Shown here: piece by piece, positions 1 through 64,000 of the stretch
How the letters are laid out: the number at the start of each line of letters is the position of its first letter
Numbering within the stretch: the stretch's first letter is position 1
Assembly: GCF_001642725.1 (NCBI RefSeq)
Contig: NZ_LSUQ01000004.1
Span: forward strand, 1 to 64,000
Source: Ferroacidibacillus organovorans
Lineage (GTDB): Bacteria; Bacillota; Bacilli; Alicyclobacillales; SLC66
Reading direction: 5' to 3'
DNA length: 64,000 bases
Made by a program: the position numbers and the translations under genes
The notes under the pieces: generated by a model
The model's input: only the letters and a program-made list of their open reading frames with translations
Told to the model about the DNA's origin: nothing
Database searches by the model: none

Positions 1-474
1 ATCGCAGACCGTGTGACGGCACTCCCCGAGTTGGCTGCGGCCAGCACGGTAGGCGTTTATCTCGCGATAGGTTCGGAAGTCTCACTTGACGGACTGATTG
101 GGACGCTGCTTCGCGAAGGCAAACAAGTGTACGCACCGCGCGTGCTTGAAGATCGACGCACGATCGTTTTTTGTCGTCTGCGCGACGTAACGGATGTTGA
201 GATTGGCTACTATGGGATCAGGGAGCCGCGGGGAGAGTCGCTCGAATCGCTCGATCTCATGCTGATTCCGGGGCTCGCGTTTACACTTTGCGGAATTCGC
301 CTCGGGTATGGCGGCGGTTTCTATGATCGCTATCTCGCAAGCGCATCGCGTCAAGCGGTGAAAGTCGGGGTGGCGTTCGATGGACAGATCGTTCAGGAAC
401 TACCGACAGAATTTCATGACATCCGCATGGATCACTTGGTCACGGATCGCCGGATTCATCACTGTCGGACGTGA
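1..474 (+). CDS. 5-formyltetrahydrofolate cyclo-ligase (5' truncated)
   Basis: Converts 5-formyl-THF to 5,10-methenyl-THF using ATP in one-carbon metabolism. The reading frame is open from the first base of the window, so the true start lies upstream. About 157 codons are visible of a family length near 185-200. The hallmark C-terminal motif is present around codons 94-107: G-I-R-L-G-Y-G-G-G-F-Y-D-R-Y-L, with the glycine-rich loop and the Y-D-R triad. Upstream, LAIGSEVSLDGLI and the proline-containing APRV segment also fit the family. It ends 93 bases before mobA and may be a separate unit. The family is certain; the exact start is not visible. Confidence 0.93.
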   Translation: MADRVTALPELAAASTVGVYLAIGSEVSLDGLIGTLLREGKQVYAPRVLEDRRTIVFCRLRDVTDVEIGYYGIREPRGESLESLDLMLIPGLAFTLCGIRLGYGGGFYDRYLASASRQAVKVGVAFDGQIVQELPTEFHDIRMDHLVTDRRIHHCRT

Positions 475-567
475 CGGACAGCGAAACGGCAATCCGCTTT
501 CTCTGTCGTGGTATGATGGAGAGGTCGCAAGTGTGAATCGGCGGACTTTGCAATTTGGAGGATCCTT

Positions 568-1203
568 ATGGATGCGATCAGCGGGTTGGTTCTCGCTGGC
601 GGAAAAAGTCAGCGAATGGGAACAGACAAAGCGCTTCTGCCACTTGGCGCAGAAACCGTACTACACGCAACGGCGAATCGTCTCGCGGCGCATGTCGATG
701 ACCTGTTGATCGTGCGTAGAAGTGATCAGCCGTCGCTCGATCTGCCGCGTGACGGCGCAGCGCGAGATTGGCGCATCGTCTACGATCTCCATCCTGGAGA
801 CGGCCCGCTCGCGGGGCTTGAGGCAGGGTTGCGGGCGTGTCGCCACCCGTGGGCGCTGGTGACGCCAGTAGACGCGCCGTTTGTGCGCAAAGGGCTCCTT
901 TCCCTCTTGTGCGCGCAAATTGCGACGGTTGAACCGCGCACGCGTGTGATCACAGTCGAGCATGGGGATCAGACGTATCCGCTTTTTGGCGTGTATCACC
1001 GCGTGCTTGCCGAAAGGATTGGCGAGATGCTTGAGGCGGGAGAGCGGCGCGTCATCGATTTGCTCGCGCGCGTTCCGACGGTCAAACTTTCGCGGGAAGT
1101 GTGGGGCGCGGTCGATCCGGATGGCACAAGTTTTTCGATGATGAATCGGCGGGAAGAGTACGAAGTGTTATGTGATCGATGGGAGCGGGGTGAGGTTCTA
1201 TGA
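568..1203 (+). CDS. mobA: Molybdenum cofactor guanylyltransferase MobA
   Basis: Transfers GMP from GTP to molybdopterin to give the MGD cofactor of DMSO-reductase-family enzymes; cytoplasmic. The protein is 211 aa, near the usual 190-210. The nucleotide-binding signature L-A-G-G-K-S-Q-R-M-G-T-D-K-A lies at residues 10-23, followed by a Rossmann-like fold with TPVDAPF at the metal-binding aspartate. The ATG at 568 follows GGAGG at 557-561. Its end overlaps the next gene by ATGA, so translation is coupled. It is first in a run with a MoeA-like gene and mobB, which fixes the role as MGD synthesis rather than another sugar nucleotidyltransferase. Confidence 0.93.
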   Translation: MDAISGLVLAGGKSQRMGTDKALLPLGAETVLHATANRLAAHVDDLLIVRRSDQPSLDLPRDGAARDWRIVYDLHPGDGPLAGLEAGLRACRHPWALVTPVDAPFVRKGLLSLLCAQIATVEPRTRVITVEHGDQTYPLFGVYHRVLAERIGEMLEAGERRVIDLLARVPTVKLSREVWGAVDPDGTSFSMMNRREEYEVLCDRWERGEVL

Positions 1204-2174
1204 AACGTGAAATCCGTGTAGAAGACGCGGTTGGCATGGTGCTCGCGCATGATTTGACGAGGATTGTGCCGGGCGAGTTTAAGGGCCGACTCTTTGCCAA
1301 AGGGCATCGCATTTCGGAAGAGGATTTGCCTAAGCTCCTTGCGATTGGCAAGGAGCACATTTTTGTCCTGGAGCCGGAGGCGCATGAACTGCATGAGGAT
1401 GACGCGGCAGAGCGCATGGCGCGCGCGCTGTCCCATGAGAGTTTGCGCTTTACGGAGCCGAATGAAGGGAAAGTAAACGCCAAGGCGGCGCATGATGGAC
1501 TGCTCGTGATCGATGTGGAGCGGCTCGACGCGATCAACGAGATTGGCGACGTGGTTGTGGTGACAAAGCCGACGCGCCAGGCGGTGCGTGCGGGACAGAC
1601 GGTCGCGGGGCTGCGCGCGATTCCCCTGCTTGTCGACGCGGCGAAAATCGCAGCGTATGAAGTGATCGCCGGGGGAGAGCCGCTGGTGCGCGTGCTTCCT
1701 TTTTTGAAACGCTCTGTAGGCGTGGTTACGACGGGCAGTGAGGTGTTCAAAGGACGAATCACCGATAAGTTTGGCCCGCGGATTCAGGAAAAACTGGTAC
1801 CTTTCGGCTTGACGTTTGCAGGGCAGCGCATCGTGGATGATCAGATGGATGACATCGTCGAAGCGATTCGCGCGTTTCAGGCGGAAAAGGCAGACATCAT
1901 CTTGGTGACTGGCGGCATGTCGGTCGACCCAGATGACCGCAGTCCGCTGGCGCTGCGCACGGTCGCCACGGAGGTCGTGACGTATGGGATGCCCGTGCTG
2001 CCAGGCTCGATGACCATGCTCGCGTATGCGGGTGAGACGGTGCTCATGGGACTCCCGGGCTGTGTCATCTACGATGAGGTGACGGCGTTTGACTGGCTGT
2101 TGCCGCGCGTCGCTGCGGGCTTGCGGCCGACACGTGCTGAGATCGCGCGCTTCGGTTGCGGTGGACTGTTGTGA
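1200..2174 (+). CDS. MoeA-like molybdopterin-binding protein
   Basis: 324 aa, shorter than classical MoeA (about 400), and typical of the Firmicutes MoeA-related molybdopterin-binding proteins found beside mobA. The N-terminal part (about 1-165) resembles MoeA linker domains. The C-terminal MoCF-type domain begins near residue 172 with VGVVTTGSEVFKGR and continues with the ILVTGGMSVDPDD stretch that binds molybdopterin. It probably takes part in molybdate insertion or in handling molybdopterin-AMP. The catalytic role is inferred from the family. It overlaps mobA by ATGA and mobB by GTGA, consistent with one translationally coupled operon. It could also be a regulatory or carrier paralogue rather than the main molybdotransferase. 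Confidence 0.85.
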   Translation: MKREIRVEDAVGMVLAHDLTRIVPGEFKGRLFAKGHRISEEDLPKLLAIGKEHIFVLEPEAHELHEDDAAERMARALSHESLRFTEPNEGKVNAKAAHDGLLVIDVERLDAINEIGDVVVVTKPTRQAVRAGQTVAGLRAIPLLVDAAKIAAYEVIAGGEPLVRVLPFLKRSVGVVTTGSEVFKGRITDKFGPRIQEKLVPFGLTFAGQRIVDDQMDDIVEAIRAFQAEKADIILVTGGMSVDPDDRSPLALRTVATEVVTYGMPVLPGSMTMLAYAGETVLMGLPGCVIYDEVTAFDWLLPRVAAGLRPTRAEIARFGCGGLL

Positions 2175-2728
2175 AAAAGCCGTTTGTCTTAGGCGTCGCG
2201 GGATACAAAAACACGGGGAAGACGACGCTGATCTGCCGCCTGCTCGACGCTTTGCACGCACAGGGTTTCGTATGCTCTGTAATCAAGCATGATGCGCACG
2301 GGTTTACGGCGTCGCCGCAAACGTCCGACACGGGGCGCTATTTTTCGACAGGCGCGGCGAGTGTCGCGATTGCGAGCCCTGATGGGCATATGGCGCTGGA
2401 GCGGACGTATGACAGCGAGCCGCCGCTCACGGAACTGCTGGGGCAATTGGCGCCTAGCGACGTGGTGTTGGTTGAGGGCTTCAAGCGCGCGCCGATGCAA
2501 AAGCTAGTAATGATAGAAGAAATGGCATATGACGCGCATCGCGAGGCTTTTATTGCACCTGATTTTGTCGATCAGATCGTTGACCCGTCGCACATTCGCG
2601 GTTATCTTGTTCCAGCACTCCCTTTGCGTGTTGCCGGCTTGAACAGACCCGTGTATCATAGAGATGAAATCGAGCGTTTGCACTTCGAGGTGATGCGATG
2701 GATCACGGAGGAAGCATATGGCGTTTGA
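2171..2728 (+). CDS. mobB: Molybdopterin-guanine dinucleotide biosynthesis adapter MobB
   Basis: A 185-aa P-loop GTP-binding partner of MobA, not essential in characterised bacteria but thought to help deliver nucleotide or cofactor. The Walker A motif G-Y-K-N-T-G-K-T-T lies at residues 11-19. The segment VVLVEGFKRAP around residue 105 is the characteristic MobB second motif. The GTG at 2171 is preferred because it overlaps the upstream stop (GTGA) and has GGTGG six bases before it. A TTG at 2156 would add five residues. The 3' end overlaps rex by 11 bases. Confidence 0.9.
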   Translation: MKKPFVLGVAGYKNTGKTTLICRLLDALHAQGFVCSVIKHDAHGFTASPQTSDTGRYFSTGAASVAIASPDGHMALERTYDSEPPLTELLGQLAPSDVVLVEGFKRAPMQKLVMIEEMAYDAHREAFIAPDFVDQIVDPSHIRGYLVPALPLRVAGLNRPVYHRDEIERLHFEVMRWITEEAYGV

Positions 2729-3380
2729 TCGCTTGCCGGTCGTCACTGCCAGAAGGTTGCCCTTATACTATCGCTATCTTCAAACCTTGGTTGCGCTTGG
2801 TAAACAGCGCGTATCCTCGGCTGAAGTAAGCGCTGCGCTGCATATCGATTCGGCGACCATTCGCCGGGATTTTTCGTATTTAGGAGAGCTCGGCCGAAAG
2901 GGATACGGATACAACGTCGATTATTTACTACGCTTTTTGCAAGACTTTCTGAAACAAGACGAGATCGTCAAAGTCATCTTGGTCGGTGTTGGAAATCTCG
3001 GTACCGCACTGTGCCGCTATGACTTTTATCGAAGCAAACAGATGAATATTGTTGCCGCATTTGATGTTGATCCACTCAAGCTCGGACAAGAGATTGAGGG
3101 CATTCCTGTCCATGCGGTGAAGGATTTGGAGTCGTTTGTAAAGCGAGAAGGCGTCGAAATTGCCATTCTCGCGGTGCCCGCATCTTCTGCGCAAGTAACG
3201 GCAGATCTTGTCGTGCGCGCGGGTGTGCTTGGCATTTTGAATTTTACACCGCGCACGCTCTCTGTTCCTCCTGACGTGCGTGTGCATCACATTGACGTCA
3301 CGACAGAACTGCAGATCCTCGTGTACTATCTGAAGCGCGGTCAACGTCAGGATGATCCGCAAAAAGATGACGAATCGTAA
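2718..3380 (+). CDS. rex: Redox-sensing transcriptional repressor Rex
   Basis: Dimeric repressor that reads the NADH/NAD+ ratio and controls fermentation and respiration genes in Gram-positive bacteria. It is 220 aa, the usual length. A winged-helix DNA-binding domain spans about residues 10-75, with the recognition part IDSATIRRDFSYLGELG. The Rossmann domain starts with GVGNLG at 90-95. The domain-swapping C-terminal helix is TTELQILVYYLKR. The ATG at 2718 follows GGAGG at 2707-2711. In Bacillus, rex also sits just upstream of tatA-tatC, so the order here is conserved. No Rex operator was found in the window. Confidence 0.95.
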   Translation: MAFDRLPVVTARRLPLYYRYLQTLVALGKQRVSSAEVSAALHIDSATIRRDFSYLGELGRKGYGYNVDYLLRFLQDFLKQDEIVKVILVGVGNLGTALCRYDFYRSKQMNIVAAFDVDPLKLGQEIEGIPVHAVKDLESFVKREGVEIAILAVPASSAQVTADLVVRAGVLGILNFTPRTLSVPPDVRVHHIDVTTELQILVYYLKRGQRQDDPQKDDES

Positions 3381-3416
3381 CTGGATGCAAAATGATGATA
3401 AAAGGGGTGTTTACGG

Positions 3417-3599
3417 ATGTTGGGAAACATTGGCCTTTCCGGTATTATTCTTATTTTAGTTGTCGCACTTCTCGTGTTTGGACCAAGCAAACTTCCAGAT
3501 ATGGGAAAAGCGCTTGGCAAATCGCTGCGTGAATTCAAAGACGCGACGCGTGATCTTCGTGAAGACACCACGCAACAAGCCACGCGCAAAGAAGAGTAA
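3417..3599 (+). CDS. tatA: Sec-independent translocase subunit TatA
   Basis: A 60-aa protein with one N-terminal membrane helix (about 4-20, LSGIILILVVALLVF). Next come the F-G-P hinge at 21-23, an amphipathic helix (KLPDMGKALGKSLREFKDAT) and a charged tail. This is the exact plan of TatA/TatE. It forms the translocation pore for folded twin-arginine substrates with TatC. No tatB is present, as is normal for Firmicutes two-component Tat systems. It follows rex by 36 bases and precedes tatC by 70. Confidence 0.95.
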   Translation: MLGNIGLSGIILILVVALLVFGPSKLPDMGKALGKSLREFKDATRDLREDTTQQATRKEE

Positions 3600-3669
3600 A
3601 TGTGCGCATGGTACTCGTGACGTTTGAGATGCGTGCAACAGCTTTTCGCGTTTGATGGGGGCGCTCTGA

Positions 3670-4785
3670 TTGCAACAACGTTTTGTGCCGCACATGGAAG
3701 AGCTTCGCAAGCGCATTATTTTTGTGCTTGCCTTTTTTTTGATTTCTTTGATTGGTAGTCTCACGTTTGTAAATCCGCTTTATCACATTCTCACGAAAAC
3801 GGCGGGAAATGTTCCGCTCGCGGTGTTGGGACCTGGCGATATCGTCAGTATCTATTTTATGATTGGCGGAATCTGCGCGCTTGTGTTCACGACGCCTTTT
3901 CTCTTTTGGCAAGTATGGCTCTTCGTCTCCCCAGGTCTTCAGGCTAAAGAAAGACGTTATGCCGCGCGGTTGATCGCGCCAATCACGTTTATGTTTCTGC
4001 TCGGGATCAGTTTTGGATATTTTCTCGTTTTTCCACAGGTGTATCACTTTTTGCAGCGTCTCGGTCAGCAATCGTTTCGGTTTTTTATCACGGCGACCGA
4101 ATACTTCAGTTTTATGACGAACATCGTTCTGCCGTTCGGCTTCTTTTTTGAGTTACCTGTCGTCGTGGTGTTTCTCACGCGAATCGGAATTTTGACGCCG
4201 GGCGTCATGCGCAAGTTTCGCCGCTTCGCCTACTTTGGCTGCGTCGTACTCGGAACGCTGATCAGTCCGCCGGAACTGATCTCTCATTTGAGTGTCACAG
4301 TTCCACTCATTCTGTTGTATGAGCTCAGCATCTTTCTCTCCGCAGCGACGTATCGCAAGCGACAGCGGGCAGAGGCGTGGTGGCGGGAGGACAAGCCTGT
4401 CGCGCGCAATGTGCGACGTTCGGTCACTAATTCTGCGGCGAACGCAGAGCTTACGCCGCAAGAATTACCCGCATCTACACCTACGCTCACACCCGGGCTG
4501 AGCGTCGCAGTGCCTGACTCGTCTACCCCTTTGATCGATAAGGATGCTGCGCGGGAGTCAGGTGTGAGTGGACAGGGCGCAAATGGGTCTGAACCAGACA
4601 GTCTCGACGCGGCGGAATCTGTTACAGCGACGTTTGATACGATTGATACACACGTCGCGTCGGTTAATGACGGGATAGATCACGCGCAAATCGAGCAGGA
4701 GATGGCTGTTTTCCTTGTCAAGCATTTGGAAGAAGGTGCTGCCTTTGAGCGGCGACCGGGGATTAAACTGGATGTGCGCGAATAG
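3670..4785 (+). CDS. tatC: Sec-independent translocase subunit TatC with long C-terminal extension
   Basis: Receptor for twin-arginine signal peptides; six membrane spans within about residues 12-228. Signature segments are visible: HMEELRKRI at the N-terminus, FVSPGLQAKER near 85-95 (signal-peptide site), and SPPELISH near 199-206, where many homologues have P-D-x-x-S-Q. The start is TTG at 3670. The protein is 371 aa, against about 240-260 for most TatC. The extra 135 residues after 235 are predicted soluble, rich in Ala, Thr, Pro, Ser, Asp and Glu, with no recognisable domain. A factor-independent terminator follows directly. Confidence 0.93.
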   Translation: MQQRFVPHMEELRKRIIFVLAFFLISLIGSLTFVNPLYHILTKTAGNVPLAVLGPGDIVSIYFMIGGICALVFTTPFLFWQVWLFVSPGLQAKERRYAARLIAPITFMFLLGISFGYFLVFPQVYHFLQRLGQQSFRFFITATEYFSFMTNIVLPFGFFFELPVVVVFLTRIGILTPGVMRKFRRFAYFGCVVLGTLISPPELISHLSVTVPLILLYELSIFLSAATYRKRQRAEAWWREDKPVARNVRRSVTNSAANAELTPQELPASTPTLTPGLSVAVPDSSTPLIDKDAARESGVSGQGANGSEPDSLDAAESVTATFDTIDTHVASVNDGIDHAQIEQEMAVFLVKHLEEGAAFERRPGIKLDVRE

Positions 4786-4798
4786 CGGCTCTTTACAA

Positions 4799-4846
4799 CA
4801 AAACGACCCTCGAGAAACGTGTATCGAAGGTCGTTTTGTTTTTTTT
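4799..4846. terminator. Bidirectional terminator between tatC and trpS
   Basis: CAAAACGACC at 4799-4808 pairs perfectly with GGTCGTTTTG at 4829-4838 and is followed by eight T on the plus strand. The mirrored A-run gives a U-tract on the minus strand, so it can serve both convergent genes. Confidence 0.85.
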
Positions 4847-4855
4847 CAGGCGGGT

Positions 4856-5848
4856 TCAGCGATGGGAGAGACCAAGGGTAGCCTTCACGCGCGCAAGGGT
4901 TTTTGTCGCCACTGCATCGGCGCGCGCAGCGCCTTCGGTTAGAATCTCGGTGATTTCGTCGCTTGAACGGATGTGCGAAAAGCGCTCTTGGATCGGCTCA
5001 AGGTGTTCGACAATCGCCTCTGCCAGATCCTTTTTAAACGGTCCGTACCCTTGTCCCTCGTATTGATCGACAAGCTGAGCGATTGGGGTGTTGGTGATGA
5101 GTGAAAAGATCGCCAGCAGATTGGAGACGGCCGCCTTCTCACTCGGATCATAGCGTATTTCTCGTCCAGAGTCGGTCACGGCGCGGCTTATTTTTTTGCG
5201 GATCTCGTCTGGGGGATCGAGCATCTCAATGCGACTTCCCGGTACCGGGTTGCTCTTGCTCATTTTTTTGGTCGGATCATCGAGCGACATGATCCGCGCC
5301 CCTTCCTTCATCAAGAGGATGTCGGGGACAACGAATGTATCGCCAAACCGGTTGTTAAAGCGCAGCGCCAAATCACGCGTCAATTCAATGTGCTGTTTTT
5401 GGTCGTCGCCGACTGGAACAAGCGCCGTATCATAGAGCAGAATATCAGCTGCCATCAGAGCGGGATAGGTAAAGAGCCCAGCCAGCACGGCGTCTTTCCC
5501 GTCTGACTTTTCTTTGTATTGAGTCATGCGTGAAAGCTCACCCATGTGAACAACACACTGCATGATCCAACCGAGTTCAGCGTGCGCGGGAACATCCCCC
5601 TGAATAAAGAGGGTTGCGCGCTTTGGATCAAGCCCGCAGGCAAGGTAGAGCGCCGCGAGATCGAGGGTGCGCGCGCGCAGCATCGCAGGGTCCTGGTTTT
5701 GCGGGAGGGTTAAAGCGTGCAGATTGACGACACAGTAAAAACTTTCGTGGGAGTCTTGCAGTGCGACAAACTGATTGAGTGCGCCGAGATAGTTGCCGAG
5801 GGTAATGACACCAGACGGCTGAATGCCGGAAAATACGCGCGATTTCAT
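4856..5848 (-). CDS. trpS: Tryptophanyl-tRNA synthetase
   Basis: Charges tRNA-Trp. 330 aa, normal for bacterial class Ic TrpRS. The first active-site motif is P-S-G-V-I-T-L-G-N-Y-L-G-A at residues 11-23. The second is K-M-S-K-S near residue 195. The ATG at 5848 gives the conserved N-terminus MKSRVFSGIQPSG and follows AGGAG at the right distance. The open frame runs 52 codons further upstream, but that segment has no homology-like character. The gene is convergent with tatC and divergent from groES. I found no T-box signature in its leader, although trpS genes in this phylum often have one. Confidence 0.95.
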   Translation of the reverse strand: MKSRVFSGIQPSGVITLGNYLGALNQFVALQDSHESFYCVVNLHALTLPQNQDPAMLRARTLDLAALYLACGLDPKRATLFIQGDVPAHAELGWIMQCVVHMGELSRMTQYKEKSDGKDAVLAGLFTYPALMAADILLYDTALVPVGDDQKQHIELTRDLALRFNNRFGDTFVVPDILLMKEGARIMSLDDPTKKMSKSNPVPGSRIEMLDPPDEIRKKISRAVTDSGREIRYDPSEKAAVSNLLAIFSLITNTPIAQLVDQYEGQGYGPFKKDLAEAIVEHLEPIQERFSHIRSSDEITEILTEGAARADAVATKTLARVKATLGLSHR

Positions 5849-6073
5849 CCGAATTTCTCCTAAGTTTTGAAAGGTTTTTTGCGGGAAACGGTTTCTCAAT
5901 TTCGTATCGAAACAGGAACTGTACGCTGAGTTTCCCACAGCGTCGAGGCCTGTGTCAATCGCCGTGCCTAGCGCATCACACCTTTCTTGCGTAGACCATC
6001 GCACGCATTTCTTTCATATTGACATCCAGGGAAAAATGAAACGCTCGATTTAAAAAAAAGTGCGTATCAGGAG
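5849..6073. other. trpS-groES intergenic leader region
   Basis: Together with the promoter and CIRCE this gene-free stretch is about 330 bases. On the trpS (minus) side GGGAAAC and GTTTCCC, about 50 bases apart near 5885-5940, could form a leader stem. No T-box core, U-tract or peptide leader could be recognised, so a regulatory function remains unproven. Confidence 0.3.
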
Positions 6074-6102
6074 TTGCAAAAGTGAGCGTAAATCGGTAAT
6101 AT
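6074..6102 (+). promoter_or_regulatory. Probable sigma-A promoter of groES-groEL
   Basis: TTGCAA at 6074-6079, a 17-base spacer and TAATAT at 6097-6102 (4/6 match each). Transcription would begin within or just before the CIRCE element, which is the usual arrangement. Confidence 0.5.
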
Positions 6103-6113
6103 CATGATTGAGT

Positions 6114-6140
6114 TTAGCACTCGACGAGTCTGAGCGCTAA
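6114..6140 (+). promoter_or_regulatory. CIRCE operator (HrcA binding site)
   Basis: TTAGCACTC, nine bases, GAGCGCTAA. This matches the CIRCE consensus TTAGCACTC-N9-GAGTGCTAA with a single change (T to C) in the right arm. It lies 41 bases before groES. By analogy with Bacillus, HrcA would repress the operon in the absence of heat or folding stress. Confidence 0.93.
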
Positions 6141-6180
6141 CAAAACTAAAATTCTGTAGAATGAAAGAGGAGGGTTTCGC

Positions 6181-6465
6181 ATGATTAAGCCACTCGGCGA
6201 TCGTGTGGTGCTGCGCGCGCTGGAGCGTGAAGAAAAGACCGCCAGCGGAATTGTTCTTCCAGATACGGCAAAAGAAAAGCCGCAAGAGGCAGAGGTTGTC
6301 TCCGTAGGCCCTGGCCGCTATGAAGATGGAAAACTGGTGGCAGTCGACGTGAAGGTCGGCAACCGCGTCATCTTCTCTAAATATGCAGGTACTGAAGTCA
6401 AGTATGACGGCGTTGAATATTTGATTGTCCGGGAAGCGGATATCCTGGCAGTCGTAGAGCGATAA
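6181..6465 (+). CDS. groES: Co-chaperonin GroES
   Basis: 94 aa, the standard length. It begins [12 protein letters not shown] and contains the mobile loop [18 protein letters not shown] at about 16-33, which docks onto GroEL, and the [10 protein letters not shown] roof segment. Forms the heptameric lid of the chaperonin chamber. AGGAGGG precedes the ATG. First gene of the CIRCE-controlled operon. Confidence 0.97.
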
Positions 6466-6485
6466 GCGTTGGCAGTTAAACATAG

Positions 6486-8129
<1,644 letters not shown>

Positions 8130-8153
8130 GTTGTTGCCAACCCTTGTTTAGGG

Positions 8154-8180
8154 AGCCTCCGCTGCGGCGGGGGCTTTTTG
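8154..8180 (+). terminator. Terminator after groEL
   Basis: AGCCTCCGC (8154-8162) pairs with GCGGGGGCT (8167-8175), with one T-G wobble, a 4-base loop and then TTTTT. Confidence 0.85.
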
Positions 8181-8260
8181 TTGTAGTATGTCATTCCCGT
8201 TTGTCGTATCATTGCATCAACGATAGCAAACAGGATAGGAACCTGATGGAGGTGGAAACT

Positions 8261-8578
8261 TTGGCGACAAATCTGCCTTTTTTCGTTCATCACTCCGTTC
8301 AGATTGAAAATGTGTTTCGCATCTTGCAGGGAGTTGTATCGCAGGATTGCAAATTTTTTCTTTTTGGCTCATTTGCGCGTGGAGAAGATCGACATTCGTC
8401 TGACATTGATGTTGCACTCGACGCAGGTGAGCCCTTGCCTCTGAGCGTGATCGGGGAAATGCGCGCTCAAATCGAAGATTCCAACATTCCATTTTCAGTT
8501 GACTTGATTGATTTGAATCGGACCAGTGCACTCTTGCGTGAACAGATCCAAAAGGAGGGAATCGAGTGGATCGAGTGA
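8261..8578 (+). CDS. MNT-family nucleotidyltransferase, MntA-type antitoxin
   Basis: A 105-aa minimal nucleotidyltransferase. The defining G-S-x10-D-x-D motif is complete: GS-FARGEDRHSS-DID, followed by VAL, at about residues 37-52. In characterised HepT/MntA systems this enzyme neutralises its HEPN partner by adding AMP to a tyrosine. TTG at 8261 is chosen because GGAGG at 8248-8252 sits eight bases before it. An in-frame ATG at 8246 is an alternative. The stop overlaps the start of the downstream HEPN gene, so the two are one unit. The low-GC, small two-gene cassette between groEL and an unrelated gene looks acquired. Confidence 0.8.
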   Translation: MATNLPFFVHHSVQIENVFRILQGVVSQDCKFFLFGSFARGEDRHSSDIDVALDAGEPLPLSVIGEMRAQIEDSNIPFSVDLIDLNRTSALLREQIQKEGIEWIE

Positions 8579-8973
8579 ACTTATCTTTGAAAAGGGCAGA
8601 GCAAGCATTGAAATCCCTGCAAGATGTCCTGCAAATTAGTGATGCATCAGAAATTGAACGCGATGCAGCCATACAACGCTTCGAATTTACATTTGAAGCT
8701 GTGTAGAAAACGGCTCGTCACTATTTGCGCGAGGTGGAGGGGGTCGATGTGGCATCACCAAAAAGCGCCATACGTTCATCCAGAGAAACAAGTTTGTTAA
8801 CAACGGTGGAGGCCGCCCAAGCCCTGGTCATGACAGACGATCGAAATCTTACAAGCCACACCTACGATCGCGAACTTGCCCTGGAAATTTACCGACGCTT
8901 GCATGGTCACGCTGATCTTATGACGATGTGGCTAGAGCGTATTTCAGAGGGCGTATCCCGATCTTTTAGTTAG
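8566..8973 (+). pseudogene. HEPN (HI0074/HepT-like) partner of MntA, interrupted by an amber codon
   Basis: GTG at 8566 has a strong AAAGGAGGG and opens a frame of 46 codons ending at TAG 8704-8706. The same frame continues without further stops to TAG at 8971-8973. Joined, the roughly 135-residue product looks like a full HI0074-type substrate-binding/HEPN protein. It has the AAIQRFEFTFEAV helix, then KTARHYL, then R-N-L-T-S-H-T-Y, the R-x4-H-x-Y ribonuclease motif near residue 106. Family members normally have Trp (TGG) where TAG stands, so one G-to-A change explains the stop. The catalytic motif lies after the stop. Alternatives are sequencing error, amber readthrough, or true inactivation of the toxin. 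Confidence 0.78.
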
Positions 8974-9001
8974 AATTTTCCTGCGGCTGAATGGCTTGGC
9001 T

Positions 9002-9502
9002 TCATACCTCACCCATCCGCATCCACTGCCCGCTCGAAAAGTCGAAGCGCTTGATCACCCGCGCGGGATTGCCTGCCGCGACGCTGTAGCTTGGAATGTC
9101 ATGCAAAACAACCGAGTTCGCGCCGATCATCACGTGTGTGCCGATCGTCACGCCGGGGCCGATGAAAGAGCCTACGCCAATCAGGACGTCATCGCCGATC
9201 GTGACAGGCATTGGATCTGTCAAGCCAGAGACAAGAATGGGGCGGCTGGGATCTTCATAGGCGTGACCGACATCGGCGATGAAAACGCGTTCTCCGATGA
9301 CACAGCTATGTCCGATCGTGATGCGTTCTGCGCAAGACACGCCAAAAAAACGCCCGATTTGTGTATGATCCCCCACGCGAAGACAAGCGCCTGCGCGAGG
9401 AAGCGATATCCAGGCGTGTTCGGAGATGTGAACGTTATCTCCGTATGTCAATTGTCCATCCCCAAAGACAGAATACGGCATGCTGATGTGTGGTTCAGTC
9501 AT
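9002..9502 (-). CDS. Hexapeptide-repeat acyltransferase (left-handed beta-helix)
   Basis: 166 aa built of repeated [LIV]-G-x-x-x-x units: [39 protein letters not shown] and [30 protein letters not shown]. The last is the classic C-terminal signature of WbbJ/LacA/CysE-type O-acetyltransferases (V-x-x-x-x-I-P-x-x-S-V-x-A-G-x-P-A). HAYEDPSRP contains the probable catalytic His. The ATG at 9502 has AAGGGGG six bases upstream; the ATG at 9508 touches that ribosome site. Acceptor unknown; a cell-surface sugar is plausible. Convergent with the HEPN gene. Confidence 0.85.
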
Positions 9503-9776
9503 ATGCATCCCCCTTGTAAAGGATCTTCATGGAGTGTAGAGGTGATGGCAAGTCTTCAATAACCTATGTTGGAGACGGAAACATCGTGAAAGCATGATTT
9601 GATTGTGCGATTTATCCATAGATGGAAAATTACCGCAGTGATGAAATGGTGGAACGCAGCAGGAAAATGAGCGTGTACTGCCGAATTTGTCGAATGAAGA
9701 ATTGACCTAACTATGGAACATGAAAAATCGTGTATGAGTATATCTTTGATTAGCACGGTTTGCGAGGCGGTACGAC

Positions 9777-10763
9777 ATGGCGCAAGTGAAACAGGTAGAG
9801 GCGTATGAGCAGACATCCCGGCAGATTCTCCGAGTGATGGATCATGTATCGACCGTCATCGTGGGGAAAGCGCGCGAGATCGAATTATGCTTCGTGGCGC
9901 TTCTCGCAAAAGGACACGTGCTCTTGGAGGACGTTCCGGGCGTCGGGAAGACACGGCTTGTAAAGAGTATCGCGCAGAGTCTTGACTGCCAGTTTAAAAG
10001 GATTCAATTTACACCTGATTTGTTGCCGTCTGATGTAACTGGAATCTCTATTTATAATCAGCACACGCTTGAGTTTGAGTATCGAGAAGGGCCCATTTTC
10101 AGTCAAATCGTCCTCGTGGATGAGATCAACCGCACTTCGCCGCGCACGCAGGCGGCGCTTCTTGAGTCGCTCGAAGAGCGTGCGGTTACGTTTGACGGTG
10201 TGACGCGTCTGCTGCCGGTTCCTTTCATTGTCCTTGCGACGCAAAATCCGATTGAGTATGAGGGCACCTTTCCACTGCCTGAGGCGCAACTGGATCGATT
10301 TCTCCTCAAGATTTCTCTTGGCTATCCATCCAAAGATGAGGAGTATCAGATTCTTGAACGCAGCCTCGTCGGAACGTTTGATCAGGAATTGGAGCCAGTC
10401 GCCACACAAAACGACATTCTCGCGTGGCAAGCGCTCGCCGCGCGCGTCTTTGTCGATCAGGGACTGCTTCGCTACGCGGTGGATCTCGTCGTGCGCACGC
10501 GCACGCACGAGTCTGTCTATCTCGGTGTTTCACCGCGCGGCGCGATTGGGCTTTTGCACGCGGCGCAAGCACTTGCCACATTGCGCGGGCGAGACTATCT
10601 TTTGCCTGATGATCTAAAGGAAGTGGCGCCGTACGTGTTACCGCACAGGATGATCCTGAAATCGGATGCGCGGCTGAGGCAAGTCACGGAAGCGACGGTT
10701 ATCGCCGAAATTCTCGCATCGCAACCGGTTCCTGTGCATGGCGCGTCGTTTTCCGCTCGATGA
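9777..10763 (+). CDS. MoxR-family AAA+ ATPase
   Basis: 328 aa. Walker A G-V-G-K-T-R at 55-60, Walker B I-L-V-D-E-I-N-R near 113-120, sensor ATQNPIEYEGTFPLPEAQLDRF, and a C-terminal lid. MoxR ATPases act as chaperones that activate von Willebrand-type or DUF58 partners. It is the first gene of a coupled set, its stop overlapping the DUF58 gene by ATGA. The 274 bases upstream hold no gene, and I could not assign a clear promoter. Confidence 0.93.
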   Translation: MAQVKQVEAYEQTSRQILRVMDHVSTVIVGKAREIELCFVALLAKGHVLLEDVPGVGKTRLVKSIAQSLDCQFKRIQFTPDLLPSDVTGISIYNQHTLEFEYREGPIFSQIVLVDEINRTSPRTQAALLESLEERAVTFDGVTRLLPVPFIVLATQNPIEYEGTFPLPEAQLDRFLLKISLGYPSKDEEYQILERSLVGTFDQELEPVATQNDILAWQALAARVFVDQGLLRYAVDLVVRTRTHESVYLGVSPRGAIGLLHAAQALATLRGRDYLLPDDLKEVAPYVLPHRMILKSDARLRQVTEATVIAEILASQPVPVHGASFSAR

Positions 10764-11953
10764 AAAACACGTTTACACTGGCTGTGCTCATTTGTAGTGA
10801 CGTTTTGCTGTTTGGGTTGGCGCACACGATCGGCGGCTCGGGGACTTGGTATCTGGCGGTGGCGTGGACACTTTTTGTCCTTTGGGAGGCTGCATCCCTT
10901 TTCGCCATGCCGCGCATTGTCGATGTGGAGCGGTTCGTCTCACGCGAACGGGGATTTTCCGGGGATGATGTATTCGTTACATTGACAGTTTCCGCGAAAC
11001 GCGGGTGGTGGGCATCGCTGCCTGTGCGAATGGAAGAAGAAATGGACGATGTCCTGCGTATTCGCCAGACGTACGATCAGCCGCCACGTCGCTTTGGGCA
11101 CACGCTTCGCGCCAGCTATACCTTTCACGCTCTTCCGCGCGGCGCGTATGCGCTGTATGGGCTCACCATTGAGTGTTCCGATCTGTTTGGGCTTTTCAAG
11201 CGCAGACAGACGGCAGAGCGTTTGAGCGAGTGGTTGATTTACCCGAAGATCGTTCCTCTTTCGACAGATTTCACGGCGAGTTCTTTACTTTGTGCTACGC
11301 GTAGCGCGCGCAGTCACCTCTTTGCGGCATCCGAACATCTCTCAGGCACTCGTCCCTATATGCCGGGCGATCGCTTGGGTGGCATCCACTGGCCAGCGAC
11401 GGCGCGCACGCAACAACTGCAGTCAAGGACGTTTGATATCCATATGTCTCATCTCACTTATTTGTGGCTTGATGAGATAAATGGCGATGAGCGACAGCGG
11501 GACGTGTTTGAGCGATCCGTCTGCGCGTGCGCGTCGGTCGCAAGCGCGCTGCTCTCGGCCGGGAGACTCACAGGATTGCTGCTTGTAGAGCAAACCGTCT
11601 CGCCAAAACGGGGGGATCTTCAGCGGGGGCGGATAATGGATGCCCTTGCGCGCGCGAAACCATGCAGGATGAACGTCGCAGAGCAGCGAGCTGCGGTTCA
11701 CGCACATCTGCTGCGCACCATGGAACGCGATGCTGTGCTCTATGTGTTTACCCAAACCTTTGATGACTTGTTAGTGCGGGATCTGAACGCGCTGCTGCGG
11801 CGAAACCTATCCGTCGTCGTGTTCCTCGCGCAGCCCGCGGGGGATGACAGCGTTATGGATCGACAGGGAGTCACCGTATGCGCCTACTCATCGCTCGATG
11901 CGCTGCCTGCGATGATGAATGACGGGTATATGTGGAAACCCAATCTTCGTTAG
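10760..11953 (+). CDS. DUF58-domain membrane protein
   Basis: 397 aa. Two N-terminal membrane helices (about 4-45) are followed by a beta-rich region and the DUF58 core. The core signature is around residues 195-225: GTRPYMPGDRLGGIHWPATART, a variant of the usual Y-x-x-G-D-x-x-R-x-I-x-W. These proteins are encoded with MoxR and transglutaminase genes in many bacteria, and are thought to act in envelope protein maturation. The biochemical role is not known. Translation is coupled to moxR. Confidence 0.87.
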   Translation: MKNTFTLAVLICSDVLLFGLAHTIGGSGTWYLAVAWTLFVLWEAASLFAMPRIVDVERFVSRERGFSGDDVFVTLTVSAKRGWWASLPVRMEEEMDDVLRIRQTYDQPPRRFGHTLRASYTFHALPRGAYALYGLTIECSDLFGLFKRRQTAERLSEWLIYPKIVPLSTDFTASSLLCATRSARSHLFAASEHLSGTRPYMPGDRLGGIHWPATARTQQLQSRTFDIHMSHLTYLWLDEINGDERQRDVFERSVCACASVASALLSAGRLTGLLLVEQTVSPKRGDLQRGRIMDALARAKPCRMNVAEQRAAVHAHLLRTMERDAVLYVFTQTFDDLLVRDLNALLRRNLSVVVFLAQPAGDDSVMDRQGVTVCAYSSLDALPAMMNDGYMWKPNLR

Positions 11954-12034
11954 ATGCGTTGTTGACCCTCAGTGGGTGCACGTGAGGGTGACGAGGTCAC
12001 AGGACGGAATGATGGTGAAGAGGTGAGCGCACAG

Positions 12035-14215
12035 ATGGCGCGGGAAAAGGTTCGCGATTTGCTGATCGCGTGTCTTACGTGGGCGTGGGCAGCGGCACTT
12101 CTCGCCCCTATGGAGAATGTGGGGTACATGGGTGATATTTATCCAATGATCGCCTTTGTCGCATATTTGACGATCAGCCCCCTTTTTTTGCGCGCGCGTT
12201 ATCGCGTCTTCCTTACGCCGCTGCTCATTTTAACCGTGATTAAAGTGGAGTATTACGGGACCCTCCCTTGGTATGCCATCGGGCCGTTTCTCGCGCATTT
12301 GGCAAACGATATGATACTTGGACTGCACGGGATGACGCATCACGATGTCAAGCAGATTAACGCCGGGATACGCACCATCGCTTTTTTTGGCGTCATCCTG
12401 TTTGGCGCTCGTCTGCTGATGGATGCGGCAGAGAGTCCCGCTTGGCTGCTCACAACAACCATTGTGGGAGAAGGTGTGCTCATCGTGCTCGCAGCGCGCG
12501 TAGGGGTTCGCGACGGGGTGGCGATGGCCGTTCTCTTTTTGAGCGCGCTCGCCATGCTTGGAGTCCGCAGCGTATGGAGTCACCTTCCTGTTGACGGCGA
12601 ACGTCTTTCTATGCGCGGGCGATTGGTGCGGTCTCCTGCTTTGAGCCTGGCAGGGATGCTTGCCGTCCTGGCGATTTTGAGCGTCTGGACGCCACGAGGG
12701 GAAGCCCGCGATTTTCACGTGCGCGCGTGGTGGCATTCGCTGTTTGCGCGACGCGTTGAAGCGACCGCGCCTGCCGCTGCGTATGGCGCGAACGACGCGC
12801 GCCTTGGCGGGAATTTCAACGGCAGCTCTGCGGTCATGTTTCGCGTTATCGCGCCACAGCCGTCGTATTATCAGATGGAATCGTTCTCAACCTATACGGG
12901 GGCGGGATGGGTCAGTGGCGCGCCGACGTCGGTGGTGGCAGGAACAGCTTCTCACAGCTCGCGCACGCTTATGAAACAACAGGTGTGGGTGGAGTCTGGC
13001 GTCTACCCGGCCGTGCTCGGCGCCAACCACATCCTTGGTGCCACGATGCGTGGCGGTGTTCGCGCGCGTTTCGTACCTGCAATGGACGCGTGGACCTTCG
13101 GCACACTGCACGCGGGCGAGCATTATACCGTCACGTCAGCGCTAAAAAACGTGAGCCCGCAAGCGCTCGTCTCGGTAGCAAACGGCAATGGAGTCTACGC
13201 GTATCGTATGGATCTGCAGTTGCCGACTGATTTTCCACAGCGGGACATCCTTTTGGCGCATCAAATTACGAAGAATGCGGTGACACCTTACGCAAAGTTG
13301 CAAGCGATCATCGCGTATTTGCAGTCACACGAATCGTATCAGACGCAAGGCATCCCTGTTCCGCGGCCAGGGCAAGATTTTGTCGATCAGTTTCTTTTTG
13401 AGACGCATCGCGGCTATTGTGACCAGTTTTCAACAGCCGCCGCGATTCTCGCGCGCGTCGTCGGCATTCCGACGCGCTGGGTGAAGGGATACATCGCGGT
13501 GCCGGCCGACCCGACCTACCGCGGAGCGCTAAACGAGTACACCCTTCGCGGAACGGATGCGCACTCATGGTTTGAGGCGTGGTTTACGGGGTACGGCTTT
13601 GTCCCTTTTGAAGCGACACCGTCGGCCGCCCTCGCGCAAATTACCCGAACAAAAGGGCAAGCGGTATCCCATGTGATTTCTTCCCATCTGCCAAAAGTCA
13701 CGCCTGTCGCGCAGAGTGCGCACCCACACACTGCAAAGAGGTTAAAACCTCAAAAAACTCTAAGCATTGCCACCTCGCTCGCTCCCTTGGTGTATGATTT
13801 TTTCGCACTTCTTGCAGGTGTACTTGTGATCGTTTGGTTTATGCGGCGCGTGTCGCAAAAGAGATTCTTGGCTCATAGAGAAGATGCGTCTGTCGGCGTT
13901 CCTGGCACACAGGCAGAACGTTTGCTGCACGCGCTTGAGCAACGCATCGCGAACCCGCGCGCTGCTCACGAGACGCTGCGCGAGTGGGGCAATCGACAAA
14001 CGATGGGCGTGGATCAGAATGAACTGATGGATGTGATTGCCTCTGTGGAGCGTATTCGCTATGGCGCTGTGGAGCGAGCGCGGGGTGAGGATGGCGTTGC
14101 TATGGATGAAACCTTGGTTGAGTGCCGATTTCGAGCACAATTGGAATGGATCGGGCGGTCTCCTTTCAAACGCGCTTTGGCTGTCCTGCGCCGCCTGGTC
14201 AAGCAGAGCCGCTGA
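12035..14215 (+). CDS. Transglutaminase-like membrane protein (TgpA type)
   Basis: 726 aa from this start. A polytopic N-terminal half (about six helices to residue 235) is followed by an extracellular part. That part holds a transglutaminase core with the catalytic Cys in GYCDQFSTAAAIL and the catalytic His in AHSWFEAWF, then GFVPFEATPS. A further helix (about 575-600) and a cytoplasmic tail complete the TgpA/YebA layout. ATG 12035 has GAGGTG nine bases before it. In-frame GTG codons at 12023 and 11972 are alternatives. With MoxR and DUF58 it forms the common three-gene set, probably a cell-surface cysteine protease or crosslinker. Confidence 0.88.
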   Translation: MAREKVRDLLIACLTWAWAAALLAPMENVGYMGDIYPMIAFVAYLTISPLFLRARYRVFLTPLLILTVIKVEYYGTLPWYAIGPFLAHLANDMILGLHGMTHHDVKQINAGIRTIAFFGVILFGARLLMDAAESPAWLLTTTIVGEGVLIVLAARVGVRDGVAMAVLFLSALAMLGVRSVWSHLPVDGERLSMRGRLVRSPALSLAGMLAVLAILSVWTPRGEARDFHVRAWWHSLFARRVEATAPAAAYGANDARLGGNFNGSSAVMFRVIAPQPSYYQMESFSTYTGAGWVSGAPTSVVAGTASHSSRTLMKQQVWVESGVYPAVLGANHILGATMRGGVRARFVPAMDAWTFGTLHAGEHYTVTSALKNVSPQALVSVANGNGVYAYRMDLQLPTDFPQRDILLAHQITKNAVTPYAKLQAIIAYLQSHESYQTQGIPVPRPGQDFVDQFLFETHRGYCDQFSTAAAILARVVGIPTRWVKGYIAVPADPTYRGALNEYTLRGTDAHSWFEAWFTGYGFVPFEATPSAALAQITRTKGQAVSHVISSHLPKVTPVAQSAHPHTAKRLKPQKTLSIATSLAPLVYDFFALLAGVLVIVWFMRRVSQKRFLAHREDASVGVPGTQAERLLHALEQRIANPRAAHETLREWGNRQTMGVDQNELMDVIASVERIRYGAVERARGEDGVAMDETLVECRFRAQLEWIGRSPFKRALAVLRRLVKQSR

Positions 14216-14293
14216 CATTCGTGGTACACTACACAGCATAGTTTTCAAATCCTATGAAGACGTGGAAAACTCCTTGTAGAAAGTGGTGTCGAG

Positions 14294-15835
14294 ATGGGAA
14301 TGGATCGTCACGAGACGGTCGTGGTTCTTGATTTTGGAGGACAATACAACCAACTGATCGCGCGCAGAATTCGTGAATTAAACGTGTTCTCGGAGTTGCT
14401 TCCGCACGATACACCGATTGAGACGTTGCGTGCGATGAAACTCAAAGGGATCATCTTTTCAGGCGGTCCGCAAAGTGTGTATCGAGACAGTGCGCCGCTC
14501 GTTGATCCGTCGATTTACGAACTTGGCGTTCCGATCCTTGGAATCTGCTACGGCATGCAGCTGCTTGCGCGCGATTTTAATGCGCACGTCACACAGGCGA
14601 GCGCGCGCGAGTACGGGCTCACCGAACTCTCTTGCCACAGCCACGCGACACTTTTCGCAGGAACACCAGCCACCCAGCGCGTGTGGATGAGCCACGGCGA
14701 TATGGTCGTCGAAGTGCCGCAGGGCTTTCGCGTGGACGCGTACACGTCGAGCGCGCCGGTTGCGGCGATGAGTGACCCTTCGCGCAAACTCTACGGTGTA
14801 CAGTTTCATCCAGAAGTCCAGCACACCGACTACGGACAGGATCTGCTGCGCCAATTCCTCTTTCGCGTTTGCGAGTGTGCAGGCGACTGGCGGATGGACA
14901 ATTTTGTGGAAGAGTCGATCACAGCGCTGCGTGACACCGTGAAAGATGCGCGGGTGCTTATGGCGCTCTCAGGTGGCGTCGATTCGTCTGTCACGGCGGC
15001 ACTCCTTCACCGCGCGATCGGTGATCGCCTGACGTGCGTCTTTGTTGATCACGGATTGCTTAGAAAAGACGAGTCCGAGCAAGTGATGGAAATGCTCTCC
15101 GGTACGTTTCACATGGACATCCGGCTCGTGAACGCGCGCACGCGCTTTCTCGCGCTGCTTGACGGCGTATCCGATCCGGAAGAAAAGCGCAAGCGGATCG
15201 GTCGCGAATTTATTGCTGTGTTTGACGAGACGGCAACATCGCTCGGCTCATTTGCCTTTCTCGGACAAGGCACACTCTATACGGATATCGTGGAGAGCGG
15301 CACGAAAACGGCGGCGACCATCAAATCACACCACAACGTGGGCGGTTTGCCAGAAGATATGGCGTTCAAATTGATTGAGCCGCTCAAAACACTCTTTAAA
15401 GATGAGGTGCGCGCGCTCGGAGAAGAGTTGGGACTCCCGCACGCATTCGTCTATCGGCAGCCGTTTCCAGGACCCGGACTCGCGATTCGCATCATGGGCG
15501 AAATCACGCCGACACGCATCGCGACGCTTCAAAATGCGGATGCCATCTTGCGCGAAGAGATTGCGCTGGCAGGGCTTCAGGATTCAATTTGGCAGTACTT
15601 TGCGGTGCTGACTGGCGTGCGCAGCGTCGGCGTGATGGGCGACGAGCGAACCTATGCGGAAACGATCGCACTGCGCGCGGTGACTTCGCGCGACGGGATG
15701 ACCGCCGATTTTGCGCATATCCCGTATGACGTGCTCGGAAAGATTTCCAACCGAATCTGCAATGAGGTGCACGGTATCAATCGCGTGGTGTACGACGTCA
15801 CCTCAAAACCGCCCGCGACCATCGAGTGGGAGTAA
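14294..15835 (+). CDS. guaA: GMP synthase (glutamine-hydrolysing)
   Basis: XMP + glutamine + ATP to GMP; last step of guanylate synthesis. 513 aa, the standard length. Class I amidotransferase domain with the nucleophile in G-I-C-Y-G-M-Q (Cys85) and QFHPEV for the His/Glu dyad. Then the ATP-pyrophosphatase loop [10 protein letters not shown] near 225-234, and the C-terminal dimerisation domain with [11 protein letters not shown]. Separate from the purine operon 9 kb downstream. Its start follows the transglutaminase gene by 78 bases. No guanine riboswitch was seen ahead of it. Confidence 0.97.
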
Positions 15836-15875
15836 ACGTGTTCCCATCCGTGGAACGCGCATCAACGTCACCTCC

Positions 15876-15903
15876 TTGGCAAGAACGTGAAAACGCATAA
15901 TAT
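15876..15903 (+). promoter_or_regulatory. Candidate promoter of the sugar ABC importer operon
   Basis: TTGGCA (15876-15881), a 16-base spacer and TAATAT (15898-15903). It leaves a leader of about 170 bases before the lipoprotein gene, in which no known riboswitch was recognised. The spacer and -10 carry TGAAAACGC, only half of a CcpA cre site. Confidence 0.35.
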
Positions 15904-16082
15904 CGCAGATCGGAAACATGCTACAGCGAGACATCTCGACTGCGCGTGAGGTTGATCCGCGTACGTGCGTTTTAGAGGTTGTGCAGTTGATTGTGAAACA
16001 TCCATTCGCTGAATTGGATCGAGTGGCAGGTTTCGCATTCTTTCGCACATGGCCGAAACGTTCGAGCTTAGGAGGCGTATTT

Positions 16083-17402
16083 ATGATGAAACAGTCGCTT
16101 TTGGCGGCGTTTGCCGTCGTCACAGGGCTCGCTTCTCTCACGGCGTGTTCAAGCCCATCGAGTACAACGGCTCCCAATCCACCGTCCACCAGCCCCGCGC
16201 CAACATCGGGGAAGGTGACGATCAATTGGGCTGCCTCGCCGATTGCAAACGTCGGTATCCGCAAGCAATTGATCCAGTTGTTTGAAAAGGCGAATCCGAG
16301 CATCAAAGTGAACCTGATCAGTCAGCCGTCGAGCACCGATACGAACCGCGCCTCGCTGATTACAGAGATTTCCGGTGGCTCAACCACCCCTGACGTGTTC
16401 ATGGGCGACGTGGTGTGGCCGGGACAATTCGCGGCGCAATCCCTCGCGGAGCCGCTTAACAAGCATTTTCCTGCGAGTTTCTTTACACGCTTTGCGCCAG
16501 GGCTCGTGCAGGGCGCGACAATTAAAGGAAATGTGTATGCGGCGCCGTTTTTCATGGACGCAGGCTTTCTCTACTATCGCAAGGATCTGCTGCAAAAGGC
16601 GCATTTGCCCGTGCCAAAAACGTGGGAACAACTGCAATCGGAAGCAAAGACATTGGTTAGCAATAAAATGGTTAAATACGGCTTTGTCTGGGAAGGCGCA
16701 TCCTACGAAGGTTTAACGTGCAACTGGATGGAGTATCTCACAGACGCTGGCGGTCAGGTGTTCAACGCGCAAGGGAAACCGAACATGGATACCCCCGCGG
16801 CACAGCACGCGCTCTCCTTTATGCGCGGACTGATCACGTCTGGCGTATCGCCGCAGGCCGTGAGCGTGTTCCAAGAACCGCAAGCGATGAACACCTTTAA
16901 CAACGGACAGGCTGCCTTCCTTAGAAACTGGGACTACGCGTGGGCAAACTCGCAAACACCGGGCCAGTCCAGTGTTGTTGGCAAAGTGGGCGTCGTGCCC
17001 TTGCCGACGTTTGCCGGACACGGTGCGCGCGGGTATGCATGCATCGGCGGCTGGGATCTCTACATCAATCCGCACAGCAAGCACATGGCGGCTGATCTCA
17101 CCTTTATCAACTGGATGACGAGCGTTCCGGCGCAAACGGTGCTCGCCTCTCAGTATTCGGAGATTCCGACCAACGCGACTGTGCAAAACAGCCCGGCGGT
17201 CAGAGCGAAAAACCCTGTTCTTTCCATCGTGGGACAGACGAACCTTGTCGCGCGTCCCGCCCAGAATCCCTACTACGCAAAAGTGTCGACGGCGATCTAC
17301 ACGAATGTCAACGCGGCGCTCGCGGGGCAGGTCAGCGTCTCAACAGCGCTTAGTCAAGCCAATGCGCAATTGGCGTCGGCCGTCGGCAGTTCGAGTTTGT
17401 AG
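16083..17402 (+). CDS. Sugar ABC transporter substrate-binding lipoprotein
   Basis: 439 aa, family 1 (MalE/UgpB-like) extracellular binding protein. The signal peptide ends in the lipobox L-T-A-C with Cys22, followed by a Ser/Thr/Pro linker. The mature part has the typical VNLISQPSSTDTNRASLITEISGG and PDVFMGDVVWPGQFA segments. The ATG at 16083 follows GGAGG by seven bases. The open frame extends 55 codons upstream but lacks a signal sequence there. It lies first in an operon with two permeases and a dehydrogenase. The substrate is probably a mono- or oligosaccharide or polyol; I cannot name it. Confidence 0.92.
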   Translation: MMKQSLLAAFAVVTGLASLTACSSPSSTTAPNPPSTSPAPTSGKVTINWAASPIANVGIRKQLIQLFEKANPSIKVNLISQPSSTDTNRASLITEISGGSTTPDVFMGDVVWPGQFAAQSLAEPLNKHFPASFFTRFAPGLVQGATIKGNVYAAPFFMDAGFLYYRKDLLQKAHLPVPKTWEQLQSEAKTLVSNKMVKYGFVWEGASYEGLTCNWMEYLTDAGGQVFNAQGKPNMDTPAAQHALSFMRGLITSGVSPQAVSVFQEPQAMNTFNNGQAAFLRNWDYAWANSQTPGQSSVVGKVGVVPLPTFAGHGARGYACIGGWDLYINPHSKHMAADLTFINWMTSVPAQTVLASQYSEIPTNATVQNSPAVRAKNPVLSIVGQTNLVARPAQNPYYAKVSTAIYTNVNAALAGQVSVSTALSQANAQLASAVGSSSL

Positions 17403-17434
17403 GTCGACTCAAATCATGCACCGCAAACGCATGC

Positions 17435-17480
17435 GGCTGTCGAGAACGTCCTTCTTGGACGGCGCTCGGCAGCCTTTTTT
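17435..17480 (+). terminator. Internal terminator/stabiliser after the binding protein gene
   Basis: GGCTGTCGAG and CTCGGCAGCC (17465-17474) pair with one wobble. Inside them CGTCC pairs with GGACG, and TTTTTT follows. Such hairpins within ABC operons commonly raise binding protein over permease levels; here that is an inference. Confidence 0.75.
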
Positions 17481-17532
17481 ATCGGATAAATCATGCGGGC
17501 GTGGCAAACACTAGCGCTACAGGAAGGAGCGG

Positions 17533-18447
17533 ATGTGCGCCATGCGTGTCAATAAGTTAGACCGAGGCTACGCTATCGCGGGATATGCCATGGTCACCCC
17601 AGCGCTGCTCGTGATTGCGCTCGTGACACTGTTTCCTATCGGTTACTCCATTTATATGAGCCTAAACGCGATTCAATCGACGTACTCCGGTTTCCAATTT
17701 TCCTTCATCGGTCTGCACAACTACGCCATCATCTTTGGGATTGCAGAATTTTGGCAGTCGCTCGGCTTCACGACAGGGTATGCGATCGTCACGGTGGTCA
17801 TCGAGCTGATCCTTGGCATGCTCACCGCGCTCGCGCTCAATCAGCCGATCAAGGGACGCGGTTTCGCCGTCGCCGCGATGCTGATTCCGTGGACACTGAT
17901 CACTGTCATCTCTGCGCAGATGTGGGGATACATCTTCAATCCAGTTTACGGGGTGCTAAACGCCATCCTGCTTCAACTCCACATCATCGGGCAGCCCATC
18001 TTGTGGCTCGGCCTACCCAACCTCGCGATTCCTTCGCTCATGGTCGCAGACATCTGGAAGACCACGCCGTTTGTCACGATGATCCTGCTTGCGGGCCTGC
18101 AGTTGATCCCGACAGAGTTGTACGAGGCGGCGCGCATCGACGGCGCGAGCGCTGTGCGCGTCTTTTTCCAGGTGACGTTTCCGCTGCTGCGTCCAAGTAT
18201 CGGACTCGCGGCTCTTTTTCGCATTCTACAGGCGTTTGGTCTCTTTGACCTCCCGTTTGTTCTCACGCAAGGAGGACCTGGGACGAGCACCGAGTCGATC
18301 GCAATGCTCGCCTATAAGGCACTCTTTAACGACGGCGAGTTTGGGCCGGGCACGGCGGTCGCCGTCTCAACCGTGGTCTTGGTCATCCTGCTCGCGCTTG
18401 TCTCGCTGCGCGCCTTGCGCACACAAGTCGGGGAGGTGGAGTCGTGA
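17533..18447 (+). CDS. Sugar ABC transporter permease (MalF-type)
   Basis: 304 aa, six predicted membrane helices. The EAA loop that contacts the ATPase is seen as EAARIDGASAVRVFFQVTFPLLRP near 195-218. The ATG at 17533 follows AGGAAGGAG; a second ATG lies nine bases on. It ends in a GTGA overlap with the next permease. It forms the importer channel with the next gene and the upstream lipoprotein. Confidence 0.92.
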   Translation: MCAMRVNKLDRGYAIAGYAMVTPALLVIALVTLFPIGYSIYMSLNAIQSTYSGFQFSFIGLHNYAIIFGIAEFWQSLGFTTGYAIVTVVIELILGMLTALALNQPIKGRGFAVAAMLIPWTLITVISAQMWGYIFNPVYGVLNAILLQLHIIGQPILWLGLPNLAIPSLMVADIWKTTPFVTMILLAGLQLIPTELYEAARIDGASAVRVFFQVTFPLLRPSIGLAALFRILQAFGLFDLPFVLTQGGPGTSTESIAMLAYKALFNDGEFGPGTAVAVSTVVLVILLALVSLRALRTQVGEVES

Positions 18448-19277
18448 CAAGGAGACTCGCGCTGCGCAAAGGGATCGGATATCTCGTTTTGATCGCAATG
18501 CTTTTAGTGATCGTCGCGCCGTTTTATTGGATGGTCATCACGTCATTTAAGACAAACGGAGAGATCAGCGCCTTTCCACCGACGTACTTTCCGCAAAATC
18601 CGACGCTGCTTCAGTATCAGCAGGCGTTTTATCAGTTCGGATTCGGCGTATACTTTCGCAACAGTTTGGTCGTATCGCTTGTCTCCACGTTTTTTGTGAT
18701 GATTCTCGCGGCGCTTGCGAGTTACGCATTGGCGCGGCTGCCGATTCGCGGAAAGGCGCCAATCATGGTCGTTTTACTGATGATCTCAACGTTTCCACAG
18801 GTGGGTGTTATCTTCCCGCTGTTTGTTTTGTTTCAGTCAATCGGTTGGTTGAACAGCTACCAGGCGCTCATCGTGCCGTACACCGCGTTCAATCTCCCAT
18901 TCGCCATCTGGGTGATGCGCACGTATTTTATCGGTATTCCTAAGGAGCTTGACGAAGCGGCGCGGGTCGATGGCGCGAGTGTGATGACCACGGTGTTTCG
19001 CGTGATTCTACCGCTCGCGACGCCGGGACTATTCACCGGGGCAATCTTTACGTTTGTCGCGTGTTGGACAGAATTTTTCTTTGCGCTGGTTTTTAACAAC
19101 AGCAACGCCTTGCGCACGATTCCTGTCGGCATCGCGCTCTTTGGGGGACAATTTACCATCCCCTATGGTACGATGTTCGCAGCATCTACGGTGGCGGTTC
19201 TGCCGGTCGTCCTGCTGGTACTTATTTTCCAGCGCTGGGTGGTCGCGGGACTCACGGCGGGTGCGGTAAAAGGCTAA
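18444..19277 (+). CDS. Sugar ABC transporter permease (MalG-type)
   Basis: 277 aa, six membrane helices, second half of the permease heterodimer. The EAA loop reads EAARVDGASVMTTVFRVILPLA near 170-190. The GTG at 18444 overlaps the previous stop and has GGGGAGG upstream. No ATP-binding subunit follows. The importer therefore probably shares an MsmX-type ATPase, a candidate for which lies at the right end of this window. Confidence 0.92.
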   Translation: MTRRLALRKGIGYLVLIAMLLVIVAPFYWMVITSFKTNGEISAFPPTYFPQNPTLLQYQQAFYQFGFGVYFRNSLVVSLVSTFFVMILAALASYALARLPIRGKAPIMVVLLMISTFPQVGVIFPLFVLFQSIGWLNSYQALIVPYTAFNLPFAIWVMRTYFIGIPKELDEAARVDGASVMTTVFRVILPLATPGLFTGAIFTFVACWTEFFFALVFNNSNALRTIPVGIALFGGQFTIPYGTMFAASTVAVLPVVLLVLIFQRWVVAGLTAGAVKG

Positions 19278-19294
19278 AGGCGGGATTTACTACC

Positions 19295-20302
19295 ATGACA
19301 ACCTTGCGAGTCGGAGTGATCGGTTGCGGTGCGATCGCCGTCAATCGCCACCTTCCGGAGTATCGGGACAATTCGCGCGTGAAGTTGGTCGGTGTGTGTG
19401 ACGCGAAGGAGGCGCGTGTCCAGGATGTGGCAAAGACGTATGGCATTCGCGCGTACACGCGCTGGGAAGACATGCTTTTGGAGCAAGAACTCGACGCGGT
19501 AAGTGTGTGCCTGCCCAATCGCTTTCACGGCCCTGTCTCGACGGCAGCACTTTGGGCGGGAAAGCATGTGTTGTGTGAAAAACCGATGGCCGTTTCGGCG
19601 GATGAGGCAGAAGCGATGATCGCGGCGGCGGATGAGGCGGGGCGCGTCTTGATGATCGCGCACAATCAGCGCTTTTTCCCGGCGCATATTCGCGCAAAGC
19701 AGCTCCTTCACAGCGGGCGGCTCGGCGCGGTGCTCCAGTTTCGCACGACGTTTGCACACGGGGGACCTGAGCAGTGGTCTGCGGAAGGGATGCAGTCGTG
19801 GTTTTTCAATGAGCAGGACGCGTTTGTCGGCGCACTCGGCGATCTCGGGATTCATAAAGCAGATCTGATACGCTGGTTGCTTGAAGACGAGGTGGTTGAG
19901 GTTTCCGCGATGCTCAGGACGCTTGAAAAGGCGGCCAATGTCGATGACAACGCGGTGTGCCTACTCGGCATGCGTTCAGGTGCGGTCGGCACGCTCACGG
20001 CGAGTTGGACGCACCGCCCTGGGGAGGATGACACGACGACACTCTATTGTGAACACGGGATTCTTCATATTGATCCGCATGCGGAAGTGCCGCTTCACGT
20101 GTTGTATGAGGATGGCACGGAAGAGAAGATTGCAATTCCGGATGAGGCGCAGGCGCACAACAGCCGCGTCGTGGATGAGTTTGTCGACGCGGTGCTCAGT
20201 AGCCGATCTCCTGCGATCTCGGGACGGGACGGGTACGCGTCGCTGCGCGTGATTCTCGCGGCTGTGAACGCGTCGCGCGAGGGGCGTCGCGTGACGCTGT
20301 AG
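19295..20302 (+). CDS. Gfo/Idh/MocA-family NAD(P)-dependent dehydrogenase
   Basis: 335 aa. N-terminal Rossmann motif G-V-I-G-C-G-A-I-A at 6-14. The family's CEKPMA motif (catalytic Lys) is near 89-94, and HNQRFFPAH is typical. The C-terminal alpha/beta domain is about 125-330. Members oxidise or reduce sugars, inositols or sugar derivatives. Being last in the importer operon, 17 bases after the permease gene, it probably acts on the imported compound. A terminator follows. Confidence 0.92.
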   Translation: MTTLRVGVIGCGAIAVNRHLPEYRDNSRVKLVGVCDAKEARVQDVAKTYGIRAYTRWEDMLLEQELDAVSVCLPNRFHGPVSTAALWAGKHVLCEKPMAVSADEAEAMIAAADEAGRVLMIAHNQRFFPAHIRAKQLLHSGRLGAVLQFRTTFAHGGPEQWSAEGMQSWFFNEQDAFVGALGDLGIHKADLIRWLLEDEVVEVSAMLRTLEKAANVDDNAVCLLGMRSGAVGTLTASWTHRPGEDDTTTLYCEHGILHIDPHAEVPLHVLYEDGTEEKIAIPDEAQAHNSRVVDEFVDAVLSSRSPAISGRDGYASLRVILAAVNASREGRRVTL

Positions 20303-20361
20303 GTGATGGACGATGGCGGCGAATGCCGCGCGGCATGATCAGTGAGACGAGTGGAGTCCGG

Positions 20362-20389
20362 GCCTGTGCGTAGGATGCACGGGCGTTTT
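20362..20389 (+). terminator. Terminator after the dehydrogenase gene
   Basis: GCCTGTGC (20362-20369) pairs with GCACGGGC (20377-20384) with one wobble, followed by GTTTTG. The U-tract is short. Confidence 0.65.
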
Positions 20390-20392
20390 GTG

Positions 20393-20427
20393 TTGCATAA
20401 ATATTATATCTGATGTATATTGATAGA
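20393..20427 (+). promoter_or_regulatory. argJ promoter overlapped by two ARG boxes
   Basis: TTGCAT (20393-20398), a 17-base spacer and TATATT (20416-20421). ARG-box-like sequences TGCATAAATATTAT (20394-20407) and TGTATATTGATAGA (20414-20427) overlap the -35 and -10. Box spacing and position relative to the promoter are identical to those before argC. ArgR/AhrC repression by arginine is the expected outcome. Confidence 0.55.
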
Positions 20428-20506
20428 ATTACAACCCTAGAGGGGTAAACATGGAATCGTGCGAGATTGACGATGAAGAACTGGTTTTGCGTGAGGAGTG
20501 TGGAAG

Positions 20507-21781
20507 ATGGCCGCGATGGAAATGGGTGATCACGCGACATTTGAACAGTATCTTGAAAAGGGAAGTGTCACTTTTTCAAGTGGACGAATCGGGATCAAGC
20601 GCGATGGAGATGACGCCGCGCTTTTTGTGTTTTCTGAGCATGCCGTATATGCGGGCGCGTTTACGACGAATGCGTTTAAAAGCGCGTGTGTGACGAGCGC
20701 GATGGATCGCCTGCGAGCGCAAAAGAAGATCAAAGCGGTGCTGATCACAAGTGGAAACGCGAATGCGGGCACAGGTCCGGCGGGGCGTGCGGATACGGAG
20801 CGACTGGCGGCGGGCGTTGCGGGGCACGTGGGCTGTGCGGCAGATGAGGTGGTCGTGCTTCACACGGGAGTGATTGGCGTGCCGCTGCGCGCGGAGCGGT
20901 TGATCGGCAGCCTTGAGGGTCTTTGTCAAGGGGCGACGTCAACGCCTGAAAAGCTGGTCGGCGCGGCGCGCGCGATGATGACGACAGACACCTTTCCTAA
21001 GGTGAGCGCGAGGGCTTTTCAGGTTGGTGACACTTCGTATACGGTGTGGGGTGTGGCCAAAGGTGCGGGTATGATTCACCCTAAGCTGGCGACGATGCTG
21101 TCGGTGCTGGTAACCGATGCGCCGGTAAGCCAGCGGACTCTGCAGCGTGTGCTTTCGCGGGTTGTGGGTCAGACGTTCAATCGCATCTCGGTGGACGGCG
21201 ACACGAGTCCGAATGACAGTGTGCTGCTTTTTTCGACGGGCGGTGCGCGGATGGAGGCTGGCACGGCTGAGTTCTATGGAGTGGAAGGGACAGGGGGCGG
21301 CCGAATTGACGATGGAGAGGTTGATGAAACCTTATTTGAAGATGCGCTGAGGAGCGTCGCGCAGGATCTAGCGCATAGCATTGTGCGCGACGGTGAAGGT
21401 GCGACGAAATTTCTGGAGATTGTGGTGCGGGGCGCACAGTCCGAGGTGGATGCGGAGCGCATTGCCGAGACGATCGCCACGTCGCCGCTTGTGAAGACGG
21501 CGTTTTTCGGTGAGGATTTCAATCCGGGGCGGATCATCTCGGCGATTGGGCGCGCGGGTATCGCCGTTTCGTTTGATCGCCTGCGGCTGACGCTTGGGGA
21601 TCAGAGGGTGTATGACGCGGGACAGTTCCTTGTGACGGCGGAGTCAGACGCGCGACGGGTGATGGCGATGAAGGAGATTCCGGTCGTCGTTGAACTTGGC
21701 GCGGGTGAGTTGGAGATACGCTATTGGACGTGTGATTTGACGTTTGACTATGTGAAGATTAACGCGGAGTACACGACCTGA
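20507..21781 (+). CDS. argJ: Bifunctional ornithine acetyltransferase / N-acetylglutamate synthase ArgJ
   Basis: Transfers the acetyl group of N-acetylornithine to glutamate, and may also use acetyl-CoA. 424 aa, within the usual range. The self-cleavage site is recognisable as P-K-L-A-T-M-L, with the nucleophile Thr196 at the alpha/beta junction. TSGNANAGTG lies at about 81-90. The ATG at 20507 follows AGGAG by eight bases; in-frame GTG 20498 and ATG 20516 are less well placed. With the next gene it makes a two-gene operon 17 kb away from argCBDFGH. Confidence 0.94.
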   Translation: MAAMEMGDHATFEQYLEKGSVTFSSGRIGIKRDGDDAALFVFSEHAVYAGAFTTNAFKSACVTSAMDRLRAQKKIKAVLITSGNANAGTGPAGRADTERLAAGVAGHVGCAADEVVVLHTGVIGVPLRAERLIGSLEGLCQGATSTPEKLVGAARAMMTTDTFPKVSARAFQVGDTSYTVWGVAKGAGMIHPKLATMLSVLVTDAPVSQRTLQRVLSRVVGQTFNRISVDGDTSPNDSVLLFSTGGARMEAGTAEFYGVEGTGGGRIDDGEVDETLFEDALRSVAQDLAHSIVRDGEGATKFLEIVVRGAQSEVDAERIAETIATSPLVKTAFFGEDFNPGRIISAIGRAGIAVSFDRLRLTLGDQRVYDAGQFLVTAESDARRVMAMKEIPVVVELGAGELEIRYWTCDLTFDYVKINAEYTT

Positions 21782-21794
21782 GGAGGTGGATTCG

Positions 21795-22280
21795 ATGGCC
21801 GTTTCAGAAGAACGGGTGACTGGCGTGTTGCGCGAGGCGACGGTTCGCGATGTCGATTCGATTGTGGCGCTCTTGCGGGATTATGCGGAACAGGGGCTGC
21901 TCTTGCCACGCACTCGGCAGTCTGTACTCGAAATCTTGCCGTCGTTTCGGGTGATCGATGTGGCGGGCAGGGTGCAGGGTGTGGCCTCGCTGTGTATCCT
22001 CGGGGATGATCTGGCAGAGATTCGGTCGCTCGCAGTCGCCCCAGAGGCGCAGGGTGGTGGATTTGGCAAGCGCCTGGTGCAGGCGCTGCTCGTGTATGCG
22101 GCGGATTTGCAGCTGCCAAAGGTGCTCGCGCTCACGTACCAGGAGATGTTTTTTTCGCGCTGCGGGTTTCACGTTGTGGAAAAGCACACGCTGCATCAGA
22201 AGATTTGGAAGGATTGTATCAACTGCAAGAAGTTCCCGGTGTGCGATGAGATCGCGATGATCTATGAGACGGGTGTGTAG
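21795..22280 (+). CDS. Short GNAT-type N-acetylglutamate synthase (ArgA-like)
   Basis: 161-aa GNAT protein. The acetyl-CoA loop Q-G-G-G-F-G-K lies at about 87-93. The ending KIWKDCINCKKFPVCDEIAM carries three Cys and is characteristic of stand-alone short NAGS enzymes such as those in Mycobacterium (family knowledge). It would make N-acetylglutamate from acetyl-CoA and glutamate to prime the cycle. The ATG at 21795 has AGGAGGTGG upstream, overlapping the argJ stop. Co-transcription with argJ strengthens the call. It carries no amino-acid-kinase domain. Confidence 0.85.
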   Translation: MAVSEERVTGVLREATVRDVDSIVALLRDYAEQGLLLPRTRQSVLEILPSFRVIDVAGRVQGVASLCILGDDLAEIRSLAVAPEAQGGGFGKRLVQALLVYAADLQLPKVLALTYQEMFFSRCGFHVVEKHTLHQKIWKDCINCKKFPVCDEIAMIYETGV

Positions 22281-22535
22281 GGCGTGGCGGCAGGAGAACG
22301 GGCGCAGGCGTGAGCGTTCGTGCGCGGCGGATGATGCGCTTGTGCGATGCGCCTGCGCAACCCTCGCGTCGATGCGGTAGGTTGGGTGCAACGGAAGCCG
22401 AATTCGCGGGTAGGATGGCGGCTGTGCATATCAAACTGGCTTGTGCGCGCGCATCTTGGGTATACTAGTAAAACACGGAAACACAGGCAGATGATGCATA
22501 GATGTGTCACGTGACTTTGACCAAGGAGTTTTCTC

Positions 22536-23189
22536 ATGAGTGAACCAGGCACACCGTCTCCGTTTCTTACCCTGATTACGAATCCGCGCCTCTACTTTGA
22601 GACGCGTCGGGAACAGCCGCGCTGGATGCTGTTGACGCTCGTTCTCGCCGCGATCACGGGCGCGCTTTCGAGTCTGACACTGCGCTACATGATGCAGTCC
22701 CCGAGCTACCTCGCGTACGTGCACACGTTGACAAAGGCGCAGGCGGCACGTGTCGCGTCGCAAGCCGCATCCGTCACACCGATCAGCGCATTTGCCGGCG
22801 TATTTGTCGCGGTGACTCTGTCCGCCGTCTTTCTCTGGTTGATCGCGCGCATCTTCTCGCTTGCGATCGAATATCGCCGCGTCGTTTTCATCATGGCGAG
22901 CGCGACGGTCATTTCCGTGCTGGGGACCCTCTTTGACACCATCATGACGTTTTTGACGGGTCGCTATCAGACGAATTTTTTATCCATCAGCACGTTGACT
23001 GGCGGAACGGGGCGATTCGGGGGGATTGAGTCGGCGCTCGGTTTGTTTCTGATCGGCTCACTGATCATCCAGACCATCGGTTTGGCGGTGTTCACGCGCA
23101 CGTCAGTGCGCAGGAGCGTGTGGCCAGTGTTGGTCGCATATCTATTGCCGCCGATTCTGAGTATGATCTTTTACAAGCCGACACCTTGA
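22536..23189 (+). CDS. Yip1-like polytopic membrane protein
   Basis: 217 aa with about five hydrophobic segments (roughly 32-52, 85-110, 115-140, 165-185, 192-210). The N-terminus FLTLITNPRLYFETRREQPRW is typical of bacterial Yip1/YIP-domain proteins. Function unknown. The ATG at 22536 follows AAGGAG. The 255 bases upstream carry no gene. A strong terminator follows. Confidence 0.7.
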   Translation: MSEPGTPSPFLTLITNPRLYFETRREQPRWMLLTLVLAAITGALSSLTLRYMMQSPSYLAYVHTLTKAQAARVASQAASVTPISAFAGVFVAVTLSAVFLWLIARIFSLAIEYRRVVFIMASATVISVLGTLFDTIMTFLTGRYQTNFLSISTLTGGTGRFGGIESALGLFLIGSLIIQTIGLAVFTRTSVRRSVWPVLVAYLLPPILSMIFYKPTP

Positions 23190-23228
23190 CGAGGGATGTT
23201 TGGAACTGACCGTCTACCGCGAATTTTG

Positions 23229-23254
23229 CCGTCTCCCGTGGGAGGCGGTTTTTT
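23229..23254 (+). terminator. Terminator after the Yip1-like gene
   Basis: CCGTCTCCC (23229-23237), a 2-base gap and GGGAGGCGG (23240-23248), with one wobble pair, then six T. The nominal loop is short, so the innermost C-G pairs probably open. Confidence 0.8.
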
Positions 23255-23444
23255 CAGAGAAAAGGAAGGGAGCTGCTGAGTTGGGGGCTAATTTTTATAC
23301 GATAGTATGAGAAGCAATTTTTTGCTTTATATTACGCTCTGTTCGGATAAATTGTGGATTTTGAGGACAGAGGAGGGAACGTCGCTTATACCCAACAAGA
23401 CCTGACATAGGAGAGAGTCGTTCTCACGTTCAGATTGCTTTCCC

Positions 23445-23975
23445 TTACTTCGCCACCGGAGAGGTTATAGCGTAGACCTTTACTGGACAACCACAGGTGG
23501 GATCAATCGTTTCTCGCTCCAAGTGCATTCCAAGTTTTTGCATGATGCGTTCCGATGCATCATTGCCAACCTGACAAATGCTTAGAATCTCGGTTAAGTC
23601 GCAATTCTCGAATCCGAAACGTAGAACCCCCCTGGCTGCCTCCGTGGCAATGCCTTTTCCCCAGAAGGAACGCCCGAGCCGCCAACCTATTTCCACAGCA
23701 GGCATTACTTCCGGTAAAAAAGTAGGAACTGAAAGACCTACGAATCCGGAAAGTTCACCCGATTCCTTAACCTCTACGGCAAATAGACCGTAATCCAGTG
23801 TGTTCCATTCTTCTTCCCAGTGCTTGATAGCCCTTTTCGTTTGCTCTTCTGTTCTAGTGGTGCCTCCACCAATCCAACGCATGACCTCCGGATCAGCGTT
23901 GATTTCAGCCATTGGCGCTATGTCTTTTTCGCCCCATCTGCGTAGCACCAATCGTGATGTCTCTAAAGTCGGCAT
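23445..23975 (-). CDS. GNAT N-acetyltransferase (RimJ/RimL type)
   Basis: 176 aa. Begins MPTLETSRLVLRRW, the usual opening of RimJ/RimL-like acetyltransferases. It has the acetyl-CoA loop as GRSFWGKGIATEAARGVLRFGF near 110-130 and CQVGNDASERIMQKLGM near the C-terminus. The ATG at 23975 has AAGGAAG upstream; the frame extends 11 codons further. The substrate may be a ribosomal protein N-terminus, an antibiotic or a small metabolite. The region is visibly AT-richer than its neighbours, suggesting acquisition. Confidence 0.85.
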   Translation of the reverse strand: MPTLETSRLVLRRWGEKDIAPMAEINADPEVMRWIGGGTTRTEEQTKRAIKHWEEEWNTLDYGLFAVEVKESGELSGFVGLSVPTFLPEVMPAVEIGWRLGRSFWGKGIATEAARGVLRFGFENCDLTEILSICQVGNDASERIMQKLGMHLERETIDPTCGCPVKVYAITSPVAK

Positions 23976-24004
23976 ATTTGACTTCCTTCTGTGTAAATTT
24001 TCGC

Positions 24005-24265
24005 TCAACCTGTCTGCCTATATAAGACATGGAAACAACAATCGTGGCAAAGATAATCGGGTTCCCATTCCCCTGTTTCGTGGGATACAAAGAACATACT
24101 ACCACTACCATGTCCATCTTCTATAGGTTGGTGGCAAATAACGCATTTTCCTGTAGGGGTGCTAGATTTATAGCGAACCGTCTCGTTATCAATACAAGAT
24201 ATGGCAAGAAAAGCGACGTTCCCAAGTACCGCTGGCAATGTCACGTGTTGTATCAATGTAAGCAA
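24005..24265 (-). CDS. Small zinc-ribbon-like hypothetical protein
   Basis: An 86-codon frame, same strand and just upstream of the GNAT gene (29-base gap). Two C-x-x-C pairs, CVIC near 41-44 and CHDC near 73-76, are separated by a Gly/His/Ser-rich loop that suggests a zinc knuckle. The only available start is a TTG at 24265 without a clear ribosome site, so the N-terminus may be wrong or degraded. Not recognised as a named family. The opposite-strand frame over the same bases looks like a shadow. Confidence 0.4.
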   Translation of the reverse strand: MLTLIQHVTLPAVLGNVAFLAISCIDNETVRYKSSTPTGKCVICHQPIEDGHGSGSMFFVSHETGEWEPDYLCHDCCFHVLYRQTG

Positions 24266-24522
24266 ACCACGTCATGTAATTGCGAGATACTTTGTAGCGA
24301 CACCCTAGAAACCTCCATCCAGCCCTTCAGACGGCTGTGGTATGCGTTGACACTCCCTGCTCGATTACAAACCGTGACAAACCCAGGCCAAACATGGCTT
24401 TTGGGTCATTTGTCGTTTCGTCTGATCGGCGGTGGGATACATACGCTAGAATGGAAGTGTCGGGAGATGATTGATGGCAGCTTCATCGATCATGCCAAAC
24501 TTTCATGACAAAGTTTGTTTTC
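24266..24522. other. AT-rich gene-free stretch before the purine operon
   Basis: Left part of a 410-base gap between the zinc-ribbon ORF and purB. Apart from a shadow frame I see no gene, RNA or repeat. The right part holds the PurR boxes and the promoter. Confidence 0.4.
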
Positions 24523-24568
24523 ATAATCCGAACGATCGTGTAACAAATTTGTGGTAATGTTCGTGTTT
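24523..24568 (+). promoter_or_regulatory. PurR operator: two inverted PurBoxes
   Basis: ATAATCCGAACGAT (24523-24536) and, inverted, AATGTTCGTGTTT (24556-24568, reading AAACACGAACATT on the other strand). Both fit the Bacillus PurBox with its CGAAC core, in the expected inverted arrangement about two DNA turns apart. PRPP-responsive repression is known for Bacillus PurR. Confidence 0.75.
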
Positions 24569-24571
24569 GGG

Positions 24572-24600
24572 TTGACCCGTTAACGCCTGCTTGCTAGACT
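24572..24600 (+). promoter_or_regulatory. Promoter of the purine operon
   Basis: TTGACC (5/6) at 24572-24577, a 17-base spacer and TAGACT (4/6) at 24595-24600, directly after the second PurBox. The leader is only about 70 bases and has no room for a guanine riboswitch like that of the Bacillus subtilis operon. Confidence 0.65.
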
Positions 24601-24675
24601 ACAAGAGCAAGTGAATCGTGTGTTTATCGGGTAACTTAATCATCATAGCAACCTAAAGAGTGAGGGATTAAAAAG

Positions 24676-25971
24676 ATGATCGAACGCTATACGCTCCCTG
24701 AAATGGGCGAGATTTGGACGCTTGAGAGTCGCTATCAGGCGTGGCTTGACGTGGAGATCGCGGCGTGTGAGGCGTGGGCGAAACTTGGCGTGATTCCTGA
24801 GGAGGACGCGCGATTGATCCGTGAACGCGCGCGCGTGGATGTGGAGCGGGCTCTTGAAATCGAAGAGGTGACGCGCCATGACGTCGTGGCGTTTACGCGG
24901 CAAGTGTCAGAAACGCTCGGCCCTGAGCGCAAATGGGTGCACTATGGGCTTACCAGCACGGATGTTGTCGACACGGCGCTTGGCGTGCAGTTGAAGCGCG
25001 CGAACCGCCTTTTGCGCGAGAAGCTCCAAGGGTTCATCGGAACGCTGCGCGAGCAGGCTGTCCGCTACAAAGACACGGTGATGATGGGTCGCACGCACGG
25101 CGTGCACGCAGAGCCGACCACGTTTGGTCTGAAACTCGCGCTCTACTACGCAGAGATGGTGCGCAACCTTGAGCGCTTTGATCACGCGGCAGATGGCGTT
25201 CGCTACGGCAAGCTTTCGGGCGCTGTTGGAACTTATGCGAACATTGACCCGCGCGTCGAGGAGACGGTCTGCGACATCCTGGGACTAAAACCCGCCCCAA
25301 TTTCGACGCAAACCTTGCAGCGTGACCGCCACGCAGAGTATATGGCAACGCTCGCCTTGATCGGATCGAGCCTTGAGAAGATCGCAACGGAGATTCGTGG
25401 ATTGCAAAAAACAGAGATCCGCGAAGTCGAAGAGCCGTTTTACTCCGGGCAAAAAGGTTCATCGGCGATGCCGCACAAGCGCAATCCAGTGACTTGCGAG
25501 CAGATCTCAGGGCTCGCGCGGGTTCTGCGCGGCAATATGACGGCCGCGTACGAAAGCGTCACACTGTGGCATGAAAGAGACATCTCGCACTCCTCTGTCG
25601 AGCGGATCATCTTGCCTGACTCGACAATTTTGCTGCACTACATGCTCTCCAAGATGGATCGGATCATCGCGAATCTGACGGTGTTCCCCGAAAACATGAA
25701 ACGAAACATGGGGCGCACCTTTGGTCTCATCTTCTCACAGCGCGTGTTGCTCGCGCTCATCGAAAAAGGCGTGACGCGCGAAGAGGCGTATGACGTGGTG
25801 CAGGCAATGGCCATGCGCGCGTGGGAAGAGCAGCGCTCCTTTCGCGGCCTGCTTGAAGAGACAGACCTCGTCGCAAACCATCTCTCGGCAGAGGAACTCG
25901 ACGCGTGCTTTGATGAGCGCCATCACATGATACATGTTGATACAATCTTCGCACGGCTCGGCCTTCTCTAA
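24676..25971 (+). CDS. purB: Adenylosuccinate lyase
   Basis: Cleaves SAICAR to AICAR and adenylosuccinate to AMP. 431 aa as in Bacillus. Fumarase-superfamily signature [11 protein letters not shown] near 261-271, with the catalytic Ser. [10 protein letters not shown] and the [14 protein letters not shown] segment with the catalytic His are also present. First gene of the PurR-controlled operon. purE and purK, which precede purB in Bacillus subtilis, are not in the window. Confidence 0.97.
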
Positions 25972-26127
25972 GCTGTGAGATCGCCTCACACGGAGGTGGT
26001 GGACGGATATCACCCGCGCTGTCGACCGTGTTTAGCGCCGCTGTCAATGGCTTGCGCCGCTCGCACCGAGTCATGAAGAAACGAATCGCCGACGGAGCAT
26101 TCCGTGGCGCACAAAGGAGCATGTCGC

Positions 26128-26847
26128 GTGGAAAAAGGTCACATGATCTATGAAGGCAAAGCGAAACGCGTGTATGAAGTCGTGGGTCAACCAGAATCGG
26201 TGATCGTCGTGTATAAGGACGATGCGACCGCGTTCAACGGCGCGAAACACGCGTCTCTTGAAGGAAAGGGCGTTTTGAATCTCGCGATCAGCACAGTCAT
26301 CTTCGAGTGGCTCAAGCAGGCCGGAATCGCTTCGCACTATATCCGCACACTGTCCGATCGCGAGATGCTTGTGCGCCGGGTAGAGATTGTGCCGCTTGAG
26401 GTTGTCATTCGCAATCGCGTGGCGGGAAGTCTCGCAAAGCGCCTTGGCATAGCGGAAGGGGTCACGCTCACAGAACCGTTTGTCGAGTGGTACTACAAAA
26501 ACGACGACCTCGGCGATCCGCTTGTCACGGAGGCGCACATTCGCGTGCTCGGCGTCGCGACGCCGGAAATTCTTGCATCGCTTGAGGCGCAGGCTCAAAA
26601 GATCAATCAGGTGTTGCGCGCAAACCTCCACAAAGCAGGCATTGAACTGGTTGACGCGAAGTTTGAGTTTGGTTTGACGAAAGAAGGCACACTGATTCTA
26701 GCCGATGAAATATCTCCCGACACGTGCCGCTTTTGGGATACGGCGACTGAAGAGAAGCTCGACAAAGACCGCTTTCGTCGCGATTTGGGCGGTGTGATGG
26801 AAGCGTATCAGGAAATTCTGCGCAGAATTAAGGGGGTCCAAGCGTGA
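26128..26847 (+). CDS. purC: SAICAR synthetase (phosphoribosylaminoimidazole-succinocarboxamide synthase)
   Basis: ATP-dependent joining of CAIR and aspartate. 239 aa. Conserved YEGKAKRVYEV near the start, RNRVAGSLAKRLG in the middle, and EISPDTCRFWD near 195-205. GTG at 26128 has AAAGGAG eight bases before it and gives a family-like N-terminus. A GTG at 26104 would add eight residues. A gap of about 156 bases separates it from purB. It overlaps purS by ATG/TGA (26844-26847). Confidence 0.95.
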   Translation: MEKGHMIYEGKAKRVYEVVGQPESVIVVYKDDATAFNGAKHASLEGKGVLNLAISTVIFEWLKQAGIASHYIRTLSDREMLVRRVEIVPLEVVIRNRVAGSLAKRLGIAEGVTLTEPFVEWYYKNDDLGDPLVTEAHIRVLGVATPEILASLEAQAQKINQVLRANLHKAGIELVDAKFEFGLTKEGTLILADEISPDTCRFWDTATEEKLDKDRFRRDLGGVMEAYQEILRRIKGVQA

Positions 26848-27101
26848 ATTTTATTGCAAGCATCCGCGTGACGCTCAAAGAGAGCGTGCTCGATCCGCAA
26901 GGCAGCGCAGTCGTTCACGCGCTGCACAGTCTGTCATTTACGTCCGTGAGCGACGTGCGCATCGGAAAATACATGGAAGTGTCCTTTCACGCAGATGATG
27001 AGCAGACGGCGCGCGCGCAGGTTTCGCGCATGTGCGATCAACTTCTGACAAATCCCGTCATTGAGACCTATTCGTTTACACTCGCGGAGGTGCGCGAATG
27101 A
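26844..27101 (+). CDS. purS: FGAM synthase subunit PurS
   Basis: 85-aa small subunit that bridges PurL and PurQ in the Gram-positive-type formylglycinamidine synthase. Typical beta-alpha-beta pattern: [14 protein letters not shown] at the start, [10 protein letters not shown] in the middle, and the [11 protein letters not shown] motif near 66-76. Start and stop overlap purC and purQ by four bases each, giving strict translational coupling. Confidence 0.95.
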
Positions 27102-27778
27102 ACTGCGCCGTTCTTCAATTTCCGGGGAGCAACTGCGATCAGGATGCGGTCAAAGCGGTGGCGGGCACACTCTCTTTAAAGGCGGATCTGGTGTGGCATG
27201 AGACGGCGGATCTGAATGCGTACGACTTGATCATCGTGCCGGGCGGATTCTCGTACGGCGACTACCTTCGCGCTGGAGCCATTGCACGGTTTTCAAAAGC
27301 GATGCAGGCGACCGTGGCGGCGGCAGAGCGTGGCGCGTACGTTCTTGGCATCTGTAATGGGTTTCAGATATTGACGGAGGCGGGCCTGCTTCCGGGGGCG
27401 CTACGCCGCAATGACCATCGGCAGTTTCGCTGCGACATGGTGGAGTTGGAAGTGGTCAATGGCGCGACGGATTTTACGCGCGCGTATGAAAAAGCGCGCG
27501 TGACGATTCCCATTGCGCACGGTGAAGGCAATTATTATGTCGATGATGAGATGCTAAAACGTTTAGAAGAAAACCAACAGATCGTGTTTCGCTATGCGAG
27601 CGAACAGAGTCCGAACGGGTCTGTCGCAAATATCGCTGGTGTCATCAATGAGCGCGGCAATGTGCTCGGGATGATGCCACACCCGGAGCGCGCGGTGAGC
27701 GAACGCCTCGGATCGACAGACGGGATTTCGCTGTTTCGCTCCATCCTGACGAGCTGGAGGGATGGCCATGCGTCGTGA
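27098..27778 (+). CDS. purQ: FGAM synthase glutaminase subunit PurQ
   Basis: 226-aa class I glutamine amidotransferase that supplies ammonia to PurL. Starts with [12 protein letters not shown]. The nucleophile is in L-G-I-C-N-G-F-Q near 85-92, and the His/Glu pair is in MMPHPERAV near 195-203. The gene overlaps both purS and purL. Confidence 0.96.
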
Positions 27779-30014
27779 ACCGACGGAGCAAGAGATTCGC
27801 GATCAGCGGATGTATGTGAAATTTGGACTGACGGATGATGAATATGCGCGCATCTGCACGCGTCTTGGGCGTCTTCCAAACTACACGGAGACGGGCGTCT
27901 TTAGCGTCATGTGGTCAGAGCACTGCAGTTACAAAAGCTCGCGCAAGCACCTGCGCCGCTTTCCGACCCAAGGGACGCACGTCTTGCAAGGGCCAGGCGA
28001 AAACGCGGGGATCATCGACATCGGTGACAATCTCGCAGTCTCCTTTAAAATGGAGAGCCACAACCATCCAACGGCCGTCGAACCGTACCAGGGCGCGGCA
28101 ACCGGTGTCGGCGGGATCATCCGCGACGTTTTTACGATGGGCGCGCGGCCGATTGCGCTGCTCAACAGTTTGCGCTTTGGCACGCTCGATCAGGCGCGCA
28201 CGCGTTACCTGTTCTCCCACGCGGTCGAAGGGATTGCATTTTACGGCAACTGCATCGGCATCCCGACGGTGGGCGGCGAGGTGGTGTTTGACGCGCGCTA
28301 TGCAGAAAACCCGCTCGTCAACGCCATGTGCATCGGGCTCATGACGCACGATCAAATCGCGACAGGCCACGCCAGCGGTGTCGGTAACCCGGTGCTCGTC
28401 GTCGGCGCAAAGACAGGGCGTGACGGCATCCACGGTGCGACGTTTGCGTCGGCACAAGACCCGAACGAAAAAGAGCGGTCTGCCGTTCAGGTGGGCGATC
28501 CGTTTATGGAAAAACTTCTTCTTGAAGCGTGCCTCGAGCTGATCGCGACAGGGCGCGTTGTCGGGATTCAGGATATGGGTGCGGCGGGACTCACATCATC
28601 ATCCGCAGAAATGGCGAGCCGCGCAGGCAGCGGTCTGACGCTTGACGTATCGCGCGTGCCGTGCCGCGAAACGGGCATGAGCCCGTATGAGATCATGCTG
28701 TCTGAGTCGCAGGAGCGAATGCTCGTCGTCATGAAAGAGGGCGAATCGGCAATCGCCGAGGAGATCTTCGCGAAATGGGGCCTTGAGGCGACGGTGATCG
28801 GGCGCGTGACGGACGACGGATCTCTTCGCATCACCGAGGGAGAGCGTGTCGCGGCGGAACTCCCGATTGCGGCGCTGGTAGACGAGGCGCCCGTGCTCGA
28901 TCGCCCCGCAGTGCGCCCGGCGTATCTCGATCAGCTAAACGTTGCGCCTGTGCGGCTTTCGACGCAAGGCGACCTTACGGGCGATCTGCTTGCGCTCGTC
29001 GCGGAACCGACGATTGCGAGCAAGGAGTGGGTGTACCGCCAGTACGACACGATGGTGCGCACGGAGACGCTTGTTCGTCCTGGTGCGGACGCAGCGGTCA
29101 TCGGCATTCCAGATTCGCAAAAAGCGATCGCGACATCGGCGGATGGGAACGGTAAATACGTCTATCTGAATCCACGCCAAGGCGGTGCCATGGCGGTGGC
29201 TGAAGCGGCGCGAAACATCGTGTGCACAGGCGCGCGTCCACTCGCGGTGACGGATTGCCTCAATTACGGAAACCCAGAGAAGCCGGAGATTTTTTATCAA
29301 TTCCGCGAGTCAATCGACGGAATGAGCGAGGCTTGTGAAAAACTGGGTACGCCTGTGATCAGCGGCAACGTCTCGTTCTACAACGAAACCGGGGGCCAAG
29401 ACATCTACCCGACGCCGATCATCGGGATGGTCGGCCTTCTCGAACAGGCGGAGCGGCTTGTCACGAGCGCGTTCAAGCGCGGCGAAGGCGCTGTGTATCT
29501 GCTCGCGCCAAAGGGACAGGCGATTCGCGACGGTCTCGGCGGCTCGGCGTACCTTGCGATGAAGCGGCCGGACGAGGCGCTATCGTATCAGCTTCCCGCG
29601 TTTGACTTGGACGCAGAAAAGGCTGTGCAAGACGCATGCCTGGCGCTTGCCGAGGCGGGTGTGCTCGCGGCGGCGCACGACATCTCGGATGGCGGTCTCG
29701 CAGTGGCGCTCGCCGAGTCGTGCGTGCAGGGCAGTGTCGGTCTCGCGGTGGCGGTTACGATCGCCCCAGATGACGAGCAGGAGGTGTTGCTGTTTGGGGA
29801 GTCGCCAAGTCGCATCCTCGTGCAGGTTCGCGCAGGACAAGAAAAACGCCTAAAAGAGCTTGCGTCGTCGTTTCTCGTTTCCTTTCTTCCGCTTGGCGCC
29901 GTCGCGGAGACGGATCGCTTTCACATCACGCTTAACGAGAAGACAGCGATCGACGCGGAGGTTTCGGCGCTGCGCGACGCATGGCGGGGGGCGATTGCAT
30001 CGTGGATGAACTGA
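27768..30014 (+). CDS. purL: FGAM synthase large subunit PurL
   Basis: 748 aa, the short Gram-positive form. ATP-grasp-like AIRS-fold halves: [19 protein letters not shown] with the conserved His near 50, and the [22 protein letters not shown] substrate loop near 90-112. [15 protein letters not shown] is near 640. ATG 27768 is seven bases after GGAGG; ATG 27762 sits almost on it. The last 13 bases overlap purF. Confidence 0.96.
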
Positions 30015-31423
30015 TGATGGACCGCATGCACGAAGAGTGTGGCGTCTTTGGCATTTGGGGACATCCGGAAGCGGCGCAACTGACGTATTACGGGCTTTAC
30101 GCACTGCAGCATCGCGGGCAGGAGAGTGCGGGGATCGCGAGCATTGACGAGATGACGATGCACAACCATCGCGGCATGGGGCTTGTCACAGAGGTGTTTG
30201 GCGGTGATCGCCTGAAGGATCTGCGCGGTCACGCGGCGGTCGGTCACGTGCGCTACTCGACGACTGGAGACAGTCGGTTGGCAAACGCCCAACCGCTCGT
30301 CTTTTCTTACCATCAAGGGAACATGGCGCTGGCGCACAATGGGAACCTGGTGAACGCGATGACCATTCGCGACAGGCTTGAGCGGCAGGGTAGCATCTTT
30401 CAGTCGACAAGCGATACCGAAGTGGTTGCGCATCTGATCGCGCGCGGCGGCTATCCGAGCGTGATTGAGAATGTGCGCGACAGCATGGCGATGATCAAGG
30501 GTGGATACGCGTTTGTCATCCTGGTCGATGACGCGCTGATCGCGATGCGCGACCCGCAGGGCTTGCGCCCGATGGCCTTGGGGCGCCTTGGGGACGCCTA
30601 TGTGGTGGCGTCGGAGACGTGCGCGTTTGACACGGTGGGCGCCACCTTTTTACGCGATGTGGAGCCGGGCGAGATGATTATGATCACGTCTGAGGGGCTT
30701 CACACGGAACGGTTTGCGGACGCCTCGCGAAAAGCGCTGTGCACGTTTGAATACATCTACTTTGCGCGTCCAGATAGTGACATCGACGGCTATAACGTTC
30801 ACATGGTGCGCAAGCACCTTGGCAAAATCCTCGCGCGCGAGGCGCCGATTGAGGCGGATGTCGTCATTGGGGTGCCAGACAGTTCCATCTCAGCGGCGAT
30901 CGGTTATGCGGAAGAGTCGCGGATCCCGTATGAGATTGGGCTTATCAAAAACAAATACAGTGGGCGCACATTTATTCAACCGTCTCAGGAGTTACGCAAT
31001 CTCGGCGTACGCCTGAAGCTGAGCGCGGTGCGCAAGATCGTGGATCAAAAGCGCGTGGTGATGGTGGATGACTCGCTGGTGCGCGGAACGACGAGCGCAA
31101 GACTTGTCACACTGCTGCGCGAGGCGGGCGCGACGGAGGTTCACGTGCGCATCTCATCGCCCCCGGTAAAACACTCGTGCTTTTACGGAATCGACACGTC
31201 GGCGCGCGAGGAACTGATTGCCGCGCAAAAATCGGTCGATGAAATCCGCGATTTTATTGGGGCGGACAGCCTCTCGTTCATGACGGAAGACGCGATGCTC
31301 ACGGCGTTTGGCGTGGAGCGCGGGAAGCCGCACGGGTTTTGCAACGCGTGTTTCACGGGTCTCTACCCGACGGAAGTGTACCAGACGAACAAGCGTGCTT
31401 TGGAAAGGCAGGTTAAAGTGTGA
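30002..31423 (+). CDS. purF: Amidophosphoribosyltransferase PurF (iron-sulfur type, with propeptide)
   Basis: First committed purine step: PRPP + glutamine to phosphoribosylamine. 473 aa from GTG 30002, preceded by GGGGGG. A 12-residue propeptide ends in EE directly before Cys13 of [11 protein letters not shown], as in Bacillus subtilis PurF, where the Cys becomes the N-terminal nucleophile. The PRPP loop [13 protein letters not shown] is near 346. Cysteines suited to the 4Fe-4S cluster of the Bacillus enzyme are present ([30 protein letters not shown]). An in-frame ATG at 29981 is less likely. Confidence 0.95.
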
Positions 31424-32487
31424 CCGAACAAAAGGGGGATGCGTTTGCGACGCGCGATTTGTACCGCGAAGCGGGCGTGGACATCGACGCGGGAAATGAA
31501 CTGGTAAGACGCATCAAGCAGCACACGGAGCGCACGCGCAGGCCGGAAGTGTTATCCGGGATCGGCGGCTTTGGTGCGGGGTTCTTGCTTAAGGCGGGCC
31601 AGTATGAGGAGCCTGTGCTCGTTTCGGGAACGGATGGCGTGGGAACGAAGCTGAAGCTCGCGTTTGAGACAGGGCGGCACGACACGATCGGGATTGACGC
31701 GGTGGCGATGTGTGTCAACGACATTTTGGCGATGGGTGCAGAACCGCTGTTTTTTCTCGACTACTTTGCGACAGGTAAGCTTTTGCCCGACGTGGCGGAG
31801 CAAGTGGTGGCGGGGATTGCGACAGGTTGTGAGCAGGCAGGCGCGGCGCTGATCGGCGGTGAGACGGCGGAGATGCCAGGGATGTACGGCGAGGGTGAGT
31901 ACGACCTGGCCGGTTTCACGGTAGGTGTCGTTGAGCGCGCGCGGGTTGTTGACGGGCGTCGTATTCGACCGGGGGATGTCCTGATCGGACTCGCGTCTTC
32001 GGGGCTTCACTCAAACGGTTATTCGCTTGCGCGGATGCTTGTGCGCGAGGCGAATGTGTCACTTCAGAGCACGCCACAACCGCTCACAGTGCCACTCGCC
32101 GACGCGCTGCTTGAGCCGACGCGCATCTACGTTTCAGCGATAAAGAAACTCGCACAGCGCGTGGAAATTCTTGGCATGGCGCACATCACGGGTGGGGGAC
32201 TGCTTGAGAATGTGCCGCGCACGATCCCGGAGCCGTTTGGCTGTGTGATCGATGTCTCTGCGTTTCCCGTCCCATCCGTCATCGAATACTTAATGAGCTT
32301 GCGTGAAATCGATGTGCAAACGCGCTATCGCACGTGGAACATGGGAATCGGTTTTGTGGTCATCGTGACAAACGCGGAGCTTGACGATGCGCTTGAGACG
32401 CTCGCGGCATGCGGTGAGACGGCCTACGTGATCGGCAGTGTGGAGGCTGGATTCTCAGGTGTGCGGCTTGAGGGCTTGATGGAATGA
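31420..32487 (+). CDS. purM: AIR synthetase PurM
   Basis: Phosphoribosylformylglycinamidine cyclo-ligase, 355 aa. The SGIGGFGAGF, LVSGTDGVGTKLKLA and GETAEMPGMYGEGEYDLAGF segments are diagnostic. HITGGGLLENVPR is near 240. GTG at 31420 overlaps the purF stop (GTGA). The stop overlaps purN by ATGA. Confidence 0.96.
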   Translation: MTEQKGDAFATRDLYREAGVDIDAGNELVRRIKQHTERTRRPEVLSGIGGFGAGFLLKAGQYEEPVLVSGTDGVGTKLKLAFETGRHDTIGIDAVAMCVNDILAMGAEPLFFLDYFATGKLLPDVAEQVVAGIATGCEQAGAALIGGETAEMPGMYGEGEYDLAGFTVGVVERARVVDGRRIRPGDVLIGLASSGLHSNGYSLARMLVREANVSLQSTPQPLTVPLADALLEPTRIYVSAIKKLAQRVEILGMAHITGGGLLENVPRTIPEPFGCVIDVSAFPVPSVIEYLMSLREIDVQTRYRTWNMGIGFVVIVTNAELDDALETLAACGETAYVIGSVEAGFSGVRLEGLME

Positions 32488-33083
32488 GTGACGCGCGACG
32501 TGAGCGGACCCTAATCGCTGTGTTTGCGTCAGGGTGTGGATCGAATTTTGCGCAACTCGCGGACGCGGCGCAGCGCGGCGCGCTCGGGGGTGCCGAGGTG
32601 GCGCTTCTCGTCAGTGACAAACCGTCTTGCGGCGCTGTGACCATTGCTAAAGAACGGGGCATTCCGGTCTTTGCACAGACGCATCAAGCGGCAGGGGGAC
32701 GCGACGCGTTTGAGTTAGCGGCGCGCCGATTGCTGAGCGAGCGCTCGGTCTCACTTGCTGTGCTCGCCGGATACATGCGCATCGTTGGGCAGACACTGCT
32801 TGACAGCGTTCCGCTGATCAATCTTCACCCGTCGTATCTACCGGCGCACAAGGGGCTCGACGCGATTGGACAAGCGCTTAGTGACGGCTCGCAGTATACG
32901 GGCGTCACAGTGCACCGCGTCGATGCAACGCTTGATGGCGGGGAGATTCTGCGGCAGGTGCGTATCCCAATTTTTGCAGGGGATGACCGCGCGACATTGC
33001 AGGCGCGCATACAGCAGGTGGAGCACTGGTTACTCCCAGCTGTCGTGCGCGATCTGGTCTTATCAGAGTTTATCGATCGATAA
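32484..33083 (+). CDS. purN: Glycinamide ribonucleotide formyltransferase PurN
   Basis: 10-formyl-THF-dependent formyl transfer to GAR. 199 aa. N-terminal AVFASGCGSNFAQL; catalytic region NLHPSYLPAHKGLDAI near 112-127; THRVDATLDGGEI-type loop (VHRVDATLDGG) carrying the conserved Asp. Overlaps purM by four bases and is followed by purH after 13 bases. Confidence 0.95.
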   Translation: MSDARRERTLIAVFASGCGSNFAQLADAAQRGALGGAEVALLVSDKPSCGAVTIAKERGIPVFAQTHQAAGGRDAFELAARRLLSERSVSLAVLAGYMRIVGQTLLDSVPLINLHPSYLPAHKGLDAIGQALSDGSQYTGVTVHRVDATLDGGEILRQVRIPIFAGDDRATLQARIQQVEHWLLPAVVRDLVLSEFIDR

Positions 33084-33096
33084 AGGAGCATTCACG

Positions 33097-34629
33097 ATGA
33101 GTCGGGCACTGATTAGCGTATCAGATAAGGAAGGAATCATCCCGTTGGCACAGGCGTTTGTCGCACGCGGCGTCGAGGTTGTCTCGACGGGCGGCACGTA
33201 TCGCACGCTGACGGCGGCAGGCGTACCTGTCACCGAAGTGGCGGAAGTGACTGCGTTTCCAGAGATGATGGATGGGCGCGTCAAGACGCTTCACCCGATG
33301 ATTCACGGGGGACTTCTCGCGCTGCGCGATGAACCAAGCCACATGGAGGCGGCGCGCGAACATCAAATTGGCATGATTGACTATGTGATCGTAAACCTTT
33401 ATCCATTTGCAAAGACGATTGAGAATCCAAATGTTCACCTGGCAGAAGCGGTTGAGCAGATCGATATCGGGGGTCCGAGCATGTTGCGCGCGGCGGCGAA
33501 AAATTACCGCTTTGTCGTCACCGTGGTCGATCCGGCCGACTACGGCCTATTGATTGAGCGACTTGCGACTGACGCTGTGTTCGCGGAAGAAGAGCGCTTC
33601 GCACTGGCCGCTAAAGTCTTTCGCCACACGGCGGCGTATGACGCGCGCATCGCGCAATACCTGACGGAAAAGGCGGGCGTCTCGAACCCGGAATCGGTTA
33701 CGTTTTCGTATGAATTGCAACAGCCACTGCGCTATGGTGAAAATCCACACCAACAGGCAGCGTTTTATCGCGCGTCGGGCGTGCTGGCAGGATCGCTTGC
33801 GAGCGCAAAGCAACGGCAAGGGAAGGAACTCTCCTTTAACAACATTCAGGATGCGGGCGCGGCGCTCGATCTATTAACAGAGTTTGACCAACCGACGGTG
33901 GTCGCCGTTAAGCACATGAATCCGTGTGGCGTCGGGACGGGAGTCACGGCGGCTGAAGCGTTCGCGCGCGCGTACGAGGCGGACCCTGTGTCCATTTTCG
34001 GAGGAATCGTCGCCTGCAACCGCGAGGTGGACGAGGCGACGGCGAGCCAACTCGTGGAGTTGTTTTTGGAGATTGTGATTGCGCCGACGTTCACGAGCGG
34101 AGCGCTTGAGATTCTCGCGAAGAAAAAGAATGTCCGTGTCCTTGAACTGGATATGGCGGAGCGCAAGAATGAGGGCGTCGATCTGCGCGCGGTGTATGGC
34201 GGGCTACTTGTGCAGGATCGCGATGCGCGTGCGCTGACAGATGCGGATTTGCGTGTCGTGACCGCACGGCAACCGAGTGAAGAAGAGTGGGCTGACTTGC
34301 TTTTTGCGTGGAAGATCGTGAAGCACGTCAAGAGCAACGCAATCGTTCTTGCCAAGGACGCGCAGACGGTCGGCGTCGGTGCGGGACAGATGAACCGTGT
34401 GGGTGCGGCGCGCATCGCGATCGAACAGGCAGGGGAGCGCGCAGTTGGCGCGGTGCTGGCGTCAGACGCCTTTTTCCCGATGCCAGATACGGTGGAAGTG
34501 GCGGCACGCGCTGGCGTGCGCGCGATTATTCAACCAGGTGGCTCGATCAAAGATCAAGCGAGTATCGATCTCGCGAATGAGCGCGGCATCGCCATGGTGT
34601 TCACGGGAATTCGCCATTTTCGTCACTGA
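33097..34629 (+). CDS. purH: Bifunctional AICAR transformylase / IMP cyclohydrolase PurH
   Basis: Last two steps to IMP. 510 aa. N-terminal MGS-like cyclohydrolase domain (STGGTYRTLTAAG, GRVKTLHPMIHGGLLA). The transformylase domain has LRYGENPHQQAAFYR and the catalytic KHMNPCG near 270-276. The ATG at 33097 has AAGGAG upstream; the frame is open further upstream over purN, but without meaning. A terminator-like hairpin follows. Confidence 0.97.
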   Translation: MSRALISVSDKEGIIPLAQAFVARGVEVVSTGGTYRTLTAAGVPVTEVAEVTAFPEMMDGRVKTLHPMIHGGLLALRDEPSHMEAAREHQIGMIDYVIVNLYPFAKTIENPNVHLAEAVEQIDIGGPSMLRAAAKNYRFVVTVVDPADYGLLIERLATDAVFAEEERFALAAKVFRHTAAYDARIAQYLTEKAGVSNPESVTFSYELQQPLRYGENPHQQAAFYRASGVLAGSLASAKQRQGKELSFNNIQDAGAALDLLTEFDQPTVVAVKHMNPCGVGTGVTAAEAFARAYEADPVSIFGGIVACNREVDEATASQLVELFLEIVIAPTFTSGALEILAKKKNVRVLELDMAERKNEGVDLRAVYGGLLVQDRDARALTDADLRVVTARQPSEEEWADLLFAWKIVKHVKSNAIVLAKDAQTVGVGAGQMNRVGAARIAIEQAGERAVGAVLASDAFFPMPDTVEVAARAGVRAIIQPGGSIKDQASIDLANERGIAMVFTGIRHFRH

Positions 34630-34642
34630 GTATAGCAACATG

Positions 34643-34676
34643 GCTCGAATCGGGGCTTCCCGGTTCGGGCTTTTTT
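34643..34676 (+). terminator. Terminator-like hairpin between purH and purD
   Basis: GCTCGAATCGGG (34643-34654) pairs with CCCGGTTCGGGC (34659-34670), 12 bp with wobbles and a 4-base loop, then six T. It would reduce read-through into purD. Confidence 0.8.
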
Positions 34677-34700
34677 CGATGAATGAGGGGGACAACGAGA

Positions 34701-36005
34701 ATGAAGGTATTGGTTATCGGGAGTGGCGGGCGCGAACACGCAATCGTCCGCAAAATTGCGCGGGATCGCGGTGTACAAAAGCAAAGTGGGCGTGCGGGGA
34801 CAGATGCTGATTCGACGCTCACGCTCTACGCCATGCCTGGCAATCCGGGAATTGCAGAGTATGCGACGTGTGTGCCGATCGCAGTTGAGGATGTAGCGGC
34901 GATTGTCGCATGGGTTGTTCAAAACGCGGTGGATTTCACGATCGTCGGCCCTGAGGTTCCGCTTGCGCTTGGGCTTGCTGATCGCCTGCGCGCGCTCGGG
35001 CATCGGGTGTTTGGTCCGGGTCAGGCAGGCGCGCAACTTGAGAGCAGCAAAGCGTACGCAAAAGGAATCATGGAGCGAGCGGGCATCCCTACGCCGCGCT
35101 ATCATGTGGTCACATCCTATGAAGAGGGGATGGCGGTGCTTGCGCGCGAGGGTGCGCCGATTGTTGTCAAGGCGGATGGTCTTGCGGCGGGCAAAGGCGT
35201 CACCGTGGCGCAAACAGAAGATGAAGCAGAGCGGGCGCTTCACGCCGCGTTTCAGGAGCGCGCGTTTGGCGATGCTGGGGGCACAGTGGTGCTTGAGCAG
35301 TTCTTGGACGGCGTTGAAGTGTCTGCGCTCGCCTTCATGGATGAGCGCGGGTATCGCGCGATGCCGCTGATTCAGGATCACAAGGCAGTGGATGACGGAG
35401 ATCGCGGACCGAACACAGGCGGCATGGGAACGGTCTCTCCCGTTTCCATCGCAAGCGCCGCGTTGTCGACGGCGATTGAGGAAGAGATTTTTACAAAAAT
35501 CCATAAACAGCTTGTGGCAGAAGGCATTCCGTATCAAGGGGTGCTGTTCGCGGGCTTGATGGTGGTCGATCAGACGCCGTATGTGATCGAGTTTAACGCG
35601 CGTTTCGGAGATCCAGAAACGCAAGTGGCGCTGGAGCTTTTGCAGGATGATCTCTTGTCCGTGTTGGAGGCTGTCACAAAAAACAGTGTGGCAGAGCATC
35701 CGCTGCACTTTGCAAATGACGCGGTGGTGTGTGTGGTCGCGACCGCGCAAGGGTATCCAGGGACGTACCGCAAGGGAGATTTGATCGAGGGACTTAACGA
35801 TGTGGAGTCGGCAGGCGCGTATGTGCTCCACGCGGGAACGGCACTTGCTGGCGATGGCTCTGTGCGGACAAACGGCGGACGCGTCCTCAATGTCGTCGGG
35901 CGCGGAGTGTCTCTGCATGATGCGCGCGTGATCGCTTATGGCGGCATGGAGCGCATTTCTTTTCCCGGCAAGCATGTGCGCACGGACTTGGGCTTGCGTC
36001 GGTGA
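34701..36005 (+). CDS. purD: Phosphoribosylamine-glycine ligase PurD
   Basis: ATP-grasp enzyme joining phosphoribosylamine and glycine. 434 aa. Start MKVLVIGSGGREHAI; ATP-grasp loop KADGLAAGKGVTVA near 158-171; GPNTGGMGTVSPV; FNARFGDPETQVALE near 293-307. Relative to Bacillus PurD there are about 15 extra residues after residue 20 (rich in Gly, Gln, Thr and Asp) before APGN-like AMPGNPG. ATG 34701 has GAGGGGG at the right distance. It is separated from purH by a terminator. A hairpin at 36012-36033 follows, without a U-tract. Confidence 0.95.
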   Translation: MKVLVIGSGGREHAIVRKIARDRGVQKQSGRAGTDADSTLTLYAMPGNPGIAEYATCVPIAVEDVAAIVAWVVQNAVDFTIVGPEVPLALGLADRLRALGHRVFGPGQAGAQLESSKAYAKGIMERAGIPTPRYHVVTSYEEGMAVLAREGAPIVVKADGLAAGKGVTVAQTEDEAERALHAAFQERAFGDAGGTVVLEQFLDGVEVSALAFMDERGYRAMPLIQDHKAVDDGDRGPNTGGMGTVSPVSIASAALSTAIEEEIFTKIHKQLVAEGIPYQGVLFAGLMVVDQTPYVIEFNARFGDPETQVALELLQDDLLSVLEAVTKNSVAEHPLHFANDAVVCVVATAQGYPGTYRKGDLIEGLNDVESAGAYVLHAGTALAGDGSVRTNGGRVLNVVGRGVSLHDARVIAYGGMERISFPGKHVRTDLGLRR

Positions 36006-36081
36006 TGGAATCGTAGTGTGTGGACATACTACGGATGAATCGTACAGGAGCGTTTGGTGTGCGGTTTAAAGGGGTTATGCG

Positions 36082-36645
36082 ATGCAGTCGATCGTTGTTC
36101 ACGCGAGCATGTCAGGGCACACGGAGACGCTTGCAAACGCGATTGCGCAAGGCGCGCATGTGGCAGGGGCGCAGGTCGCCATGCTCTCAGCCGATCAGTG
36201 CGGACCTGACCATCTCGCATCGGCGGATGCGATCTTTTGGGGAACTTCCAGTTATTTTGGCGGTCCCAATCCGAAGATGGTTCACCTGTTTGAGCGACTC
36301 GGCGGGGTTTGGATGGCGGGCGGTCTACAGGGAAAAGTGGGTGGTGTCTTTGCGACGACATCCACGATGCACGGCGGTCTTGAGACGGTGCTGCACACCT
36401 TGATCGACGCGATGATGCACCACGGCATGATCATCGTCCCAAATACGGGGGCATTCACGCCAGAGCGTATCCGCTTCGGGTGTCCATATGGCGCGGCAGC
36501 GGTGGTGGAGACGGCGTTTGACATGGAGATGGCTATGGGGCAACCGACGCCCGGTGAGATGCAACTCGCGTATGAGTACGGGCAGTGTGTTGTTTCGGTT
36601 GCCTCGCGATTGCGCAGTGCGCAACCGCCGTACATGGCGCGCTGA
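36082..36645 (+). CDS. Flavodoxin/WrbA-like flavoprotein
   Basis: 187 aa. N-terminal phosphate-binding loop of flavodoxin type (VVHASMSGHTETLANAIAQG, residues 5-24). The isoalloxazine loop region is FWGTSSYFGGPNPKM near 52-66, and FATTSTMHGGLETVL near 90-104 is like WrbA NAD(P)H:quinone reductases. Probably a two-electron quinone reductase or electron carrier in the cytoplasm; the substrate is unknown. Confidence 0.85.
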   Translation: MQSIVVHASMSGHTETLANAIAQGAHVAGAQVAMLSADQCGPDHLASADAIFWGTSSYFGGPNPKMVHLFERLGGVWMAGGLQGKVGGVFATTSTMHGGLETVLHTLIDAMMHHGMIIVPNTGAFTPERIRFGCPYGAAAVVETAFDMEMAMGQPTPGEMQLAYEYGQCVVSVASRLRSAQPPYMAR

Positions 36646-36738
36646 TCGCTTGCGATGTAGCTCGGAATGTAGCGTAGCGTGGGGAATTTTTGCCGCGTGG
36701 CGGATTGCGTAACCGATGAACCATGAGGAGGCGATGGG

Positions 36739-36930
36739 GTGGATCACAAGACAGATCACAAAGCGGATGAACCATCCACCATGCATTTATCCATTCTCGC
36801 GTCAAAGTCGCAGGCGCAAGGTATCCCTGAAGATGAACTTGTAGAGAAAGAGCGTGAGACTTTTCGCGATGCGGGAAGCCGCGAGGTTTTGAAAACGCGT
36901 GACGCGCAAGAGATCGTGCGTCACGTCTAA
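36739..36930 (+). CDS. Small hydrophilic hypothetical protein
   Basis: 63 aa from GTG 36739, with a good GAGGAGG six bases upstream, which is the main reason to call it. Very charged (many Asp, Glu, Lys, Arg and His), no Cys, no membrane segment, not recognised. It follows the flavodoxin-like gene by 93 bases and ends in an inverted repeat with a trailing T-run. Confidence 0.45.
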   Translation: MDHKTDHKADEPSTMHLSILASKSQAQGIPEDELVEKERETFRDAGSREVLKTRDAQEIVRHV

Positions 36931-36937
36931 GCTTTTT
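36898..36937 (+). terminator. Possible terminator at the end of the small ORF
   Basis: CGTGACGC (36898-36905) and GCGTCACG (36918-36925) are a perfect 8-bp repeat. TTTTT comes only seven bases later, so termination is uncertain. The stem overlaps the stop-proximal codons. Confidence 0.4.
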
Positions 36938-37100
36938 GACACTGCGAGAAGCGTGTGCGTCGTACCGATGAAAATCGGCGGCGTGCACGTTTTTTTCGTA
37001 TCTAGATAAGGATTCTCCAATGTTGCATCGACAAGATGAGGTGCGTGTTGGATGCTTAAAGATAGGGAATTTACACGTTTGTCATATTTCCCTTTATCTC

Positions 37101-37129
37101 TTTTCACGATTGAAAAGAGTATGTATAAT
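37101..37129 (+). promoter_or_regulatory. Promoter of the Rpn-type nuclease gene
   Basis: TTTTCA (4/6), a 17-base spacer and a perfect TATAAT at 37124-37129, 20 bases before the start codon. Confidence 0.5.
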
Positions 37130-37149
37130 GACGATAGGAACGGTGATAC

Positions 37150-38034
37150 ATGCCGAGAAATGCAACGGATCTCATTTTAAAGTACCTGGTGGGCGCCTTT
37201 CAGGACGCTGCGCTTGAATGGCTAGGTGTGCGTGATACTCATATTGTTCGAGCCTACCCAACCGAAATTGCGCATGTAGAAATACGGCAGAATTTTATGG
37301 ATACCGTTTTTGAAACGGCGCGTGGTGAAATCCTTCACTTTGAATTTCAGACGACAAAAGAAAGCAATTTATATCGCTTTCTTTTGTATGATGCACATAT
37401 TGCGGCACAATATCGTAAACCTGTGCAGACGATCGTACTGTATGTTCGCGATGTACATCATGCTAAAGATCGGATTGATGCGGGAGGGTTGCAGTATCAG
37501 GTAGAGAATGTTTATTTAAAAATACGTGACGCGTATGCGACACTTGATCGCATTGAACGTCGAATCCACGCTGGAGCGTGGCAACCGAGTGATCGATTTG
37601 ATTTGGCGTTTGCTCCACACATGAGCCACCCTGGTCAATCCATTGAGGATGTGTTGCGAAGAACGGTTGAACTGGCGCTCTCTATCCCGGATGCAGATGA
37701 GCGGAGTTTCATGGCAGCCCTTTTGATTGGCTTGAGTGGAAAATTTGTAGATGAGTCAGAAATGGCAAGGCTTGAGGAGGCGTTGCAGTTGAATGACCTT
37801 TTGAAATCATTGTTCGAAGATATCGCCAGTAAGGTTGAGCAAGAGGCGGAAGCGCGTGGTGAGGCGATTGGAGAAGCGCGCGGTGAGGTGATTGGAGAAG
37901 CGCGTGGTGAGGTGATTGGAAAAATTGAAGTGGCTAAGAGAATGATCCGCATGGGATTGGATCGTAGTGTCGTGTTGGAGGCGACTGGACTTTCTCACAG
38001 TCAACTGGAAGAATTGCAGAAAAACGTGCATTGA
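37150..38034 (+). CDS. Rpn/YhgA-type PD-(D/E)XK nuclease family protein
   Basis: 294 aa. The N-terminal half has the nuclease-like pattern of Rpn (recombination-promoting nuclease) and cyanobacterial DUF4351-like proteins. It shows D in NFMDTVFE near 48-56 and the E-x-Q form of the motif in LHFEFQTTKESNLYRFLLY near 62-80. After an alpha-helical middle, residues 234-257 repeat G-E-A-R-G-E-[AV]-I three times, as a helical charged linker. The end, KRMIRMGLDRSVVLEATGLSHSQLEEL, is the typical short C-terminal helix-turn motif. Such genes occur in variable copy number and are often mobile. AT-richer than its neighbours. Confidence 0.8.
   Translation: MPRNATDLILKYLVGAFQDAALEWLGVRDTHIVRAYPTEIAHVEIRQNFMDTVFETARGEILHFEFQTTKESNLYRFLLYDAHIAAQYRKPVQTIVLYVRDVHHAKDRIDAGGLQYQVENVYLKIRDAYATLDRIERRIHAGAWQPSDRFDLAFAPHMSHPGQSIEDVLRRTVELALSIPDADERSFMAALLIGLSGKFVDESEMARLEEALQLNDLLKSLFEDIASKVEQEAEARGEAIGEARGEVIGEARGEVIGKIEVAKRMIRMGLDRSVVLEATGLSHSQLEELQKNVH
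37849..37920 (+). repeat. Three tandem 24-bp repeats within the Rpn-type gene
   Basis: Units at 37849-37872, 37873-37896 and 37897-37920, differing at only one or two bases (GGCGATT/GGTGATT, CGTGG/CGCGG). They are in frame, each coding eight residues, and likely to change copy number by slippage. Confidence 0.9.
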
Positions 38035-38116
38035 GGTTTGCAATTTGCAGCGGATACAAGAGATTTGACCCGGATGCCCGAGGGATGTACGCTATGGAGA
38101 GAAAGGGTGGAATCTC

Positions 38117-38449
38117 TTGGTAACATTACATATTGTGGTGGGCGTCGCGCTTCTTCTCGTCTCGCTCATCCTGATGATTTGGAATATCGTGCGCATCACG
38201 CAGAAGCGAAGCGGTCGCAGCTTCAGCCGCCTGCTGTCGACACTTGTCGATATTCAGGTCTTGCTTGGCATCATCGCGTACATGCTAAAGCCGCTCAGCG
38301 GGATCGGCATTCTCCATCCGATCACGATGCTGCTCGTTCTCGCAGTCGTCCACACGATGATTCGGGACAAGCGCCCAGAGCGCACGCAGTTGATCGGTTA
38401 TATCCTCACGTTTGTCTTGATCGTCATCGGCGTCAGTTTTGTGCGCTAA
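38117..38449 (+). CDS. Small integral membrane protein, unknown function
   Basis: 110 aa with about four hydrophobic segments (3-24, 43-60, 64-81, 90-108) and a basic loop (QKRSGRSFSR) after the first. Start TTG 38117 preceded by AAAGGGTGG. Not recognised as a named family. It stands alone between the Rpn-type gene and the arginine operon. Confidence 0.65.
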   Translation: MVTLHIVVGVALLLVSLILMIWNIVRITQKRSGRSFSRLLSTLVDIQVLLGIIAYMLKPLSGIGILHPITMLLVLAVVHTMIRDKRPERTQLIGYILTFVLIVIGVSFVR

Positions 38450-38717
38450 TGTAACTGTATCCGTGTGATACGGTGAGCGCAGTGTGTTGACCCAAACATC
38501 GTTTTTCAAAAAAGCCATCGCGTGTCTCTCGCAGCGCGCCCGCACAGCAACTCAGGGCGCGTTGCGATGTTTGGCGCGAAAATAGTCCCCGCCTTAACGC
38601 ATTTCATCATCCGTTCCCACGCGTTGGTTCCACGGATCTACCAGCCTTTCATTTCACCTTAAATTCCACACGAATATGGACATTCTGTCACGAAACCTCT
38701 CTTTCTGTACACGCATA
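38450..38717. other. Structured intergenic region upstream of the arginine operon
   Basis: Part of a 322-base gene-free gap. It holds CCAAACATCG (38492-38501) and its exact inverse CGATGTTTGG (38565-38574). Nested inside these, CGCGCCC (38535-38541) and GGGCGCG (38555-38561) are a second perfect pair. No U-tract follows. It could be a structured RNA, a 3' end of the upstream transcript, or a DNA palindrome remnant. The rest of the gap shows nothing until the argC promoter. Confidence 0.45.
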
Positions 38718-38752
38718 TTGAAATTTTATGCACGTATATGTATAATAATCGA
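38718..38752 (+). promoter_or_regulatory. argC operon promoter overlapped by two ARG boxes
   Basis: TTGAAA (38718-38723), a 17-base spacer and a perfect TATAAT (38741-38746). ARG boxes TGAAATTTTATGCA (38719-38732, 12/14 against TGAATWWWWATTCA) and TGTATAATAATCGA (38739-38752). ArgR/AhrC binding would block both promoter hexamers. Confidence 0.75.
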
Positions 38753-38771
38753 AGACGAAGGGGGTGACCAC

Positions 38772-39818
38772 ATGCGTATCGCGATCTGTGGTGCAACCGG
38801 ATATAGCGGCATCGAAGCGATTCGCTTGTTGGCGCCGAGAACGGATGTAACGATTGTAGGGATATCTTCCGAGACGCAGGCGGGACTCATGCTCGAAGAG
38901 GCGGTTCCAGGATTTCGCGGATTTGCCGTAGGACGTCTGCGGTTGCTCCCGCTGCGCGCTGCAGTCACGGAGGCAGAGATTGTGATCCTCGCGCTGCCGC
39001 ACGGTGAAGCGCAGCACGTGGCGCCAGAACTTTTGGCGCAGGGAAAATCGGTGATCGACCTGAGTGGTGATCATCGACTGCCGCGTGACGCCTATGAATC
39101 CTGGTATAAAGCGGAAGTGGCGAGTGACGCGCATGCCGATGCGATTTATGGGCTTACAGAGTGGAACCGCGCAGCGATTGCTAACGCATCACTCGTCGCG
39201 AATCCAGGGTGTTACGCGACGTGCGCGGAGCTTGCGCTGTTACCGCTTCTTGAGCGCGATGTGGCGGAATCCTCGCAGATTCTTATTGATGCAAAATCGG
39301 GCGTTTCAGGCGCCGGGAAAAAGCCGACGGCGGTGACTCACTATGTTGAAGCGGATGAGAATTTTTTTGCGTATAAGCTAGGCCGGCACCAACACACGCC
39401 GGAAATTGAGATGACGTTGCGCGAGGCGAGACGAAGGCAGACAGGGCTAGATAAACCTGTGAATGTGCTTCTCGCGACGCACCTTTTGCCGATCAAACGA
39501 GGTATTTTATGCACAGCGTATATCAAACTCAAAGAAGAGATGTCGGGAGAAGCCTTACACGAGATCGTTAGCGCACGGTATGAAGGCGAGCCGTTTGTCG
39601 ATGTGTTGCCGTACGGCGTATCGCCGCAACTCAAGTGGGTGAGCGGCACGAATCGCGTCAGCATTGGTGTATATCTTGATCCGCGGACGCAGACGGCAGT
39701 CGTCCTAAGCGCGCTTGACAACCTCATCAAAGGTGCGGCGGGGCAAGCGATTCAAAATTTGAATGTGATGACAGGTGCAAACGAGCAAGAAGGGCTATGG
39801 TTTGTGCCAGCGGTCTGA
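38772..39818 (+). CDS. argC: N-acetyl-gamma-glutamyl-phosphate reductase
   Basis: NADPH-dependent third step of ornithine synthesis. 348 aa. N-terminal GATGYSGIEAIRLL nucleotide-binding segment; catalytic Cys in the N-P-G-C-Y-A-T motif near 147; HQHTPEIE near 210; HLLPIKRGILCTAY near 240. ATG 38772 follows GGGGGTGA. The frame extends upstream through the promoter and is ignored. First gene of argCBDFGH. Confidence 0.96.
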   Translation: MRIAICGATGYSGIEAIRLLAPRTDVTIVGISSETQAGLMLEEAVPGFRGFAVGRLRLLPLRAAVTEAEIVILALPHGEAQHVAPELLAQGKSVIDLSGDHRLPRDAYESWYKAEVASDAHADAIYGLTEWNRAAIANASLVANPGCYATCAELALLPLLERDVAESSQILIDAKSGVSGAGKKPTAVTHYVEADENFFAYKLGRHQHTPEIEMTLREARRRQTGLDKPVNVLLATHLLPIKRGILCTAYIKLKEEMSGEALHEIVSARYEGEPFVDVLPYGVSPQLKWVSGTNRVSIGVYLDPRTQTAVVLSALDNLIKGAAGQAIQNLNVMTGANEQEGLWFVPAV

Positions 39819-39834
39819 CGGAGGAAAGACACAC

Positions 39835-40614
39835 ATGACAACGCAAAAGACGATGGTCATCAAACACGGAGGAAGCGTTGAATCTTCAGGTGCGCGCCTG
39901 CTCGAAGAGGTTGCCACGGTCGCGCGTGACGTGCGCGTGACGCTGATTCACGGGGGCGGTCCGGCCATTACGGAGGCGCTAAGGCAAGGCGGTGTGGCAT
40001 CGACCTTCTTGCGCGGCAGGCGCGTCACGGACGAGCGGACGCTCTCTGTCGTTGAGGCGGTTTTGGCGGGAACGGTCAACAAGCGCATCGTGCGCGCGCT
40101 GCAAGCGGCTGGCGCAAACGCTGTGGGCGTCACTGGCGAAGATGGCGGTTTGCTGACAGCGATCCCCAGTGTAGAAGAGGGACTCGGCTTTGTTGGAGAT
40201 GTGCAGCGTGTCAACACGAAACTTCTTGAAACACTGCTTTTGGCGGGGTTCCTGCCTGTGATTGCGCCGCTTGGACTTGAGGAAAGCGGACAGTTGAGGA
40301 ATGTGAACGCGGATGCGGCAGCGGCGGCCATTGCGGGCGCGCTTCGTGCGGACTGGTTTATTTTTACGACGGATGTGGCAGGCGTTAAAGAAAGCCTGGA
40401 CGCAGAGAAACCGATTCCTAAACTCACGATCGCAGATGCCTATGCGTTGATTGAAACGGGCGTCGCGACAGGCGGAATGATTCCGAAACTTGAAGCGGCG
40501 ATGTCTGCGCTTCGCCAAGGTGCGGCGCGTGTCGCAATCTGCGACGGTCGAACGGAAGGGTTGCTTGTGCGTTTGCTCTCTGGAGAAGCGATCGGAACGG
40601 TAATGACTGCATAA
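39835..40614 (+). CDS. argB: Acetylglutamate kinase
   Basis: Phosphorylates N-acetylglutamate. 259 aa, short form without the N-terminal hexamerisation helix of arginine-inhibited types. Starts near MVIKHGGS; LIHGGGPAITEAL is the substrate loop, NVNADAAAAAIAGALRAD is near 165, and FTTDVAGVK is the nucleotide site. ATG 39835 has GAGGAAAG upstream. The lack of the helix suggests weak feedback inhibition, an inference. Confidence 0.93.
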   Translation: MTTQKTMVIKHGGSVESSGARLLEEVATVARDVRVTLIHGGGPAITEALRQGGVASTFLRGRRVTDERTLSVVEAVLAGTVNKRIVRALQAAGANAVGVTGEDGGLLTAIPSVEEGLGFVGDVQRVNTKLLETLLLAGFLPVIAPLGLEESGQLRNVNADAAAAAIAGALRADWFIFTTDVAGVKESLDAEKPIPKLTIADAYALIETGVATGGMIPKLEAAMSALRQGAARVAICDGRTEGLLVRLLSGEAIGTVMTA

Positions 40615-40634
40615 ATTTGGGAGGAGGATATGAG

Positions 40635-41864
40635 ATGCAAGAGATGCAAGCGAAGACATTACTGGTCCAGCATACAAATGCGAAACATGATGATGAAACA
40701 GCGGTGATGGGCACGTACGCCCGCCAACCGCTGACGATCGTTCGCGGCGAAGGGGTGTACGTCTATGACGATCACGGCGCGCGTTATCTCGATTTCACGA
40801 GCGGCATTGCGGTTTGCGGTTTAGGGCACTGCCACCCGGCGCTGGTGGCGGCGGCAACAAACCAGATCCAGACGCTTTGGCACATGTCCAACCTCTATCT
40901 CACAGAACCGCAGGCGCATCTCGCGGCGAGACTTACGGAAGCGGCGGGAATGGACCGTGTATTTTTTAGCAACTCAGGTGCTGAGGCCAATGAGGCGGCG
41001 ATCAAAATCGCGCGCCGCTATAGTAAGCAAGTGCATGGCGCGCATAAAGGCGAGATTCTGACGTTTCAGCACTCGTTTCACGGGCGTACGATTGCAACCG
41101 TGACGGCGACTGCGCAACCGAAGTATCAAGAAGGGTTTGGACCTCTGCCAAGCGGGTTTAAATATGTTGAGTCCTTCACAATGAAATCGGTGCTCGAACG
41201 CGTGACTGAAAAAACGTGCGCGATCATGATTGAACCGATCCAGGGCGAGGGTGGCGTTCGCCCCGTTGCTGTCCCATTTCTAAAAGAGTTGCGCGCTTTC
41301 TGTGACGCGCGTGGTCTGCTTCTCATTTTTGACGAGGTGCAGACAGGCGTCGGCCGTACAGGCTCGTGGCTCGCGTGGCAGCAGATGGGAGTCAAACCGG
41401 ATATCGTCACGATGGCAAAGTCCTTGGCGGGCGGGCTGCCGATGGGCGCGATGCTTGCGACGGAGCGCGTTGCGGCGGCCTTTGCGCCGGGGACGCACGG
41501 TTCGACATTCGGTGGCAATCCCGTCGCGGCAAGCGCGGCGCTTGCAGTGCTCGATGTGGTGATGGAAGACGGATTTCTTGATACGGTGACGCGGCGCGGA
41601 CAGCAACTCTACAGTGCGCTTTGTGCGCTGGCTGCTCGGCGCACAGAAATCGTTGATGTGCGCGGCATGGGGCTGATGTGGGGGATCGAGTTTGCGACAC
41701 CGCTTGCGGGAGATCTGGTTGCCGCCTGTCGCAAGCGCGGGCTACTAGTTCTCACGGCCGGGGCGAACACGCTTCGCCTATTGCCGCCTTTGATTGTGTC
41801 GGCAGCCGATGTGGAGCGCGCTGTCGCGACGATTGCTGAAGCACTTCAGGAGATGGAGGCGTGA
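40635..41864 (+). CDS. argD: Acetylornithine aminotransferase
   Basis: PLP class III aminotransferase converting N-acetylglutamate semialdehyde to N-acetylornithine. 409 aa. GIAVCGLGHCHPALV near 54-68; NSGAEANEAAIKIARRY near 114-130; LIFDEVQTGVGRTGSW near 226; Schiff-base Lys in MAKSLAGGLPMGAM near 256. ATG 40635 has GGAGGAGG upstream. The gene sits between argB and argF. Confidence 0.95.
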   Translation: MQEMQAKTLLVQHTNAKHDDETAVMGTYARQPLTIVRGEGVYVYDDHGARYLDFTSGIAVCGLGHCHPALVAAATNQIQTLWHMSNLYLTEPQAHLAARLTEAAGMDRVFFSNSGAEANEAAIKIARRYSKQVHGAHKGEILTFQHSFHGRTIATVTATAQPKYQEGFGPLPSGFKYVESFTMKSVLERVTEKTCAIMIEPIQGEGGVRPVAVPFLKELRAFCDARGLLLIFDEVQTGVGRTGSWLAWQQMGVKPDIVTMAKSLAGGLPMGAMLATERVAAAFAPGTHGSTFGGNPVAASAALAVLDVVMEDGFLDTVTRRGQQLYSALCALAARRTEIVDVRGMGLMWGIEFATPLAGDLVAACRKRGLLVLTAGANTLRLLPPLIVSAADVERAVATIAEALQEMEA

Positions 41865-41866
41865 CC

Positions 41867-42832
41867 ATGGCGGTACTTGAGAAAAACTTAAAACAACCTC
41901 TCTACGGACGAGATTTTCTCGATTTTAGCGATTATCAGACGGATGAGATTGAATTCCTTCTGGGGATTGCCAGTGACGTTAAAAAGGCGCGCGCGCGGGG
42001 AATCCTCACGCCGTACCTGCAAGGAAAGACGCTCGGCATGATTTTTGAAAAGGCTTCGACGCGCACGCGCGTATCGTTTGAGGTTGGGATGTACGAACTT
42101 GGCGGTCACGCGCTGTTTCTTTCAAACAGTGCGACGCAGATCGGGCGTGGGGAGCCGCTTGAAGACACGGCGCAAGTTCTTTCGCGCTATGTTTCAGGAC
42201 TCATGGTGCGGACGTTTGCGCATGAGACGGTAAAGACTCTCGCGGAGTATGCGACGGTGCCAGTGATCAATGGGCTGACGGATGATCATCACCCATGCCA
42301 GGTGCTCGCGGATCTACAGACGATTCAGGAGCACAAGGGGACGCTTCGCGGCGTGACGCTTACCTATGTCGGCGACGGGAACAACATGGCAAACTCGCTG
42401 CTTCAGGCCGCGGCGCTGGTCGGAATGAATGTGCGCATCGCGAGTCCTGCGGACTACTTGCCGCAAGCGGAGGCTGTGCAATTCGCAAAAGAGCAGGCAA
42501 AGCGCTGGCAGTCTGAGGTGGTGGTGACCACAGACCCATTTGCTGCGATCAAGGACGCGGATGTGGTATATACAGACGTGTGGGCAAGCATGGGTCAAGA
42601 GCAAGAGGCAGCGTCTCGGCAGATCGCATTCGCGCCGTATCAGGTCAATCAGGAACTGATGGCAAGCGCGCGACGCGACGCAATTTTCTTGCACTGCCTG
42701 CCGGCGCATCGCGGTGAAGAGGTCGCGGCGAATGTGATTGACGGATCACAATCGGTCATTTTTGATCAGGCGGAAAATCGCCTGCACGCGCAAAAAGCGG
42801 TTTTGATCGCGCTGCTCGGCGGAATGGATTGA
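41867..42832 (+). CDS. argF: Ornithine carbamoyltransferase
   Basis: Makes citrulline from ornithine and carbamoyl phosphate. 321 aa. Carbamoyl-phosphate loop S-T-R-T-R near 57-61, DDHHPCQVLADLQT near 140-153, and H-C-L-P-A-H-R-G near 275. ATG 41867 is seven bases after GGAGG; GTG 41861, overlapping the argD stop, is the alternative. Placement in the biosynthetic operon argues for the anabolic enzyme. Confidence 0.95.
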   Translation: MAVLEKNLKQPLYGRDFLDFSDYQTDEIEFLLGIASDVKKARARGILTPYLQGKTLGMIFEKASTRTRVSFEVGMYELGGHALFLSNSATQIGRGEPLEDTAQVLSRYVSGLMVRTFAHETVKTLAEYATVPVINGLTDDHHPCQVLADLQTIQEHKGTLRGVTLTYVGDGNNMANSLLQAAALVGMNVRIASPADYLPQAEAVQFAKEQAKRWQSEVVVTTDPFAAIKDADVVYTDVWASMGQEQEAASRQIAFAPYQVNQELMASARRDAIFLHCLPAHRGEEVAANVIDGSQSVIFDQAENRLHAQKAVLIALLGGMD

Positions 42833-42879
42833 GCTTATAAGCTCGAACGGGTTGAATGAATTGGGTGGGGGAAATGACG

Positions 42880-44082
42880 ATGAATAAGAAGATTGTGCTT
42901 GCGTATTCTGGTGGACTCGATACATCAGTGGCGATCGCGTGGCTGCGCGAAACGTATGGCTATGACGTTGTGGCGATGTCGGTGGATGTCGGGGAAGGCA
43001 AGGACCTGGCGTTTGTGAAAGAGAAGGCGTACACGATCGGCGCGGTAGAGTCGCACATGATCGACGCGCGCGATAAATTTGCGTATGAGTTCATCCTGCC
43101 GAGTCTGATGGCCAATGCGCTCTACGAGGGGGTCTACCCACTGTCGGCGGCGCTCTCGCGGCCGCTGATCTCAGAGCTTCTTGTGCAGGTCGCAAAAGAG
43201 ACGGGGGCAGAGGCGGTTGCGCACGGCTGCACGGGCAAAGGGAACGATCAGGTGCGTTTTGATGTTTCGGTCGGTGCACTCTCACCGGAGCTCTCTGTGA
43301 TCGCGCCTGTGCGCGAGTGGGGTTGGACGCGCGACGATGAGATTGAATTCGCGAAAACGCATAACATCCCGATTCCGGTGACGCTTGACAGTCCGTTTAG
43401 CATTGACGCGAATCTGTGGGGGCGCAGTTGTGAGGCGGGCGTGCTCGAAGATCCGTTTGCGGAAGCGCCAGAAGAGGCGTTTGACTGGACGACAAGCCCG
43501 CTTGAGGCGCCCAATGAGCCGGAAATCGTAGAAATCGAGTTTGAAGCGGGCGTGCCCGTCGCGATCAACGGCGAGCGCATGGGTCTTGTTCAGGTGATCG
43601 AAACGCTCAATCAGACGGCGGGACGGCACGGCGTCGGTCGGATCGACCACGTGGAGAATCGCCTGGTCGGGATCAAATCGCGTGAAGTGTATGAGGCGCC
43701 TGCGGCTATCACGCTGATCAAGGCGCACCAAGCTTTGGAGTACCTGACGCTCACGCGCGAAGTGGCGCAGGCGAAGCCGGCGATGGAGCAGAAGTTTGCG
43801 GAGATCGTATACAACGGGCTGTGGTTCTCGCCGCTAAAAAAAGCGGTCGATGCGTTTATCCGCGAAACACAGCAGACGGTGACTGGAACGGTTCGCATGA
43901 AACTTTACAAAGGCTCGGCGACGGCAGTCGCATCCGCTTCGCCCTACTCGCTGTATCAGCACCATCTGGCGACGTATGCGGCAGGCGATCAGTTTGATCA
44001 CAAGGCGGCGGTTGGTTTCATCTCGCTGTTTGGGCTACCGACGCGCCTTCAGGCGACCGTGACGAAAGGATCGCAGGCATGA
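42880..44082 (+). CDS. argG: Argininosuccinate synthase
   Basis: Condenses citrulline and aspartate with ATP. 400 aa. PP-loop A-Y-S-G-G-L-D-T-S at 8-16, [13 protein letters not shown] near 117-129, and [17 protein letters not shown] near 171-187. ATG 42880 is chosen for its spacing to GGGTGGGG; ATG 42874 is close. The stop overlaps argH by ATGA. A 47-base gap separates it from argF. Confidence 0.96.
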
Positions 44083-45473
44083 GCGATCGAAACGAAACAA
44101 GCAACGTGATGTGGGGCGGCCGCTTTCAAAAGCCGCCACACGTTGCGGTTCAGGCGTTAAACGCGTCGATCCATTTTGACAAGCGACTGGCGTTTGTCGA
44201 TATCGCTGGCAGTATCGCGCACGCGCGGATGCTTTTTCGCCAAGGGATCATCGCGCAGGATGACGCAGAGCGCATCATCGCGGGTCTTCAGGCGGTGCGC
44301 GCGGAGATTGAGTGCGGCGAACTTACATTTCGTGAGGACCTGGAAGATGTGCACATGAACATCGAGCACCGCTTGACGGAGTTGATCGGCGCGGCGGGGG
44401 GACGTCTTCACACCGGACGCTCGCGAAACGATCAGGTGGCCTTGGACATGCATCTGTACCTGCGTGAGCAGGTTGATGCGATTCATGAGGAGATTCGCGT
44501 CTTCGAGCGTGTGTTGCTTGACGTGGCAGAGGCGAACCTTGATGTGATCATCCCGGGTTACACGCATTTGCAGCGCGCGCAACCCGTGCTTTTCGCGCAT
44601 CACTTGCTTGCTTATGTGTGGATGTTTGAGCGCGACTGTGAGCGTTTGCGCGACGCGCGCAAACGCATCGATGCGCTGCCGCTTGGCGCGGGCGCGCTGG
44701 CGGGGACGACCTTTGCGATCGATCGCGCGGCGGTGGCCGAAAAGCTCGGGTTTGAGCACATTTACGAAAACAGTATGGATGCGGTGAGTGATCGCGATTA
44801 CATCCTGGAGACGCTCGCGGCGCTCTCGCTTTTTATGGTACACCTGTCGCGCCTGTCAGAAGAGCTCATCTTGTGGAATTCGACCGAGTTCGGGTTTATT
44901 GAACTGGACGACGCGTTTACGACTGGCTCCTCCATAATGCCGCAGAAGAAGAATCCAGACGTGGCGGAACTCGCGCGCGGCAAGGCGGGGCGCGTCTTTG
45001 GTCATTTGACGGGGCTCTTGACGGTGTGTAAAGGATTGCCCCTCGCTTACAACAAGGACCTTCAGGAAGACAAAGAGGGTGTTTTTGATGCGCTCGACAC
45101 GGTGCATCTGTTGCTTGCCGTGTTTCCTGCGATGATCTCGACAATGGGTGTCAACCGCGAGCGCATCAAGCGCGCGCTTGATGGAGATTACAGTGCGGCG
45201 ACCGATATGGCCGATTATCTCGTGCGCAAAGGATTGCCGTTTCGCCAGGCGCACGAAGTGGTAGGGCGCATCGTGAATGTCAGCATCCGTGAGAGGCGCG
45301 CATTGACCGCGTGGTCGATTGAGGCGTTGCGAAAGGAATCGCCACTCTTTGACGAGGATGTGCTCGAAAAGCTCTCGCCAGAGGCGGTCGTCAATGCTCG
45401 ACGATCGCGCGGAGGGACTGCGCGCGATCGTGTGGTAGAACAGCTGACGCTGGCGCGCGCGCGCGTAGGCTGA
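44079..45473 (+). CDS. argH: Argininosuccinate lyase
   Basis: Final step to arginine and fumarate. 464 aa, fumarase superfamily. [10 protein letters not shown] near the start, [18 protein letters not shown] near 109-126, [17 protein letters not shown] near 155, and the signature [12 protein letters not shown] near 283-294. No fused N-terminal or C-terminal acetyltransferase domain; the GNAT partner is encoded beside argJ instead. Convergent with the hemY-type gene; no terminator was seen between them. Confidence 0.96.
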
Positions 45474-45520
45474 TCTGCGCTCGCGATGCGTGGCAGGTCA
45501 TGTAGAGATGTCCTGAACGT

Positions 45521-46945
45521 CTATTCGATTTGTGTCACGTGCTTTAGGACATGTGTCGCGGCGCGCTTTCCATCTTTGATACAGTCGGGAATTCCCATGC
45601 CCCGATAGGCGGCTCCTGCCATGGCGAGACCAGGAAAATCGTGTAGCGCTTGCTCCATGCGCGCTACGCGATTTGCGTGGCCCACATCGTACTGTGGCAT
45701 CGAAATCGGCCAACGCGTGAGGCGGTAAAACGCGGGTGTGCGTTTTACCTTCCAGATCGCGTGAAGGTCATCCTCCACAGCTTTTACAATGTCCTCATCG
45801 CTTTGTTTCAAAATTTCCTCGCTACCATCTCTCCCTACATAGCAGCGTACAACCACTTGTTTTTGATCTAGAGACGATGGCCATTTTGTCGTGACGACTG
45901 TGCATGCGGTGATGGAAAGTCCGGCGCTGCGAGGAACGAGAAATCCGGTCATCTCACGCTGTTCGGGAAACGTGGCCGCAGCAAACCCGAGAATGACGGT
46001 TGCCGTCGACGCATAGCGAATGGATGGAAGCAGATCTGTGGTGATCCCTAACGTCTCTACGATCGCGGCAGCGGCGTGAGCGGGGGTTGCCAGGATCACA
46101 GCGTCTGCCTCAAACCGTGTGGGAACATTGTCAGAAAGGTAGACAAAGGTATAGCTACCATCCGGGTTTTTCTTTAGTTGCTTCACTGGCGCGTTCGTTT
46201 TGTAGTGGACGAATTCATTCGTTTTAGCGAATAGTGCCTCAGTGAGTGTTGACAGCCCGCCTTGCAAGCTGATGAACGGAGATGACGCGCTTTGCGACGC
46301 AGGGCGTTGAGTACGTTTTTTGCTTCTTTTTGCGCCAAGCAAAAGGCTGCGGTGTGTTCGAATCAAATGTTCAATGGCAGGGGTTGCATCAGCGATGCCC
46401 ATTCGGTCAATGTCTGCTGCGTGGATGCCGGCGAGCAGAGGTGCTGCGATTTGTTCCACGACCTCGTGACCAAAGCGTAAGCGCAACAAATGGCCTAGAG
46501 AAAGTGTCTCCAACTCGGAAGTCCTTGGCAAGACGAGATCGCCGAGCGCGCGCAGTTTGCCGCGCGGACTCAGAAGAGGCGACATCGCCATGGCAGACCA
46601 TCGCGCAGGGATTCCCATGTACAGATCGCGCGGAATGGGAAAAAGCGTGTGGTTTCGGGCGAGGGATGTTTGACCGGAGACGGCGTGAATGATTTGGTCG
46701 GAGATCCCCAGTTCGCGAAGCAAAGTGACGCCGTCTGGTTTTGCGGTGAAGATCGAATCAGGGCCGAGTTCAATCCAGAACTTTTGATCTCGATGTGTCT
46801 GAATTTTTCCGCCGATGCGAGATGTCGCCTCAAACAGTGTGCATTCCAGCGGTAGGCCGCGTTCTTTGCTCTGCTCCTGCAGATGGTAGGCGGCAGTCAT
46901 TCCTGTCACGCCGCCTCCAATGATCGCAACCCGGATGAGTCTCAT
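45521..46945 (-). CDS. hemY: Protoporphyrinogen/coproporphyrinogen III oxidase (HemY/CgoX type)
   Basis: 474 aa FAD-dependent oxidase. In Firmicutes the enzyme acts on coproporphyrinogen III in the coproporphyrin-dependent heme route (family knowledge). The FAD site V-A-I-I-G-G-G-V-T-G-M-T-A-A is at 6-19, ATSRIGGKIQTH near 41-52, HAADIDRMG near 176, and a C-terminal GNAMAGAAYRGMGIPDCIKDG-like segment (MAGAAYRGMGIPDCI). ATG 46945 forms an ATGA overlap with the upstream radical SAM gene, so the two are translated together. hemH, hemE and hemQ are not adjacent. Confidence 0.9.
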   Translation of the reverse strand: MRLIRVAIIGGGVTGMTAAYHLQEQSKERGLPLECTLFEATSRIGGKIQTHRDQKFWIELGPDSIFTAKPDGVTLLRELGISDQIIHAVSGQTSLARNHTLFPIPRDLYMGIPARWSAMAMSPLLSPRGKLRALGDLVLPRTSELETLSLGHLLRLRFGHEVVEQIAAPLLAGIHAADIDRMGIADATPAIEHLIRTHRSLLLGAKRSKKRTQRPASQSASSPFISLQGGLSTLTEALFAKTNEFVHYKTNAPVKQLKKNPDGSYTFVYLSDNVPTRFEADAVILATPAHAAAAIVETLGITTDLLPSIRYASTATVILGFAAATFPEQREMTGFLVPRSAGLSITACTVVTTKWPSSLDQKQVVVRCYVGRDGSEEILKQSDEDIVKAVEDDLHAIWKVKRTPAFYRLTRWPISMPQYDVGHANRVARMEQALHDFPGLAMAGAAYRGMGIPDCIKDGKRAATHVLKHVTQIE

Positions 46946-48024
46946 TCTGTTTGTGCCCCCATCTCCTTGCCGCCGCGCAGGGAGAGCGGCAAATAGGCGC
47001 AACCGGGGTCACTCTCCAACGGATCGCCTGTCACGGCAAAAGCGCGCGCACGTGATCCGCCGCAAATTTCTTTGAACTCGCACACACCACACTTTCCTTT
47101 GCGGAGTTTACGGTTTCGCAAGGAGAGCAGCAAGGGGCTCTCGCGATACAGCGTTGGGAGTGGCGTGCGCAAAACGTTTCCTATGGATACGGGAAGGAAC
47201 CCGGAAGGATAGACGTGCCCATTGTGCGATATAAAGATGAAGCCGTCCCCATCCGTGACATTTCGCCCAGGTGTGCGCTGACCATGTTGGCTTGTGATCC
47301 GCTGAAAAAAAGGAGCTTCTGTGGTTTTGATCGCAAATGGACGGATTTGAGTTTGTTCATAAAGCCACTGCAAAATGTCTTCGTTTTGCTGTGCGTCAAG
47401 CATCATGGAAGCGCGTCCTCGCCCTGTGGGGATCAGAAAAAAGAGACTCCACAGATCGATCTGGTGCTGTTCAGCGATGGCTGCGATGCCTTCCAGTTCA
47501 GTTTTGTTCCACGCTGTGACCGTCGTATTGATTTGGGTGGACAGTCCAGATTCCCTAAGGTTTTGAAGCGAGTTCATGGTCTCTTTGAATGAGCCGTGTA
47601 CAGAGCGGAAGCGATCGTGCGTAAGGTTTGTCGCACCGTCCAGACTGATTGCAAAGCGGGAAACGCCAGAGAGTACGGCACGTTGAAGGACGCTTTTGGT
47701 CAGCTTCGGGGTGACGCTCGCAGCGAGAGAGACGTGAACACCCTGGTTTACAGCATACTGAATGAGATCGAACAAGTCGGGTCTCTCTAAAGGATCGCCG
47801 CCGGTGAAGACGAGGAGGGGATGATCCATTTCCGTGATTTGATCGATCACGCGTTTTGCCTGATCGGTTGTAAGCTCGTCAGGCGCGCGGCGGGTTTGTG
47901 CTTTTGCGCGGCAGTGAACGCAGTGCAATTGACAGGCGCGGGTTAATTCCCACATGACGATGCGCGGGTGTTGTTCATACTGGAGCACACGCGTGGTTGC
48001 CGCAGAAGATTGAAGCAGTGCCAT
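46942..48024 (-). CDS. Radical SAM/SPASM protein of AhbD/NirJ-like type
   Basis: 360 aa. The radical SAM cluster motif C-x3-C-x2-C is CQLHCVHC at about 31-38, followed by LLVFTGGDPLERPDL near 70. The C-terminal SPASM part carries CGVCEFKEICGGSRARAFAVTGD and a further DPGC. The G-G-x-R-A-R-A-x-A-x-T-G-D pattern is typical of heme-d1/heme-b enzymes NirJ and AhbD. Known AhbD decarboxylates Fe-coproporphyrin to heme. Its coupling to the oxidase gene supports a tetrapyrrole role here, but the reaction is inferred. Peptide-modifying relatives share the fold. Confidence 0.8.
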   Translation of the reverse strand: MALLQSSAATTRVLQYEQHPRIVMWELTRACQLHCVHCRAKAQTRRAPDELTTDQAKRVIDQITEMDHPLLVFTGGDPLERPDLFDLIQYAVNQGVHVSLAASVTPKLTKSVLQRAVLSGVSRFAISLDGATNLTHDRFRSVHGSFKETMNSLQNLRESGLSTQINTTVTAWNKTELEGIAAIAEQHQIDLWSLFFLIPTGRGRASMMLDAQQNEDILQWLYEQTQIRPFAIKTTEAPFFQRITSQHGQRTPGRNVTDGDGFIFISHNGHVYPSGFLPVSIGNVLRTPLPTLYRESPLLLSLRNRKLRKGKCGVCEFKEICGGSRARAFAVTGDPLESDPGCAYLPLSLRGGKEMGAQTE

Positions 48025-48168
48025 TTGAAACGGCCTCTTTTCGCTTCTGAATTCAAAGATCAGTTCCTTTGAACTTATGATAAATCGGGTGCGGTCGTGA
48101 GGAGAGTTCCCTATGGACCATTCTTCCTAGATGGTTTGGAGGGGGGAGACTAGTAGAGAATGCCTAGT

Positions 48169-48295
48169 AGGGGTCAGAACTCTTCTGCGCATTGCCGCGT
48201 CAGCGTCAAACCTGCTCCGTCACGTACCAGGGACGTACGCTCCGTCCGCATGTTTGACTTGCTTTCTTGCACTGCTTGAAGCTTACCTGACCCCT
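48169..48295. repeat. 127-bp nested inverted repeat, candidate miniature mobile/REP-like element
   Basis: Ends AGGGGTCAG (48169-48177) and CTGACCCCT (48287-48295) are perfect inverted repeats. Inside, GTCAAAC (48205-48211) and GTTTGAC (48252-48258) are a second perfect pair, around a smaller CGTAC/GTACG hairpin. CTAGTAG occurs twice immediately to the left. It fills most of the gap between the MFS and radical SAM genes. No ORF is inside. Confidence 0.5.
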
Positions 48296-48314
48296 TTTTG
48301 ATCTCCCATCCTTT

Positions 48315-49649
48315 TTAGTGGTCTGGAAAAAAGGACTCTCCTGACGCTGTATCAAGGCTTGCGCCTTGCCCGGTTTCGACACCGCGGACGTACCAGGCAA
48401 TGGCACCTGCCAATCCGATGACCCAAATGAGGATGTTGAACAACGTGTAGGCGTTTAGGCTAAAACTCTGTGTGATATAGATCGTGGCGACATACAGACC
48501 AATGCTTACAAAACGCACAAATGCAGTGTACGTTCCGCGCGACTGTGTCGGCCACACTTCACCTTTTAAGGTATCCTCTGTGAGATAGCCGATGTTTACA
48601 AACAGGTTTAAAAGAATCAGCAGAATCCAGAAGAGCGCCAAATTTTTCGACCACGCACCGAGCGTAAGCCAAATCACGATCGTGAGCGCGACGGAACCGC
48701 CGTAACCGAGAAGCAACAGTTTTTTTCGACTCAAGCGATCCGCCCAGAATCCCAAGAAACCGGAGATGAGTCCTGTCCCTGTCGCGATCAGGACGATCTC
48801 TGATTTGAAGTTTGGAAAATAGTTAGGCCCTAATACATAGGTCATCAGACCAAACCCGGCGGCGCCTGCGAATGACGTTGTGATCGTTACGAACAGTTTG
48901 AGTGGAATGCCAACGCGGCGTGAGGTGGATGGCGCTTGCTTTGCCGCAGTTGTTGCCGTGCGTGCGGCGAGTCTGCGCGCTTCGTACTCTTCACGCCCGT
49001 AAAAGCGGTCGATCTCTGCCTGTGCACGTTCGTGGTAGCCCCTTTTTTCGAGCCATGGAATCGACTCGGGCGTGTTGCGCCGCGCCAGAAACATGACGAT
49101 GAGAACGGCGAGTAGTGTAACGGCAATCATCCCGCGTTGAAACGCAATCTGTTGTGAAGCGGAAAAGAGGGTGACAATCGCAATAATAACGCCGCCGAGA
49201 TTGATGAAATTAAGCTCCAGCATCATTGCCTTGCTACGATGTTTATGAGGCATCATCTCGTGGGACGCCGCCATAATCGTGTTCATTTCACCGCCGGCCG
49301 CAAACAGCAGGAGCGCGAGAAACAGAAGAATAAGTACATAGGTCTGGCTAAAGACGATGCCGATGGCGCCAATTCCATAGAGAGACATCGTCGTATAAAA
49401 CGTATTTTTCCTTCCAATCCGATCCGCGAGTGGACCGGCAACGGCGATGCCAATCACAAGCCAGATAGGAGCCCATGCGAGCAAAAGGGACTGAAGGCTC
49501 TTGGGCATGGTGACCCAACCTGTCGCGAAGGTGGCCATGCTAAAAATGTAGTTTTCGAGCAACATCCCGAGTCCAAAAGACCAGAATGACCAATTGTCCG
49601 TACGTGTCCAGTGTTCAACAGCATGAACGTTTGTTTCTTGGGATGCCAT
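48315..49649 (-). CDS. MFS transporter (sugar-porter-like)
   Basis: 444 aa with about 12 membrane helices. The cytoplasmic loop motif between helices 2 and 3 is visible as GPLADRIGRKN near 74-84, and repeated in the second half as FWADRLSRKKL. The central loop is long and charged (about 195-235). ATG 49649 has GAGGAGGG upstream. The substrate is unknown; the nearness to heme-related genes may be accidental because the 127-bp repeat separates them. Divergent from ftsE. Confidence 0.88.
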   Translation of the reverse strand: MASQETNVHAVEHWTRTDNWSFWSFGLGMLLENYIFSMATFATGWVTMPKSLQSLLLAWAPIWLVIGIAVAGPLADRIGRKNTFYTTMSLYGIGAIGIVFSQTYVLILLFLALLLFAAGGEMNTIMAASHEMMPHKHRSKAMMLELNFINLGGVIIAIVTLFSASQQIAFQRGMIAVTLLAVLIVMFLARRNTPESIPWLEKRGYHERAQAEIDRFYGREEYEARRLAARTATTAAKQAPSTSRRVGIPLKLFVTITTSFAGAAGFGLMTYVLGPNYFPNFKSEIVLIATGTGLISGFLGFWADRLSRKKLLLLGYGGSVALTIVIWLTLGAWSKNLALFWILLILLNLFVNIGYLTEDTLKGEVWPTQSRGTYTAFVRFVSIGLYVATIYITQSFSLNAYTLFNILIWVIGLAGAIAWYVRGVETGQGASLDTASGESFFPDH

Positions 49650-49837
49650 TTGCAAGATCCCTCCTCAGATTTAGGATGTGCGTGAGCGGAATTGATCATT
49701 CTTCTTAGCATCAGAATATCAGAAATGAAGAATCTTCCACAGGGTTTTTGACGATGGGTGTCGAATGTAAGATGTCGAATCACGCTGTCGAAGCATCGCG
49801 AAACAGCGCCTGTCGAATTATTCAATGGAGGATTTGC

Positions 49838-50524
49838 ATGATTGAGATGCAGGACGTCTGGAAAGAGTACGGGAACGGTGTCGCCGCACTTTCTGGCATA
49901 TCCGTGCGGATCGCACAAGGAGAATTTTGCTATGTGGTTGGCCCGAGCGGTGCCGGCAAATCGACATTCATCAAACTTATGTACCGTGAAGAAAAGCCGA
50001 CGAAAGGTCAGATTTTTGTCGGTGGTTTCAATATTGAGCGATTGCGTGAGAGGCAAATCCCTATGATGCGCCGCCACATTGGGGTGGTCTTTCAAGATTA
50101 TAAATTGTTACAACCCTTGACGGTGTACGAAAATGTATCGTTTGCATTAGAAGTTATTGAAGCGTCGCGAAAGACGATTCAAAAGCGCGTCGCCGAAGTC
50201 TTGGAACTCGTTGGTCTCACTGAAAAAGCGAACATGTTGCCACGCGAACTGTCAGGTGGCGAGCAGCAGCGTGTAGGGATCGCGCGCGCACTCGTCAACA
50301 AGCCGAGTGTGATCATCGCGGATGAGCCTACCGGAAACCTTGATCCGGACAATTCGTGGACGATTATGAAACTGTTTCAACGGGTGAATGATCGCGGAAC
50401 AACGATCGTCATGGCGACGCATAATCGGGAACTCGTCAATTCGGTTCGCAAGCGCGTCATCGCGATTGAACAAGGTCGCATTGTGCGCGATCAGGAACGC
50501 GGGGAATACGGCTATGAAGATTAG
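49838..50524 (+). CDS. ftsE: Cell division ATP-binding protein FtsE
   Basis: 228-aa ABC ATPase. Walker [10 protein letters not shown] near 35-43, signature [15 protein letters not shown] near 135-149, Walker [13 protein letters not shown]. With FtsX it controls peptidoglycan hydrolases such as CwlO/PcsB. ATG 49838 has GGAGG seven bases before it; the frame is open upstream but out of family. Overlaps ftsX by 11 bases. Confidence 0.96.
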
Positions 50525-51392
50525 GACGGTAGGAAGACATGCGCGGGAAGGAATGCGCAATTTATTTCGCAATGGTTGGATGACCTTCGCATCGATTAGC
50601 GCAGTTGCAGTCACCTTGTTTATCTTGGGCGGATCCATTCTCCTGAGTTTGAATGTGCAAAACATCTCCCTAAACATTGAGAGTCAGTTGCAGATTAACG
50701 CGTATGTGAGCAATGTCGTGCCTGTCAAAGCGCTCCCGGCGCTGGAAAAGCGACTCGCACACTTGAGTGGCGTGCGCTCTGTGCGCTTTGTGTCGAAAGT
50801 TCAAGCGTTGAAGCAAATGAAGCAGATCTTAAAGAGCAATGCGGATATCATGACTGGGCTTGGCAACCCGTTGCCAAACGCTTTCATCCTAAACGCAGTG
50901 AATCCGCAACAGACTGCAGCGGTTGCAAAAGAGGTGCAGAGCACGCCGGGCATTGAGAGTGTTCAGTACGGGCAGAGCTTTCTTCCAAAACTTTTGACGA
51001 TCATGAACGTCGCGCGCGATGCGGCTGTCATTCTGATCGGCGGATTGCTCATCCTCGGGATGTTTCTCATCTCAAATACGATTCGCGTCACCATCTTTAC
51101 GCGACGCCGCGAGATTGAAATTATGAAGTTGGTTGGCGCGACCAATGGCTTCATTCGCGGCCCTTTTTTCGTCGAAGGAACACTGATGGGGTTAGTGGGC
51201 GCAGCCATACCGAGCGTTGTTCTGTATGAGCTTTATCGCTGGATTGCACAGACGGTAAAACTGTTTCCACCGTTTACGCTCGTCCCGTATCCGCTTGTCA
51301 TTACGCATGTCGTTTGGGTGCTTGTCGCCTGTGGACTGTTCATGGGCGTATGGGGCAGCCTCTTTTCGATGCGCCGCTTTCTTCGCGTCTAG
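50514..51392 (+). CDS. ftsX: Cell division membrane protein FtsX
   Basis: 292 aa. A short cytoplasmic N-terminus is followed by a helix at about 22-44, then an extracellular domain (about 50-160) that contacts hydrolase partners. Three further helices follow near 165-190, 215-240 and 258-285, with the FtsX/MacB-type RRREIEIMKLVGATNGFIRGPF segment. The ATG at 50514 lies inside the end of ftsE, giving coupling. The extracellular loop has the FtsX feature LPNAFILN. Confidence 0.95.
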   Translation: MKIRTVGRHAREGMRNLFRNGWMTFASISAVAVTLFILGGSILLSLNVQNISLNIESQLQINAYVSNVVPVKALPALEKRLAHLSGVRSVRFVSKVQALKQMKQILKSNADIMTGLGNPLPNAFILNAVNPQQTAAVAKEVQSTPGIESVQYGQSFLPKLLTIMNVARDAAVILIGGLLILGMFLISNTIRVTIFTRRREIEIMKLVGATNGFIRGPFFVEGTLMGLVGAAIPSVVLYELYRWIAQTVKLFPPFTLVPYPLVITHVVWVLVACGLFMGVWGSLFSMRRFLRV

Positions 51393-51526
51393 ACAGTGGC
51401 GTGGGGGATCACTATTTGCCTTTTGAATGGGAAGAAAGGGCTACATGAGTTCTCAAGGTTGAACCTGTCCGCATAGAGTGATGGTGTCCCGCAAACGGGA
51501 CGCTGTTCGCTGCGCGAAAAGGACAG

Positions 51527-52933
51527 GTGAACGACGTGAAAATCGCCCGCGTTTCAAAATTTCTGGGGACCATTGCATTGACGGCGGCGGCAACGGTTCT
51601 CACGCTGCGCGCGGTAGGCGCAGACTTTTCTCCGCTCGCGAGTCAACCCGCCTATCGGCAGTTCATGTCCACGTATCGCCTTTTGACGACGTCATATTAC
51701 CGTCAGGTCGATCCGAATGAGTTGATTCACGGCATGATCTCCGGCATGATGGACACCTTGCACGACCCTTTCTCTCAGTACATGAACCCAGCGATGACAG
51801 CCCGGTTTCGCGAGATGGTCAGTTCGCACTTCCAGGGAATCGGCGCTGTACTCTCCTATGAGTCAGGCCAAATCGTCATCAGTTCTGTCCTGCCCGGCTC
51901 ACCTGCTGATCGCGCGGGTGTTCGGTCAGGGGACATTTTGACGCAGGTCAATGGGAGCAAGACCGATGGAATGTCTCTTTTGCAGGTGGTGGAGCGCATT
52001 CGTGGACAGGTTGGCAGCTATGCGAATCTGACCTTGCTGCGCGGCTCTGCGACGCTACACATTCGCGTGCAGCGGGCAAACCTTCACCAGTCGACCGTTT
52101 ACGCGAAGATGTTCTCGAATCACATCGGATATATTTTGATCACACAGTTTAGCGAAGACACGGCGAGCGCATTCGCGCGCGATTTGAGCATTCTGAAACA
52201 GGAAGGCGCGCGCGGTCTCATTCTTGATGTGCGGGATGATCCGGGTGGACTGCTGTCGAGTGTCGGTCAGATTGCAAACGATTTGTTGGCGAGAGGGAAA
52301 ACGATTGTCGAAGTAGAGAGCCGCAATCATCAGATTCAGGCACTCCACGCCTCGGGCAGTGGAATCAAGCTTCCAATGGTTTGTTTGATCAATGGAAACA
52401 GCGCCAGCGCGGCGGAGATTCTTGCGGCGGCGCTTCACGATTCGGGTGGGGTGCCGCTGATCGGTGAGCGCACCTACGGTAAAGGCACGGTGCAAGAAAC
52501 GCAAGAGTTTGCGGATGGATCGAGTCTGAAACTGACGGTTGCCAAATGGCTAACGCCAAAAGGGACGTGGATTCACCACGTGGGAATTGCGCCGTCGATG
52601 TACGTTGCGACGCCTGCATTCTACCATCTGCCGCCGCTTCCCATGACGCTTAGGCGGCCGTATGCGCTTGATCAATCCAGTGTCAGTATCGCAGTCTTGC
52701 AACGGATGCTTCTCGCGCTCGGGTACAATCCAGGGCGGACGGATGGCTACTACAGTGTGCAGACGGAGCAGGCGGTCACAGCATTTCAAAAAATGCACGG
52801 TTTGAAATCAACAGGGACGGTGAGCGATGCCACCGCGTACGCATTGAATGTCGCGCTGCTAAAGATACGCGTCCGCGACGATCCGGCCATGCAGACCGCT
52901 ATCGGGTATCTTGATCAGAAACTCGGAGGATGA
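51527..52933 (+). CDS. ctpB: Carboxy-terminal processing protease CtpB-like (S41), with peptidoglycan-binding domain
   Basis: 468 aa. Membrane anchor near 12-32; PDZ domain about 95-175 with SVLPGSPADRAGVRSGDIL; S41 protease core with the catalytic Ser in G-N-S-A-S-A-A-E-I-L near 287-296 and Lys in TYGKGTVQET. The C-terminal PG-binding-1 domain is about 385-445. In Bacillus, CtpB cleaves SpoIVFA to trigger sigma-K activation and also lies after ftsEX. GTG 51527 is used; GTG 51536 with AGGTGA upstream is an equal alternative. Followed by a strong terminator. Confidence 0.93.
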   Translation: MNDVKIARVSKFLGTIALTAAATVLTLRAVGADFSPLASQPAYRQFMSTYRLLTTSYYRQVDPNELIHGMISGMMDTLHDPFSQYMNPAMTARFREMVSSHFQGIGAVLSYESGQIVISSVLPGSPADRAGVRSGDILTQVNGSKTDGMSLLQVVERIRGQVGSYANLTLLRGSATLHIRVQRANLHQSTVYAKMFSNHIGYILITQFSEDTASAFARDLSILKQEGARGLILDVRDDPGGLLSSVGQIANDLLARGKTIVEVESRNHQIQALHASGSGIKLPMVCLINGNSASAAEILAAALHDSGGVPLIGERTYGKGTVQETQEFADGSSLKLTVAKWLTPKGTWIHHVGIAPSMYVATPAFYHLPPLPMTLRRPYALDQSSVSIAVLQRMLLALGYNPGRTDGYYSVQTEQAVTAFQKMHGLKSTGTVSDATAYALNVALLKIRVRDDPAMQTAIGYLDQKLGG

Positions 52934-52964
52934 GCAGGAAGCGGCGTATAACGTGTCGAAATAT

Positions 52965-52993
52965 AGCAACCGAGGAAGACTCGGTTGCTTTTT
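52965..52993 (+). terminator. Terminator after ctpB
   Basis: AGCAACCGAG and CTCGGTTGCT, a perfect 10-bp stem with a 5-base loop and then TTTTT. Confidence 0.92.
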
Positions 52994-53050
52994 CATATGT
53001 TCATGATGCGTTTTGTTTGATTGATCTGTGCGAGAGAGGTGATTTCGTTT

Positions 53051-54226
53051 ATGGTTCTTCACGGCCTTCTCGCGCTTCTTCACTTTCCGTGGCTTTATCT
53101 CGTCACACTTTTGCTTGCAGGGATTCAACACCTTCGACAGCGCCATTTGGAGCGCGCAACACTCGGAATCAAAGTGACTCGTGATGTGCTGCACGCATTT
53201 CGCAGTATCGGTATTGGTCTGCTCGCAGGGATTGTGATCAGTGCGGCGTTTGACTACGCGCATATACCGTTCAGTTGGCAGGACGGTGTCAGTGTCTGGG
53301 TATTGGGGACGCTTTTCTCGGTGATCGACATGCGACTGGCGTGCGTCTCTTACGGCGGTTCTCTGGTTGCGCTCGCGGGACTTGTCAGCGTTTGGTGGAC
53401 GCCTGCGAACGCGCCGCTGGTGACTGCATGGCTGCGCGCGCTGCACCCTTTTTCACTCTTGGCGCTGATTGCTGCGGCAAACGGCGTAGAAGGGATTGCG
53501 ACATTTATGCGAGCGGGCATTGCGTCTCCATTTTTAATGAAGAGCCGCCGCGGGCAAACTGTGGGTGCCTTTTTATTGCAGGGATTCTGGCCGTTACCGA
53601 TTTTTGTGTTGGGAAGCGTGCCTTTTAGCGTTCTGCCGAATCGCACAGGTATCGCACTCGGCACGACGCCACAACGCGTCTTTTTTTTAGGAGGTGTGTC
53701 GATCAGCCTGTATGCGTTCATTTTGGCGGTCGCCTTGTTTTTATTGCGCCACTCAACGCTCGGATTGGTCATTGTCACACTGATCTCGCTGTTTTCACAC
53801 ATATGGATTGACAAATTCCAGGTTGTCCGAGAAGAGTCGCAGCCCCCACTCTACGTTCGTCCCAAAGCGGGTGTGCGCATTCTCGCCATTCTTCCCGGAA
53901 CGCCGGCAAGGCGCATCGGTCTGATGCCAGGTGAGACCATTGCGCGTGTCGGCGGCATCACGGTAAACAGTCCGTATGATCTGCATTTTGCAATCGATCA
54001 TAACCCAGCGTATGTAAAGCTTGAGGTGATCGATTCACGCGGTGAACTGCGATTGATCGGAACGCCGATCTTTGAACGCGATCCTCACCATCTCGGATGC
54101 ATGTTTGTACCTGACGAGCGGGGGTTGGCTGAGGCAAACGTGTTTAGCGTTGGGCAGCAGGGACGATTCTTCAAGCTCTGGCGAAGCGTCGAGGCGGGGG
54201 AGAATGCGGCTGAATCACCCGCGTGA
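53051..54226 (+). CDS. MinJ-like polytopic PDZ protein
   Basis: 391 aa. About seven hydrophobic segments fill residues 5-255, and a C-terminal cytoplasmic PDZ domain lies at about 270-345 (AILPGTPARRIGLMPGETIARVGGITV). The plan and position after ctpB match Bacillus subtilis MinJ, which links DivIVA to MinD at division sites. Sequence-level identity to MinJ cannot be judged here, so the name is inference from architecture and gene order. ATG 53051 has GAGGTGAT upstream. Confidence 0.75.
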   Translation: MVLHGLLALLHFPWLYLVTLLLAGIQHLRQRHLERATLGIKVTRDVLHAFRSIGIGLLAGIVISAAFDYAHIPFSWQDGVSVWVLGTLFSVIDMRLACVSYGGSLVALAGLVSVWWTPANAPLVTAWLRALHPFSLLALIAAANGVEGIATFMRAGIASPFLMKSRRGQTVGAFLLQGFWPLPIFVLGSVPFSVLPNRTGIALGTTPQRVFFLGGVSISLYAFILAVALFLLRHSTLGLVIVTLISLFSHIWIDKFQVVREESQPPLYVRPKAGVRILAILPGTPARRIGLMPGETIARVGGITVNSPYDLHFAIDHNPAYVKLEVIDSRGELRLIGTPIFERDPHHLGCMFVPDERGLAEANVFSVGQQGRFFKLWRSVEAGENAAESPA

Positions 54227-54379
54227 CCGATTGGTGGTTTCCCGCATGATCTGGTCTGTTCATAGAAATTGTTCAAAACGTTGACATACCATCGCTTATA
54301 GAGAGCGTTCAAAGCATCAATAGGTGTTCGCGAATACACGAAGTTCGGTGCGATTTTATTCACGATAGGGAGTTAGAGG

Positions 54380-55189
54380 ATGGATCTTACAACCATAGGC
54401 GGCATCATACTCGGGTTTGCTTCGCTGATTGTCGCGTTTGTCATGGAAGGCGGCTCTCCGCTCGCTTTGTTAGGTCTGTCTGCCGCCATTATCGTGTTTG
54501 GCGGGACGGCTGGCGCTGTCATCATTTCTTTTTCAGCAAAACAATTGAAAATGGTGGGCTCGCTTTTTAGCATCGCATTCAAGCAGCAGAAGCTCGACAG
54601 TTTGGCGGCGATCGAACAGCTTGTGGCGCTCGCGACGTCTGCAAGGCGGGAGGGTATTCTCTCGCTTGAGGACAAGCTGGAGGGGATGCAGGATGTGTTC
54701 TTTAAAAATGCAGTTCAGCTTGTGGTCGATGGCGTTGACCCGGAACTCGTCCGCAGCATCCTTGAAACAGAGATTGGCTACATGGAGGCGCGGCACGAAG
54801 CGGGGGTCGCTGTTTTTGAGTCGGCAGGTGGTTTCGCTCCGACGATGGGGATCATCGGAACGGTCACGGGGCTCATTCACGTATTGAGCAACCTGACGAA
54901 TGTCAGCACGCTCGGACCGCTCATTGCGACTGCGTTTATTGCAACCCTCTATGGGGTGGGCAGTGCAAACCTGCTGTGGTTGCCGCTGGCCTCTAAGCTC
55001 AAGCAGCGCTCTAAAGAAGAGATCTTGTTGCGTGAAATTATGGTAGAAGGTGTACTGTCGATTCAAGCTGGAGAAAATCCGACTGTTTTGGATCAGAAGT
55101 TGAAAGTGTTCCTCGCACCGCGCATGCGTGAACGCAGTCAAGGCAAGAAAGGGTCAGCGTCGTCCGAGTCGGAGGTAGCGAATGCCTAG
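54380..55189 (+). CDS. motA: Flagellar motor stator protein MotA
   Basis: 269 aa. Four membrane helices (about 5-25, 30-50, 150-170, 182-205) with the large cytoplasmic loop between helices 2 and 3. The conserved AGGFAPTMGIIGTVTGLIHVL motif is near 152-172, and the proline-rich helix 3-4 region contacts the ion path. It couples ion flow to rotor turning. The stop overlaps motB by eight bases. No sigma-D-type promoter could be recognised upstream. Confidence 0.93.
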   Translation: MDLTTIGGIILGFASLIVAFVMEGGSPLALLGLSAAIIVFGGTAGAVIISFSAKQLKMVGSLFSIAFKQQKLDSLAAIEQLVALATSARREGILSLEDKLEGMQDVFFKNAVQLVVDGVDPELVRSILETEIGYMEARHEAGVAVFESAGGFAPTMGIIGTVTGLIHVLSNLTNVSTLGPLIATAFIATLYGVGSANLLWLPLASKLKQRSKEEILLREIMVEGVLSIQAGENPTVLDQKLKVFLAPRMRERSQGKKGSASSESEVANA

Positions 55190-56129
55190 ACGAAAAAAGT
55201 CGGTCGTAAAAGAGAACTCCGAGCGCTGGTTGATCACTTACTCGGACTTGATTACCCTCTTGCTCATCTTTTTTGTCATCATGTACGCCATGTCCAAAGT
55301 TGACGTGGCAAAGTTTATGACGCTCTCTGAATCACTGAATGCGGCGCTCAACCCGAGCAATCAAATACCTTTGCAAGGATTAGGAAAGACGGCACTCCTC
55401 GCGGCAGAGAATCCAACCCAGGGACACAATCAGGGATTTAGTCTGAAGGCTGGCAGCAAAGCGCAAATGATCCAACTGCAAAACATTCTAAAAGAAGACG
55501 TCAAGTTTTCAAATCTCTATCAAGAGTTGAAACAGTTTGTCTCAAAGCGCGGTTTGGAAAACAGTCTTTCGATTACCAATCAACAGCGGGGAATTCAAAT
55601 CACATTAAGGGATGTCGTCCTTTTTGCGACGGGACAGGACCAAATTCGCCCGCAGGCGGTGCATGTCTTGCAACAACTTGTCCCTTTTTTGCAAACCCTT
55701 TCGAATCAGATCCAGATTGAAGGGTACACGGACAACGTGCCGATTCACACTGCGCAGTTTCCGTCGAACTGGGAGCTGTCGACGGGTCGCGCGCTCAATG
55801 TCGTTGAAGATTTGATTCAGTTTGGGGTCAATCCGACGCGTCTGAGCGCCGTCGGTTACGGTCAGTACCACCCGGTCGTGCCAAATTCCACAGCGGCTGG
55901 GCGACAGCAGAATCGCCGCGTCAATATCGTCATCCTGCGCAGTACGTACTCCCTGCAACAAGGGGAGTCATCGTTTGGCGCACAGCCGAACGCCCTCGCT
56001 GCGATCACACCGGCAGTCGGTGTGAATCGCAATGTGCTGATCTCCCAAAACACGACGCCAAGCAATCTGCAAATCCCCATTGTCCTTCAGTCAAAATCGG
56101 TGCAAAGCGGTGCACCAACTCATCCGTGA
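55182..56129 (+). CDS. motB: Flagellar motor stator protein MotB
   Basis: 315 aa. One membrane helix near 18-38 containing the ion-binding Asp22 in T-Y-S-D-L-I-T-L-L. The OmpA-like peptidoglycan-binding domain is about 145-260, with IQIEGYTDNVPIHTAQFPSNWELS and GRQQNRRVNI. A roughly 45-residue tail rich in Ser, Pro and Asn follows. It anchors the stator to the wall. Apart from motA no flagellar genes are in the window. Confidence 0.94.
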   Translation: MPRRKKSVVKENSERWLITYSDLITLLLIFFVIMYAMSKVDVAKFMTLSESLNAALNPSNQIPLQGLGKTALLAAENPTQGHNQGFSLKAGSKAQMIQLQNILKEDVKFSNLYQELKQFVSKRGLENSLSITNQQRGIQITLRDVVLFATGQDQIRPQAVHVLQQLVPFLQTLSNQIQIEGYTDNVPIHTAQFPSNWELSTGRALNVVEDLIQFGVNPTRLSAVGYGQYHPVVPNSTAAGRQQNRRVNIVILRSTYSLQQGESSFGAQPNALAAITPAVGVNRNVLISQNTTPSNLQIPIVLQSKSVQSGAPTHP

Positions 56130-56196
56130 TGCTGTTGCGACGCGGACGGCGTAGCGGTGTGGCGAAAAATTGCGAACCAAAGTCTGTCCTCTTCCA

Positions 56197-56225
56197 TTTC
56201 CATCGAACGTATGATCGTATATAAT
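56197..56225 (+). promoter_or_regulatory. uvrBA promoter with LexA (SOS) box in the spacer
   Basis: TTTCCA (56197-56202), a 17-base spacer and TATAAT (56220-56225). CGAACGTATGATCG at 56204-56217 matches the Gram-positive LexA/DinR consensus CGAAC-RNRY-GTTCG with one arm mismatch. Binding there would block RNA polymerase. Confidence 0.7.
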
Positions 56226-56263
56226 GCGAAGAGATGATGGGTGATGATGGGAGGCTGTTTGCG

Positions 56264-58240
56264 ATGGCACTGCCAGGATCGTTTGAACTGGTGTCTGAGT
56301 ATGAGCCGACGGGCGACCAACCGAAAGCGATTGAACAATTGACATCAGGCATACAAAAAGGTGATCGCTTTCAGACGCTGCTCGGCGTCACGGGTTCTGG
56401 AAAGACGTTTACCGTGGCTAACGTCGTCGCAAAGATCAACAAGCCAACGCTTGTGATTGCGCACAACAAGACGCTCGCCGCACAGCTCACGTCCGAGTTT
56501 AAAGAATTTTTCCCCAAAAACGCTGTTGAGTACTTTGTCAGTTATTACGATTACTATCAACCGGAAGCGTATATTCCGCACACCGATACGTTTATTGAGA
56601 AAGACGCGAAAACGAATGACGAGATCGATAAACTGAGGCACTCTGCGACGAGTTCGCTGTTTGAACGAAATGACGTTCTTGTTGTCGCGAGTGTCTCAAG
56701 CATTTTCGGACTAGGTTCGCCATTTCGCTATAAAGAAAACGTTCTCTCGCTGCGTGTGGGCATGGAGAAACCGCGCAACGAGATGCTGCGGCGACTCGTA
56801 GATATGCAGTACGAGCGAAATGATGTGAACTTTGTGCGCGGAACCTTTCGCGTACGCGGAGATGTCGTTGAAATTGTTCCGGCATCGCACGGGGAACAGG
56901 CGCTTCGCGTCGAGTTTTTTGGGGAAGAGATTGAACGCATTACGGCAGTCGATATCCTGACCGGTGAAATGATCGGCCGGCGCGAGCATGTCGCCATTTT
57001 TCCGGCGTCCCACTATGTCTCGGGAAAAGAGACGATTGAGAGAGCGGCGGCATCGATACGCGCGGAACTTTTAGAGCGCCTCTCCGAGTTGCGATCTGCA
57101 GGACGTCTGCTTGAGGCGCAGCGGTTAGAGCAGCGCACAAACTACGATCTTGAGATGATGCAGGAGGTCGGTTTTTGCTCAGGCATTGAAAATTACTCGC
57201 GTCATTTAGACGGCCGCTCGGCCGGAGACCCTCCCTATACCCTGTTTGATTACTTTCCAGATGATTTTCTCTTGGTGATTGATGAGTCGCACGTGACGAT
57301 CCCGCAGTTGCACGGTATGTACGGTGGGGATCGCTCGCGAAAATTGACGCTGATCGAACACGGTTTTCGGCTGCCGTCTGCTGCTGACAATCGTCCGCTG
57401 CGTTTTGAAGAGCTTTCGATGTACAAGTATCAGACGATCTTTGTCTCGGCGACGCCTGGGGATTATGAGTTGAAGGTGAGCGCGCAAAAAGTAGAGCAGA
57501 TCATCCGCCCGACGGGACTGCTCGATCCGCTCATCACAGTGCGGCCAATTAAAGGACAGATTGACGATCTGATCGCGGAGATTCGCAAGCGGATCGCCCG
57601 TCAAGAGCGCGTTCTGGTAACTACGCTCACGAAGAAGATGTCAGAAGACCTCACCGATTATTTGAAAGAGGTAGGCATCAAGGTGCGCTATCTGCACAGC
57701 GACATTAAGACGCTTGAGCGCATGGCGATACTGCGCGATTTGAGGATTGGCGTTTTTGATGTGCTGATCGGAATCAACCTCTTGCGTGAAGGGCTTGATT
57801 TGCCTGAAGTATCACTCGTCGCCATCCTCGATGCGGACAAAGAAGGCTTTTTGCGAGCGTGGCGGTCGCTGATTCAGACGATTGGAAGAGCCGCGCGCAA
57901 CGCGTCGGGCGAGGTGATCATGTACGCCGATGTGTACACTGACTCGATGAAGCTGGCGATTTCAGAGACGGAGCGCAGGCGTTTACTCCAGTCGGAGCAC
58001 AACGAGGCTCACGGCATCACACCGCAGACGATTCATAAAGCGGTGCGCGATGTGATAGAAGCGACGAAACTCGTCTCTGATGGGGAAGAACTAGCGACGA
58101 AAGTTGCAAAGATGACCAAAGCGGAGCGCCGCGAGTTGATCGGGCGTTTGGAACAGGAAATGAAAGAGGCGGCAAAATCGTTGCAGTTTGAACGTGCGGC
58201 AGAGTTGCGTGATATGTTGATTGAGTTGTCTGCGTCCTGA
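56264..58240 (+). CDS. uvrB: Excinuclease ABC subunit B
   Basis: 658-aa helicase-like damage-verification subunit of nucleotide excision repair. Walker A G-V-T-G-S-G-K-T near 44-51; beta-hairpin region [12 protein letters not shown] near 92-103; [20 protein letters not shown]; helicase motif [12 protein letters not shown]-terminal UVR domain that binds UvrC. ATG 56264 has GGGAGG nine bases before it and gives the usual MALPGSFEL start. Confidence 0.97.
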
Positions 58241-58310
58241 GGGACGCAATAAAACGCGAGGTGCGACGAACGCGGTCGCGAGCAGAGACAAGACTCGTTT
58301 GGAGGCCCGA

Positions 58311-61172
58311 ATGGCACACGAATCGATTGTGATTAAAGGCGCGCGCGCGCATAACTTAAAAAACATAGATGTGGTCATTCCGCGCGATAAGTTGGTCGTA
58401 TTCACCGGACTTAGCGGTTCAGGGAAATCATCGCTCGCGTTTGACACGCTGTACGCAGAGGGACAGCGGAGGTATGTCGAATCGCTTTCGGCGTACGCCC
58501 GACAGTTTCTGGGGCAGATGGACAAGCCGGACGTCGATTCGATTGAAGGGCTGTCTCCCGCGATTAGCATTGATCAGAAAACGACGAGCCGAAACCCGCG
58601 CTCGACGGTGGGCACGGTGACCGAGATCTATGACTATCTGCGGTTGCTCTTTGCGCGTATCGGCATCCCGCATTGTCCGAAGTGTGGCACGCCGATTTCC
58701 TCTCAAACGATCGATCAAATGGTCGATCGTGTCTTAACGCTTCCCGAGCGCGCCCGGATTCAGATTCTCGCCCCAGTCATCACGGGGAAAAAGGGTGAAC
58801 ACCAAAAGGTCTTTGAGGACCTGATGCGAAGTGGCTACGTGCGGGTGCGTGTTGACGGTGAACTGCGTGAGTTGGGTGAAGAGATCAAGCTTGAGAAGAA
58901 TAAAAAACACACGATCGCCGTGGTGATTGACCGTATCATCGTGAAAGAAGACGTGCGCACGCGCGTTGCAGAGTCATTGGAAAATGCGCTGACGCTTTCG
59001 GGGGGGACGGTCATCGTTGACGTGCTGGAACAGGAGGAGCTCCTGTTCAGTCAGAATCTCGCCTGTCCGAATTGCGGGTATAGCGTTGATGAGCTTGCGC
59101 CCCGTATGTTTTCATTCAATAGCCCGTTTGGCGCGTGCGAAGCGTGTACGGGGCTTGGCGCCAAGCAGGAGGTCGACTTGGACTTGGTCATTCCCGATCC
59201 GGGCAAGACGATCGACGAAGGCGGCATTGTGCCGTGGGCGGGGACGACGTCAACCTATTATCCGCGACTGCTTGAGAGCGCCTGCAGGCACCTTGGGATC
59301 GCGACGGATGTGCCGATCAAGGATGTGGACCAGGCTGCGCTTGACCAACTCTTTTATGGCATCAAAGGACAAAAAATCAAATTTACTTATGAAAATGATT
59401 TTGGGCAAGTCAAACAGGCAGAAGTGCCCTTTGAAGGGGTTGTCCACAATCTTGAACGACGTTATCGCGAGACGGCGTCTGACTATATTCGCGAGTTTGT
59501 CGAGGAGTTCATGAGCAGTCGGCCATGCCCGGCCTGTCGCGGGAAGCGATTGAAGCCAGAGAGTCTCGCCGTGCGCATCGCAGGTGCATCCATCGCAGAT
59601 GTCACGGAGCGGTCGATCGTCGAAGCGATCGCATTCTTTGAGGCGCTTACGCTTACGGAAAAGGAGCTGCAGATTGCGCACCTCATTCTGAAGGAGATCG
59701 GCGCGCGGCTCGGTTTCTTGCGTGATGTGGGACTCAATTATCTCACGCTGGCGCGCGCGGCAGGAACGCTGTCGGGTGGTGAGGCGCAGCGCATTCGGTT
59801 GGCGACACAGATTGGTTCTAGCCTCGTCGGTGTACTGTACATTTTGGATGAACCGAGCATTGGACTTCACCAGCGTGACAATGCGCGACTGATTCGCACG
59901 CTGACACAGATGCGCGATCTCGGGAACACGCTGATTGTCGTGGAGCACGACGAGGATACGATGTTTGCGGCCGATCAGATCATTGACATTGGACCCGGCG
60001 CGGGTGAGCATGGCGGTCATGTCGTTGCGCAAGGAACGGTTCAAGAGGTGATGGACCACCCGCATTCGATTACGGGCATGTACCTCAGCGGCCGACGTTC
60101 GATTCCGATTCCTCCGGCGCGTCGTCAATCAGACGGCCGAGTGGTCGAGGTTCGCGGTGCGAAAGAAAACAATCTAAAGAATCTCTCGGTGCGCTTCCCG
60201 CTCGGCGTATTTACGTGTGTGACAGGCGTTTCTGGGTCGGGAAAAAGCACGCTCGTCAATGAAATTCTCCACAAAGCGCTCGCGGCAAAACTCAATCGCG
60301 CGCGGATTCGCGCCGGGCGCCACGATGAGATTCGCGGACTTGAGCACCTCGACAAAGTGATCGATATCGACCAATCGCCGATCGGACGCACGCCGCGGTC
60401 GAATCCAGCGACATACACAGGGGTGTTTGACGACATCCGCGATGTGTTTGCGACGACGCAGGAAGCAAAGGTGCGCGGGTATAAGAAGGGACGTTTCAGT
60501 TTTAACGTGCGCGGAGGTCGGTGCGAGGCGTGTCGCGGTGACGGCATCATCAAGATCGAGATGCACTTTCTCCCGGATGTGTACGTGCCGTGTGAAATTT
60601 GCAAGGGTCGACGCTACAACCGTGAGACGCTTGAGGTGCACTACAAGGGGCGCTCGATCGCGGACGTCCTCGACATGACGATCGAAGAGGCGCTGACGTA
60701 TTTTGAAAACGTTCCTAAAATTGCGCGCAAGCTACAGACGCTCTCTGATGTGGGACTCAACTACATGCGCCTGGGACAGCCTGCGACAACCATGTCGGGC
60801 GGCGAAGCGCAGCGCGTAAAGTTGGCGTCTGAACTGCATCGCCGCAGCACAGGGAGAACCTTGTACATTTTGGACGAGCCAACGACGGGACTTCACGCCG
60901 CAGACATTGAGCGACTGTTGATCGTGCTTCAACGACTCGTTGATGCAGGGGATACGGTGGTCGTGATCGAACATAATCTGGATGTGATCAAGACGGCGGA
61001 TTACCTGATCGATCTCGGACCTGAAGGCGGCGATCAGGGGGGGCGACTCGTCGCGAGCGGCACACCTGAGAAGATCGCAAAGTCCCCTGAGTCGTATACA
61101 GGTCAATATCTTGCGCCTGTGCTTGAGCGGGATCGGGCACGCGCGGAGTTGCGTGAAACGGTTGCACTTTAG
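58311..61172 (+). CDS. uvrA: Excinuclease ABC subunit A
   Basis: 953-aa damage-recognition ATPase with two ABC modules. First Walker [23 protein letters not shown] near 31-45, second [17 protein letters not shown] near 640. Zinc-binding C-x-x-C pairs are seen as CPKCG, CPNCG and CEACRGDG. Signatures [13 protein letters not shown] and [16 protein letters not shown] 58311 has GGAGG upstream; about 30 upstream codons in frame are not UvrA-like. Follows uvrB by 70 bases and is probably co-transcribed. Confidence 0.97.
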
Positions 61173-61225
61173 GGCGGCAGAGCAGGTGCGGGCGGCAGGG
61201 AGTTGCGTGAAAAGGGGTTTTGTGA

Positions 61226-61588
61226 ATGGTAACGGATGATGCTTCTCAGCGAAAAGAGGAGACTGCCTACGAAGCGTTTACCGCACTGGAGGTGCGGGTG
61301 GGGAAAATTCTAACGGCTGTGCTTCATCCGAAGGCGAAGAAACCTGCCTATCAGTTGACGATCGACTTTGGCACACTCGGCGTCAAAAAGAGTTCGGCTC
61401 AGCTCACCGTTCAGTATCAGCCTGAAGATCTGATCGGACGGCAGATTGTCGCTGTCGTAAATTTTCCGCCGCGTTTGATCGGCGGGTTCACATCGGAAGT
61501 GTTGGTGCTCGGTGCTCTGCATGACGATGGGGCGGTCACACTTCTCACGCCAGAGCGCGCGGTGCCGCTTGGCGCGCCGATTGCCTGA
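61226..61588 (+). CDS. csaA: tRNA-binding-domain chaperone CsaA
   Basis: 120-aa stand-alone EMAP/tRNA-binding OB-fold protein. Visible CsaA features: ALEVRVGKIL near 18-27, KKPAYQLTIDFGTLGVKKSSAQLT near 36-60, VAVVNFPPRLIGGFTSEVLVLG. In Bacillus subtilis CsaA has protein-export-related chaperone activity. It starts 53 bases after uvrA and lies one base before the pxpB-type gene. Confidence 0.93.
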   Translation: MVTDDASQRKEETAYEAFTALEVRVGKILTAVLHPKAKKPAYQLTIDFGTLGVKKSSAQLTVQYQPEDLIGRQIVAVVNFPPRLIGGFTSEVLVLGALHDDGAVTLLTPERAVPLGAPIA

Positions 61589-61589
61589 G

Positions 61590-62249
61590 ATGCGCGTCAC
61601 GTGGTTTGGCGATGACGCGACGCTCGTTGAGGGCGTTTCACGTGACTTGCGCCATGCGTTGGTGTTGTCCGTCCGTCCAGCGTGGCTGCGCGAGGTCGTT
61701 TGTGTGGGAGAAGACGCGATGCTGTATCTTCAAGCACCGCCTCGTGATCGCGAAATTTCCGCGGATCGAGCAGCGCTCCACACCGTGATTTGCGCATGGC
61801 TTTACGCTGTGGGGCAAGGCGAGACTGCGTTCATTTCGCAAAAACCAAAGTTGCATGCGTGTACCGTGCGCTATGGTGGCGAGGATACCGATCTGGAAGA
61901 GGTCGCACGCCGTGTCAACCTCTCCGTTTCAGACGTGATCGCGCGGCACACGAGCCAGACGTACATCGTTGACGCGGCGGGTTTTGTGCCAGGGTTTGCC
62001 TACCTCGAAGGCCTCCCGGATTCGCTTTACCTACCGCGCAAAGCTGTTCCGCGCGTTCAGGTGTTCCCTGGGGCGGTGGCAATCGCAGCTGGTTATACGG
62101 GGATCTATCCTTCGGCGAGCGCTGGGGGATGGTGGATTTTGGGGACGCTCGTTGATCCACTGCCCGGTGCGCTGTGGCAGTGGGATGCCGATCCGCCTGC
62201 GCGTCTGGGTTTTGGCGACCGCGTGGTATTTCGCTCCGTCGACGCGTAG
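61590..62249 (+). CDS. PxpB/KipI-family protein (5-oxoprolinase subunit B)
   Basis: 219 aa. Family features: HTVICAWLY-type N-terminal half, then HACTVRYGGEDTDLEEVARR, the HTSQTYIVDAAGFVPGFAYLEGLPD segment near 128-152, and GGWWILGTL near the end. PxpB works with PxpA and PxpC to hydrolyse 5-oxoproline; KipI in Bacillus inhibits sporulation kinase A. The A and C partners are absent nearby, so which role applies is open. ATG 61590 lies directly after the csaA stop. Confidence 0.85.
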   Translation: MRVTWFGDDATLVEGVSRDLRHALVLSVRPAWLREVVCVGEDAMLYLQAPPRDREISADRAALHTVICAWLYAVGQGETAFISQKPKLHACTVRYGGEDTDLEEVARRVNLSVSDVIARHTSQTYIVDAAGFVPGFAYLEGLPDSLYLPRKAVPRVQVFPGAVAIAAGYTGIYPSASAGGWWILGTLVDPLPGALWQWDADPPARLGFGDRVVFRSVDA

Positions 62250-62273
62250 CGAGGAACGGAGGGTGAAACAGAG

Positions 62274-63293
62274 ATGAGCTATATCCGCGAACTTGAACGC
62301 GTTTTTGCGGGGCGACTACGGATCAATCACGAGCCTCCAGAAGCGTTCCAGGCCGAATCGTTCGATGCATTGGTACGCGGGAGCACCGTGCGCGATCAGC
62401 GCTGTTTTGCCTGGATCGAACACGGGAAAAAGTACTATGTCGCGTATCACGTTTCGCAATTGACGAAAACGGAAGAGACGCTGTTACGCCTTTTGCTGAC
62501 GAATCATCAGGACGAAACGCTGGAAAAACCGAGATGGCAAGAGGAGATTCACGCCGCGCTGCGGGAAGCGCCGGAGCCTTTTCCACGCGCGATTCGGATC
62601 GAAGATGAAGTTGAAGAAACGCCTGTTCCGTGGAGTTGGCCCGTCTACTTGATTGGCGTGCGGCCTCACGACACACCGAAAGAAGATACGCGTCAAGAAT
62701 TGCAGAGCGCGCTTCACTCGCTCGCCGAAGCCTCTTCCGGTGAGTTTTACTTTACATATGACCAGGCGCTTGTCGTGTGCGTTTTTCCAAGGCATGCGGA
62801 TGAAGATATGCACAGTCCTAGGGAAACAGCTGAGGCGCTCGTCGATGGTCTGGTATCTGAGTCGTTTATCGATGCGCGCGCGGTCTATAGCGGTGCGGTG
62901 CGCAGTTTGCCAGAATTGCTCCTGACCCTTCGGCGCATGCTGTTTGTCGTGATGACCGCTGAGGCGCTCACGCCAGAATCGCGCGTGCTCACGGCCCAGG
63001 GACTCGGCGTCTATGAATTGCTGTTTGGCTTGCGTCCGCACTTGCGACAGGCATATGCGGCGCACACGATCACGCCGTCTGTCACGATGACGCTTGGGGC
63101 AGAGCTTGAGCAGACGGTGATGACGTTTGTGGCATGCGATCTAAACATGAGCGAAACCGCGCGCAAACTCTATCTGCACCGCAACAGCTTGCTGTATCGG
63201 ATTGAGCGCATACGCGAATTGACCGGCTACGACGTTCGTCGGTTCGACGACGCGGTGACGGTGTGGGCGGCTCTTCTCTTGCGTAGACTGTGA
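62274..63293 (+). CDS. PucR/CdaR-type transcriptional regulator
   Basis: 339 aa. The C-terminal PucR-type helix-turn-helix is clear at about 278-336: VACDLNMSETARKLYLHRNSLLYRIERI followed by TGYDVRRFDDAV. The N-terminal two thirds form an unassigned sensor region with a GGDEF-like divergent middle, as in CdaR relatives. Family members control purine, sugar-diacid or amino-acid catabolism. It may regulate the neighbouring pxpB-type gene or the downstream ATPase. Targets cannot be read from the sequence. Confidence 0.85.
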   Translation: MSYIRELERVFAGRLRINHEPPEAFQAESFDALVRGSTVRDQRCFAWIEHGKKYYVAYHVSQLTKTEETLLRLLLTNHQDETLEKPRWQEEIHAALREAPEPFPRAIRIEDEVEETPVPWSWPVYLIGVRPHDTPKEDTRQELQSALHSLAEASSGEFYFTYDQALVVCVFPRHADEDMHSPRETAEALVDGLVSESFIDARAVYSGAVRSLPELLLTLRRMLFVVMTAEALTPESRVLTAQGLGVYELLFGLRPHLRQAYAAHTITPSVTMTLGAELEQTVMTFVACDLNMSETARKLYLHRNSLLYRIERIRELTGYDVRRFDDAVTVWAALLLRRL

Positions 63294-63434
63294 ACGAATA
63301 TTTTTCGGCGCGCGAACTGCCTAAACATTGGTGTGGAACTTTGTGTAGAGTGCCATATGGTGGGGTGTGGGCAAGTCGGGCTATACTACCGAAAGTAGTG
63401 AAACGCATCGACTTTTTGAAAGGGGCTCACAGCC

Positions 63435-64000
63435 TTGGCAGAAGTAATTTTGAAAAACGTATACAAACGCTATACCGGCAACGTTGTCGCAGTGACCGAT
63501 TTTAATCTTGAAATTGCAGATAAAGAGTTTATCGTCCTGGTTGGCCCATCGGGTTGCGGAAAATCCACGACACTCCGCATGATTGCGGGGCTCGAAGAGA
63601 TCTCGGACGGCGATTTGATGATTGGTCAACGTCGCATGAATGACGTCGCGCCAAAAGATCGCGATATTGCGATGGTATTCCAGAACTACGCGCTCTATCC
63701 GCACATGACGGTGTATCAAAATATGGCGTTTGGGCTCAAACTGCGACGCTTCCCAAAAGCTGAGATTGACAAGCGCGTGCGCGATGCGGCGCAAATCCTC
63801 GATATCACCCACTTGTTGGCGAGAAAACCAAAGGCGCTTTCTGGCGGGCAACGTCAACGCGTCGCGCTGGGACGCGCGATTGTCCGAGAACCACAGGCGT
63901 TTTTGATGGACGAGCCACTTTCAAACCTTGACGCGAAGTTGCGCGTCGCGATGCGCACAGAGATCAGTAAACTTCACAAGCGCTTGCAAACGACGTTCAT
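63435..64000 (+). CDS. Sugar ABC transporter ATPase of MsmX/UgpC/MalK type (3' truncated)
   Basis: About 188 codons are present before the window ends. Walker [11 protein letters not shown] near 37-46; Q-loop [14 protein letters not shown] near 82-95; signature [15 protein letters not shown] near 134-148; Walker [16 protein letters not shown] near 156-170. [18 protein letters not shown] is typical of the multi-sugar MsmX/MsmK/UgpC group. TTG at 63435 has AAAGGGG upstream. The C-terminal regulatory TOBE domain lies outside. It could energise importers lacking their own ATPase, such as the one at 16-19 kb. Confidence 0.92.

Follow-up and report, generated by a model that had tools for sequence, protein, structure and literature searches.

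A dispersed palindromic element of Ferroacidibacillus organovorans, very probably a MITE moved in trans by an IS1182-type transposase

A palindrome found within 64,000 nucleotides of the Ferroacidibacillus organovorans genome (this whole stretch is referred to below as the window) belongs, as an old copy, to a family of dispersed non-coding elements. We put the probability at about 0.9 that the element is a MITE which an IS1182-type transposase mobilises in trans, in bursts that were followed by decay. What points to this mode of movement is the presence of the same 16-bp ends and the same 5-bp target duplication on one subclade of IS1182-related insertion sequences. That a transposase of the subclade actually moves the element is very probable, as an inference from sequence comparison. 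Among the readings offered in a preliminary description, the miniature transposable element is the one borne out, by multiple copies, terminal inverted repeats, 5-bp target duplications, a patchy distribution and absence from the corresponding site of a genome of the same genus, G001.

The palindrome sits between a radical SAM gene (46942-48024 in the ORF list, minus strand, starting at 48024) and an MFS gene (48315-49655, minus strand, ending at 48315); both gene names are taken from the preliminary description. The nested repeats recorded there were recovered exactly. The outer 9-bp repeat is perfect, AGGGGTCAG pairing with CTGACCCCT at 48287-48295 over a span of 127 bp, as is the inner 7-bp repeat, and the small hairpin is made of CGTAC (48223-48227) and GTACG (48235-48239). 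A T-run is present at the right end (48295-48299), and the reported lack of coding capacity holds, with no ORF of at least 80 aa inside 48155-48312. The cloverleaf-like fold is not what we obtained: the minimum-energy fold is a single long interrupted stem. The CTAGTAG direct repeat is present, at 48150-48156 and 48164-48170, but it is not a signature of the element, since its first copy aligns with the element-less G001.

Folded alone, the window palindrome gave a z of -1.62, and 14 of 200 shuffles were at least equally stable, an unremarkable single-sequence folding energy. It is on comparative evidence that the palindrome is a real unit, and the matches in genomes, the matches to a covariance model and the covarying stems take it beyond chance. 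The element is also longer than the 127 bp noticed at first, measuring about 155 bp in well preserved copies. The covariance model has one match only in the window, 48155-48312 (145.6 bits, E 1.5e-31, model positions 1-158), the window copy being itself among the sequences used to build the model. The features of this copy are listed in Table 1. No clean target duplication is left around it.

Table 1. Features of the element copy in the window.
Feature	Coordinates	Strand	Basis
Whole MITE copy, approximate outer limits	48156..48307	+	Covariance-model match 48155-48312 and alignments
Presumed decayed left terminus, GAGAATGCCTAGT vs GAGGTTGTTCAAAA in young copies	48156..48168	+	Alignment; may be old flank
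Left arm, preserved inner part of the terminal inverted repeat, AGGGGTCAG	48169..48177	+	Aligns with GGGGTCAG of other copies
Right terminal repeat, minus strand GATCAAAAAGGGGTCAG, 1 mismatch to GTTCAAARAGGRGTCAG	48287..48303	-	
Inner stem, left arm GTCAAAC, covarying helix 3	48205..48211	+	
Inner stem, right arm GTTTGAC	48252..48258	+	
Apical hairpin CGTAC-loop-GTACG, helix 5, nearly invariant	48223..48239	+	
CTAGTAG direct repeat, first copy ancestral flank	48150..48170	+	Alignment with G001

A BLAST count in the full genome, as the preliminary description had proposed, gave eight matches, five of them covering most of the element, and the sequence is thus multi-copy. On one contig of this genome (G000:C27, L004 1483-1822) two full copies and a fragment stand in tandem. 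Among relatives, 10 of 41 genomes had BLAST matches, the own genome counted in. Twenty-three copies from nine genomes went into the covariance model, which detected members in 21 of the 59 genomes searched within the order, with stricter filters (applied above 40 genomes); the other 38, many of them sisters and the same-genus G001 among them, gave no copy. BLAST finds in G001 one partial match of 47 bases, though the model finds none. By the model, the own genome holds 6 copies, G011 41, G032 38, G013 22 and G020 17, and G016, G004 and G417 hold at least 50 each, these last being lower bounds with up to 50 candidates scored per genome. Across 84 fetched loci there were 91 model matches. The window genome is placed in the same family as G015 and G016, and Sulfoacidibacillus belongs to the Alicyclobacillaceae in the NCBI taxonomy. 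Related acid-loving bacteria have seen the family expand, with separate bursts from one genome to another and decay afterwards. Neither the annotated plasmids nor the annotated phages had a match to the whole element at 1e-5. A genome-wide pattern scan returned at least 119 stretches, of which many, in unrelated phyla, look like chance occurrences inside genes.

The ends are best seen in the young copies of G011, G016 and G004, which are mostly 155 or 157 bp long (range 155-157 bp), start with GAGGTTGTTCAAAAAGGG and finish with CCCTTTTTGAACAGGCTC. Their termini are GAGGTTGTTCAAAAAG...CTTTTTGAACAGGCTC, and their terminal inverted repeats are GAGGTTGTTCAAAAAGGGG / GAGCCTGTTCAAAAAGGGG, the left one having decayed in the window copy. 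Counts of the end motif GAGNNTGTTCAAAAAGGGG are nearly balanced between the two orientations (forward and reverse, 31 and 31 in G011, 41 and 41 in G016, 77 and 72 in G004), and the reversed-pattern control gave 0 in all six genomes searched. In 73 of 101 unique full copies the 5-bp flanks are identical, as compared with 7.9 on average and at most 17 when the flanks were paired at random (1000 shuffles); the flanks of the other 28 are not identical, 14 of these being one base apart. Registers of 3, 4, 7 and 8 bp showed no excess, and 6 bp was seen in merely 2 of the 101. The duplicated target is AT-rich, T(T/A)(A/T)(T/A)A, and TTATA is the commonest form. The copies are mostly outside genes: 29 of the 101 lie for the most part inside an ORF of at least 120 codons, whereas for positions drawn at random from these loci the figure is 1543 of 2020.

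Three remnants of 27 bp, two in G011 and one in G016 (L159, on the minus strand, L160 and L079), keep both outer ends, with an exact TTATA duplication in two of the three, and look like deletions between the CAG triplets of the two ends. Unpaired ends in G011, G016 and G004 were considered as long autonomous copies, but those examined were short copies with a mutated partner end, truncated or nested copies, or contig ends. Several 279-bp composites of G016 (L173 6300-6578; L205, L235, L312, L313) contain a second palindromic element, with ends GGGGAGCAGTGATAA...TTATCACTGCTCCCC, nested in the MITE.

The radical SAM gene is also carried by G001 (protein 78% identical), where it adjoins the counterpart (94% identical) of the window gene beyond the MFS gene, presumably an FtsE-like gene. 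Homology reaches window position 48166 and restarts at 49713, with 18 bp in between in G001 versus 1546 bp in the window. The MFS gene and the element (48167-49712) are jointly missing from an otherwise collinear G001, so that the absence of the element is inseparable from that of the gene. Since G001, without the element, aligns up to 48166, bases 48156-48166, matched in our alignment to the decayed left terminus, may belong to the old flank instead. The comparison with an empty site had been suggested in the preliminary description, which named as its counter-case a single-copy sequence conserved at this place in distant relatives as a plain terminator; the element proved to be multi-copy and is not conserved at the orthologous site of G001.

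A 30-base query made from the ends pointed to an Alicyclobacillus fastidiosus plasmid (NZ_CP104068), which carries an insertion sequence of 1636 bp (L321 5006-6641) with a single transposase gene, TTATA on both sides and the ends GAGCGTGTCCGAAAAG / GAGGTTGTCCGAAAAG, its termini reading as GAGCGTGTCCGAAAAGC and GAGGTTGTCCGAAAAGC. The transposase matches PF05598 (DUF772) and PF01609 (DDE), both above cut-off. Its best NCBIfam match is IS1182 (NF033551, E 5.3e-32), at 111.3 bits versus a curated cut-off of 270, and we therefore regard the partner as an outlying IS1182-related subclade, not as canonical IS1182. An intact relative in G004 (C92, L322) is 1638 bp long, is flanked by TATTA on both sides and encodes a transposase 69% identical; a truncated one in the same genome, which is full of the MITE, has the exact MITE end GAGGTTGTTCAAAAAG after TTATA (G004:C37). 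The DNA that MITE and insertion sequence have in common amounts by BLAST to 13-17 bases, at the ends only.

We also asked how closely the end follows the transposase. Among the matches listed from 398 genomes of the class, an end within one mismatch of that of the MITE accompanies 7 of 8 subclade loci (L361-L368, at least 49% identity) versus none of 19 distant relatives (L369-L387, at most 37% identity), and where MITE-bearing genomes encode other IS1182-type transposases, none of the seven loci, representing six genes, has it. L326 is likewise among the autonomous-partner loci that bear MITE ends, and two more subclade copies show by eye 5-bp duplications, TTAAT in L367 and TAACA in L368. 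A Tn3-type partner was considered because on a Providencia plasmid a match to the end, 18 bases long, lies next to a Tn3 transposase; judging by the 160 bases around the match, we took this as chance.

The same element could instead be moved by a different transposase that shares the ends and is lost or unassembled in the genomes searched. Within the ten genomes searched for partners, the remaining relatives were one decayed copy (G032) and one fragment (G011), with a distant match alone in G020, and no subclade transposase match was found in G000 (the own genome), G001, G007, G013, G015 or G016. Several of these bear the MITE, as such an alternative would predict; the absence from the element-rich G016 carries little weight because G016 is a draft MAG. 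Against it, the 16-bp end and the 5-bp duplication track the subclade in the proportions just given, and G004 holds both the MITE and a subclade transposase. We consider a different transposase improbable.

Mobilisation by the subclade would then proceed as follows. The element encodes nothing and bears the 16-bp end of the IS1182-family subclade. A transposase produced elsewhere would recognise both ends, would excise or copy the element and would join it to a 5-bp AT-rich target, T(T/A)(A/T)(T/A)A, which would thereby be duplicated on either side.

The interior of the element is its one unusual point, since it covaries strongly across genera. An alignment of 18 copies, drawn from eight genomes, has 93.1% of the consensus-structure cells paired and changes on both sides in 22 of 42 pairs; the consensus structure was derived from the alignment on which it was tested, which favours structure, and the sequences are related. 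None of 500 shuffles reached either the pairing or the covariation value, and when partners were slid by 1-3 columns at most 45% of cells were paired. The inner stem varies by lineage while its pairing is kept, the lineage-specific pairs being CCAAGAAT/ATTCTTGG, CCCAAAAT/ATTTTGGG, CCCCAAAT/ATTTGGGG, GTCAAAC/GTTTGAC and CTGGACATGCG/CGCATGTCCAG. In G004 the 157-bp family is homologous though diverged, and its layout is unchanged. Selection acting on a single RNA strand would make G.U pairs more frequent than A.C cells. The inner helices of 86 distinct copies contain 30 G.U versus 96 A.C cells, a count dominated by few pairs and lineages; counted once per genome the values are 16 versus 22, which gives no clear strand preference and therefore singles out no RNA strand.

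One could suppose that the interior is a module selected for its folded shape, with stems rewritten in each lineage while the pairing and the near-invariant apical hairpin are kept. If so, it would be a structured DNA or RNA part that aids the movement of the element or its tolerance, for instance as the binding partner of a host or transposase factor. We hold this to be rather unlikely. The covariation may come from mutation instead, one arm of the palindrome being corrected from the other during replication.

The same data bear on the idea that the element is primarily a structured RNA or a cis-regulatory module that the host retains, such as a terminator or a hairpin for mRNA processing, with dispersal secondary. 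Its covariation, the invariant apical hairpin, a structure conserved over two families and the mostly intergenic copies are all what one would expect of such a module. It is difficult to reconcile, however, with the lack of conservation at the window locus, a copy number ranging from 0 to at least 50 among relatives, the target duplications and the balance of G.U and A.C cells. Rfam covariance models gave 0 matches at the gathering score over the whole window. As for a terminator between the two genes, which the preliminary description had proposed, we reject it because both neighbouring genes are transcribed on the minus strand, whereas it is on the plus strand that the T-run comes after the palindrome; the T-run is simply the CCCCTTTTT of the terminal repeat. 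We give a host-kept RNA or regulatory function a small chance. A smaller one by far, close to none, goes to a REP sequence moved by RAYT (TnpA-REP, a Y1 transposase), the other reading of the preliminary description. The element is indeed short, palindromic, dispersed and intergenic, and its own genome has a Y1 transposase. This sole PF01797 match (G000:C53, L009) is, however, of the IS200/IS605 type, being followed by a second gene that we take to be TnpB, and neither GGGGTCAG nor CAAAAAGG occurs within its 3.35-kb locus. Single-strand transposition by Y1 enzymes is not known to make target duplications; the element has 5-bp duplications and long paired ends.

Similar ends were seen on other elements. 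A different structured element of 147-155 bp occurs in Halalkalibacter, Alkalihalobacillus and Evansella (L213, L248, L305, L285 and others). Its ends, GAGTCTGTTCAAAAAGGG...CTTTTTGAACACGCTC, are of the same kind, exact 5-bp duplications such as TTTAA and TTTTA flank several of its copies, and its left end holds a near-perfect 45-bp palindrome. Against plasmids it gave one weak match, to a Pantoea gene (E 0.03), which we took as chance. Plasmids of Paenibacillus carry elements of 67 bp (L315 6006-6072) and 178 bp (L318 6006-6183) that have the same ends, are bounded left and right by TTATA and apparently represent further MITEs of this transposase group. Single GAGNNTGTTCAAAAAGGGGG ends also stand directly before start codons in Oceanobacillus, Aneurinibacillus and Paenibacillus vini (L207 4877, L234 1618 and L262 6654), with the G-run at the position of a ribosome-binding site; these are possibly domesticated ends, or chance.

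Many intergenic palindromes of Alicyclobacillaceae-type acidophiles can now be named and linked with one subclade of transposases, and the annotation loses a spurious terminator or RNA call. Prokaryotic MITE transcripts form stable stem-loops, according to a review (PMC10969869). Stems that are lineage-specific and conserve their pairing make a clean set for asking why prokaryotic MITEs keep structured interiors, a structure that the transposase seems not to need.

The literature searched on Alicyclobacillus miniature inverted elements and on Sulfoacidibacillus insertion sequences yielded no earlier description of the family, and a literature search for the 11-base end as an inverted repeat gave insect mariner elements only. 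The family is new, and its kind is familiar, since IS1182-derived MITEs are in print (PMC11578231, PMC3852290). MITEPye1 of Paracoccus yeei is a non-autonomous element with terminal repeats like those of the IS1182-family ISPye18, and its mobilisation by an IS1182-type transposase has been proposed; it resembles the window family, by description, in its direct repeats, intergenic location and long stem-loops, but it lives in another host phylum and has 1-3 chromosomal copies versus tens (PMC11578231). The MITEs of ISMac2 (IS1182 family) in Methanosarcina acetivorans, of 160 and 169 bp in 14 and 7 copies with repeat-size figures of 26/4 and 25/0, share by description the IS1182 partner; their host is archaeal, and their direct repeats are apparently 4 and 0 versus 5 in our family (PMC3852290). 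The bcr1 repeat of the Bacillus cereus group is likewise dispersed in Bacilli in tens of copies with an AT-rich 5-base motif, TTTAT, but a mobility like site-specific recombination is proposed for it, and the passages compared name no transposase partner (PMC6542083). REP/RAYT systems, finally, also consist of small intergenic palindromes, whereas the window family is without a RAYT-like partner bearing its ends and has target duplications.
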